A program made the translations under genes and the position numbers. A stretch of 41,015 nt of DNA, from IMG/VR virus record IMGVR_UViG_3300022752_000150, positions 1 to 41,015 of that record, one strand, 5' to 3'. Positions 1 to 41,015 of this stretch are shown here, piece by piece. The notes below the pieces were generated by a model. That model ran no database searches. It saw only the letters and a program-made list of their open reading frames with translations, and was not told the DNA's origin. Each line of letters begins with the position of its first letter. The first letter of the stretch is position 1. The stretch is from a virus.

Positions 1-1
1 T

Positions 2-2185
2 CAAACTGTTCCATCGTACTCAACTACATATTCTCCGCCCACTACTGTTAACTCTACTGGAAATCTTGTAAACAATACACAAACTGCTACGCCTTCAACA
101 TCAACATGGCAAAATGCTGTATTTCAAAATTCATTAACTTGCTGGGCATGGGGAGATCCGGGATACTGCGGGCCCAATCCAATAGTTAGTCCTTCTGGGA
201 GTATTAATTTTTCATTTGGCATGGTTGATCTACATCAGAAAGTTAATGTGGGCAAAGCTTTGCCCTACGGAGGATCTGGACTTATAACAACTGGCTATAC
301 ATTTGAATGGACTTCTAAAAATGGGAATGGATGGGACGATGGAAGGCAAGATGTGCTTAGTGCTTATGTTAAATTGTATAGTCCCGGTGATACTAAAGTT
401 ATAGAATCTTTTAATTATAATTTGAATTTTATTCATAACTGGACAACATTTTCTTATACTGAGACATGGCAGAATACAAAGGTTGGATACAGAGAGAACC
501 AAGTAGGCAATGTTCAGTTCGGTTTTGTGGGAATGGACAATAACTACTGGGCGGGTCCGTATGGGCCTGAAGTAAACAATGTGAATTTTCAACTTAAATA
601 TAAACCCGATCCTTGTAAAAATAATCCTTTGTTTAGTCCAGAATGTCCTAATTTTAATACAGAAATTTCTAAAATTGGCAAAACTACAGTAAATGAACCG
701 GAAAAAATTAAAATTGATGACACCAATAACTTTCCTCCTCCAAGAGAAGAAAGGGACAGACCTCCAAAATTAGAATTCGTGGATGGCACAAAAGAGTTTG
801 GAGTCAAAGAACATACGATTGATTTAAATCGTTTATCAGATACATTAACAAAAATTACTGAAACTAGAATTATTCAAGAAGAAAAAAGTTTAGAATTGGC
901 TAAAGAACAAATAATTAAAACAGAGGAACAATCCGAAAAGGTTACTAAATTTGCTGAAAGTATTGCAAGAGATTCACAAAATAAAAGTATCAAAGAAAGT
1001 ATGGAAGTAAAAATTGATACAATAAGCAATGTAACTAATAAAAAAGAAAGCAGTGATAGTATTTTATCATTATTTCAAGGACCCAATTCTTCAAACATTG
1101 GCACCAATACGAATTTATTAGGTCCTCGTTCAGTTGCAACAAATCAATCCTTGCCTAGAGAAAATAAAGAAATTCTCACAACAGAAACAAATTCAACGGT
1201 TACAAGAACTCCAAATCAAATTCTACAACAATCTATGTTCACTTTGAGTATATTTAATAAAGCGCAAGAACAGTCTCAAGAAGTTACGCAAAGTATTAAA
1301 ACAAACAATGAAATATCTTTAATGAATAATTCACCATTGCCTGGTAATAAAATTTTTACACAAAACAATTCCTCGCAACAAATAAATCCAATCGTAGATT
1401 CATCAAGCCAAATTACTGCAATTACACCTCAGGCTAATTCAACACAAGCTGCAGTAATAAGTCAACCTGTCAATATTTCTCTTGTCGTATCTAAACCTAC
1501 GATGGTAATTCAATCTACGCAAAATACTAATCAATCTGTTTCGACAGAAACAAATATCTCAACTTATCAATTAAAAAATAATTTGGAAGTTTCTTCTCTA
1601 TCTGTGGAAAGTATCGTTGAACCCATTATTCAAAATAATACAAACATTAAAATAGATGAACCAATTATTCACAAAAATTTTACTATACAAACTAACGAAA
1701 TTATAATACCCACTGTAAATAATCAAGTAGATAAGGCTACTATTCAACAGAATAAAAATACTGTAGAACAGCCTATATCACAAGAAAATATAGTACCTGT
1801 GGTAGCATTAGAAATAAAAGCAAAAGATGTTTCTATAGAAACGCCTGTCAACACAAAAAATAATTTTACAGAAAAAGCTAATCCATTGAATGAAATTATT
1901 AATTCTAAAACTATTAATATGGTCGAACAAAAACAAGATACAAAAACAACATCTGTTAAATCTAATGTACAAGACAACGATGCTGCAGCAGGTATTTCTA
2001 TTGCCAATATTGCTAAATCTCCCATAGGATTTAATTCTTACATGGTATCATTATCTGATGCCAATTTTTATGCCCCCAAAGAGATATACAGAAATCAAAG
2101 AACTGTGGACAATGTGCGAGCACTAAGGCAATTATCAAGCGACAGGCTTCATCAGGAAATGATCGATCAACAATACAAGAGATAA
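2..2185 (+). CDS. Large putative structural/adhesin protein, 5' end outside window
   Basis: The reading frame is open from base 2, so the internal ATG at 221 is not the real start and the gene is truncated by the window edge. About 728 residues are visible. The first ~200 residues look like a beta-sandwich domain rich in W, Y, N and G, with a DNNYWAGPYGPEV motif followed by a Cys-containing DPCKNNPLFSPECPNF segment. I recall this arrangement from other environmental phage proteins, without a known function. Next comes a charged, coiled-coil-like stretch (roughly nt 820-1050), then ~300 residues of low-complexity N/T/Q/S-rich sequence. A compact C-terminus (YAPKEIYRNQ, then ALRQLSSDRLHQEMIDQQYK) looks conserved. 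Length, composition and modular layout suggest a virion surface or tail-associated protein. Function is inferred only. Confidence 0.7.
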   Translation, partial: QTVPSYSTTYSPPTTVNSTGNLVNNTQTATPSTSTWQNAVFQNSLTCWAWGDPGYCGPNPIVSPSGSINFSFGMVDLHQKVNVGKALPYGGSGLITTGYTFEWTSKNGNGWDDGRQDVLSAYVKLYSPGDTKVIESFNYNLNFIHNWTTFSYTETWQNTKVGYRENQVGNVQFGFVGMDNNYWAGPYGPEVNNVNFQLKYKPDPCKNNPLFSPECPNFNTEISKIGKTTVNEPEKIKIDDTNNFPPPREERDRPPKLEFVDGTKEFGVKEHTIDLNRLSDTLTKITETRIIQEEKSLELAKEQIIKTEEQSEKVTKFAESIARDSQNKSIKESMEVKIDTISNVTNKKESSDSILSLFQGPNSSNIGTNTNLLGPRSVATNQSLPRENKEILTTETNSTVTRTPNQILQQSMFTLSIFNKAQEQSQEVTQSIKTNNEISLMNNSPLPGNKIFTQNNSSQQINPIVDSSSQITAITPQANSTQAAVISQPVNISLVVSKPTMVIQSTQNTNQSVSTETNISTYQLKNNLEVSSLSVESIVEPIIQNNTNIKIDEPIIHKNFTIQTNEIIIPTVNNQVDKATIQQNKNTVEQPISQENIVPVVALEIKAKDVSIETPVNTKNNFTEKANPLNEIINSKTINMVEQKQDTKTTSVKSNVQDNDAAAGISIANIAKSPIGFNSYMVSLSDANFYAPKEIYRNQRTVDNVRALRQLSSDRLHQEMIDQQYKR

Positions 2186-2186
2186 C

Positions 2187-2282
2187 ATGGAAAACTACAA
2201 TTATTTGCCATTGTTTCACGTTATATTATTTGTAATTGGTTTAATGATTCTGGCAGCTTCTACCGGTAAAAAAGAAGAATAG
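2187..2282 (+). CDS. Small single-pass membrane protein (31 aa)
   Basis: The gene starts at ATG 2187, one base after the upstream stop codon, and ends at TAG 2282. The product has a short polar N-terminus (MENYNYLP), one hydrophobic helix (about residues 9-24, FHVILFVIGLMILAAS) and a lysine/glutamate tail. Tight spacing to the genes on both sides supports co-translation. A small membrane peptide beside a second membrane-anchored protein could belong to lysis or envelope interaction, but no family is recognised. Confidence 0.6.
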   Translation: MENYNYLPLFHVILFVIGLMILAASTGKKEE

Positions 2283-2290
2283 GAGTTAAA

Positions 2291-2977
2291 ATGACCGAAG
2301 AAATCAAAGACGTCAACAAAAAAATTGACGATGCCGAAGCAGCAGTTAAAAAATATGCTTCTAAAGATACCGTTATCAGTATTGGAGGCTATGAGTTTAC
2401 TCCAGCAAAACTTATGGTCGCCTTTACATTGGTATCATCAATTTTAGGTGGACTTTATGGCGCATTTGAAGTATATAAAGATTATGTTGGCATGAAAAAG
2501 AAGATAGCGGAATATGTAACACCCGACCTCTCAGAGTTCGATAAAAGATTAAGTGTTCAAGAAGAGGGCACTGTTAAGGCTCAAAAATCTATTGAGGAAA
2601 GTGTGGATAAAACAGCGGAATATACGAAAGACATTAAAAATGATTTAAAGAATGATTTGCGTAGATTAGAAAAAGTGGTTGAAGAGGTAGAACGTGCCAA
2701 TAAGCAACAAGCAAGAGAAATTGAAAAAGCAATTGGCGAAGCGAAGGCTGAAATTCGTGCCGCACAAAAACAAGTTGACACTGCTGCAAATCAGCTAAAT
2801 AAAGATGTTGCGTCTGCTACCTCTCAATTAAACAAAGATGTTACAGCTGCTATTAAAAATACTGAACAACAATTGAGAGCACAAGATCGTGAAGTGGATC
2901 AAAAATTAAAAAGTCTCGAAAAGAAAATGGATGAAAATTTAAAGAAAGCTTTGGACAATCCGTTGGCAAACAAATGA
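2291..2977 (+). CDS. Membrane-anchored coiled-coil protein, function unknown
   Basis: The 228-residue product has a short charged N-terminal helix, one likely transmembrane segment at about residues 38-56 (KLMVAFTLVSSILGGLYGAF), then a long helical region rich in K, E, Q and A with heptad character to the end. Two near-repeats of QLNKDV near residues 167-180 show that the coiled coil is partly repetitive. The start is ATG 2291, preceded by AGGAG at 2281-2285. It sits directly after a 31-residue membrane peptide. A membrane-tethered rod could act in lysis, superinfection control or tail-membrane contact; the sequence does not decide between them. Confidence 0.75.
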   Translation: MTEEIKDVNKKIDDAEAAVKKYASKDTVISIGGYEFTPAKLMVAFTLVSSILGGLYGAFEVYKDYVGMKKKIAEYVTPDLSEFDKRLSVQEEGTVKAQKSIEESVDKTAEYTKDIKNDLKNDLRRLEKVVEEVERANKQQAREIEKAIGEAKAEIRAAQKQVDTAANQLNKDVASATSQLNKDVTAAIKNTEQQLRAQDREVDQKLKSLEKKMDENLKKALDNPLANK

Positions 2978-2999
2978 TATATGATTTTTGGGTAAGAAT

Positions 3000-3110
3000 G
3001 TGGTTAAACTGCTCATATTTGCCCTATTATATATTGGCAAACATTCAATCGCCCAAGAAGACCTGCCCTTGACAAACATTTTTGATCGTGTTATTATGAG
3101 TGTTCAATGA
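3000..3110 (+). CDS. Possible small exported peptide (36 aa, GTG start)
   Basis: A frame beginning at GTG 3000 reads VVKLLIFALLYIGKHSIAQE and ends at TGA 3110. The start looks like a short signal peptide with a possible cleavage after SIA. There is no good Shine-Dalgarno sequence and the 3' half overlaps a strong promoter, so the gene may not be real. An overlapping frame from ATG 2973 to TGA 3071 is less convincing. Confidence 0.3.
   Translation: MVKLLIFALLYIGKHSIAQEDLPLTNIFDRVIMSVQ
3069..3097 (+). promoter_or_regulatory. Sigma70-type promoter upstream of 3126 gene
   Basis: TTGACA at 3069-3074 and TATTAT at 3092-3097 are separated by 17 nt, which is nearly consensus. The next gene starts at 3126 with AAGGAAAG just before it. 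This would open the operon that runs into rnh and probably uses host RNA polymerase early in infection. Confidence 0.75.
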
Positions 3111-3125
3111 TGAAAAGGAAAGATA

Positions 3126-4187
3126 ATGGCTCGTGCTCGTATGATTGTGGATACAGAACCAAAAATTATAGGCGAACTATCACAATCTGAACTTACCTCA
3201 ATTTTATCGTGGTATTCGCAAAACAAGGATCGCAAAGATTCTTTGAAATTTGCGGTAGACTATTTAAGAAAACACCACAAAATAACTGCCGCCTTTACAC
3301 TTAAATCTAAAGGCTCGACGTTTGGTTTTATTTGCCGTATACTCACAAACGGCGGCATCTTACCAACCGAAAATCAACTTTGGTTTGAAAAAGAAATCGA
3401 AGAAATCAAACAAGATGTTTTGTCTGAAAAACCTGTACAAGTTTCTGACAAAGTTGTGGTCAATATTCAAGAGAGAGTCCGTGAAAAAGCCTCAGATTGT
3501 ATTGGTGAACTTGAAGGCTTAATAGATGATTTAATTCTTTCTAATTTTAAGGCCAATAGTTCTCCGTATGGTACCTTCCATCGTTTTTCTTTGAAGGGCG
3601 CCCATGTCAAACATGTTGTAGATCATTTTAAGGCCAAAAGACAAGAATTTGATTTAGTTTTAGACACCGACGATAAAGATATAAAAGAAGGTTATTCTAA
3701 TTTTTCTAAGTCACAATTAAAAAAATTAATTGCATATTGCGACCAAATAATACTAGATTGTGGTAAAATCAGTGAAGACTCGGTTAAAAGTCGAAAGCCA
3801 AGAAAGCGCAAAACAAAAACGCCTGAACAGATTGTATCAAAAGTTAAAGTGTGTGAAGAATTTAAAGAATTAAATTTAAAATCAATTGATGTAAAATCTA
3901 TTTTAGGAGCTACGCAACTGTGGGTATACAACACAAAGTATCGCAAAGTAGGTCTCTATCAAGCCGAAGACGCTGGTGGTTTTACAGTCAAAGGGACAAC
4001 GATTTTAAACTTCAACGAGAGCAAATCTATACAGAAGAAACTGAGAAAACCCGAAGTCTCATTACCACAGATACTAAGCGGCGGCAAAGTATTTCTTCGT
4101 AATTTTATGGATAGTGTTCGTGCTGTCGAAACACCACTGAATGGTCGATTGAATCAAGATATTATTTTATTGAAAGTTACAAAATGA
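3126..4187 (+). CDS. Conserved T4-like phage protein of unknown function
   Basis: The product has 353 residues with no signal peptide or membrane segment. The N-terminal ~100 residues are helical (LSWYSQNKDRKDSLKFAVDYLRKH). The centre holds a very basic linker (SRKPRKRKTKTPEQ, about residues 223-236). The C-terminal ~110 residues look beta-rich and contain ATQLWVYNTKYRKVGLYQAED, which I recall from other T4-like environmental phages as an uncharacterised family. The basic linker hints at nucleic-acid binding. It has a strong promoter and a good ribosome-binding site, and its stop overlaps the next start (ATGA), so the two are translationally coupled. Confidence 0.8.
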   Translation: MARARMIVDTEPKIIGELSQSELTSILSWYSQNKDRKDSLKFAVDYLRKHHKITAAFTLKSKGSTFGFICRILTNGGILPTENQLWFEKEIEEIKQDVLSEKPVQVSDKVVVNIQERVREKASDCIGELEGLIDDLILSNFKANSSPYGTFHRFSLKGAHVKHVVDHFKAKRQEFDLVLDTDDKDIKEGYSNFSKSQLKKLIAYCDQIILDCGKISEDSVKSRKPRKRKTKTPEQIVSKVKVCEEFKELNLKSIDVKSILGATQLWVYNTKYRKVGLYQAEDAGGFTVKGTTILNFNESKSIQKKLRKPEVSLPQILSGGKVFLRNFMDSVRAVETPLNGRLNQDIILLKVTK

Positions 4188-4645
4188 CAATTTACTATAA
4201 CGATGAACGTGATTATTCTGAAATCATTGAGGGTTGGATTCGTGAATTTATGTGGTCAATGAATGAGGACGAAGACCTTTTTCCTGGTTACGATGATAGT
4301 TATAAACCGGCCGGTGTAAAAATTATCTTTGACGGTTTTGGAGATAAAGAGTGGGAAGATGAAAATGGTGAGTATCAATATGAAGAAGGCGGCAATAAAG
4401 AAATGAAATCTTTTGCTGTGTTCATTCATAAAAATTCATTAACTGAAGAATTTCCGCCACATGAGACAACACCTTGGGCTCTCATTCATCGACCAAAAGA
4501 AGAGGTTTGTATTTGGGTTTGGTATGATGAAAATGCCGATGAAGTTGAAGTAATACCTTTTGAAGACAACAACTCTACCGAATTAGACCACAAATTTATT
4601 ACCGACTTGATTTTTGCAATTCATAAAAGAGATACTCATAAATAA
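4184..4645 (+). CDS. Acidic protein of unknown function
   Basis: The 153-residue protein is strikingly acidic and aromatic (many D, E, W, Y), with no membrane segment. It overlaps the preceding stop by 4 nt (ATGA), so it is probably made in a fixed ratio with the 353-aa protein and may be its partner; that protein carries a basic linker that an acidic partner could neutralise. This is inference from charge and coupling only. The strong negative charge would also fit a DNA-mimic protein, but no family signature is visible. Confidence 0.75.
   Translation: MTIYYNDERDYSEIIEGWIREFMWSMNEDEDLFPGYDDSYKPAGVKIIFDGFGDKEWEDENGEYQYEEGGNKEMKSFAVFIHKNSLTEEFPPHETTPWALIHRPKEEVCIWVWYDENADEVEVIPFEDNNSTELDHKFITDLIFAIHKRDTHK
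4637..4644 (+). promoter_or_regulatory. Candidate T4-type late promoter (CATAAATA) before rnh
   Basis: CATAAATA overlaps the stop codon of the upstream gene and lies 45 nt before the rnh start. T4-like phages use TATAAATA, and relatives NATAAATA, as late promoters recognised by gp55. The motif is short and the DNA is AT-rich, so chance occurrence is possible. Confidence 0.35.
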
Positions 4646-4688
4646 AATTGCCGCAACATCTATATAATGATGTTATACTGAACACACT

Positions 4689-5537
4689 ATGATAATTTTT
4701 GACTACCAACAAATCGCAATTTCTAATCTGATGGAACAGATTGGTTCTTCTAAAACTCCTGTGGATGAAAACTTAGTTCGCCACATGATTTTGAACACCA
4801 TTCGTACTTATGTAAAGAAATTTAAAGAAACCCACGGACCCGAAATCATTATTGCTTGTGATAATCGTAACTATTGGCGCCGCGATTATTTTCCACACTA
4901 TAAAGCCGGCCGAAAAAAAGCTCGTGCTGCCTCTGGTCATGACTGGTCATCTATCTTTGAATCACTAAATAAGATTCGTGAAGAGCTAAAAGAAAGTTCT
5001 CCATATAAAGTAATGGATGTTGAGGGCGCCGAAGCTGATGATATTATTGGCACACTTGTTCAAAAGTATTCTGTTACAGAAAAAATTTTGATTCTTTCAA
5101 GTGATAAAGACTTTGCACAACTTCAGCGTTATTCAAATGTCGAACAGTTTTCACCAATTTTGAAGAAGTACATTAAAGAACCACTTCCTTTGATACAACT
5201 AAAACAACTAATTATCCGAGGCGATAAGAGTGATGGGATTCCTAACATTCTTTCTTCTGATGATATTTTTGTGGTGGGTGGTCGACAGAAACCTATAACA
5301 GAATCCAAAATCATTAAATGGATCAATCAAGAACCTAAAGAGTTTTGTAATGAGGAAATGATGCGTAATTTCAATCGTAATGAATTAATGATTGATCTTA
5401 CAAAAGTGCCCATTACATTGAAAGAAAAAATACTAAATACTTATGACAACTCTAAAGGTAAAACGAAACAGGAATTCGTGGACTACATGATAGCCAATCG
5501 TTTGAAAAACCTTATTGAAGTGGTGCATGAATTTTAA
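4689..5537 (+). CDS. rnh: RNase H / 5'-3' exonuclease (T4 Rnh family)
   Basis: This flap-type 5' nuclease removes RNA primers from lagging-strand fragments during phage replication, working with the single-strand binding protein gp32. The 282 residues align from memory along the whole length with T4 RNase H (305 aa). Visible metal-binding acidic residues are D5 (IIFDY), D58 (ACDNRNYWRRDYFPHYK), E115/D117/D118 (EGAEADD), D139/D141 (SSDKDF) and D179/D182 (RGDKSDGIPNI). The WRRDYFPHYK signature is typical of the T4 branch. In T4 rnh lies close to 33, 59 and 32. Here the same genes keep their order and strand, but about 6.9 kb of other genes separate rnh from 33. Confidence 0.93.
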   Translation: MIIFDYQQIAISNLMEQIGSSKTPVDENLVRHMILNTIRTYVKKFKETHGPEIIIACDNRNYWRRDYFPHYKAGRKKARAASGHDWSSIFESLNKIREELKESSPYKVMDVEGAEADDIIGTLVQKYSVTEKILILSSDKDFAQLQRYSNVEQFSPILKKYIKEPLPLIQLKQLIIRGDKSDGIPNILSSDDIFVVGGRQKPITESKIIKWINQEPKEFCNEEMMRNFNRNELMIDLTKVPITLKEKILNTYDNSKGKTKQEFVDYMIANRLKNLIEVVHEF

Positions 5538-5548
5538 TTGAGAAACAT

Positions 5549-5974
5549 ATGTCAGCAGAAAAACTATATTCTGAAATTTTCGAAGAGTTTGATAAGGTTA
5601 CAACAAAACAAGAACGAATTAACATACTAAGAAAATACGATCATCCAAGGTTTCGTTTGTTTCTTACAGCGGCCTTTCATCCAGAAGTTCAATTTGATGT
5701 AGAAATCCCCACCTATCGACCAGCTTTAGAACCTGCAGGTCTTAATTTTACCTATCTTGATTCCGAGATGGCTAAAATTTATAGGTTTTTGAAAAATCAT
5801 CCAGAGAGACCTCAAGGTTTAACTCCCGAAAAAGCTAAACAACTTCTTCTTGTTGTATTAGAATCACTGCACAAAGATGAAGCTGAATTGTTTACTCGAC
5901 TGATTCGTAAAAATTTGGGCGTTAAACATCTCAATTCTAAACTTGTTGAAGAGGCTTTTCCGGGTCTTCTATGA
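5549..5974 (+). CDS. Conserved T4-like phage protein (DUF6433-like)
   Basis: The 141-residue helical protein starts with LYSEIFEEFDKVTTKQERINILRKYDHPRFRLFLTAAFHP, split here as an amphipathic N-terminal helix and a KYDHPRFRLFLTAAF helix. It ends with an acidic HKDEAELFTRLIR segment. The pattern matches a family of unknown function common next to rnh or replication genes in T4-like phages, which I think is DUF6433; the family name is from memory. It starts 12 nt after rnh, and its stop overlaps the following glycosyltransferase start. Confidence 0.75.
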   Translation: MSAEKLYSEIFEEFDKVTTKQERINILRKYDHPRFRLFLTAAFHPEVQFDVEIPTYRPALEPAGLNFTYLDSEMAKIYRFLKNHPERPQGLTPEKAKQLLLVVLESLHKDEAELFTRLIRKNLGVKHLNSKLVEEAFPGLL

Positions 5975-6723
5975 AAGTTGCTGTAGTAACTCCAACAATT
6001 GGTTTTGAATATTTAAATCAGTGTATACAATCCGTTCAAAATCAAACATATGATAATTTAGTGCATTATATTTTTTTGGATGGTGAAGAGAATTATCAAA
6101 AAATATATCCAGTTTTGTTTGAAAATTCTGGCAAAAGAGAAATTAAAACAATTCAAATAGAAGAAAATATTGGAAAAGGCTGGTATGGTCATCGTGCGTA
6201 TGCTGCTTGTTCTTTTCTTGTAAATGCCGATGTAATTTGTTATCTTGATGAAGATAACTGGTTCGAGCCAAATCATGTTGAATCTATTGTTGATAAATTG
6301 AATAATGGATTTGATTGGACATATTCATTTAGAAATATTCATGACAAGAATGGAGAATTTATTTGTGAAGACAATTGTGAATCACTTGGTAAATGGCCTG
6401 TGTATGTTAATCCATCGGTATATCATATTGATACCTCAACTTTCGGAGTTCGCCGTAACATTGCTACTTCTGTTGGTCATGCATGGTATGGCCAATGGGG
6501 TGCTGATAGGCAATTCTTTTCAACCTTAAAAAAATATTTTCCAAATTTTGAAGGCACTCGAAAGTATACTTCAAATTATCGATTAGATGGAAATCCAAAA
6601 TCGGTAACCAAAGAATTTTTCTTTGAAGGGAATAAACTGATGTTAGAAGCTCACAACGGAGAATACCCTTGGAAGAAAAAACATTTTATAACTTTAGGAC
6701 CTGGAATTACTTTAGTTGATTAA
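5971..6723 (+). CDS. Family 2 (GT-A fold) glycosyltransferase
   Basis: The 250-residue protein has the GT2 layout: an N-terminal nucleotide-sugar binding strand (MKVAVVTPTIGFEYLNQCIQ), a QTYDNLVHYIFLDG turn, and an acidic metal-binding motif DED at residues 93-95 (ICYLDEDNWFEPNHV). A downstream WGADRQFFSTL segment is in the position of the catalytic-base region. There is no membrane segment, so it probably acts in the cytoplasm, on phage DNA, virion proteins or host surface-sugar precursors; acceptor and donor are unknown. The start overlaps the previous stop (ATGA). Confidence 0.85.
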   Translation: MKVAVVTPTIGFEYLNQCIQSVQNQTYDNLVHYIFLDGEENYQKIYPVLFENSGKREIKTIQIEENIGKGWYGHRAYAACSFLVNADVICYLDEDNWFEPNHVESIVDKLNNGFDWTYSFRNIHDKNGEFICEDNCESLGKWPVYVNPSVYHIDTSTFGVRRNIATSVGHAWYGQWGADRQFFSTLKKYFPNFEGTRKYTSNYRLDGNPKSVTKEFFFEGNKLMLEAHNGEYPWKKKHFITLGPGITLVD

Positions 6724-6731
6724 GGAGAATC

Positions 6732-6881
6732 ATGCAATCTGGCGGCAAAAAAATAATTAAAACTCAAAAAACAAAATTTAAAAAAAATAAAGATTACGAT
6801 CCTCAACAAAATGAGCGTCAAAAACATCATGATAAGTCCTATTACAGATTGTTAAAACAGGAGAGAGAACATGTCTTATAA
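6732..6881 (+). CDS. Small basic protein (49 aa)
   Basis: ATG 6732 follows a strong AAGGAG (6722-6727) and the frame ends at TAA 6881. The product is very lysine-rich at the N-terminus (MQSGGKKIIKTQKTKFKKNK) and ends in a short amphipathic segment. Small basic peptides of this kind often bind nucleic acid, but nothing specific is recognised. It overlaps the next gene by 11 nt. Confidence 0.6.
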   Translation: MQSGGKKIIKTQKTKFKKNKDYDPQQNERQKHHDKSYYRLLKQEREHVL

Positions 6882-7038
6882 ATTCCATATCAAAAAAAGA
6901 ATAGCTGAACTTCAAACGCAAATTGATAATAAGTATGGACAAGTAGAAGCTCTCCAAAAAGAATTACGACAATTGAAGGTCAAGGAATTTGAGGAAGACA
7001 TGAAAGAAGAGGATGAGCGAGTGTTGCTAAAGGGATAG
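6871..7038 (+). CDS. Small coiled-coil protein (55 aa)
   Basis: ATG 6871 is preceded by AGGAGAGAG and the frame ends at TAG 7038. The product is one long charged helix with heptads (KKRIAELQTQIDNKYGQVEALQKELRQLK) and a very acidic end (EEDMKEEDER). It is probably a dimeric coiled coil. No family is recognised. Confidence 0.6.
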   Translation: MSYKFHIKKRIAELQTQIDNKYGQVEALQKELRQLKVKEFEEDMKEEDERVLLKG

Positions 7039-7040
7039 TG

Positions 7041-7057
7041 TTGCTTAAAAACAACAC
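7041..7057 (+). repeat. Direct repeat copy A, TTGCTTAAAAACAACAC
   Basis: This 17-mer recurs with one mismatch at 7473-7489 (TTGCGTAAAAACAACAC). Each copy lies just upstream of a TTGACA promoter, with 8 nt and 1 nt between repeat and -35 box respectively. A duplicated promoter cassette or a shared binding site is possible. Confidence 0.6.
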
Positions 7058-7065
7058 ATAAGCTC

Positions 7066-7093
7066 TTGACAATGCTACCATTTTCTGTACAAT
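7066..7093 (+). promoter_or_regulatory. Sigma70-type promoter of the SWIM gene
   Basis: TTGACA (7066-7071) and TACAAT (7088-7093) have a 16-nt spacer. The expected transcription start is about 7100, which is the ATG itself, so the transcript would be leaderless. There is no Shine-Dalgarno sequence upstream of 7100. Confidence 0.65.
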
Positions 7094-7101
7094 GGTAGCA
7101 T
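7072..7101 (+). promoter_or_regulatory. Perfect 11-bp inverted repeat over -10 box and start codon
   Basis: ATGCTACCATT (7072-7082) and AATGGTAGCAT (7091-7101) are exact reverse complements around an 8-nt centre. The dyad covers the promoter spacer, the -10 box and the first two bases of the ATG at 7100. As DNA it looks like an operator. In a read-through RNA it would form a hairpin hiding the start codon. Confidence 0.7.
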
Positions 7102-7480
7102 GCAAATTCTAAAAGAAACCACTGTCTGGAACACGGATTACTCCGTGCCGAATCACACTTACTTGCTCGATAATAAAAATCGGCTCATTGCGTATGCTGA
7201 TGCCAAAACTGGTAAAATTCACATTAGCAAGTCTCAATCCATGGTTCTTGATATGCGTTATCGCACATTCAAAGCCGTCAATCATCCGGGCCTGTCAAAA
7301 TTAGTTAAAGCTGAAAAGACCGAAGGCGTTCGATTGTTCAAAGTCCAATCTGGCCAAAAAATCTACAATGTCGAAGTGTCAAGTTCAGTTTACACTTGCA
7401 CCTGTACCGGGTTCAATTTTCGAGGCAAATGCAAGCACGGAGATGCTGTTGCTAAAAAACTACAGTCGGAAGTTGCGTAA
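7100..7480 (+). CDS. SWIM-type zinc-finger protein
   Basis: The 126-residue protein ends in a SWIM zinc finger, CxC-x8-CxH, with C100, C102, C111 and H113 in VYTCTCTGFNFRGKCKHGDAV. SWIM fingers bind DNA or protein partners and occur in recombination mediators, transposases and phage proteins. The N-terminal ~90 residues form a small beta-rich domain of unknown type. ATG 7100 is the first Met of the frame; it lies at the predicted transcription start and in the arm of a perfect dyad, so expression may be leaderless and tightly controlled. Together this suggests a DNA-binding early protein, possibly self-regulated. The regulatory role is inference. Confidence 0.75.
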   Translation: MQILKETTVWNTDYSVPNHTYLLDNKNRLIAYADAKTGKIHISKSQSMVLDMRYRTFKAVNHPGLSKLVKAEKTEGVRLFKVQSGQKIYNVEVSSSVYTCTCTGFNFRGKCKHGDAVAKKLQSEVA

Positions 7481-7489
7481 AAACAACAC
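7473..7489 (+). repeat. Direct repeat copy B, TTGCGTAAAAACAACAC
   Basis: This is the second copy of the 17-mer found at 7041-7057, with one mismatch. It overlaps the end of the SWIM gene and ends 1 nt before the next TTGACA. Confidence 0.6.
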
Positions 7490-7490
7490 C

Positions 7491-7518
7491 TTGACAATTG
7501 CCGAAGTTACTGTATAAT
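7491..7518 (+). promoter_or_regulatory. Consensus sigma70 promoter
   Basis: TTGACA (7491-7496) and TATAAT (7513-7518) match consensus at all 12 positions with a 16-nt spacer. The expected start, near 7525, gives a short leader with GGAGAG before ATG 7546. This is likely one of the strongest early promoters here. Confidence 0.85.
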
Positions 7519-7545
7519 GGAAACATACTGAGAACGGAGAGATAA

Positions 7546-7875
7546 ATGGCAAAGTTACTGATTTCTACCCAAGTTTATGAGAACTACGGTGCCCATGATT
7601 GGGATGGCGAAGGTGAGTGCCCCCAATACTGGAAGGCCAAGGGCGGTAACGATTATGTTGTGAAAAATTTTACGGCATTCAACGCCGTTCCTTCATACAT
7701 CATGGTTCTTCAAGACCAAATTGAAGTCAACAATGAATTTTGTCGTGAGCACATTCTGGATTGGGAAGTGGTTGCCGACGATTACCTGACCCAATTTGAG
7801 CGAGACCAATTGGAGTATGAGGGTAAAATAACTTTCCCGGCTGTAGAATTGACCTACGGCGGATCATTACGTTAA
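7546..7875 (+). CDS. Small phage protein of unknown function
   Basis: The 109-residue protein begins with MAKLLISTQVYENYGAHDW and continues with GECPQYWKAKGGNDYVV. I recall this sequence type from many phages, always uncharacterised. It is acidic and aromatic, with no membrane segment or metal-binding cluster. A consensus promoter and a GGAGAG ribosome-binding site suggest high early expression. It probably leads an operon with the 132-aa protein 17 nt downstream. Confidence 0.8.
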   Translation: MAKLLISTQVYENYGAHDWDGEGECPQYWKAKGGNDYVVKNFTAFNAVPSYIMVLQDQIEVNNEFCREHILDWEVVADDYLTQFERDQLEYEGKITFPAVELTYGGSLR

Positions 7876-7892
7876 TTTTTGGAGTTTATATT

Positions 7893-8291
7893 ATGGCTTA
7901 CATGTCCCAAGAAAAGAAAGCAAAAATTGCCACGCTTGTCAAACCTATTTTGAAAAAAAACGGTTTGAAGGGCTCGCTGTCGGTTCACAATCATTCAACG
8001 ATTGTGCTCACGGTCAAGTCTGGCAAAATCGATTTTATTGGAAATTACCTTGCTGATGGTAAATGTAAGGATGCTGATTTTGTTCGGCGTTATGGCTCGC
8101 TTGATGTAAATCCTTATTGGTTTCACGACCATTTCACCGGTAAAGCCAAGGCGTTTTTGACGGAAGCTTTTCAAGCTCTCAAGGGCGCTGATTGGTATAA
8201 CAATTCTGATCCGCAAATTGATTATTTTAATACCGCTTACTATGTTACTTTGAAAATTGGTAAGTGGACTAAACCCTATGTTTTGGAGTAA
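7893..8291 (+). CDS. LPD29-like small protein, function unknown
   Basis: The 132-residue product (MAYMSQEKKAKIATLVKPIL, then GLKGSLSVHNHSTIVLTVKSGKID) resembles a widespread phage/plasmid family that I believe is the LPD29 domain, defined among large polyvalent mobile-element proteins. It has an N-terminal helix, a beta-rich middle and a conserved SDPQIDYFNTAYYVTLKIGKW end. Polyvalent-protein domains are thought to help invading DNA early in infection. The activity of this one is unknown and the family name is from memory. GGAG lies before ATG 7893. Confidence 0.7.
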   Translation: MAYMSQEKKAKIATLVKPILKKNGLKGSLSVHNHSTIVLTVKSGKIDFIGNYLADGKCKDADFVRRYGSLDVNPYWFHDHFTGKAKAFLTEAFQALKGADWYNNSDPQIDYFNTAYYVTLKIGKWTKPYVLE

Positions 8292-8294
8292 ATG

Positions 8295-8396
8295 ATGGAA
8301 AACAATGATAACTTTATCAGTGATTCAACCGTGATGATTGGTATTATTATCACTTTCGCAGTTACGCTTCTTTTGCTTTTTGCTGGAATTATTTAA
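8295..8396 (+). CDS. Small single-pass membrane protein (33 aa)
   Basis: The start is either of two adjacent ATGs (8292 or 8295); 8295 is better spaced from GGAG at 8285-8288. The N-terminus is acidic (MENNDNFISDS), followed by one hydrophobic helix (MIGIIITFAVTLLLLFAGII) to the C-terminus. It likely inserts in the inner membrane with the N-terminus outside or as a small modulator. The function is unknown. Confidence 0.65.
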   Translation: MENNDNFISDSTVMIGIIITFAVTLLLLFAGII

Positions 8397-8397
8397 T

Positions 8398-8730
8398 GTG
8401 ATTATTCACACCCATCAAAAATCTAAAAAGCGAAAGCCTAATGCCAAGCAGCGAGAACTTCAAGCTGCTTGGAATAAACTCTTGGAAAAACATGCACCCA
8501 CAAAACCGGTGCTTATTGTAAAGCCTTTACCGGCTTCAAAACCATTTGTGCGTGAAATACCTAATTACCCAAGTCTTAGCACCAATTTGCCAATGACCTG
8601 TACAAAGCCGATTGAAGGTAAACGATACACCGGTGATAAAATGCTCGGCATTGGTACTTTACACAAATCAAATGCCGTGCCTATTTTTTCAGCTGAAGAA
8701 GCTAAAGATCAGGCAACAATGCGGCGGTGA
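8398..8730 (+). CDS. Small basic phage protein of unknown function
   Basis: I chose GTG 8398, 1 nt after the upstream stop, because the 20 codons before it overlap the membrane-peptide gene in another frame and look uncoded. The 110-residue product begins with a basic helix (HQKSKKRKPNAKQRELQAAWNKLLEKH), has a proline-rich middle, and ends with KRYTGDKMLGIGTLHKSNAVP followed by FSAEEAKDQATMRR. I recall this C-terminal signature from many phage hypothetical proteins. The basic start suggests nucleic-acid or ribosome contact; there is no direct evidence. Confidence 0.7.
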   Translation: MIIHTHQKSKKRKPNAKQRELQAAWNKLLEKHAPTKPVLIVKPLPASKPFVREIPNYPSLSTNLPMTCTKPIEGKRYTGDKMLGIGTLHKSNAVPIFSAEEAKDQATMRR

Positions 8731-8733
8731 CCC

Positions 8734-8762
8734 TTGACAATTCAAAGGGCATTAGTTATACT
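8734..8762 (+). promoter_or_regulatory. Sigma70-type promoter of the 8791 gene
   Basis: TTGACA (8734-8739) and TATACT (8757-8762) have a 17-nt spacer. The -35 box sits in an imperfect dyad, CCCTTGA-CAAT-TCAAAGGG (8731-8750), which may be a second, different operator. Confidence 0.75.
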
Positions 8763-8790
8763 GTATATTCTAACTTAAAGGAAATAAGCA

Positions 8791-9246
8791 ATGTCTCGTG
8801 GTAAATCTACAAAACTTAAACCGTTTCAAAAGTTGTTGACAATTATGGTATCTGGTAACCCAGTGACCGTTCAAGAAATTGATGCGACTCTTGGAAAAGA
8901 AATCTATTTGTATCGGTTGTCTACTTACATTTGGCACATTAAAACCACCGCTAATGGTGTTGTCAAAGTAATTAAAGATGGTCGTAAAGTAACTGGTTAT
9001 CAATTGGTCAATGTAAAAGAAGTCAAAGAATACATGAATCGTGCTGGTATCACCTCAAGTGGTTTTGTACCTGGTTCTGTAGAAAAGAAACCGTCAATTG
9101 CTAAACTTTCGGATCTTAAAGCTAAACCTGTAAAGAAAAAGAAAGAAAAAACCGCAGTAACTCCTGCTGTGAAGCCAGTAGAAACGGTTGAACCGGTTGC
9201 GGAAGAGATGACGATTCTTGAAGTGACAGAAACCACTTCAGCGTGA
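8791..9246 (+). CDS. Putative winged-helix-like protein with low-complexity tail
   Basis: The 151-residue protein has a basic N-terminal domain of about 75 residues (KPFQKLLTIMVSGNPVTVQE, then IDATLGKEIYLYRLSTYIWH). Its helix-turn-helix-like layout and a following beta hairpin (GVVKVIKDGRKVTGYQLVNV) fit a small winged helix. The rest is a K/E/V/P/T-rich linker and acidic tail. It has its own strong promoter with an imperfect dyad at the -35 box, and AAAGGAAAT before ATG 8791. I infer a DNA-binding early regulator. The fold call is by eye. Confidence 0.65.
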   Translation: MSRGKSTKLKPFQKLLTIMVSGNPVTVQEIDATLGKEIYLYRLSTYIWHIKTTANGVVKVIKDGRKVTGYQLVNVKEVKEYMNRAGITSSGFVPGSVEKKPSIAKLSDLKAKPVKKKKEKTAVTPAVKPVETVEPVAEEMTILEVTETTSA

Positions 9247-9252
9247 TAAATA
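9245..9252 (+). promoter_or_regulatory. Candidate late promoter GATAAATA for the RNA leader at 9257
   Basis: GATAAATA overlaps the TGA stop of the upstream gene. A T4-type late transcript would begin 5-7 nt downstream, at the GGGGG run (9257-9261) that opens a folded leader. Confidence 0.4.
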
Positions 9253-9336
9253 AAATGGGGGAGCGGCGTGTACTAACGCCTGCTCTTAAACAACAGCCAA
9301 AGACTGTCGAGATGACGGACAGAGTGCCCCGTATTT
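9252..9336 (+). ncRNA. Candidate structured leader RNA (three-way junction), unassigned
   Basis: P1 pairs 9252-9260 with 9327-9335: GGGG with CCCC, plus a weaker A/T extension with one mismatch. P2 starts directly after it: 9261-9269 pairs with 9276-9285, 9 bp with T9281 bulged and a 6-nt loop. P3 is CTGTC (9304-9308) with GACAG (9318-9322) around a 9-nt loop. The 18-nt joining strand P2-P3 is A-rich. GGAG at 9337-9340 follows P1 at once and serves GTG 9347, so folding could control translation. I checked by eye against hammerhead, twister and glutamine-riboswitch cores and saw none. A 31-codon frame from ATG 9255 also fits here but looks uncoded. Confidence 0.45.
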
Positions 9337-9346
9337 GGAGACTATT

Positions 9347-9916
9347 GTGAACCTCTTTTATTTATCGCCTGACCCCAAGATATGTGCCGAAATGCATTTA
9401 GATAAACATGTTACCAAAATGATTATCGAATACGGCCAACTAATGTCTACGGCTCATCGGTTTCTTGACGGTAAACCATATACCGATAAAACGGCTAATG
9501 GCCGGTCAATTCAACGGTGGCGTATGGAAGATCCAAAACTTGAAGAATCTTTGATGAAGGCTTCTCACATTAATCACCCTTCGGCTATTTGGACTCGGTC
9601 TAATCGTTCTAATTATATTTGGTTTCATCAAATGTGGTTTTACTTGTGTAAAGAATATACTTATCGTTATGAAAAAATCCATTCGGTTGAAACAAGGTTG
9701 TCGGATGTGTTATACTTACCACCAGTAAATATTTCAACCGGTGATTTTTATCCGCCAACGCCCGCTATGCCCGATGAGTGTAAAGTACCAAATAACTCCC
9801 TCGCATCTTACCACAAATACTACATAGAACGTAAGAGCCATTTCGCAAAGTGGACTAAACGACAAGTACCATTGTGGTATGATGAAGGGATGAAACAACA
9901 TAATGCCAACGTATAA
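9347..9916 (+). CDS. Conserved T4-like phage protein of unknown function
   Basis: I chose GTG 9347, with GGAG 7 nt upstream, over an earlier in-frame TTG (9335) that lies in the leader hairpin. The 189-residue product begins NLFYLSPDPKICAEMHLDKH and has CAEMHLDKHVTKMIIEYGQL then MSTAHR, followed by HINHPSAIWTRSNRSNYIWF and a tyrosine/tryptophan-rich helix. The conserved His, Asp, Lys and Arg residues suggest an enzyme, but I cannot name its reaction. The family occurs in other T4-like phages. It follows a candidate structured leader and overlaps the next gene by 14 nt. Confidence 0.75.
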   Translation: MNLFYLSPDPKICAEMHLDKHVTKMIIEYGQLMSTAHRFLDGKPYTDKTANGRSIQRWRMEDPKLEESLMKASHINHPSAIWTRSNRSNYIWFHQMWFYLCKEYTYRYEKIHSVETRLSDVLYLPPVNISTGDFYPPTPAMPDECKVPNNSLASYHKYYIERKSHFAKWTKRQVPLWYDEGMKQHNANV

Positions 9917-10199
9917 ATTTTTAAACACCGAAACAGGTGAAGAGTTTGAAGATTTTTTGACCAATTCACGGAAGATTGAATTGCTTGAAAAGAATTCGCA
10001 TATACAGCAAATGCCTGTTATGTTTGCAATTACAAGTATGGTCGGAAGTTTTGATTCAAAGACCGATGATACATGGAAAGAAGTATTGTCAAAAGTTGCT
10101 GAGGCTCATCCAGACAGTGAAGTAGCTAAACGTCATGGTAAGAGGACGATTCACCAGGCTAAAGCTCATGACATATACACTAAATGGAAGAATTCTTAA
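9903..10199 (+). CDS. Conserved small T4-like phage protein
   Basis: The 98-residue protein begins MPTYKFLNTETGEEFEDFLT and continues RKIELLEKNSHIQQMP. The N-terminus resembles FmdB-like small domains but lacks the Cys pairs of that zinc ribbon. The rest is helical with a basic C-terminus (KRHGKRTIHQAKAHDIYTKW). This type is common in T4-like phages, with unknown function. It overlaps the upstream gene by 14 nt and is followed 1 nt later by an exonuclease gene. Confidence 0.7.
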   Translation: MPTYKFLNTETGEEFEDFLTNSRKIELLEKNSHIQQMPVMFAITSMVGSFDSKTDDTWKEVLSKVAEAHPDSEVAKRHGKRTIHQAKAHDIYTKWKNS

Positions 10200-10200
10200 C

Positions 10201-10848
10201 TTGCGTAATTTTGAATTTGTAAAATTAGACTCATTAAACTTCGATCTAAAAAGTGTAACAACTGAAGAAGGCAGAGTATATGAAACACCTTCGGGTGCTA
10301 AGTATCGTTCTGTCACTACGGTTCTTTCATCATACAACAAAAAGGCTATCTATGAATGGCGCCAAAGAGTTGGTGATGAAGAGGCTAATCGTATTTCAAA
10401 AACAGCATCAGGCCGTGGAACAAGGCTCCATTCGGTTTGTGAAAAATATCTATTGAATGAAAACGTAAAGATGATGCCCGACACTCAAGAGTTATTTCTT
10501 CAGTTAAAACCACATATCGATCAAAACATTGGTAAGATTTATGGTATTGAACAATCGCTTTACAGTGACCGTTTAAAAATAGCAGGTCGTTGTGATTGTA
10601 TTGCTGAATGGAACGGTGAACTTTCTATTGTTGACTATAAAACTTCAAGTAGAGAAAAAGATGAAGATGACATATTGAATTATTTTATGCAATGTACAGC
10701 CTATGCGGAAATGTTTGAAGAACGCACTGGAATGCCAATTAATCAAATCGTTATTGCTATGGCTGTCGTTGGAGAATCTATTCCCCAGATATTTGTGAGA
10801 GAAAAGCATAAATATATTGGTGAACTGATGAAGTATATTGCTGTATGA
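10201..10848 (+). CDS. PD-(D/E)XK exonuclease (MGME1-like phage exonuclease)
   Basis: The 215-residue nuclease has the catalytic set D132 (AGRCDC), D145 and K147 (IVDYKTS) and Q164 (MQCTAY). An upstream GRGT..H element (71-77) and E118 (GIEQSL) are typical of MGME1/PDDEXK_1 single-strand exonucleases of phages. I chose TTG 10201 because the protein then starts MRNFEFVKL, as I recall for relatives, and because the frame upstream to ATG 10135 would overlap the previous gene by 65 nt. It probably trims DNA ends in recombination or replication. Its last bases may overlap the 5' end of the tmRNA precursor. Confidence 0.82.
   Translation: MRNFEFVKLDSLNFDLKSVTTEEGRVYETPSGAKYRSVTTVLSSYNKKAIYEWRQRVGDEEANRISKTASGRGTRLHSVCEKYLLNENVKMMPDTQELFLQLKPHIDQNIGKIYGIEQSLYSDRLKIAGRCDCIAEWNGELSIVDYKTSSREKDEDDILNYFMQCTAYAEMFEERTGMPINQIVIAMAVVGESIPQIFVREKHKYIGELMKYIAV
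10807..10814 (+). promoter_or_regulatory. Possible late promoter CATAAATA before tmRNA
   Basis: CATAAATA lies inside the exonuclease gene about 60 nt before the tmRNA acceptor arm. It could supply late tmRNA transcription, but it also reads as ordinary codons (H-K-Y), so support is weak. Confidence 0.25.
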
Positions 10849-10900
10849 AGTTGAAGGAAAAGTGTTTCGGACGGCGGTTCGAATCCGCCCAGGTCCACCA

Positions 10901-11019
10901 AAAGCATGGCAGCGAAAGACGCCTAACCAGCGACCCTACCTACAAGGGAGAATACGGTGAATGATAAATTGTTGTGGTGACAATTGTATGTGTTCACGCC
11001 GCAGTAGGATGCTTTTGAT
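10901..11019 (+). other. tmRNA intervening segment removed on maturation (predicted)
   Basis: This spacer lies between the encoded CCA and the 5' G of the coding piece. AAAGCAT (10901-10907) pairs with ATGCTTT (11009-11015), extending the acceptor stem of the precursor, and an inner hairpin AATGT-type stem (AATTGT 10967-10972 with ACAATT 10980-10985) fills the loop. Host RNase P and tRNA 3' processing enzymes would be expected to excise it. Confidence 0.6.
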
Positions 11020-11105
11020 GGGCCTGTACTGGTTTCGACGGGACAAAAAGTACGGATATGGACAGCACGGTAGGCGATGACCGTAAATCAAGCAAAACGA
11101 TAAAT

Positions 11106-11138
11106 GCAAACGATGAACGTTTCATTTTAGCAGCATAA
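11106..11138 (+). other. tmRNA tag-peptide reading frame
   Basis: The resume codon GCA starts the frame A-N-D-E-R-F-I-L-A-A followed by TAA. The ANDE start and LAA end are the hallmarks of proteobacterial tmRNA tags; a C-terminal LAA/IAA-type end is what ClpXP recognises. An isoleucine replaces the alanine more usual before LAA in betaproteobacterial tags. Confidence 0.9.
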
Positions 11139-11215
11139 ACACTGCTTAGGGTTTTGGTGGATTTCCTCGTAACAGAATAATCCACCACTTTAACACATAA
11201 ACACAGGAGAAACTT

Positions 11216-11485
11216 ATGTCTAATATGACACCCTTTGAAATCCGTCTAGAATTGCTGAAGTTAGCAAAAGAACTTTTAGAACAGGATTATCATTCAAAAC
11301 GTGAAGTGATTCACAACAATTGGCAAGTAGCAACAGAAAATGCTCGCACACAGGGAAAGGAGCTTCCAAACCAACCGGAATATCCATCTTTTCCATCCGA
11401 AACTGAAATCATAAACAAGGCACAAATATTGAATGGCTTCGTTTCGCAAATTCCCACAGCAGTAGATAAACCGAATAAGAAGTAA
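11216..11485 (+). CDS. Small helical phage protein of unknown function
   Basis: The 89-residue protein has an N-terminal helix (MTPFEIRLELLKLAKELLEQ), then DYHSKREVIHNNWQVATENA, a proline-rich hinge (PNQPEYPSFPSETEI) and a short C-terminal helix. I recall this type from T4-like environmental phages as uncharacterised. ATG 11216 has CAGGAG upstream. It lies immediately after the tmRNA and before a strong terminator, so it may be transcribed with the tmRNA. Confidence 0.75.
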   Translation: MSNMTPFEIRLELLKLAKELLEQDYHSKREVIHNNWQVATENARTQGKELPNQPEYPSFPSETEIINKAQILNGFVSQIPTAVDKPNKK

Positions 11486-11499
11486 TAGGTTGCCATAGA

Positions 11500-11520
11500 G
11501 AGCCGCTTCGGCGGCTTTTA
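11500..11520 (+). terminator. Rho-independent terminator
   Basis: AGCCGC (11501-11506), loop TTCG and GCGGCT (11511-11516) are followed by TTT. The UUCG tetraloop and GC stem are a classic terminator, ending the unit with tmRNA and the 89-aa gene. Confidence 0.85.
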
Positions 11521-11532
11521 GAGAGGAGAAAA

Positions 11533-12090
11533 ATGGCAAGTAAAAACCCAATTATCAAATTGGTGTTGTCATCTTTTATCATCATGTTATCTATGAACAA
11601 TGTTAATACATATGCTGTGACGCCAATTAAGGCATCATTTGAGACACTGACACCAAAAGCTAAAAAACAAATATCATGTTTAGCTGAAAATATTTACTTT
11701 GAAGCTGCAAATGAACCTTATGAAGGTAAAATTGCTGTAGCCTTTGTTACATTAAATAGATTGATGACTGGCAACTATGCTGACACTATTTGTGGCGTTG
11801 TTGCTCAAAAGATAAAGGGCACATGTCAATTTTCATGGTACTGTGACCAAAAAATTGTGAACCAGCGCTTGACAATTCGTAACACTCCGTTGTATAATGA
11901 TATTCTGCATTTATCAACTTATGTTTATTTAAATTTACATCAATTGAAAGACGTTACTCATGGAGCAACATTCTATCATGCTGACTATGTAAACCCCGGA
12001 TGGAAATTGAAGAAACAAACCAAAATAGGTAGGCATATTTTTTATAAGAGAAATGGAGATCAAATTGACCGAAGTAGGATTGTTATATAA
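11533..12090 (+). CDS. SleB/CwlJ-type cell-wall hydrolase with signal peptide (endolysin candidate)
   Basis: The 185-residue protein has a Sec-type signal (basic start, hydrophobic IIKLVLSSFIIMLSM at about 7-21, likely cleavage near residue 28). A Hydrolase_2/SleB domain follows: CLAENIYFEAANEPYEGKIA with acidic residues E52 and E57, AVAFVTLNR, then CQFSWYCD and GATFYHADYV. Members cleave peptidoglycan as lytic transglycosylases or amidases. A signal peptide implies export without a holin or as a signal-arrest-release enzyme, so it is the best lysis-enzyme candidate here. GAGGAGAAAA precedes ATG 11533, just after a terminator; no clear promoter for it was seen. Confidence 0.85.
   Translation: MASKNPIIKLVLSSFIIMLSMNNVNTYAVTPIKASFETLTPKAKKQISCLAENIYFEAANEPYEGKIAVAFVTLNRLMTGNYADTICGVVAQKIKGTCQFSWYCDQKIVNQRLTIRNTPLYNDILHLSTYVYLNLHQLKDVTHGATFYHADYVNPGWKLKKQTKIGRHIFYKRNGDQIDRSRIVI
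11869..11898 (+). promoter_or_regulatory. Possible internal sigma70 promoter
   Basis: TTGACA (11869-11874) and TATAAT (11893-11898) are exact consensus boxes with an 18-nt spacer, inside the hydrolase gene. It could drive the 12111 gene and, downstream, genes 33 and 59. Because it overlaps coding sequence, the call is tentative. Confidence 0.5.
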
Positions 12091-12110
12091 AATTATTTTT
12101 GGAGTTTGTT

Positions 12111-12449
12111 ATGGCTATTAAGTATACATTCGTTTGTAATGATGATTTTGCTCGTTCTAAAGTGACTATCGAAGTTGAAACCAATTCTTTAACAGAGCTC
12201 ATTGCTATGTTTGAAGATTTTCTGAGGGCTTCCCGGTTTCATTTCGATGGTCACCTAGACCTTGTTGAAGAGAGTGCTGAAATGCCCAGTGATTCAAATG
12301 ATGTTTTTGGTCATATGGTGAAACAACACCTACAAGGTATTAATGGGACTTCAGAGAATTGTGAAGTTTGTGGTATTGCAAAAGATGTAATGAAAACACA
12401 CAAATGTTGGGATGAAAAATGTCCTAAGAAAGAAAAGAATGCCAACTAA
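12111..12449 (+). CDS. Small putative zinc-ribbon protein
   Basis: I chose ATG 12111 with GGAG (12101-12104) upstream, rather than the in-frame TTG at 12099. The 112-residue product has a beta-rich N-terminus (IKYTFVCNDDFARSKVTIEV) and a C-terminal cysteine cluster, CEVCG then CWDEKC, that could bind zinc. It is acidic overall. The 3' end overlaps the gene 33 start by 11 nt, so it is coupled to the late co-activator. The function is unknown. Confidence 0.7.
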   Translation: MAIKYTFVCNDDFARSKVTIEVETNSLTELIAMFEDFLRASRFHFDGHLDLVEESAEMPSDSNDVFGHMVKQHLQGINGTSENCEVCGIAKDVMKTHKCWDEKCPKKEKNAN

Positions 12450-12663
12450 GGATGAGATGAAAAAGTTTGCGTTCACCATTGACAGTATGGTAGCCAATAC
12501 TGATTACACATACCTTGAGGCAATTGTAGAATACTGTAAAACAACCGGACTTGAAATTGAGGTTGCGGCTTCTTTAATTAATTCAGCACTTAAAACAAAG
12601 ATAGAATCGCAAGCTATGGAAAGAAATTTATTGAAAACAAAAACAGCTAGATTACCCATATGA
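12439..12663 (+). CDS. 33: Late-transcription co-activator gp33
   Basis: In T4, gp33 bridges RNA polymerase beta-flap and the gp45 sliding clamp so that gp55 can use TATAAATA late promoters. The 74 residues match T4 gp33 in its central-to-C-terminal helices: FTIDSMVANTDYTYLEAIVE corresponds to the T4 segment ending SYLEATTAF, and LKTKIESQAMERNLLK to IEKIQSEAIDENLL. T4 gp33 is longer (112 aa); the N-terminal part is shorter here. ATG 12439 starts at MPTKDEMKKF. Order 33-59 with a 4-nt overlap (ATGA) is as in T4, supporting the assignment. Its presence makes NATAAATA sites in this window credible. Confidence 0.8.
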   Translation: MPTKDEMKKFAFTIDSMVANTDYTYLEAIVEYCKTTGLEIEVAASLINSALKTKIESQAMERNLLKTKTARLPI

Positions 12664-13277
12664 TTACTGGCTATGAAGCCTTTGGTATTTTTCAGGCTCT
12701 CAAGTTACATTTTACAACCGACAATTATGATTTCTTTAAGTACCACGGCAAAAGTAAAATCTCCGTAAACTCTTTTGAAATTCGTAAAGACAAGTATCAT
12801 TTCTATAAGTTATCTCGTAGGTTGCCAAATAAAGAGGAACTGATTCTCTTTATCGTGGCCAATCTGATACACAATGATAACTTATGGGTCGGTGATTTAT
12901 TGACCGAGGAGTCCGAGACTATATTTCGAGAGCGTCAAAAGGTCATACAAAGCCTATCTTACACCTTCGAAAATGATTGTCGCCGTATTCTCGATGGTGT
13001 AAGTGACCCCAATGAAATTTTGCAAAGTGATGACGGCGACTATCCGATTCTTCTTCGCAAAACTTTACAGAAAGATATACAAATTGAAACTTTGTGTATA
13101 CTTAATTTAATTCTTAATTTTTTTCCAATGTGGACAAAGAAAATTGAAGATACTATTCGATGGCCCGCATATCGAAGAAAAGTGCTTAAGTTTGCCGCAT
13201 TTTTAACCTATGATGATGTAAAATATAAGTCTCTATTAAAGAAGGTGATAGAAGAAAATGAAAACGTTATTTTTTAG
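12660..13277 (+). CDS. 59: Helicase loader gp59
   Basis: gp59 loads the gp41 replicative helicase onto gp32-coated forks. The 205-residue protein resembles T4 gp59 (217 aa) in N-terminal YEAFGIFQALKLHFTTDNYDF and YHGKSKISVNSFEIRKDKYH, in FYKLSRRLPNKEELILFIVA and ANLIHNDNLWVGDL, and in all-helical character. Neighbours 33 (overlapping upstream) and 32 (downstream) agree with T4 order. Its last 11 bases overlap the 3' end of an antisense homing endonuclease gene, so that element landed exactly at the end of 59. Confidence 0.85.
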   Translation: MITGYEAFGIFQALKLHFTTDNYDFFKYHGKSKISVNSFEIRKDKYHFYKLSRRLPNKEELILFIVANLIHNDNLWVGDLLTEESETIFRERQKVIQSLSYTFENDCRRILDGVSDPNEILQSDDGDYPILLRKTLQKDIQIETLCILNLILNFFPMWTKKIEDTIRWPAYRRKVLKFAAFLTYDDVKYKSLLKKVIEENENVIF

Positions 13278-13824
13278 GCAACATGCCTTGTTTCCAATCT
13301 TTCGGTGGGTTTTTAGTTAGAACTTGTGTATGTCCGTTATTGTACCACTTACAACCTTTTGTTGTTGGTCTTTGATTGATTCTACCTAATGTCCATTTGT
13401 TTCCTGGGTGAAACGAACAGAATTTATTATTTTTTCCATCATTATACCATTTACTTTTTTTATTTCTTTCGGATATTGTTTGTGATTGTAGTGATTTGTT
13501 TTTTTCTGATTGTTTCTTACCGAAGGTGCCTTCACCACCTTCGGTCAAATTATAACCATTTTTAAAACTTTGAAATTCTTTTATGAAAAGTGGTTCCATC
13601 TCTTTTAGGGTGTGATCTTTTTCCTTTGATTGGTATATGACTTCCCACTTAAAATTATCCCAACCATATTTTTTAATAGCTAAATGTAATGCTGAGTGTT
13701 TGGCTTTATTTGATCTGAATTTATAAAAATGCGAAATCATTCTCTTCGGCCATTGTGAATCAAAGCCGATATATATTTTGTTGTTAATTTTATTTGTTAC
13801 TTTGTAGATGGAATAAATATTCAT
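13267..13824 (-). CDS. GIY-YIG homing endonuclease (free-standing)
   Basis: The 185-residue protein has an N-terminal GIY-YIG nuclease (NIYSIYKVTNKINNKIYIGF, R28 region PKRMISHF, acidic KEMEPLFIKEF). The C-terminal DNA-binding part carries two copies of a K-W-Y-N-D/N-G motif (SKWYNDGKNNKF and CKWYNNGHTQV), typical of phage Seg-like endonucleases. It lies antisense between 59 and a nucleotidase gene. A perfect TATAAATA lies 59 nt upstream on its strand, and TAAGGA is just before ATG. T4 seg genes are likewise often late or antisense. It is selfish mobile DNA, probably cutting phages that lack it. Confidence 0.88.
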   Translation of the reverse strand: MNIYSIYKVTNKINNKIYIGFDSQWPKRMISHFYKFRSNKAKHSALHLAIKKYGWDNFKWEVIYQSKEKDHTLKEMEPLFIKEFQSFKNGYNLTEGGEGTFGKKQSEKNKSLQSQTISERNKKSKWYNDGKNNKFCSFHPGNKWTLGRINQRPTTKGCKWYNNGHTQVLTKNPPKDWKQGMLPKK

Positions 13825-13882
13825 GCTGACATTCCTTACTAATGTTAGAGTGAGTGCGGATGGCAGTCCGGCGACTCACACT

Positions 13883-13890
13883 TATTTATA
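13883..13890 (-). promoter_or_regulatory. Perfect T4 late promoter (TATAAATA) of the endonuclease gene
   Basis: Read on the minus strand, TATAAATA runs 13890 to 13883, followed by a ~50-nt leader with TAAGGA and the endonuclease ATG at 13824. This is the exact T4 late consensus. Confidence 0.7.
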
Positions 13891-13901
13891 GGAATTTAAT
13901 T

Positions 13902-14405
13902 GTGGCACAAAAAACGCTGTATTTAGACCTTGATGGCGTTCTTGCCGATTTCACTAAACGTTATATTGAATTATATGACGAACATCCGGATGAAACAAGA
14001 GGCCGTAAAAATTTCAGTAAAAACTGGGCACACTTTATTGAGGACAGAAATTTTGCTACACTTGATAAATTTCCAGGTTGCGATACACTTCTTTATTATG
14101 TTTCTGAGCTCGAAAAAAATCATGGTATCAATGTTCAAATTTTATCATCTTCTGGTGGTGAACAATTTCATCACATGGTTGAAGCTCAGAAAAAACTTTG
14201 GTTGATTTCAAATGGCCTTTTTTACAAAAGGAATATTGTGTCGAGTCGAAAATTAAAAAAGAATTATGCAACACCACATTCGATTTTAATTGATGATACC
14301 GAAGATGTAATTGCCGATTTCAATGAAGCGGGTGGAATCGGTATACTACATAAAAATGTGGCAGATACCATTAAAACACTAGAATCCATGTTTGTTAATC
14401 ACTAA
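13902..14405 (+). CDS. HAD-family 5'(3')-deoxyribonucleotidase-like phosphatase
   Basis: I chose GTG 13902, preceded by AGGAATTT, because residues before it are unrelated to the family. The 167-residue product starts MAQKTLYLDLDGVLADFTKR with HAD motif I D9-x-D11, has motif II at ILSSSGG, a lysine in SRKLKKNY and motif III at ILIDDTEDVIADF. This matches phage NT5C-like nucleotidases that dephosphorylate (deoxy)nucleoside monophosphates and may shape the nucleotide pool. It sits between the endonuclease and gene 32. The substrate is inferred. Confidence 0.82.
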   Translation: MAQKTLYLDLDGVLADFTKRYIELYDEHPDETRGRKNFSKNWAHFIEDRNFATLDKFPGCDTLLYYVSELEKNHGINVQILSSSGGEQFHHMVEAQKKLWLISNGLFYKRNIVSSRKLKKNYATPHSILIDDTEDVIADFNEAGGIGILHKNVADTIKTLESMFVNH

Positions 14406-14420
14406 ATATAATTATATTAT
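14392..14420 (+). promoter_or_regulatory. 32: Possible promoter of gene 32
   Basis: TTGTTA (14392-14397) and TATTAT (14415-14420) have a 17-nt spacer, a moderate sigma70 match. The start would lie near 14427, putting three 11-mer repeats in the leader. Confidence 0.4.
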
Positions 14421-14435
14421 GTTTTTGTGGATAAC

Positions 14436-14468
14436 CCGTTTACATACCGTTAATACTCCGTTTATACG
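14436..14468 (+). repeat. 32: Three tandem 11-bp repeats in gene 32 leader
   Basis: CCGTTTACATA, CCGTTAATACT and CCGTTTATACG follow one another without gaps and end 1 nt before the AAAGGA ribosome-binding site. T4 gp32 represses its own mRNA by cooperative binding to an unstructured leader, so these are good candidates for its operator. Confidence 0.7.
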
Positions 14469-14479
14469 AAAGGAAATAT

Positions 14480-15355
14480 ATGAGTTCATTTGCTAACCTC
14501 AAACGTAACAAGAGTTCGTTTGAAAAACTTACTAAAGCTATTGAAGCTGTCAACCAACCGGCCGATGCTGGTTCAAAAGAAGATACTCGCTTTTGGCAAC
14601 CACAAGTAGATAAGTCCGGCAACGGCATGGCAATCGTTCGTTTTTTGCCAGCACCAGCTGTCGATGGTGATGATGCTCTTCCGTGGGTTCGTCTTTTTTC
14701 ACACGGTTTTCAAGGTCCCGGCGGTTGGTTAATTGATAACTGCTTGACCACACTTAATCAAAAGTGTCCAGTCTGCGAACACAACAATATGCTTTGGAAC
14801 TCTGGTGTTGAGGCCAATAAAGAGATTGTTCGTAAGCAGAAACGTAAACTTAATTATATTGCAAACGTTTTAATTGTTTCGGATCCCAAGAATCCCGAGA
14901 ACGAGGGCCAAGTTAAATTGTTTAAGTTTGGCAAGAAAATCTTTGATAAAATCAGCGAGGCTATGAATCCTGAATTTGAAGATGAAACACCTGTAAACCC
15001 ATTTGATTTTTGGGAAGGTTCTAATTTCAAGCTTAAGATTCGGAATGTTGAAGGCTATCGCAATTATGATAAGTCCGAGTTTGATTCACCCGAGCCTCTT
15101 TTTGGTGGCAACGATGAAAAACTTGAAGCGATTTGGAAGAAAGAACATTCTCTTCAAGAGTTTCTAGATCCAAAACATTTCAAGGCACATGAAGTATTGA
15201 AGGCTCGCCTTGAAAAAGTTCTTGGTTTTGAAGGTGCGCCAATTCGTTCTAAAGCTGAAGAAATGATAGCAAAAATTGATGAAGACGTTGATATTTCGAC
15301 CAACGGCGATGAAGATGATTTAGATTATTTTAAAAATCTAGCAGAAGATCGCTAA
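14480..15355 (+). CDS. 32: Single-stranded DNA-binding protein gp32
   Basis: gp32 coats single-stranded DNA in replication, recombination and repair and organises gp59, gp41 and RNase H. The 291-residue protein has the N-terminal basic cooperative motif LKRNKSSF (7-14), a zinc site H75, C88, C96, C99 (spacing like T4 H64/C77/C87/C90), an OB-fold core with WQPQVDKSGNGMAIVRFLPA and YIANVLIVSDPKNPENEGQV, and an acidic C-terminal tail (GDEDDLDYFKNLAE) that binds partners. AAAGGA lies 5 nt before ATG 14480, directly after three 11-mer repeats that probably mediate self-repression. A bidirectional terminator follows. Confidence 0.96.
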   Translation: MSSFANLKRNKSSFEKLTKAIEAVNQPADAGSKEDTRFWQPQVDKSGNGMAIVRFLPAPAVDGDDALPWVRLFSHGFQGPGGWLIDNCLTTLNQKCPVCEHNNMLWNSGVEANKEIVRKQKRKLNYIANVLIVSDPKNPENEGQVKLFKFGKKIFDKISEAMNPEFEDETPVNPFDFWEGSNFKLKIRNVEGYRNYDKSEFDSPEPLFGGNDEKLEAIWKKEHSLQEFLDPKHFKAHEVLKARLEKVLGFEGAPIRSKAEEMIAKIDEDVDISTNGDEDDLDYFKNLAEDR

Positions 15356-15359
15356 AACA

Positions 15360-15377
15360 AACCCGCTTCGGCGGGTT
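15360..15377. terminator. Bidirectional Rho-independent terminator
   Basis: ACCCGC, loop TTCG and GCGGGT (15361-15376) are followed by TTTTT on the plus strand and by TTTGTTTT on the minus strand. It separates gene 32 from the convergent tail gene cluster. Confidence 0.85.
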
Positions 15378-15378
15378 T

Positions 15379-17850
15379 TTATATGGTTACAGTTCTTCCC
15401 ACAAGTAACTTCATAAATTCAGTATCTACTACACTGGAGGCGGCCAACATACCGCCTCCGCCACCTGCTTGTATTTGTGGTGCCTGAACATTTACAGCAG
15501 GAGGTGAAACAATAATTGGTGCGTTTCCAATTTGCAAACGAGCTTGAGCTATTTCAACAGTTGCTGCATTGAGTTTACTAGCCTCAGACTTTATAATAGT
15601 TTTCATTGTATCTGGCAAAGGTGTTGCAGATATTGTTGTGTTTAAAGCAGCTAAAGTTTGTGGCGTTGTTGATGGTGTTCCAATTATACTCGATGCTATT
15701 TGAACTCGTTTTTCTGCTTCAGTTAGCATATTAGCAGGCCTTTCAACTTCAGTCGTAAAAGCTCTAATTGCATCATCTAAGTTAGTTGCAGAAATAAATT
15801 TTGGACTTTTTTTTGCTGCATCAATAGCTAATTTAATATTGTAGTTTGGATCCATTAAATTTTTTGGATCATGCCCGGTTCCTAAACCGCCTTTAGTGTT
15901 CATTTGAAATAGGCCGTAACTTTCTTCTTTTGATGTTATATTTTTAGCTGTTGGATTTAATCTAGACTCCGCATAAGCATTTATAACAGCAGCGTTAGCT
16001 TGTTCGTCATTGAATCCCGCTTGTTTAAATTTATCAATTATTAACGAAGCCATTTTTTTCTGTTCATCATTTAGTGATTTAACATTTGACGTTGGCGCCG
16101 TTGATTTTGTTGCCGGCTCTGGTGTAGTTGATTGAACAGTTGCATTATCTACTGCTCGCACTGATGCTTGAGTTGCAGTGGTTTGTAATGCTGGTGTTGG
16201 TGCCGCTGGTGTTGGTGTTGTTAATTCTGGAGTTTTTTCGAGAGAAACATTTACACCAAAAAATTTTAATTTTTCTTCTTCTTTTTTTGCTAATCCCAAT
16301 TGATAATCTATGGCCTTTTTCTTACTTTTTTCTGAACCAGATCCTTTTTGTATTTCGTCTATTCTATCTTGTATAACTATTAAAGATGCTAAAGAATCAT
16401 TTACTGCTTCTTGTTGATTTGGAGCTAACGCATCGATAACTTGATATGCTGTGTAAGCCGCTAACCAAGCTGTACCTATGGGGCCCGAAATAAGTTGTCC
16501 TGCGCCAGACAAAAAACTTCTTAGAATTGTTTGTGCTCCAATTTTGGTTGTTTGTTGTAAAGCTTTTTTTTCTAAGTCGGCTTTTACTTTTTCTGGTATT
16601 ATTAAACCACTTGACGTTTGAGCCATTCCAGAAGGTAAAGGTAATGATTTAGCCGGTTGAACTACTTTTGAAGCTCCTGCAGCGCCAGCCGCAGCCGCTG
16701 CAGCAGCACCGCCAGCACCAGCAGCTGCAGTGCCAGGTGGAACTGTTGATGGTGTTCCTGGTTTAGGAGAACTGCCCGGCGTTCCCGGAGGCACCGTAGT
16801 CGTTTTTCCTGGAATCATTGTGGCTCCAAGCGCAGTTGCTGCAGCGCCTAATGCTATTTTAAATGCTGCGAGAGCGCCAACTGTGGCTTCTAAAATTGAT
16901 CCTAAACTAAATTTACCCAAAGGAGTTTCAATTTCTGTTCCTAATGCTACTTTAAAAGATTCAACAACAGCGTCAATCATCGATTTAACAGCACTTTGTA
17001 AAGATTTAATAACTTCGGAATCAGTTAAAAGTGTTTTTAATTCTTTAAATCCACTTTCTATAGCATTAAAAGCGCCAATAAGCATATCTTTTAAAAAGTC
17101 TCTTATTTTTTGTTTTGTATCTTCATCTAAATTTTTAAAAATTAATCCAAAAATTCCGGCACCAATTATGGCTTTAATAAGTGTTCCAAAAAAACCAGAT
17201 AAAGAGGGCAAAAGGCCAGTTAAAAGAGAACCAGCTCCACTGATACCTTTTCCTAATAAAGAAAAAATTCCACCAAATAGGCCTCCAGTTTCTTCTTTTT
17301 TTACTGGCGTTGTTCCTGGCATTATTTGAGAAGATTTTTCTCTTTTAAACTGCGATTCATATAAAGCTTCTCTTTCTCCAGCTCGTTTAAAGAAAGCATC
17401 AGATCCTTTACTTGCTGTGCCACCCATCAATTTAACGAGTTTTTGAATATTAATTCTTGTTACATTCATGTCTCTAGCCAAATATGGTAAAACTAAAGAA
17501 TTTTTTGCCGATATTTTAGCGTGAGTTTTTAAATCGGAAGTTTCGTTAATTAGTACGTCAAGTTTTTTATCGATCAATGGAGATGGCTTAGTTGATTCTT
17601 TTGCCTTCAAATTTTCTTTTATCGCAGAAGGTTCTAAAGGATTTACAGGAGCTAAACTACTTGCGGTTGGCACAGTGTATGCTTTAAACAAAGAAGGTAA
17701 AACAGCTGCTAAAAATCCAGTTTGATTGAAAATTTGTCTTGGATCAAATTTCTCCAATCCTCTTTTACCTAAAGTGCTAAAAACTCCGCCACCCTTCTTT
17801 TTCTCGGCTTTGTAAATTTCAGCTAATCTATTTTTTTTATCTTTTGCCAT
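15379..17850 (-). CDS. Tape-measure/baseplate-hub protein with tail-lysozyme domain
   Basis: The 823-residue protein combines a tape-measure-like body and a peptidoglycan-cleaving domain. The N-terminal ~190 residues are charged and helical. Residues ~190-235 are glycine-rich and hydrophobic (GGLFGGIFSLLGKGISGAGS), as in tape-measure membrane segments. A helical region and Pro/Ala/Gly-rich linker follow. From about 592 a lysozyme/transglycosylase-like domain has INAYAESRLNP with probable catalytic E628 and KEESYGLFQMN (E643), then a GTGHDPKNLMDPNYNIKLAI helix. Position after gp26 corresponds to T4 gp29. T4 places its tail lysozyme in gp5, which here seems to lack it, so the activity has apparently moved to this protein. 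Confidence 0.82.
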   Translation of the reverse strand: MAKDKKNRLAEIYKAEKKKGGGVFSTLGKRGLEKFDPRQIFNQTGFLAAVLPSLFKAYTVPTASSLAPVNPLEPSAIKENLKAKESTKPSPLIDKKLDVLINETSDLKTHAKISAKNSLVLPYLARDMNVTRINIQKLVKLMGGTASKGSDAFFKRAGEREALYESQFKREKSSQIMPGTTPVKKEETGGLFGGIFSLLGKGISGAGSLLTGLLPSLSGFFGTLIKAIIGAGIFGLIFKNLDEDTKQKIRDFLKDMLIGAFNAIESGFKELKTLLTDSEVIKSLQSAVKSMIDAVVESFKVALGTEIETPLGKFSLGSILEATVGALAAFKIALGAAATALGATMIPGKTTTVPPGTPGSSPKPGTPSTVPPGTAAAGAGGAAAAAAAGAAGASKVVQPAKSLPLPSGMAQTSSGLIIPEKVKADLEKKALQQTTKIGAQTILRSFLSGAGQLISGPIGTAWLAAYTAYQVIDALAPNQQEAVNDSLASLIVIQDRIDEIQKGSGSEKSKKKAIDYQLGLAKKEEEKLKFFGVNVSLEKTPELTTPTPAAPTPALQTTATQASVRAVDNATVQSTTPEPATKSTAPTSNVKSLNDEQKKMASLIIDKFKQAGFNDEQANAAVINAYAESRLNPTAKNITSKEESYGLFQMNTKGGLGTGHDPKNLMDPNYNIKLAIDAAKKSPKFISATNLDDAIRAFTTEVERPANMLTEAEKRVQIASSIIGTPSTTPQTLAALNTTISATPLPDTMKTIIKSEASKLNAATVEIAQARLQIGNAPIIVSPPAVNVQAPQIQAGGGGGMLAASSVVDTEFMKLLVGRTVTI

Positions 17851-17851
17851 T

Positions 17852-18777
17852 TTACTTTCTTTGACGCTGCTGTTCTTTTAATCGTTCTCTTTCTTCTTCT
17901 AGATATTTAACAAGCATATCAATATAAATTTGTCTTTCCCAAGGTAACATATTATCCAATTCTGTCAAACTATATTTGTGATGTTGCATTAATGAAAAAT
18001 TAGTTTGATAGTAATTACCAAGGGTATCATAACCAAAATTTAAACGAAAAAATTTTGTATTCCTTCTACAACAATTTTTTCTTCATAGCCACATTTTCTA
18101 CACTTAAAATCTAATTCTTTTTTTATTTTTGGCATTGTATTGAAAAAAATTTGTATTTTATTTAAATCATCTTGTTGCAAATTTTCTACAAATTCAATCA
18201 ACTCTTGTTTTTCAGTATCTTTAGCATAATACATTTGATTTTCATCGTAAATATAGTCAATACAAGAAGTAATAATTTCTATTAAACCATCAATATCATT
18301 AAAATTTATATCTTTTATATTTTCTAACATTTTTATTGTTGGATACTTCATCATGATTCCAAGTTTTTTAGAAATTTCAATTTTTTTAGAATGTTCTTTA
18401 CTGATTTCGGGCGCAATTTCTAAAAGATTTAAATCGAAATTCACTAAAGAACCACACTTCTTTGTTTCATTGTTTTCATCAGTAACATTGTTATTACAAG
18501 TGTATTTTAAATTAATTACTTCTCCGACTGATTTAGCGCGAAGGTTCATAAACAAATTTTCTAAATCAAATGTTGGCAATTCATCAATGTCAACTTTAGA
18601 AACAAGACAATTATTTAAAACCTGTTTTATTACACTTACAATTTCATTTTGATCTTCAGATTGTGCAGCCATCAAAAAGAGTTTTTGCTCTTTTACTAAA
18701 AATGGTCTAAACTTTACTTTTTTTCCAGTCGAAATCAGTGTTGTCTCATAAACAGGCACATCAATTTTGGGTAACAT
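17852..18777 (-). CDS. Predicted -1 frameshift product of gene 26 (308 aa)
   Basis: A slippery heptamer TTTTTTC (18052 to 18046 on the minus strand) lies in the gp26 frame, two codons before its stop. A -1 slip continues for 64 residues: RLNFGYDTLGNYYQTNFSLM, then QHHKYSLTELDNMLPWERQI, YIDMLVKYLEEERERLKEQQ and RQRK, stopping at 17852. The extension lacks an ATG, GTG or TTG start before its conserved-looking NYYQTNFSLM; the first Met is at MQHHKY. Tail-assembly chaperones just upstream of tape-measure genes in many phages are made by this same -1 mechanism (lambda G/GT). The frameshift itself is a prediction. Confidence 0.65.
18040..18777 (-). CDS. 26: Baseplate hub/tail assembly protein gp26
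   Basis: The 245-residue protein matches the T4 gp26 family in layout: N-terminal LPKIDVPVYETTLISTGKKV and KFRPFLVKEQKLFLMA, a helical middle, and a C-terminal zinc-ribbon-like part with paired cysteines (KYTC, KKCG and CRKCG) ending EGIQNFFV. The first motif (phage proteins with KFRPFLVKEEK-like sequence) is typical of gp26/T4 baseplate hub assembly families. GGAGAG precedes ATG 18777. It sits between the tube protein and tape measure on the same strand. A slippery sequence at its very end suggests it is the zero-frame partner of a chaperone pair, which would make it an assembly factor rather than a virion protein. Confidence 0.75.
   Translation of the reverse strand: MLPKIDVPVYETTLISTGKKVKFRPFLVKEQKLFLMAAQSEDQNEIVSVIKQVLNNCLVSKVDIDELPTFDLENLFMNLRAKSVGEVINLKYTCNNNVTDENNETKKCGSLVNFDLNLLEIAPEISKEHSKKIEISKKLGIMMKYPTIKMLENIKDINFNDIDGLIEIITSCIDYIYDENQMYYAKDTEKQELIEFVENLQQDDLNKIQIFFNTMPKIKKELDFKCRKCGYEEKIVVEGIQNFFV
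18046..18052 (-). promoter_or_regulatory. Slippery heptamer TTTTTTC for -1 frameshifting
   Basis: In the gp26 frame the site reads AAT TTT TTC, so T-TTT-TTC fits the X-XXY-YYZ rule for tandem slippage; an overlapping A-AAT-TTT also fits one codon earlier. No strong downstream pseudoknot was evident by eye. Confidence 0.65.
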
Positions 18778-18789
18778 ATTAACTCTCCA

Positions 18790-19566
18790 TTAGTTAAAAA
18801 ATCTTCCAAATGCTTTTCCAAATGGGCTTGAAACTTTATTTCCAAAGTTAGTTACGTTTTTTGCAACAGAATTGCCAAACAATTGCGTGGCAACTGCAAC
18901 TAAATCATAATTTCCTTCATAGATAACTTTATAACGTTGATAGGCAAATTGAACACCAAGACGATGAAAGCCATCATCGCTCCACGCTAATGGTGCTGGT
19001 GATATGCCAGTTGGAAATGCATCAATCAATTCAACTGCATAAATTTGTCTTATAAATTCATCATATTGTACAATTTTAATATTTGTTAAATAACGAGATT
19101 TTTCACCCTTTGGATATCGCAAATTGTTTGTATCACTTGGCATAATTGATTCAAGCCATTTTTCAAAAAGTTTACGCTCATAAAATTCGTTTGTACATAT
19201 AAAATTTAATGTCATATCATTATATTGCATTTGATATGGAACTTTATAAGTGGGCCCATATACTTTAACATCGCTTGTCAATAATGTTTTACCGGGTAGT
19301 TCAGCACTTTCACACTGTAAAGCCAAGTATCTGGAAAGTGTAGCATTATCACTGAGCGACTGTGGGTCACTACTTACGCCACGAAATGCTTGTGTAATTT
19401 CAGCGACCAGTGTATTGGGTAAATTGATAAGTTTTTCCAAAAGCGAATTACCAACGAATTGATTGATATATGGTGGAATTGGCAAAACAACCTCAAAACG
19501 ATTCGTCTTAGCAAAGCCTTCTTTAGCATTGGCGTTAGCTAAAAATGATTGTGGTGAAAATGCCAT
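18790..19566 (-). CDS. Tail tube-like protein (gp19/gp54 family)
   Basis: The 258-residue protein has features of the T4 gp19/gp54 tube fold: TNRFEVVLPIPPYINQFVG at the start, LALQCESAELPGKTLLTSDV, YGPTYKVPYQMQYNDMTLNF and ICTNEFYERKLFEKWLESI, ending with AYQRYKVIYEGNYD. A tube subunit of T4 has 163 residues and the tube initiator gp54 has 320; the size and position next to gp48, gp53 and gp26 favour the initiator gp54, but the main tube protein is not excluded. Its ATG shares one base with the stop of the preceding gene. Confidence 0.75.
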   Translation of the reverse strand: MAFSPQSFLANANAKEGFAKTNRFEVVLPIPPYINQFVGNSLLEKLINLPNTLVAEITQAFRGVSSDPQSLSDNATLSRYLALQCESAELPGKTLLTSDVKVYGPTYKVPYQMQYNDMTLNFICTNEFYERKLFEKWLESIMPSDTNNLRYPKGEKSRYLTNIKIVQYDEFIRQIYAVELIDAFPTGISPAPLAWSDDGFHRLGVQFAYQRYKVIYEGNYDLVAVATQLFGNSVAKNVTNFGNKVSSPFGKAFGRFFN

Positions 19567-20147
19567 TAAAATTTCTTCCTAGATTCAGCATATACTTTAT
19601 TTGCTGTAGCACCAACAAAAAGAGAAACCGGCAATAAAGCTGCTATGTCCCATTCGTCAGCAGTAATTTCTAAAAACCTAGATTCGACATGATTAAACAG
19701 ATAACGTTTAATACATGCATTTACTTCATATGTTTTGCTTGCTTTTGAAAGTAAATCATAACTCAACCTAAGTTTTGTGGTCTTATCAAATTTATTGTTA
19801 TTTGCATATTCGCTTAATTTATCTAAAAGAATCATACGTTGTTTTGGATGTATGTAATGCAAATTCAGCCCTAAAAATCCATCATTATATTGCTCTATTG
19901 GTAAAACCAGTGGAAACCTGTCGTAATAAGGCAATTTATCTTTTGTTTTTGGATCGTAAAAATAAAAATACATACGGCCAATAATGGCATTATTTTTCAA
20001 TCTTTGACGATCCGCTAAAAGTGCTTGCCGACTTGGTTTTAGTGTTTGTACTTTAGAACGTAACCATTCACGAGCCTGATTTGTGCGGATGCTCAAACCT
20101 TCTTTTGCAAGAGAATCTTTAATTCGGTTGATTAAATAAGCCATCAT
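19566..20147 (-). CDS. Putative DNA-end protector (gp2-like) virion protein
   Basis: The 193-residue protein contains KNNAIIGRMYFYFYDPKTKD, KLPYYDRFPLVLPIEQYNDG and FLGLNLHYIHPKQRMILLDK. I recall this core from T4-like phages, where it is usually called a gp2-like DNA-end protector or left hypothetical. Synteny supports gp2: in T4 gene 2 lies next to gene 4, and gene 53 follows. T4 gp2 binds DNA ends and shields incoming DNA from RecBCD; it has 274 residues, so this copy is shorter. Two adjacent ATGs (20147, 20144) are possible starts, with no clear Shine-Dalgarno sequence. Confidence 0.6.
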   Translation of the reverse strand: MMAYLINRIKDSLAKEGLSIRTNQAREWLRSKVQTLKPSRQALLADRQRLKNNAIIGRMYFYFYDPKTKDKLPYYDRFPLVLPIEQYNDGFLGLNLHYIHPKQRMILLDKLSEYANNNKFDKTTKLRLSYDLLSKASKTYEVNACIKRYLFNHVESRFLEITADEWDIAALLPVSLFVGATANKVYAESRKKF

Positions 20148-20216
20148 TTATTTAGGCGAATTCCCAATATTACCTTATTTACACTGATTTAGCTGTATAA
20201 GTATTGGTGCCCGATT

Positions 20217-20651
20217 TCAGATAATACCTAAATTTTTCTCCGTAAGAATTCTAAACTCCCATCCACGATCTTTACAAAATTCAGTAGCAGCTTTCCATTT
20301 AGATTGATTGATGGTATAAGTAATGTATTCGTTAATAAATTTTTGAGTTTGTTTTTTACGAATTGGTTGTTTAGTTTGATGTTCTGGTTTGATTTCAATT
20401 ACATGTGTCATTACTGTTCCATCTTTCTTTTTAACTTTTATAATAAAGTCAGGAAAATATCGATGAATTTTATTGTCAACTGGATTGTAATATTTGATTG
20501 CTAACTCTTCGGAAGACCAATAAATTACACTCTCGCTTTGGTCGAGCCAATCCATCACTTTTCTTTCCCAAGTAGAACGCCAGATGATGTTTGTTGCATC
20601 ACCAGCATACTTCTGTGGATTTTTGGGTGTGAATTTTCCTTTATATGACAT
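20217..20651 (-). CDS. 4: Head completion protein gp4
   Basis: gp4 (also called gp50) completes filled heads before tail joining. I chose ATG 20651 because MSYKGKFTPKNPQKYAGD corresponds to the T4 N-terminus (YSGKWVPKNPRKYKGD) and the frame upstream overlaps the promoter region. The 144-residue protein continues with IIWRSTWERKVMDWLDQSES, YYNPVDNKIHRYFPDF and VIEIKPEHQT. The PDF...EIKP pattern is a PD-(D/E)XK-like nuclease core, as noted for this family. It reads divergently from gp48 with a palindromic late-promoter sequence in front. Confidence 0.9.
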   Translation of the reverse strand: MSYKGKFTPKNPQKYAGDATNIIWRSTWERKVMDWLDQSESVIYWSSEELAIKYYNPVDNKIHRYFPDFIIKVKKKDGTVMTHVIEIKPEHQTKQPIRKKQTQKFINEYITYTINQSKWKAATEFCKDRGWEFRILTEKNLGII

Positions 20652-20656
20652 AAATA
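20649..20656 (+). promoter_or_regulatory. Late promoter CATAAATA for the baseplate operon
   Basis: The motif gives a predicted start near 20662 and a leader with AGGA before ATG 20680 (gp48). It is the left half of a 14-bp palindrome, ATAAATATATTTAT (20650-20663). Confidence 0.55.
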
Positions 20657-20664
20657 TATTTATT
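20657..20664 (-). promoter_or_regulatory. Late promoter AATAAATA for gp4 operon
   Basis: On the minus strand AATAAATA (20664 to 20657) lies 5 nt before ATG 20651, so the transcript may begin at or close to the start codon. It is the other half of the shared palindrome. Confidence 0.45.
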
Positions 20665-20679
20665 CTCATAGGAAAAATA

Positions 20680-21921
20680 ATGGCCTTATTCTCTTTCACT
20701 GACATACGATTTAAAACAGCTGCTAGAAGAGTGGGATTAAATGGAAGATTAGTTGGCGGTCAATACGATTCTAATTTATATCGTTATCCAATTGATTTGG
20801 GTGAAGCTAACAAAGGTCATTATATGGTCTTTCATATCAATGTGCAAACCAAAACAGAATTCAGCTCGCCACTTTCCTTTGACACTCCAGATATACTTAA
20901 CAGTCCAAGTCGAGTTACCAGTGGATTAGCTAATATTACAGATACTACGAATTGGCTTCGAGGACAACTTGATAATGCAGCTTTAGGGCTAACAGAGGGG
21001 CTACAGTTAACTGAATCCACAAGAACAGCTATAGAAACTGCTAAATCTGAAATTGGTCAAGGTTTAGACTTTGTTGGTGATTTAGCTAAAAGAGTATCTA
21101 TTCAGGGCGCAAGAACGATTCAAAGAACTGCCGAAACAATAGCTTTATACATGCCCGATACATTAAATTTTGGTTATGACCAAAGTTATGATGGTGTTTC
21201 TTTGTCGAGTCCTTTTTTTGATATTCTTAATGCTGGTAAAGATGTGTTGCAAGCCGGTTCTTCAATAATCGATTTGGCAAAAGGCGGTCAAGTTTCTGTT
21301 CAAAATATTTTAAAATCAATTCCTAACAATTTAACGCCTTTTGCTGTTGACTATTTAAGTAGGTTTGCATCAACTAATGTTTTTGGTTCTAATTTCGGCC
21401 GTTTTGCCTTAGCATCATTAGGTGTGGCTCGAAACCCTTTATTGGAAGTTATTTACACAAGTCCATCGTTAAGAAAATTTCAGTTTGATTTTATTTTTTA
21501 TCCAAGAAGTGAAAGAGAGGCTCAACAAGTTCAAAGCATTATAGATTCGTTTACATTTCATCAATCGCCGGAAATTCTTCCTGGTTCTGGTGGTGTATTT
21601 CTCATACCCCCTTCTGAGTTTGATATTAAATTTTATTACAATGGAAAAGAAAATCCAAATATACCAAAAATATCGACATGTGTTTTAAATGGTTTAAATA
21701 TTGACTATGCACCATCTGGTTTTTCAACTTATGAAGTTCCGGGTGAAACAACTCCAAGTGTTGGTAGAACTGGTATGCCTGTTGGTATTCGCTTACAATT
21801 AAACTTTACAGAAACTCAAATCATTACTAAAAATTCTTTGAGGCCTGATAGCTTTGCATCACAAGCTGAAAATGTTTATTCTCCAAGAGATGAAAACGGT
21901 GAAGTAATTTACATAGGATAA
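20680..21921 (+). CDS. 48: Baseplate tail-tube cap gp48
   Basis: gp48 caps the baseplate hub and forms the platform for tube growth. I chose ATG 20680 (AGGA upstream, MALFSFTDIRF), since the earlier in-frame ATG 20584 overlaps gp4 in antisense. The 413 residues carry the family core FDFIFYPRSEREAQQVQSII, DSFTFHQSPEILPGSGGVFL, PPSEFDIKFYYNGKENPNIP and STYEVPGETTPSVGRTGMPV. It is longer than T4 gp48 (364 aa) because of a helical insertion (residues ~85-150). It is the first gene of the plus-strand baseplate operon. Confidence 0.88.
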   Translation: MALFSFTDIRFKTAARRVGLNGRLVGGQYDSNLYRYPIDLGEANKGHYMVFHINVQTKTEFSSPLSFDTPDILNSPSRVTSGLANITDTTNWLRGQLDNAALGLTEGLQLTESTRTAIETAKSEIGQGLDFVGDLAKRVSIQGARTIQRTAETIALYMPDTLNFGYDQSYDGVSLSSPFFDILNAGKDVLQAGSSIIDLAKGGQVSVQNILKSIPNNLTPFAVDYLSRFASTNVFGSNFGRFALASLGVARNPLLEVIYTSPSLRKFQFDFIFYPRSEREAQQVQSIIDSFTFHQSPEILPGSGGVFLIPPSEFDIKFYYNGKENPNIPKISTCVLNGLNIDYAPSGFSTYEVPGETTPSVGRTGMPVGIRLQLNFTETQIITKNSLRPDSFASQAENVYSPRDENGEVIYIG

Positions 21922-21924
21922 AAA

Positions 21925-22563
21925 ATGGCAGGTTACTTTTCAAGATTTCCTAAACTCTTTTTTTCAATTAATGAAGGCCAAACAGTTGATCGTGTAACCA
22001 ACATTATGTCTAAATTTTCTTTGAATGAATCTATCAAAGAAAATACAGCCGTTTATTATGAGTATGATGTTAATGAAAGTGATACACCAGAGATTGTGGC
22101 ACATAAGATGTATGGTTCAGCACAAAGACAATGGATTGTTTTAATGATGAATAATATTGTTGATCCACAATATGATTGGCCTTTAACGACAATTACACTG
22201 AATAATTTTATTGATGCTAAATATTCAAATACACAATATGCTAATTCAAACACCTCTGGTGCTGGTTTATCATATGCTAGTTCAAATATACACTCATATT
22301 ATAAAATTATCACAACAACAATACCAAATGGCTCTAAAATTACTAATGAATATCAAGTCGATGCAAATACTTATGCTAATGTTACCGTATCATCATCAAG
22401 CGTTACACTGCAAGACAATAATGTAATTACAATTTCTACTACAAAAACCACTAAAACTTATTATGAACATGAAACTGGGATAAATGAATCTAAAAGAAAA
22501 ATTAAATTATTAAAGCCAGAATTTGTAGTAACTTTAGAAGATGAAATTAAAAGAGTGTTTTAA
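21925..22563 (+). CDS. 53: Baseplate wedge protein gp53
   Basis: gp53 clamps neighbouring wedges around the hub. The 212 residues match the family: AGYFSRFPKLFFSINEGQTV, LNESIKENTAVYYEYDVNES and DTPEIVAHKMYGSAQRQWIV, then LMMNNIVDPQYDWPLT. The N-terminal region carries the tyrosine/phenylalanine-rich start and the LysM-like segment typical of gp53. An asparagine/serine-rich insertion lies near residues 100-160. AGGAT lies just before ATG 21925. It follows gp48 by 3 nt. Confidence 0.88.
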   Translation: MAGYFSRFPKLFFSINEGQTVDRVTNIMSKFSLNESIKENTAVYYEYDVNESDTPEIVAHKMYGSAQRQWIVLMMNNIVDPQYDWPLTTITLNNFIDAKYSNTQYANSNTSGAGLSYASSNIHSYYKIITTTIPNGSKITNEYQVDANTYANVTVSSSSVTLQDNNVITISTTKTTKTYYEHETGINESKRKIKLLKPEFVVTLEDEIKRVF

Positions 22564-22565
22564 AA

Positions 22566-23909
22566 ATGGCAATTTCGTTTAAAAGTACCACACAATTTAA
22601 AATCGAGCGATTAGAACTAGTAATAAACTCTAGCCAAAGGTTTTCAATTGATGGTCTGTTTAGTGAATTAAATCTTTATGATAATCTTTTTACTCCTTGT
22701 ATTTCTGGTAATATTTTAATTACTGATGCACTTGCTCTTGTCGATCAATTAAAATTAAATGGCGATGAAAAAATATACATACGAATTTCAAAAGATGAAG
22801 AACAAGAAGACTTTAGATATGAAAAAGAATTTGTAATTTATAGTTTAACAAATAAAACAAATTTAAATATGACTTCAACTGTTTATATTTTAAATTTTGT
22901 ATCTAAAGAATTTTTATTGTCTTTACAGAAAAAAGTAAATCAAAATTATTTTGGCACATTTACTGGTATAGCATATCAATTGTTAACAGACACAGATTAT
23001 CTTGGTGTTGCTGAAGAACCTCCGCAAAATGGAGAAAGTGGAGTTGGAGTTTTTTTGGGTTCTGATGGCCTGCAAGATTTAATATTTCCCACGTTGACGC
23101 CATTTGATGCTATCAACTTTGTATCTCAAAAAGCTCTTTCAAAAAATATTCCTGATTTTTTATTTTTTGAAACACATAAAACTGGTTATAACTTTGTTAC
23201 ACTGTCATATCTTTTAGAACGAGAAAGTGTTTTTCAAATTAATTTTAAACCAAAAAATTTATCAAATACAGCTGCTGCTAATCAAGAAGAGTTTTTAGGC
23301 GCTCGTGATTTAAAAGTTTTATCACAATTTAGTGTTTTAAATAATGTTGAAAGTGGTGTTTATGCCGGCCGTTTTGTTGGTTTCGATACACTTACAAAAA
23401 CAACAAAAATAACAACAATTGTAAGTGATAAAAATTTGTCAGATGATAAAAACAAAAAATTCAATGAAATGACAAATTCAAGAGTTGTTTCTTACCCTTT
23501 TGCTTTGCCTAGAACTACGGTAGAATATATTAAAGAAAACAATCCTGAAGCATATGATACGATTGATCGTTCTGAAAATTATGTGTTTCAAAGAAAAGCT
23601 ATATTTACAAATTTAATTCAACAGCGGCTTCAATTAGTCATGCCTGGAAATTTTGAACTTTTTTCTAGTCGTAACATTTATTTAAAAGTTCCCAAATTTT
23701 CCACACAACTTGGTGATGATGCTTTAGATCGATCTCTAACAGGTAAATATATAATTACAGGATCAAGACATATTATTAAACCAAATCGTCATGAAACCAT
23801 TATTGAAGTTTGTGCAGCACAACTATTGGGTTTAAGAAATAATCAACTTGGTGCTGAAGATTTTACTTCGTTTTACACTAAAGAAGAATTAGAAAATATA
23901 CCACTTTAA
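22566..23909 (+). CDS. Baseplate hub protein, gp27-like
   Basis: The 447-residue protein starts with a domain like phage hub proteins: FKIERLELVINSSQRFSIDG, YDNLFTPCISGNILITDALA and LKLNGDEKIYIRISKDE. In T4 the gp27 trimer forms the hub torus that joins gp5 to the tube (391 aa). The next gene encodes a gp5-type OB-fold protein, the natural partner. The C-terminal ~100 residues (VPKFSTQLGDDALDRSLTGK then YIITGSRHIIKPNRHETIIE) are typical of hub domain ends. It begins 2 nt after gp53. The gp27 label rests on context plus weak sequence resemblance. Confidence 0.72.
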   Translation: MAISFKSTTQFKIERLELVINSSQRFSIDGLFSELNLYDNLFTPCISGNILITDALALVDQLKLNGDEKIYIRISKDEEQEDFRYEKEFVIYSLTNKTNLNMTSTVYILNFVSKEFLLSLQKKVNQNYFGTFTGIAYQLLTDTDYLGVAEEPPQNGESGVGVFLGSDGLQDLIFPTLTPFDAINFVSQKALSKNIPDFLFFETHKTGYNFVTLSYLLERESVFQINFKPKNLSNTAAANQEEFLGARDLKVLSQFSVLNNVESGVYAGRFVGFDTLTKTTKITTIVSDKNLSDDKNKKFNEMTNSRVVSYPFALPRTTVEYIKENNPEAYDTIDRSENYVFQRKAIFTNLIQQRLQLVMPGNFELFSSRNIYLKVPKFSTQLGDDALDRSLTGKYIITGSRHIIKPNRHETIIEVCAAQLLGLRNNQLGAEDFTSFYTKEELENIPL

Positions 23910-23921
23910 GGAATCAATTTA

Positions 23922-25274
23922 ATGTTATCGCAAGATTTTTATGGTAAAAAAGGGTTTATTTGGTGGATTGGTGTTGTAGAGGACATTTATGATCCATTAG
24001 AACTTGGAGGAGCTCGTGTTCGTATTATTGGTTTGCATAGTGAAGATACAAGTTTAGTGCCAACTGAAAGTTTGCCGTGGGCTCAACAATTAAAACCTTC
24101 AACTGGTTCAAACACATATTCTAGTTTAAATGTTGCTGATTGGGTTTTTGGTTTTTTTCAAGATGGTGAATACGCACAAATACCAGTAATTATGGGTGTT
24201 TTTTCTGGTATTGAAGGTGCTCAATCTACAACAATCTATCAAACTTGGGTTGCAAGTCAAGGTGGATATGTACCTAAACAACCAAATTATTCTGGTTCAT
24301 ATGATCCGGCTTTTTTGGAAGATGAGTATGGAAATGACGCAAAGGCAGTAGAAAATGCCGACAGTGAAATATCTGTTACTGGTCAACCAGCAGTTTCACC
24401 GGCTTTTCGTGGTGTAAAACCAAAAGTTATGGCGGCTGCAAGTAATAAAAGAAAACACATCTGTGATATTTCTCCTTTTGTTAAAAAAGCTGTTTCGCAT
24501 GTAAATGGTCTTTTTGGAATAGTCGTTGAAGGATTAAGGCAAGTTGTTTTGGCGGTGATTAAAGCTTTAGGTTTTGATCCAACTGGAATCGCTTCTTTTT
24601 TAAAAGAAATAGCGGCTTATATAACAGATTTTATTCAAAAAATTAGAAAAGTTTTAAAATTAATAAGAGATGGTATCAACAAAATAAAAGAATTGGTAAC
24701 TTTGTTTACAACAGTCATCCGATACATTTTAAGTTTGCCCGAAAGAGCTAAAAAGTTTTTGATTGGATGTTTAAATGATATTGTTGATGCAATTAAAGCT
24801 GGATTTGCAAATATTTTAGTTCCTTCTTTATTTGGGCCTGGAAGTTTAAAAGATGAATACAATAAAATAAAAAATGAACTTAAAGCTCTACAAAGAGAAT
24901 CGATGCTTGTAACACAAGATTTAATTTCTGTAGCGGGAGCCGTAGGCACAGTAGTTTCTTTAGTCAATAAACCAAAATATAACCAAGCACAAATTAATAC
25001 TATAACTGGAGATGCTCAATTAGCAAAAAGTGTGGATGAAACACAAAAAAAAGTAGATTCTAAAGATCCCACACAATCTGAAACACAAATTCAAGGCCAA
25101 TATGGTGATTTAATGTATTTACCGCCAGCACTGGTCAAATCAATCATGTCTCCCACAAGTGAAGAAGAAATTTTGTCTTCTCAAAAATTAACTAATGGCT
25201 ATGTTAATGCTTTAACTAAAACTTCTACGACGATGACTAGTCGAAATAATTATAACAATAGTGTCTTATGGTGA
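23922..25274 (+). CDS. gp5-type baseplate hub protein (OB-fold part, no visible lysozyme)
   Basis: Residues 1-110 match the gp5 N-terminal OB fold: GFIWWIGVVEDIYDPLELGG, ARVRIIGLHSEDTSLVPTES, LPWAQQLKPSTGSNTYSS and FGFFQDGEYAQIPVIMGVFS. T4 gp5 then has a lysozyme domain and a beta-helix. Here no E-D-T lysozyme triad is seen; residues ~180-345 are instead an amphipathic, hydrophobic helical region (FIQKIRKVLKLIRDGINKIK). The C-terminal ~100 residues are polar. The beta-helix is encoded by the next, separate gene. AAGGA is upstream of ATG 23922. Confidence 0.82.
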   Translation: MLSQDFYGKKGFIWWIGVVEDIYDPLELGGARVRIIGLHSEDTSLVPTESLPWAQQLKPSTGSNTYSSLNVADWVFGFFQDGEYAQIPVIMGVFSGIEGAQSTTIYQTWVASQGGYVPKQPNYSGSYDPAFLEDEYGNDAKAVENADSEISVTGQPAVSPAFRGVKPKVMAAASNKRKHICDISPFVKKAVSHVNGLFGIVVEGLRQVVLAVIKALGFDPTGIASFLKEIAAYITDFIQKIRKVLKLIRDGINKIKELVTLFTTVIRYILSLPERAKKFLIGCLNDIVDAIKAGFANILVPSLFGPGSLKDEYNKIKNELKALQRESMLVTQDLISVAGAVGTVVSLVNKPKYNQAQINTITGDAQLAKSVDETQKKVDSKDPTQSETQIQGQYGDLMYLPPALVKSIMSPTSEEEILSSQKLTNGYVNALTKTSTTMTSRNNYNNSVLW

Positions 25275-25280
25275 AAAAAT

Positions 25281-26120
25281 ATGGCAAATGAAATGGATAT
25301 TGAATTTCCCGATGGTTATAATGCTTGGGTAGAACCAGAAAGTTCTCCAACACAAGAAGCTGATAGAGCTAGATTTCCATATAACAGAGTTATACAAACA
25401 AAAACTGGGCACATTTTAGAGTTGGATGACACTCCAGGTAACGAAAGAATTCGTATAACTCACAGAATGGGTACCTACACTGAAATGAGGCCCAATGGAG
25501 ATGTAGTTCATAAATCTTTTGGCGATAATTATGAGATAATTATTGGAAATAAAAATGTTTCAATAGATGGCGTTTGTAGTATTACAGTTTTAGGTGATGC
25601 TATTTTTGATATAAAAGGTGATAAAATTGAAAAAGTTTCTGGTGATTACACAATTGAGTGTGGTGGTAAATTTACGGCTTATGCCCATGATGAGGCGGCT
25701 TTAATTTCTGATGTTGACGTTAGGATTTCGGCTGGTAAAGATTTAGGTGAAGGAGATGTGAATTTAACAACAGGTGGAAAAGTTGTAACAAGTGGAGATT
25801 TAAAAGTTCAGGGTACAATGACCGGTGAACTTATAACTTCTGTAACAAGGGTGAATGCTGGTACCGGTATTTTTGCTGGCCCTTTAGGTTTTGTTTCAAT
25901 TCTTGGAGGGTTATCAATTGGTGTTCCGGCTGCCATTCCCGGCACAATTAATTGCATAGGTTTAATAAATGCCTCTGTAATGAATTCAGCAAGTGCTAAT
26001 CACCTTTTAGGCTCATCTGTTCTAGGTATTTCCATTGTTAATGATTTGTTATATGACGGTCATATTCATTTTTGTAAAGTGGGACCAACAACACAAACAC
26101 CAATGCAAGCTGTTGGTTAA
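25281..26120 (+). CDS. Central spike beta-helix (gp5 C-terminal-like) with HxH tip
   Basis: The 279-residue protein resembles the gp5/VgrG spike: an N-terminal strand region with HILELDDTPGNERIRITHRM and GTYTEMRPNGDVVHKSFGDN, then repeating short strands (YEIIIGNKNVSIDGVCSITV, KIEKVSGDYTIECGGKFTAY) of a triple-stranded beta-helix. The C-terminus has H261-I-H263, the iron-binding HxH found at the tip of P2 gpV and Mu gp45 spikes. It probably trimerises on the OB-fold protein 6 nt upstream and pierces the outer membrane. With an HxH apex, a PAAR tip protein such as gp5.4 may be unnecessary. Confidence 0.82.
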   Translation: MANEMDIEFPDGYNAWVEPESSPTQEADRARFPYNRVIQTKTGHILELDDTPGNERIRITHRMGTYTEMRPNGDVVHKSFGDNYEIIIGNKNVSIDGVCSITVLGDAIFDIKGDKIEKVSGDYTIECGGKFTAYAHDEAALISDVDVRISAGKDLGEGDVNLTTGGKVVTSGDLKVQGTMTGELITSVTRVNAGTGIFAGPLGFVSILGGLSIGVPAAIPGTINCIGLINASVMNSASANHLLGSSVLGISIVNDLLYDGHIHFCKVGPTTQTPMQAVG

Positions 26121-26137
26121 TATTATAGGAATTTAAA

Positions 26138-28690
26138 ATGGCAGTAAGAATTGATTTAATGGGAGATGTTCACCGAAATGGTGGGTCTGGTGGTTCAGCG
26201 GAATCGATGTCTGGAATGATTTCAACAGAAACACCATCAAGTTTATCTTCGTTTTTAACAAACAACGCAAGAGACACAAATCAAAATCGTAAATTTTCAA
26301 CAAGTTCTCCAACAGCCTCTATTTTAAACAGATTAGGATATAATTTTGATCCTGCGGATGACAATATTTTGGAATTGTCACCAGAAGTTTTAGAGCAATT
26401 AAGAAGAATGCCAAGGCTTTTTAAAGATTGGCAAGCTGAAGATTTAAGAAGTGGAAATGTTGGGAGTTACTATAAAAATCCAGCGGCTGACAACGTTTTA
26501 TCTATCAATGGTGTCTTGGAAGAAATTAAATCAAAAATATTAGTTAATCCGGGAGGAACCACATTTACGGGTGAAGAGGTGATAGAAACCGGGCCTACGT
26601 TTATTTCTCCTTTAGGACCAATTTATGAGGAAGCAAATTTTGCTTTAGAAGAAGGACAAAAATTTTTATCACACACAAATAGATTATCAAATGTTGAACC
26701 TGTAACTTTTGATAACGCTAATTCTCCACATTTTACGGTTTGTTCGGGTTTATCTAAAGTTTTGACTTTCATGTGTTATCAAGTAGATGGGACCGAAACT
26801 GCCGAACCTTCAATTGGATTTTTTACAAGTTTGTTTATAAATCAAGAGCTTACAGATTATAGAAATACCGTTATTACATATCCAGATTTAATAAAAAACA
26901 GTATCGTAACAACAACTGTTCCAACTGGTGAAGATGAATATACAACTACATCTTCGAATCTAACGATGTCACAAGTTGAAACAATAGCTAATACAATTAG
27001 ATCAATAAAAGTTTTATTTCAAACTAGAAGACAACATGATGAAAATTATTATACAAAAGCTCTAGATATAGTTAAAGAACAGAAAATTTTTATGGGCATG
27101 AATAAAGGTGGAGAATTTGATGATTATATGTTTAAAAATGTCATTGGTACTGAAAAATTAAAAGCAAGTAGAAATGTAGCAGATAATCCGGCGCCATTTG
27201 AAAGACAAATTATTGTTTCTGAATTTGGCCATATGAAAGTTTACAATAAAACAACAGGCGAAGTCATTGAAAGTGATGATGACATTATTGAAATACTTAG
27301 AACGCCGGTAGAAGATGATGAAATTATACAAACTGTTTTTGTACAAGGTGATCCACCTATTCCAACAGAAATTGTTAATGAACCTTTAGTATTAACTTTA
27401 GATGAATTTATCGAACAATACAATACAAATGTTCTTACCGTAAATGTTGGAACAAATGAATTAAATGTAAACACTGGCGCAATTATATTCAACACTTTTA
27501 ATGGCGTTTTTTCTGGCACCAGAATTATTCGTGTTACAAATATTAACGACAATGTTTACTATTATTCAAATTCTACAACAGTATCTAATTTTTTAAATTC
27601 TGAAGTTGTTGTTTCTGTTGAAGATGTAATAAGACGTAGACCAATTAAGACAGTTATAGTAGCAAACACTGGTTCTGGCTATTCTAATGGGACAGTTGTA
27701 ATTACTGGAGGAGGCACTGATAATATTTCAGCAACAATTACAGCAAACGTAAATGCAATCAGCGGCTCTATTAGAACTCTTAATATAATTTCTCAGGGTG
27801 CTTATACCACTGTTCCAACGTTAAATGTAGCAGCTCTTGGTGGGTCAAATGCAAACCTTATAGCTGTTTTAGATGACCCAACTAATTCTATTGCAAATGG
27901 TGAATCGTTTAATATTTCGGTAACCTTTATTAGTTTAGCTTCTGGTAATACAGTTGATTATGGAGTAATTACAATCAATCCAGGAATTGATTTACGAATA
28001 AAAGGTTATAGCAATGTTTCAACAGCTGGTATTTTGTTGCCAAATTCTCGTTCTCTTGCAATCAATGTGGGCACTACAGATTTAAAACCAAAAGTAGATG
28101 TATTTAATGGGCCTTATGCTATTGTTGATTCTTCTGCAACAGGAACAGAAAAATGGACATTTAGAAATTTAAGTGCTAATTCTTTAACTATTTTAAGTGT
28201 AATTGAAACTACAAACGGAATAAGCACAAATAATAACACACACATGAATGTTCAGTTATATCAGGCTTCGGTACCAAATACATTAAATACAAATGATACT
28301 GTTCTTTGGTATGCTAATGTCAAACCACTAATTGAATTTCCAAATGTTTCTACTTTTTTGGTGACAACGTCTGATGGACAACAAAGAACTATTACAATTG
28401 GTATTGATCGTGGTTTGGTAGATGTTGGAAATAACTTTAATGAAGTTTTAAACAGTAACCCAGATATTATTGTAACAAATTCACCATTTACAATTCGTGC
28501 TTTTGGCGCCAAAGCTAATACTCGCTATACTTATAGTGGGCCAAACATATCTGGTTTTGGTTACATTGGAGCCAACGGTTACGCCACCATTGCTAATACA
28601 ACAATTACAAGTAATGGTTCTTATACTTACACTGTAAATTTCGAAGGTACCAATCATCGAAGAACACTTACAAAAGTTATTACCATTTAA
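26138..28690 (+). CDS. Large baseplate-associated structural protein, unknown
   Basis: The 850-residue protein lies between the spike and gp25 genes. The first ~420 residues are mixed helical (LSPEVLEQLRRMPRLFKDWQ; ISPLGPIYEEANFALEEGQK). From about 505 the protein is beta-rich, with a glycine-rich repeat VIVANTGSGYSNGTVVITGG, then ITANVNAISGSIRTLNIISQ, related to repeats in four following genes. Residues ~740-850 resemble an Ig-like fold ending (TRYTYSGPNISGFGYIGANG, YTYTVNFEGTNHR). I recall similar proteins at this position in other T4-like environmental phages with no T4 counterpart. AGGA lies upstream of ATG 26138. A virion role is inferred from context. Confidence 0.75.
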   Translation: MAVRIDLMGDVHRNGGSGGSAESMSGMISTETPSSLSSFLTNNARDTNQNRKFSTSSPTASILNRLGYNFDPADDNILELSPEVLEQLRRMPRLFKDWQAEDLRSGNVGSYYKNPAADNVLSINGVLEEIKSKILVNPGGTTFTGEEVIETGPTFISPLGPIYEEANFALEEGQKFLSHTNRLSNVEPVTFDNANSPHFTVCSGLSKVLTFMCYQVDGTETAEPSIGFFTSLFINQELTDYRNTVITYPDLIKNSIVTTTVPTGEDEYTTTSSNLTMSQVETIANTIRSIKVLFQTRRQHDENYYTKALDIVKEQKIFMGMNKGGEFDDYMFKNVIGTEKLKASRNVADNPAPFERQIIVSEFGHMKVYNKTTGEVIESDDDIIEILRTPVEDDEIIQTVFVQGDPPIPTEIVNEPLVLTLDEFIEQYNTNVLTVNVGTNELNVNTGAIIFNTFNGVFSGTRIIRVTNINDNVYYYSNSTTVSNFLNSEVVVSVEDVIRRRPIKTVIVANTGSGYSNGTVVITGGGTDNISATITANVNAISGSIRTLNIISQGAYTTVPTLNVAALGGSNANLIAVLDDPTNSIANGESFNISVTFISLASGNTVDYGVITINPGIDLRIKGYSNVSTAGILLPNSRSLAINVGTTDLKPKVDVFNGPYAIVDSSATGTEKWTFRNLSANSLTILSVIETTNGISTNNNTHMNVQLYQASVPNTLNTNDTVLWYANVKPLIEFPNVSTFLVTTSDGQQRTITIGIDRGLVDVGNNFNEVLNSNPDIIVTNSPFTIRAFGAKANTRYTYSGPNISGFGYIGANGYATIANTTITSNGSYTYTVNFEGTNHRRTLTKVITI

Positions 28691-28695
28691 ACTAG

Positions 28696-28703
28696 TATAA
28701 ATA
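28696..28703 (+). promoter_or_regulatory. 25: Perfect T4 late promoter TATAAATA before gene 25
   Basis: The exact consensus lies 4 nt before ATG 28708. Transcription would start at or just after the ATG, implying a leaderless or slightly trimmed mRNA, unless the motif is accidental. No Shine-Dalgarno sequence is present upstream. Confidence 0.5.
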
Positions 28704-28707
28704 AACA

Positions 28708-29112
28708 ATGGCAACAGTCACAACAAATATTGCTCGTCAATTTAAAGATTTGGATTTAAATTTTACAATCCACCCTTTAAAAAAAGACATTAACAAACAC
28801 CTTGATGCAATGGCTGTCATAAATGCTATTAAAAATTTGGTGTTAACTAGTCATTACGAAAAACCATTCAACCCAGATTATGGGTCAAATGTTCGTAAAC
28901 TTTTATTTGAAAATTTAGACATTATTACAGCTTCAGCAATTGAAAGAGAGATAAGACAAACTATTGAATCGTTTGAACCTCGCGTAAGAATTATTGGCGT
29001 GGCAGTAATACCAGATATAGAAAATAATGGTTTTAGTGTTCGAATGGAATTTTCAATTATAAATCAAACAAACCCAGTTTCAATAAGCTTTTTATTAGAA
29101 AGAATACGATAA
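28708..29112 (+). CDS. 25: Baseplate wedge protein gp25
   Basis: gp25 links wedge and sheath; its fold is shared with type VI secretion TssE. The 134-residue protein has the family signature: NIARQFKDLDLNFTIHPLKK, INKHLDAMAVINAIKNLVLT, HYEKPFNPDYGSNVRKLLFE and IEREIRQTIESFEPRVRIIG. The EPR motif (residues ~93-95) and the FNPDYGS turn are conserved. Length equals T4 gp25 (132 aa). It precedes gene 6 by 1 nt. Confidence 0.95.
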   Translation: MATVTTNIARQFKDLDLNFTIHPLKKDINKHLDAMAVINAIKNLVLTSHYEKPFNPDYGSNVRKLLFENLDIITASAIEREIRQTIESFEPRVRIIGVAVIPDIENNGFSVRMEFSIINQTNPVSISFLLERIR

Positions 29113-29113
29113 A

Positions 29114-31159
29114 ATGGCCTCGAATCGCTTAACGGTCACCGATCTAGATTTTGACACAATTAAAACAAATTTAAAAACTTACCTTCAAGCACAAGCTGAA
29201 TTTACGGATTATGATTTCGAAGCTTCTGGTTTAAGTGTTCTTCTTGACATTTTAGCTTATAACACTCACTACAATGCTTACTATCTTAATATGGTTGCCA
29301 ATGAAGCTTTTATGGACACCGCAGTTCTTCGCAGTTCGGTTGTATCACACGCTAAAAGTTTAGGCTACACTCCACAATCAGCCACAGCGCCAAGAGCAAT
29401 TATTAATTTAACAGTGCCCTCCGGCTCTTCAACGCCAGGATCGCTTACAATTCCTAGAGGATTCAACTTTAGAACAAATCTCTTAGAAAACACTACCTAT
29501 AACTATACTGTTTTAGATGATGTAACTGTTAATAAAGTTGGTTCTGATTTTATTTTTAGAAATTTAAGTATTTATGAAGGTAACATTATTAATTATCAAT
29601 ATGCCTATAATTCAATAACAAATCCAAAATCTATTTTTATAATACCAGATACGAATGTAGATACAACAACGCTTCAAGTTATTGTACAAACATCTTCAAG
29701 TAATTTATCGTCACAAACACATACTTTAGCTTCAGATGTTTTAGATGTAACTTCAAATTCAACTGTTTATTTTTTACAAGAAGGTCAAAACGGACAATTT
29801 GAAATTTATTTTGGCGATGCTTTTGTTGGTAAAAAACTAAGCGATGGTAATCTTATTAAAATTAGTTATTTGGTAACTTCTGGCTTTGATTCGAATAAAT
29901 CAAATAATTTTACAGCATCATCTTCTGTTGCTCCGTACACGACATATACAGTTACTTCCGTTTCCGAATCAGCTGGTGGCTCATCAAAAGAAAGTGTAGA
30001 CAGTGTAAAATTAAATTCTGTGTTACAGTATTCAACACAAAATCGTTTAGTTACAACAAAAGATTATGAAAGTTACATTAAAAAAACTTATGGTGCTGTG
30101 AGTTCGATTTCCGTCTGGGGTGGTCAAGACGAAATTCCACCAGTTTACGGCAAAGTTTTTATTTCAATTAAACCCAAAACTAATTATTTTTTAACCGAAG
30201 CTGAAAAAACAAGAATAATTGATGAAATTGTAAAACCTAAATCAATTGTGGCGATTGATGCCGAAATAAGAGATCCAGAATTTTTATATCTAAAGTTGAC
30301 AAATAAAGTTAGAATTGATCGCAAAAAAACATCACTGAATGATGAACAAATAAAAACATTGATACGAGCAGCTATTTTTAATTATTCAAATATCAATTTA
30401 AATAAATTTGGTGCAACTTTTGTTTTGTCTAAAGTCCAAGATTTTATTGATGCTGTTGATTTAGCATCTATTATAGGTTCAGAGACAATTTTACGCCTTG
30501 AAAAACGATTTACACCAGATTTAAATAACAGTAAAACATATACAATTAATTATAATGCTAAACTTTATCGAGGCACAATTTTAAATCGCTTATTTTCTTC
30601 TGAATTTACAATTAATGATTCTTTGGGCACAACAAGAACAGCTATACTTGAAGAAATACCAGAATCATTTACCGGTCTTTCATCCATAAATGTAACTAAT
30701 GCTGGTTTTGGCTATGTCTCAGCACCAACAGTTACAATCACTGGCGATGGCACAGGTGCTACAGCTACCGCAACAATTGTTAATGGTCGTGTCACATCAA
30801 TCACAATTACAAATCGTGGTATTAATTACAGTAAGGCTGTTGTTTCTTTTTCTGGTGGCGATGGTTATGGCGCTGCTGCAATTGCTGTTCTTGATGGCCG
30901 TTTTGGCACTTTAAGAACAGTATATTTTGATGAGCTGGCTCAAAGACAAATTATAAATTCAAAAGCGGGAACTATTGATTACGACACCGGTGAAGTAATA
31001 ATTACCGATTTAAGAGTATTATCAGTTATAACTTCTGATGGCGTTATTAGAATAAGTGTTGAATCAGAAGATGGAATTATTTCATCTGTAAGAAGTACAA
31101 TCTTGTCAATCGATCAAACAGATTCTACATCGGTAACTACTGAAATTACTGCTGTTTAA
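29114..31159 (+). CDS. 6: Baseplate wedge protein gp6 with inserted beta repeats
   Basis: gp6 dimers form the inner baseplate ring with gp7. The 681 residues match T4 gp6 (660 aa) at the start (NRLTVTDLDFDTIKTNLKTY, DFEASGLSVLLDILAYNTHY, AYYLNMVANEAFMDTAVLRS, AKSLGYTPQSATAPRAII) and in the centre (TKDYESYIKKTYGAVSSISV, WGGQDEIPPVYGKVFISIKP). Around residues 525-595 a glycine-rich repeat pair is inserted (SSINVTNAGFGYVSAPTVTI, VTSITITNRGINYSKAVVSF), like those in neighbouring genes. The C-terminus returns to a T4-like pattern (IINSKAGTIDYDTGEVIITD). Confidence 0.92.
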   Translation: MASNRLTVTDLDFDTIKTNLKTYLQAQAEFTDYDFEASGLSVLLDILAYNTHYNAYYLNMVANEAFMDTAVLRSSVVSHAKSLGYTPQSATAPRAIINLTVPSGSSTPGSLTIPRGFNFRTNLLENTTYNYTVLDDVTVNKVGSDFIFRNLSIYEGNIINYQYAYNSITNPKSIFIIPDTNVDTTTLQVIVQTSSSNLSSQTHTLASDVLDVTSNSTVYFLQEGQNGQFEIYFGDAFVGKKLSDGNLIKISYLVTSGFDSNKSNNFTASSSVAPYTTYTVTSVSESAGGSSKESVDSVKLNSVLQYSTQNRLVTTKDYESYIKKTYGAVSSISVWGGQDEIPPVYGKVFISIKPKTNYFLTEAEKTRIIDEIVKPKSIVAIDAEIRDPEFLYLKLTNKVRIDRKKTSLNDEQIKTLIRAAIFNYSNINLNKFGATFVLSKVQDFIDAVDLASIIGSETILRLEKRFTPDLNNSKTYTINYNAKLYRGTILNRLFSSEFTINDSLGTTRTAILEEIPESFTGLSSINVTNAGFGYVSAPTVTITGDGTGATATATIVNGRVTSITITNRGINYSKAVVSFSGGDGYGAAAIAVLDGRFGTLRTVYFDELAQRQIINSKAGTIDYDTGEVIITDLRVLSVITSDGVIRISVESEDGIISSVRSTILSIDQTDSTSVTTEITAV

Positions 31160-31160
31160 C

Positions 31161-33467
31161 ATGGATCAAAAATCATCTCTTTTAATTGAAGGACAAGTAC
31201 CGGCTTTTGTTCGTGAAGAATATCCATTATTTGTCACTTTTCTAGAAGCTTACTATGAGTTTTTAGAAAATAAACAAGGCTTAAATAAAAATGATTTGAT
31301 AACGCAAGCCAAAAAACTTAAAACAATTTTTGATGTTGATGAATCCATTAATGAATTTGAAGAGAATTTTTTTAACACTTACGCATCTTTGATTCCTGTT
31401 GATGTCCAAGGAAACAAAGAATTATTAATTAAAAATATATTGCCACTTTATCAAGCCAAAGGCTCCGAAAATTCTTTTAAATTGTTGTTTCGTTTTCTTT
31501 TTCATGAAGAACCAACAATTTTTTATCCAAGAGACAGTATTCTTCGAGCTTCTTCTGGTGAATGGAAAATTGATAATTCCATTAAAGTTTCAACAGATAT
31601 TTCTTCTTTTTATACCGCCGATGGTAATACGAAACAATTTGTAATCATTTCACAAGAACCTTCGGCAAATCTTGACGTTTATGTAAATGGTACTTTAACG
31701 ACCAGTGGTTTTAAAGTTCTCAAAGAATATAATTTAGTTGAATTCAACAGCAATGTGGCTGCTAACTCAACTTTAGAAATTTTTTATAATGTAATTGATC
31801 GTAATATTTTTAATAATCGTCAATTAATTGGTAAAACTTCTGGTGCCACAACCGTTGTAGAGAAATCTTTTAATCGCTATTTAAATAATGTTGAAATATT
31901 AGAAATGTTTGTTGATGTTAAAACTTCAGTGGGTGATTTTGAAATTGGTGAAATTTTAGAAACCAATGTTTTTATTGGTGATACTCTTGTTGACGTTAGA
32001 TTAAGAACAGTATCAGAACTTAAAGAAATTACTATTGTTAATTCTGGTGCTAATTATAATGTTGGAGATCCAGTTATCATAACAGCGCCAAGATCACAAA
32101 GAATACCTCAAGCTGTAGTTTCAAGTGTTTCAAAAGGTGTGATTGATTCTATGACTATTTTAAAAGGTGGCGCTGGTTTTAAGGTAAATGCTCCAATTAG
32201 TGCTGATGGTTTTGGTAAGCCATTTGTTGATATTGATGTTGTTTCTGTTTTAACCACATCTTCAAATTCAGCTAATAGTTTTAGAATTTTTTCGGATGTT
32301 ATTTCTGATATTGATCCAGCTAATACATTCATTAATGCAGCATCATATGGTTTAAGTGGAGTATATTCGGGAAATTCTAATAGTATCATTAGGCATACTT
32401 TTTCAAATACTTCTTATACGAGCATCGGTGAAATTATTGGTGTTCAAATTAATTCAGTGCAAATTAATTTTGGATCAATACCCAATTTTAATGCTGAAGC
32501 GGCTAACTTAGTAATTGCAAATATAGGGTCAACAGTAACTAATACTACAGTTTATATTAATAGTTTTGGGTCACTAGGCAAAACTGCAATACGAAACGGC
32601 GGCACTGGATATAGTATTGGTGATGAACTAGTTTTTACAAATCCTTCAGGTAGTTTTGGTGTAGGTGCTGCCGCCGAAGTTAGAACTATTGGCACTGGCG
32701 GAGCTATTACAAAAATTGAATTTGTTCCAAGTAAAATTGTTGGAACAGCCAACGTTTTTACAACAAATGCAAATGTAATTGGAACAAATACTTTTTTTCA
32801 AGCTAATTTAATTGTTGGTGATTTAATTATGGTCAACGGCGAATCTCGCAGCATAAGCACCATAACATCAAACACTCTTATGACCGTAAACACTGCTTTT
32901 GTTGCAAATTCAACAGGTAAACCAGTTCGTGTATATGGAACTCATTTAATTGGTGGCCAAGGATACAATCAAAATAGTTTACCTACTGTAACAATTACAT
33001 CCACTGGCGGTTCAAACGCTAACGTTGAAGTTGTTGCCATCATGGGAGACGGTGAACAATTTACTGCAAACATTGGAACAAATAAACCAGGCAGTGTTCA
33101 ATCTGTTTTAATTATTGATGCTGGAAAAGGTTTGAAATCTGTTCCAGACTTTGATTTAAGTCGATCTGGTGATGGCACAGCGACTCTCCAAGCTGTTTTA
33201 ATTCCAACGGTTGAAGAATTTCCTGGAAAGTGGATTAGTCAAAAAGGTTTAGTTTCGTCTTCATATACAAAGTTACAAGGTAAAGATTATTTTATTGATT
33301 ATTCTTATGTTATAGTTTCAAGTATTCAATTTCAAAAATACAAACAAGTATTAAAAGAGTTATTACATCCGGCCGGTTTAATTCCTTATTCTGAAGTAGC
33401 TAGAACAAACGAAATCGAATCTCAGCGATTAAAAGTTTCAACGGAAATATCTCAAGTAGCCGCATAA
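31161..33467 (+). CDS. Baseplate wedge protein, probable gp7 equivalent, with beta repeats
   Basis: The 768-residue protein follows gene 6 by 1 nt. The first ~150 residues are conserved-looking helical sequence (VREEYPLFVTFLEAYYEFLE, IKNILPLYQAKGSENSFKLL, FRFLFHEEPTIFYPRDSILR). Several glycine-rich repeats follow: ITIVNSGANYNVGDPVIIT, AIRNGGTGYSIGDELVFTN, LIGGQGYNQNSLPTVTITST and SVLIIDAGKGLKSVPDFDL. The end (SSYTKLQGKDYFIDYSYVIV, LKELLHPAGLIPYSEV) is conserved. T4 gp7 has 1032 residues and the direct similarity is weak, so the name rests mainly on position between 6 and 8. Confidence 0.68.
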   Translation: MDQKSSLLIEGQVPAFVREEYPLFVTFLEAYYEFLENKQGLNKNDLITQAKKLKTIFDVDESINEFEENFFNTYASLIPVDVQGNKELLIKNILPLYQAKGSENSFKLLFRFLFHEEPTIFYPRDSILRASSGEWKIDNSIKVSTDISSFYTADGNTKQFVIISQEPSANLDVYVNGTLTTSGFKVLKEYNLVEFNSNVAANSTLEIFYNVIDRNIFNNRQLIGKTSGATTVVEKSFNRYLNNVEILEMFVDVKTSVGDFEIGEILETNVFIGDTLVDVRLRTVSELKEITIVNSGANYNVGDPVIITAPRSQRIPQAVVSSVSKGVIDSMTILKGGAGFKVNAPISADGFGKPFVDIDVVSVLTTSSNSANSFRIFSDVISDIDPANTFINAASYGLSGVYSGNSNSIIRHTFSNTSYTSIGEIIGVQINSVQINFGSIPNFNAEAANLVIANIGSTVTNTTVYINSFGSLGKTAIRNGGTGYSIGDELVFTNPSGSFGVGAAAEVRTIGTGGAITKIEFVPSKIVGTANVFTTNANVIGTNTFFQANLIVGDLIMVNGESRSISTITSNTLMTVNTAFVANSTGKPVRVYGTHLIGGQGYNQNSLPTVTITSTGGSNANVEVVAIMGDGEQFTANIGTNKPGSVQSVLIIDAGKGLKSVPDFDLSRSGDGTATLQAVLIPTVEEFPGKWISQKGLVSSSYTKLQGKDYFIDYSYVIVSSIQFQKYKQVLKELLHPAGLIPYSEVARTNEIESQRLKVSTEISQVAA

Positions 33468-33470
33468 ATA
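33463..33470 (+). promoter_or_regulatory. 8: Candidate late promoter CATAAATA before gene 8
   Basis: The motif overlaps the TAA stop of the upstream gene and lies 7 nt before ATG 33478. No Shine-Dalgarno sequence precedes the ATG, so a transcript from here would be nearly leaderless. Confidence 0.4.
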
Positions 33471-33477
33471 AAAAAAT

Positions 33478-35346
33478 ATGCCAACATTTTTAAGAAAAAC
33501 GTCAAACTACACAGCAAATGTAGGTGATTATTTAATTGCCGACACAACAGCTGGTCCATTTACAATCACTCTCCCAGCCAATCCGACAACTGGTGACTTT
33601 GTTCAAATTGTTGATGGTGCTAGTTGGGAAACTTACAATCTTACAGTAGCAAGAAATGGCGAAACCATTGAAGGCAACGCTGATGATGTAACTTTAGACA
33701 TAGGTGGAGTTAAAGTAGAATTCATTTATGATTCTACAACCTGGGAATTATTTGTTTCTGATATTGCTATAGAACCTGAGGGCGCAAAATACACCTCAAA
33801 AAAGTTACGTTTTAATAATGCTGAACAATTCAAAGAGGCTTTTTCAGAAACAAATGCTTCAGTTGGTTATGTTTATTTGGGCCAACATTTACCTTGGGAT
33901 ATACCATCTTCTCCAGATACTTTAACTGATACTGTTGCAGCTGAAAAGTATATTTGGAATAATATGATTGCTGCGAAAAAAGTTACTGGTAATGATGTTG
34001 AATTTGTTATACCTAGAATTAATTGGACAGCTAATAATACTTATCGACAATTTGATGACACAATAACACTTGATACACTTGTAACATCGAATTCTTTAGC
34101 TAATGTTTATTCTTTTTATGTTTATAATTCTGAAAGAAATGTTTATAAATGTCTATCAAATAATTTAAGTTCTAATTCGACAGTTGAACCATTAGGAACA
34201 AATTTGGGCAATCGTGGAATTATTGAAACTGGTGATGGATTTCTTTGGAAGTACATGTATAATATTCAGGCATCAAATAAATTTTTGTCAAATAATTGGT
34301 TGCCTGCTCCAATATCAATTAGTCAATTAGAATATAATGGCAGTGCTAATGCTACGATTGACGGTGAAATAACAACTATTGTGGTGACATCGCCTGGTAG
34401 TGGTTATTTTAATACAAATGCTAATGTAAGCTCATTTAATACTTCTTGTTCGGTGTTAACAGTAGAAGCTTCAGTTGACATGGCTAATTTAATTGTTACA
34501 AATATGGGAATAACAGGTAACGGAATTTCAGCAAATACTTTTATTACTGCTGTGGATTTAGTAAACAGAAGAATTAATTTATCATACGCTACATCATCTT
34601 CAGGTGGAGGCACTGCAAATACTCTTTCGTTTAAAACTAGAGTTATTGTTGATGGCGATGGAACTGGTGTTGTTGCTTCTGCTAATTTATCCGGCAATAC
34701 TATTGGTAGCATTGGTGTGACTAGTTATGGAAGAAATTACAATTTTGCAAATGTTAATATCTATGGAACTTCTGTTGGAGCAAACGTTGCTACAGCTCGA
34801 GCTATTATAGGTCCAAAATACGGCCATGGTTATAATTCAGCAAGAGAACTTGGTGGTCATAATGTAATGATTTCTTTAAAAATAGGAGAGGGTGATACGA
34901 CCGAAGGTAATATAATTTCTGACAGCACATCGTTTAGACAATATGGACTTCTTCGCAACCCACATAAATATGGTGAAAATACAGCTGTAACTTATGCAAA
35001 TGCTAATTCAGTCATTTCACAAACAACGGCTGTTACTTTAATTGCAGGTTCAAATTATCAAGTTAACGAATTTGTATATCAGGGAACTTTAGCCTCACCA
35101 ACTTTTAGTGGTTATGTTGAATCGTTCGCCAGCACTGTAATTAATTTAACAAATGTTCGTGGTTCAATTGCTTTAGGTTCAGTATTGAAAGGAACAACCA
35201 CGAATCCTACAGGAAGAACAGTTTCTAGTATTGATTTTCCTGAGTTTGAAAAATATACTGGAGATGTTTTATATAATGAAAATATTGTCGCAATACAAAG
35301 AGTGGCGGGTCAAGCTGAAAATATTAAATTTGTTGTTAGATTTTAG
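33478..35346 (+). CDS. 8: Baseplate wedge protein gp8 with extra N-terminal domain
   Basis: gp8 dimers tie the wedge to gp10 and gp7. Residues ~105-280 and the C-terminus match T4 gp8 (334 aa): [57 protein letters not shown] and [20 protein letters not shown]. Residues 1-95 are an added beta domain ([40 protein letters not shown]) that I recall from tail fibres of many environmental phages. The centre (~300-450) holds glycine-rich repeats ([36 protein letters not shown]). The total of 622 residues is almost twice the T4 length. Confidence 0.88.
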
Positions 35347-35354
35347 AGGAATTC

Positions 35355-38300
35355 ATGGCGCTTAATACCAATTTTAATGTGAATCCATATTATGAGGACT
35401 TTGATGAAGCAAAAAAATACCTTCGTTTACTTTTTAAACCAGGTTTTGCTGTACAAGCTCGTGAATTAACTCAAATACAGACAATACTGCAAAAACAAGT
35501 AGAACGTTTTGGTAATCATATATTTCAAAATGGTTCGGTTGTTACAGGAGGTCAATTCTTTTTACAAGATGCTACATATCTAAAACTTAATTCTGTATAT
35601 GGTGCAACAGATGTAGTTGCTAATAATTTTATTGGTAAAACTATATTATCAAGTGATGAAACAAAACGAGCACAAGTCATTAAAGCTTATGCTACCGACG
35701 TTGGCACAGGCGATCCAATTACATTAATGGTGAAACAGATTTATGGTTCAGCATTTATACCGTCAGAAACAATTAAAACCAGTGAAGTTTCTCCATCATT
35801 TGCAAATATCTCAACATCTGGCGTAGGAACAGGCCAAACGTTTTCTGTTAATGAAGGTGTTTTTTATTACGATGGTTTCTTTATACAAAATGATGCACAA
35901 ACTGTAGCAGTTTCGAAATATACAAACACTACAGCAAATGCCAGAATTGGTTTTGAAATCACAGAATCTATAGTTACAAACAATTCAGACACTTCTCTTT
36001 TAGATCCAGCACAAAATGCATCAAATTATCAAGCACCCGGTGCAGATCGTTATAAAATTAATTTGGTTTTAGCAACAAGAAGTTTAGCTTCTACAGATGA
36101 TACACGATTTATTGAATTGGCTCTAGTTGAAGATGGTCAAATTGTTCGTGAAAACAAATATCCAATTTATTCGGTTCTTGAAGACACTTTAGCTCGTAGA
36201 ACATTTGACGAATCTGGTAACTATACTGTTCGTGATTTTCGTATTTCATTGAACACAAATTCTGCGAATTCAGCACAAACAAATATCGTAATGTCTCCAG
36301 GAAAAGCTTATGTTTACGGCTATGAGTTTGAAACTAATGGGCCAACAACTATAACAACAGATAAACCCAGAACAACTGCAAGCGTAGCAAATAAAAGACT
36401 TACAGCTGATTATGGTAACTTTGTTTTTACCACAAACCATTTTGGTTCTTTTCCAATTAATAGTTTAACCACTGTAGATTTGCATTGTGTTAATACGGCA
36501 TCGATTAATACAACATCAACAGCTACCATTTCAAATACCAAAATAGGAACCATTCGTGTTAAATCAATAGCCTATGAATCGGCTTCAAATACATCCAATG
36601 GTTCAACGTATGTTTATCGTTCTTATTTGTTTGATGCAAATGTTGGATCAATCACTGGTACTGTAAATTCAGCAACATCAACGTCTTTAACTCTTGCTAA
36701 TTCAGTTGCAGGTAATGTATTTTCTACGGTTAATGACGCATACACTGGAGCTAAATTACGAATTACAAGTGGTTTAGGTTCAGGTGAAGCACAAAAAATA
36801 ATTACTGGTTTTACCGGATCAACACAAACAATTAATGTAAGTCCAGCATTTACAACAACACCCAATAATGCATCGATTTTTTCAATTGATTTTGAATTTA
36901 ATGATGTAGAATCACTGGCTAATTTTAGTTCAACCACGAAAATTGCTGCAGCCGACATTTCAATTCGTTCAAAAGATTTAGCAACAACTTATGATGATGT
37001 TTATATTTCTGATGCAGCACTAGAACCACTTATTTTTCGTTTAGGCCAAGAATATGTTGCAAACAGTACAATTGCTGATTTATCTTTTTCATATAAGAGG
37101 CTTTATGCATCACAATCATTTAGTGCAAACGATTCGCCAGCTTTAACTCTTGGTACTGGCGAAGATATTGCTTCAGCTACATCATCATCTGCTAAAGCTG
37201 AAAATTATTATATTGTTGTAACGTCTGCTGGCACTTCACCATATTCTGTTGGCCAAGTTATTCCAGTTGATAAATTTTCTGTGAGTACCGGCACTAAAAA
37301 GGTTACGGTCACCAATGGTGGAAATATGACTGCCAATATCATTGCTACAATTGATGTTTCTACAATATCACAAAAAAATAAAACATATGTTACCAAGAAT
37401 ACAACAATTCAAACTGCATCAAGTTCAGATCGTATTGATGTTTTTGGAAATTCTGCACTTTTTATTTTTCCATCAAATGGCCAATGTCATATTGCAAACA
37501 CTTTTGTAAAAAAAGTGCCCGGACAAATTCAATCTTTGTTTATGTCGGACATTATTGAAATCACAAGTATTTTAGATTTTGGCAGTAATGGAATATCACA
37601 AGCAAATTCCACATATGCTTCAAATGTCACAACAAAATATACGTTTAATAATGGCCAAAAAGATTCTTTTTATGACCATTCATTTATTAAATTAAACCCC
37701 GGACAAAGTGCTCCATCTGGCAATATTGTGGTATTTTTCAATCGCTTTACTTCATCTGGCGCTGGGTTTTTCACTGTAGATTCTTATTCGGGCATAGCCT
37801 ATGGCAATATTCCAATATATTCATCACCAACAAATAATTCTCTTTATAATTTAAGAGATTGTTTAGATTTTCGTCCGGTTCGCTCTGATGCTGCAGCTTC
37901 TGGCGGTAGTGCTGTGGTTTTTGATGTAACGCCCGCAACAACTGGTCCAAAAATTCCAGAAAATGGTTCTGATATAATTTTAGATTATCAGTATTATTTG
38001 CCAAGAGTTGATAAAATTGTTCTTGATAAAACAAAAAAATTTGAAATTATTAAAGGAGTGCCTTCGCTAACTCCTTTGCCACCAAACGATTCATCTACAG
38101 GAATGACTTTGTTTATTTTAAGTTATTCTCCTTATCTTGATGATATAAAAGATGTAAATATACAAGGTATCAATCATCGCCGTTATACAATGCGTGACAT
38201 TGGAAGTCTTGAATCTAGAATTGAAAATCTTGAATATTATACCTCATTAAGTTTGCTCGAACAAGATGCTTTAGCAAAACAAGATTTAACTATTTTAGAT

Positions 38301-41015
38301 AATCAAAATATTGAAAGATTTAAAAATGGAATCGTTGTTGATTCATTTAAAGGGCATTCGGTTGCTGATGTTACAAATGATGATTACGCAGCTTCAATTG
38401 ATACTGTAAATAAAGAACTGAGACCATCATACAATATTTCTCCACATACTTTAACCTTTGATTCGGCTAATTCTTCAAACTTTACAAGAACTGGTTCATT
38501 AGTTACTGCAAATTCTACGCCACTTACGTTTATCGATCAACCAAAAGCTTCAAAATCTATAAATGTAAACCCCTTTAATGTCATCAATTATCTTGGCAAA
38601 TTAAAACTTAGCCCATCATCAGATATTTGGGTTGACGAAAATACCGCGCCCGATGTTTTAATTAACATTGGAGGTGATCGTGATGCTTGGCAATTAATTA
38701 CGGATCGACTTCCGGTTGGTTATGAATGGAATTCTTGGCAAACAATTTGGACTGGAAACGATGTAAGTAGTTCTCAAGCTTGGCAAGGCCGAAATTTAGT
38801 AGAAACAACCACTGTAACAACAAATCAAGGTCAAACAAGAAGCGGTATTATTTCAAGAGTTGTACCACAAACAATTACACAATCAATTGGTGATCGTGTA
38901 GTCGATGTTTCAATTGTTCCTTTTATGAGAACAATTAATATTCTTTTTGTTGGAACTGATTTTAAACCAAACACAGCTCTTTATCCGTTTTTTGACGGAA
39001 CTTCGATAGATAATTATGTTGGCGACCGTGTAAACAAATATTTTTTGACATCCAATAATATTGGATTTAATGTTAATTATAGCAATCCAGAAGTTATAAC
39101 AGTTAGAGATAAATCAAATTCATCAAATGTTGCGAACGGTGTAGTTGTTCACACATCAAATAATATTGTATATTTGACAAATATGGTCATCAATACAGCA
39201 TTTAACTTCTCTACTGTAAATATTGCCAATTTACAACTTATTGGCGATCAAACGGCTTTAACATACAATGTTGCATCTTATGAACACAACGGCGGAAACG
39301 TAAACACAGCTACTGCTAATACTGTAACACTTCGTCTTGATGCTCTTAATGCTAGCAATCAAAACACAATTAACGGTTCAGTTCTTTTTATTACGCAAGG
39401 CACTGGTGCTGGTCAAAATGCTACAATTATTGCTTATAATACATCAACAAGAGTAGCCAATATTTCTGGAACATGGTCAACAACACCAGATGCAACATCA
39501 CAATACGGTATTGGTCGTATAACAACTGATCCAGCTGGTTCTATTGTGGGCATTTTTACAATTCCAAGTGGAACATTTAGAGTAGGTGAAAAACAATTTC
39601 GTTTAACTGATACATCAACGGGTGATATTCCAAGTTCTTCAACAAACGGCGATACATCATTTTTCGCACAGGGTGTTTTACAAACAAAACAAGAAACAAT
39701 TCTTTCGGTTGTTTCACCTACAATACAAAGAACAGCCGTAAGTGACAGTCGTGTAATTACAAACAGCACAAGTTCTACTCGTGTTATTCAAACAATTAAT
39801 TGGTCTGATCCATTATCACAAACATTTTTAATTAGCCCACAACAATACCCACAGGGCTTATTTTTATCTAAAATTAGGTTATGTTTTAAAACAAAAGATG
39901 ATACTGTTCCTATTACATTACAAATTCGTCCAACAGTAAACGGTTACCCATCAAGTTCAGTTGTTTATCCATTTTCTACTGTATCTTTAACACCAGATAA
40001 AGTTAAAACATCTGCAAGTCCAGACATGGATAATGTAAATAAATATACTGAATTTGTTTTTGATGCGCCGGTTTATTTACAATCGGGTGAACATTCTTTT
40101 GTTCTTCTTGCTAATTCAAACAAATATGAAGCTTATATTGCTGAAATTGGTAAATTAGACATTGTATCTGGCCGACAAATTTCTGAACAACCTTATGGTG
40201 GTTCATTGTTTTTGTCGCAAAATGGCTCAACGTGGAGCGCCGATCAAACTTCTGATATGATGTTTCGTTTATATCGTAATAGTTATAATACAAATTCAGT
40301 TACGGCACAATTTTTAGTTAATAAACCAGCTACAAATGTGCCCTATGAAGTTGCACATTTAATTACTTCAGATGTAACTGTTGCAAATACTTCATTATCT
40401 TATCGATTTAATTCACAAAAAGCGGACGGATCTGGTTTTGCCGGTCTTACATCGATTACGCCATTGAAAAATTTTGAAATCACTGACGGTATTGGCAGAA
40501 TTCTTAATTCAACATTAAATACAACATTTACTCTTGTTGGCACAATGTCAACTTTAAGTGATGATGTTACACCAATGATTGATATTTCTCGTGTGGCTGT
40601 TCTTGCAATTGAAAATAAAATTAATAATCTTGGCCTTTCAAATACTGACATTGTAATTTCAAATGTTGGCTCAGGTTATGCTAACTCTTCCGACATTACT
40701 GTTACAATTTCTGGTGGCGGTGGCTCTGGTGCTACAGCTGTGGTCAATGTTGTTTCAAATACCGTGAATGCTGTTTACATTACAGCTGCAGGTTCTGGTT
40801 ACACAAGTTCACCGACAATTACATTAACACCCGGCTCTGGTGGTGGCACTAATGCAGCTGTATCTTACATTGGTGAAACTGAAAAATCTGGCGGCAACGG
40901 AAGAGCAAAATATATTACTCGTCGTGTAACTTTGGCTGATGGCTTTGATTCGGGCGACCTTCGTGTTTACCTTCGTGCTAATAAACCATCGGGTACCAAC
41001 CTTTTCGTTTATTAT
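35355..41015 (+). CDS. Giant baseplate/fibre structural protein (DUF4815-like), 3' end outside window
   Basis: The frame starts at ATG 35355 with AGAGGA upstream and stays open to the last base, so at least 1887 residues are present. The N-terminus is typical of a phage family I know as DUF4815: [60 protein letters not shown] and [19 protein letters not shown] central [20 protein letters not shown] helix and GWEWNSWQT-like region follow. The visible end has glycine-rich repeats ([40 protein letters not shown]) and an [20 protein letters not shown] module. The position after gp8 is that of T4 gp9/gp10, so it may fill the wedge-to-fibre connector role. Confidence 0.85.

Follow-up and report, generated by a model that had tools for sequence, protein, structure and literature searches.

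The tmRNA (ssrA) genes of Mycobacterium phage Bxz1 and Bacillus phage G are presumably one-piece, unpermuted genes. Like the gene described here, they are carried by phages (PMC4131195). Two-piece tmRNAs of T4-like aquatic phages were published in 2022, for phage Melnitz and others, in a survey in which 53 of 133 phage tmRNA structures were of the two-piece kind and 50 of those 53 were marine or aquatic (PMC9004378). A database of 2025, the source of the Rfam family RF04321, contains 79 phage tmRNAs, and the intervening sequences treated in the accompanying paper include one that carries a tRNA-Ala and another that carries a repetitive element (PMC11915505).

Among the closest known systems is Melnitz itself (EXVC044M; MZ577097), a T4-like Methylophilales phage of the Kyanoviridae with a permuted, two-piece tmRNA (PMC9004378). 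That tmRNA lies a short distance downstream of the exonuclease gene that also precedes the tmRNA in the DNA analyzed here, with two small open reading frames (ORFs) between them, and near genes for a late-transcription coactivator, a helicase loader, and a single-strand binding protein, as is also the case here. The two loci differ in the type of tmRNA, which in Melnitz is alpha (RF01849) with the tag ANDNYVPVDYALAA and here is beta, as well as in what surrounds and interrupts it: Melnitz has a glutamine riboswitch after the tmRNA and a small ORF in the linker, whereas the present locus has neither such an ORF nor, across positions 10300-11700, an Rfam match to that riboswitch. Two-piece phage tmRNA as a kind is thus already known, and the present locus adds a clearly intact beta-type example to it. 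What seems to be new is the exchange of tmRNA types and the nesting of small genes in the linkers of related phages, topics on which a literature search, itself incomplete, found no paper.

Anatomy of the Permuted Gene

The DNA analyzed (the window) is a 41-kb virus fragment of 41,015 nucleotides. Its only tmRNA gene, complete and circularly permuted, occupies positions 10839-11192 of the plus strand (Table 1). The gene matches the permuted-tmRNA model RF04321 over its full length (model positions 1-213; 141.1 bits, E 7e-28, gathering score 47) and the beta-type model RF01850, best of its clan, with 127.1 bits (E 1.5e-38, cut-off 84), the score that assigns it to the beta-type subgroup; no other Rfam family reaches its gathering score at the locus. 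ARAGORN, independently of Rfam, also calls a permuted tmRNA with the tag ANDERFILAA. The features that define RF04321 at the level of sequence and structure are found, with the acceptor piece upstream of the coding piece, an acceptor stem that joins the two, and a resume codon, tag frame, and stop codon. These three lines of evidence agree with the sequence-only reading of this DNA, which had described an apparently complete two-piece tmRNA in a T4-like phage and had proposed running the permuted-tmRNA covariance models that match here far beyond chance. Its finer description is likewise exact, including a perfect T arm, a 7-bp acceptor pairing, and the presence of CTGGTTTCGACGGG, the H5 stem, and the tag frame.

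Table 1. Features of the permuted tmRNA gene and of the two genes upstream of it
Feature	Position in window	Strand	Basis or remark
Transcription regulator-like gene, probably late transcription coactivator	9903..10199	+	PHROG 385; putative gene 33 counterpart
Exonuclease, 237 aa, directly upstream of tmRNA	10135..10848	+	PHROG 298; PD-(D/E)XK via Melnitz counterpart
Precursor 5' end region	10839..10846	+	Start of RF04321 match, with consensus pairs
P2 strand of acceptor piece, TGTTTCG	10863..10869	+	7/7 pairs with CGGGACA at 11039-11045
Acceptor piece	10873..10900	+	T arm, acceptor 3' strand, A73, CCA
T arm: stem GGCGG/CCGCC, loop TTCGAAT	10873-10889	+	Sequence
Acceptor 3' strand CAGGTCC	10890-10896	+	Sequence
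Discriminator A73 and encoded CCA	10897-10900	+	Sequence
Linker, 119 nt, removable intervening sequence	10901..11019	+	Predicted absent from mature tmRNA
Linker closing stem, 5' arm AAAGCAT	10901..10907	+	Covariation, 49 sequences
Linker closing stem, 3' arm ATGCTTT	11009..11015	+	Covariation
Conserved TGAT ahead of predicted RNase P site	11016-11019	+	Also in bacterial beta-type genes
Acceptor 5' strand GGGCCTG, start of coding piece	11020..11026	+	7/7 pairs with CAGGTCC, including G3.U70
D-like loop TACTGGTTTCGA and P2 strand CGGGACA	11027..11045	+	Rfam; pairing
CTGGTTTCGACGGG	11029-11042	+	Sequence
Tag reading frame GCA..TAA, peptide ANDERFILAA	11106..11138	+	ARAGORN; pN/pS
H5, 3' terminal hairpin GGTGGAT/ATCCACC	11156-11162 / 11180-11186	+	RF01850 alignment

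The G3.U70 pair is the alanine identity element, the determinant recognized by alanyl-tRNA synthetase (AlaRS). At the 5' end of the precursor, TGCTGT could pair with ACAGCA at 11063-11068 as a distal part of P2, to judge from the letters; the predicted fold of the whole precursor (z -1.15) is not informative. The betaproteobacterial genes that match RF01850, such as that of Cupriavidus (L229), have the same T stem and acceptor letters as the window and share with it a tag of the ANDE..LAA type, the linker closing stem, and the TGAT. The closest bacterial coding pieces found, from Burkholderiales, are about 80% identical to that of the window. Similarity of the tmRNA suggests, at most, a betaproteobacterium with permuted tmRNA as host.

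Genomic Setting and Conservation

The gene sits in a T4-type cluster that runs, in order, through a DNA-binding protein, the transcription regulator, the exonuclease, the tmRNA, a small ORF, endolysin, helicase loader, a homing endonuclease, and single-strand binding protein, to be followed by baseplate genes. Among the matches listed for the exonuclease and the single-strand binding protein, most are to cyanophages and other T4-like phages, and all of those listed for the exonuclease are below 60% identity. The homing endonuclease gene, of GIY-YIG type, lies on the minus strand at 13267-13824, between the genes for helicase loader and single-strand binding protein. A perfect sigma-70 consensus, TTGACA-18-TATAAT, is present at 11869-11898 within the endolysin ORF.

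Comparison of the whole locus by blastn with 50,697 phage records gave nothing useful, and relatives were found instead through the protein sequence of the neighboring exonuclease; a first survey of them yielded 57 distinct tmRNA versions. A permuted tmRNA is the rule at this locus in the phage group, being present at 70 of the 83 loci with the exonuclease, that of Melnitz among them. The 13 loci that have none comprise 11 in two clades, one for which only 804 nt of downstream sequence are available, and that of phage C48C1. The search of related phages that the sequence-only reading had suggested therefore shows the tmRNA to be regular equipment in a large group of aquatic T4-like phages. Such persistence speaks for a real use in infection; the two clades of close relatives that do without the gene indicate that it is not essential to the group. 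Its description as unusual for a lytic T4-like phage is too strong and only partly right, given these counts and those already published (PMC9004378).

SmpB (PF01668) was absent from 31 phage records, which included Melnitz and the 149.6-kb contig of L304 (the window record is a fragment); in a control the same search found SmpB in 10 of 14 genomes. A trans-translation system in the sense of tmRNA together with SmpB in the same phage was thus not found in these records, and the host presumably supplies SmpB as well as AlaRS and RNase P.

Selection on Structure and Tag

Covariation among the relatives is extensive, with 97.7% of 1274 cells paired, two-sided changes in 21 of 26 pairs, and none of 500 shuffles reaching the observed level, figures that are to be read with the knowledge that acceptor- and T-stem pairing, CCA, and a tag-shaped frame were search criteria, not independent tests, and that the register of P2 was chosen for its pairing, which biases its covariation. 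The only unbiased test is accordingly that of the linker closing stem, in which all seven pairs show two-sided changes and 93.9% of cells are paired among 49 sequences. G3.U70, A73, and CCA are invariant in the relatives extracted (CCA and full acceptor pairing being among the search criteria).

The codon changes of the tag indicate that its frame evolves as protein: pN/pS is 0.26 in frame compared with 1.60 and 1.26 in the other two frames, although the pattern used to find these sequences was itself tag-shaped, which depresses pN in the terminal codons. The C-termini of the tags in the relatives are mostly LAA or MAA.

Proposed Function and Alternatives

With a probability of roughly 80%, the phage has at this locus a functional ssrA gene of its own, permuted and with a tRNA-like core of beta type, that serves ribosome rescue and tagging driven by host factors. 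A single precursor would be transcribed together with the exonuclease operon, and its linker would fold back beside the acceptor stem through the closing stem and the TGAT. Host RNase P would then cut after the TGAT, before GGGCCTG, and 3' processing would free the encoded CCA, leaving two RNAs that pairing in the acceptor stem and P2 would hold together. Host AlaRS may charge this tmRNA by way of G3.U70, and host SmpB may bring it to ribosomes that have stalled on truncated mRNA, with the ANDERFILAA tag expected to mark the product for host proteases. The phage would probably gain added rescue capacity at a time when host mRNA is being degraded and translation is under load from the infection.

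A role in rescuing or recycling ribosomes during infection, as proposed for the Melnitz tmRNA (PMC9004378), is close to what the sequence-only reading had put forward and is plausible here. The assignment of that role to late infection lacks support, as no T4-type late promoter motif (TATAAATA) occurs near the tmRNA gene, nor is the motif enriched across the window.

A use of the tmRNA mainly as a weapon, by which host proteins or particular proteins would be tagged for degradation and amino acid recycling rather than translation being maintained, was put forward for Melnitz by its authors (PMC9004378), and the resemblance of the tag C-termini to protease signals is in keeping with it. It is nevertheless improbable here, as tmRNA acts on stalled ribosomes with no known means of choosing host proteins and nothing in the sequence confers such selectivity. 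Still less likely is a role of the RNA as a decoy, titrating SmpB and thereby inhibiting host trans-translation, as was suggested for mycobacteriophage DS6A. Precedent exists in the reduced tmRNA of that phage, an RNA of the tRNA-like domain only (PMC4131195, PMC11915505), but a decoy needs no tag frame, stop codon, resume region, or H5, all of which are kept at this locus, and conservation of the tag as protein would be needless for it. That ssrA is a common site of bacterial integration, as is well established (see also PMC9004378), might suggest a passive remnant, left when an integrated phage excised imprecisely, or a functionless chance capture, a notion that is scarcely credible for a complete, covarying gene at a locus conserved over a large T4-like group, where repeated exchange rather than decay is seen and no integrase occurs among the subset of ORFs scanned.

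Exchange of tmRNA Bodies

How the functional gene favored above has varied among its relatives is illustrated by the nearest relative found, L026 (IMG/VR contig 3300023179_000952). Over most of the region corresponding to about 6.2-13.1 kb of the window, the two are about 91-100% identical per 100-base block, and mostly 97-100%. They share acceptor stem, tag, and H5, but the body between these, at window positions of about 10859-11100, is in L026 of alpha type (RF01849), with the T loop GGCAGTA. Positions 7491-7890 of the window, which hold a 109-aa ORF (7546-7875), are also missing from L026. The alpha segment of L026 occurs in one contig only, so that an assembly chimera is possible and this single case is no proof of exchange. 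If genuine, a pair of phages so alike in everything but the body of the tmRNA would permit a direct test of whether phage tmRNA is matched to host SmpB or AlaRS.

The switches of type seen across the group stand regardless, as they are independent of L026. On the tree of the exonuclease, the class of T loop changes at least 12 times among three classes. A patchwork pattern also recurs when other pairs are compared by segment, for example L058 and L061, which are 90% identical in the exonuclease, 98% in the acceptor piece, 43% in the linker, 94% in the coding part, and 96% downstream. At 19 phage loci (e.g. L003, L040, and L057) the T loop is TGCRAAT, with G at position 55; this loop was found neither in 289 bacterial genomes of one class (alphaproteobacterial by its centre) nor in 300 genomes of one order (Burkholderiales by its centre), few of which have permuted genes.

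It is fairly probable, on this evidence and that of the linkers, that the permuted ssrA of aquatic T4-like phages is a modular cassette in which alpha and beta bodies are exchanged among phages that are otherwise nearly identical and whose linker, discarded on maturation, nests small genes that would be translated from either the precursor or the excised piece. The window shows the exchange of bodies and has no nested gene.

Linkers and Putative Nested Genes

The intervening sequences of these phage genes range from 15 to 214 nt, as compared with 4-65 nt in the main set of bacterial linkers examined, those of beta type included, and 119 nt in the window; five longer bacterial linkers were viewed separately, one of them 232 nt long and visibly repetitive. 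At least 95 nt is reached by 22 of 59 phage linker clusters, and in 17 of these 22 an ATG at offset 9-21 opens a frame of at least 25 codons, where shuffled sequences gave 0.87 on average and never more than 5 in 1000 trials. Clusters that carry such an ORF number 19, of which 14 have a Shine-Dalgarno-like site, as compared with 2 of 39 others (p 1e-7). From these frames and sites, most long linkers of the relatives appear to hold a small protein gene.

One such ORF lies in the ssrA linker of Melnitz (L105:5237-5378), where GenBank annotates SsrA alone, and others occur in L033, L044, L053, L065, L082, and further relatives. In the Melnitz group the predicted peptide (..KYLSG..; in Melnitz MFKWLSK...KYLSG) is conserved, with pN/pS of 0.43 in frame and 0.90 and 1.09 in the other frames, in an alignment made on the protein and hence slightly biased toward the frame. 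About 1 kb downstream of the tmRNA, L078-L088 carry a stretch with 79% identity to the linker ORF of L033, and immediately ahead of its tmRNA L051 carries one with 56% identity to the linker ORF of L053; both ORFs therefore resemble ordinary small genes of phages that have changed place. If true, protein genes in linkers would be a new way to pack genes, and one may ask how translation of the linker is compatible with cleavage of the precursor.

The linker of the window has no ORF of the kind found in the relatives, no Rfam match, and a predicted fold no more stable than that of shuffled sequences (z -0.18). Its start is shared with the linker of L304, and comparison with L004 reveals a compensatory hairpin change from CCCU/AGGG to CCCC/GGGG. 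In the linker of L065, a second acceptor-like stretch (TGATGGGTCAGCCAGGTTCACCA) seems to follow the 27-aa ORF, perhaps a trace of past recombination.
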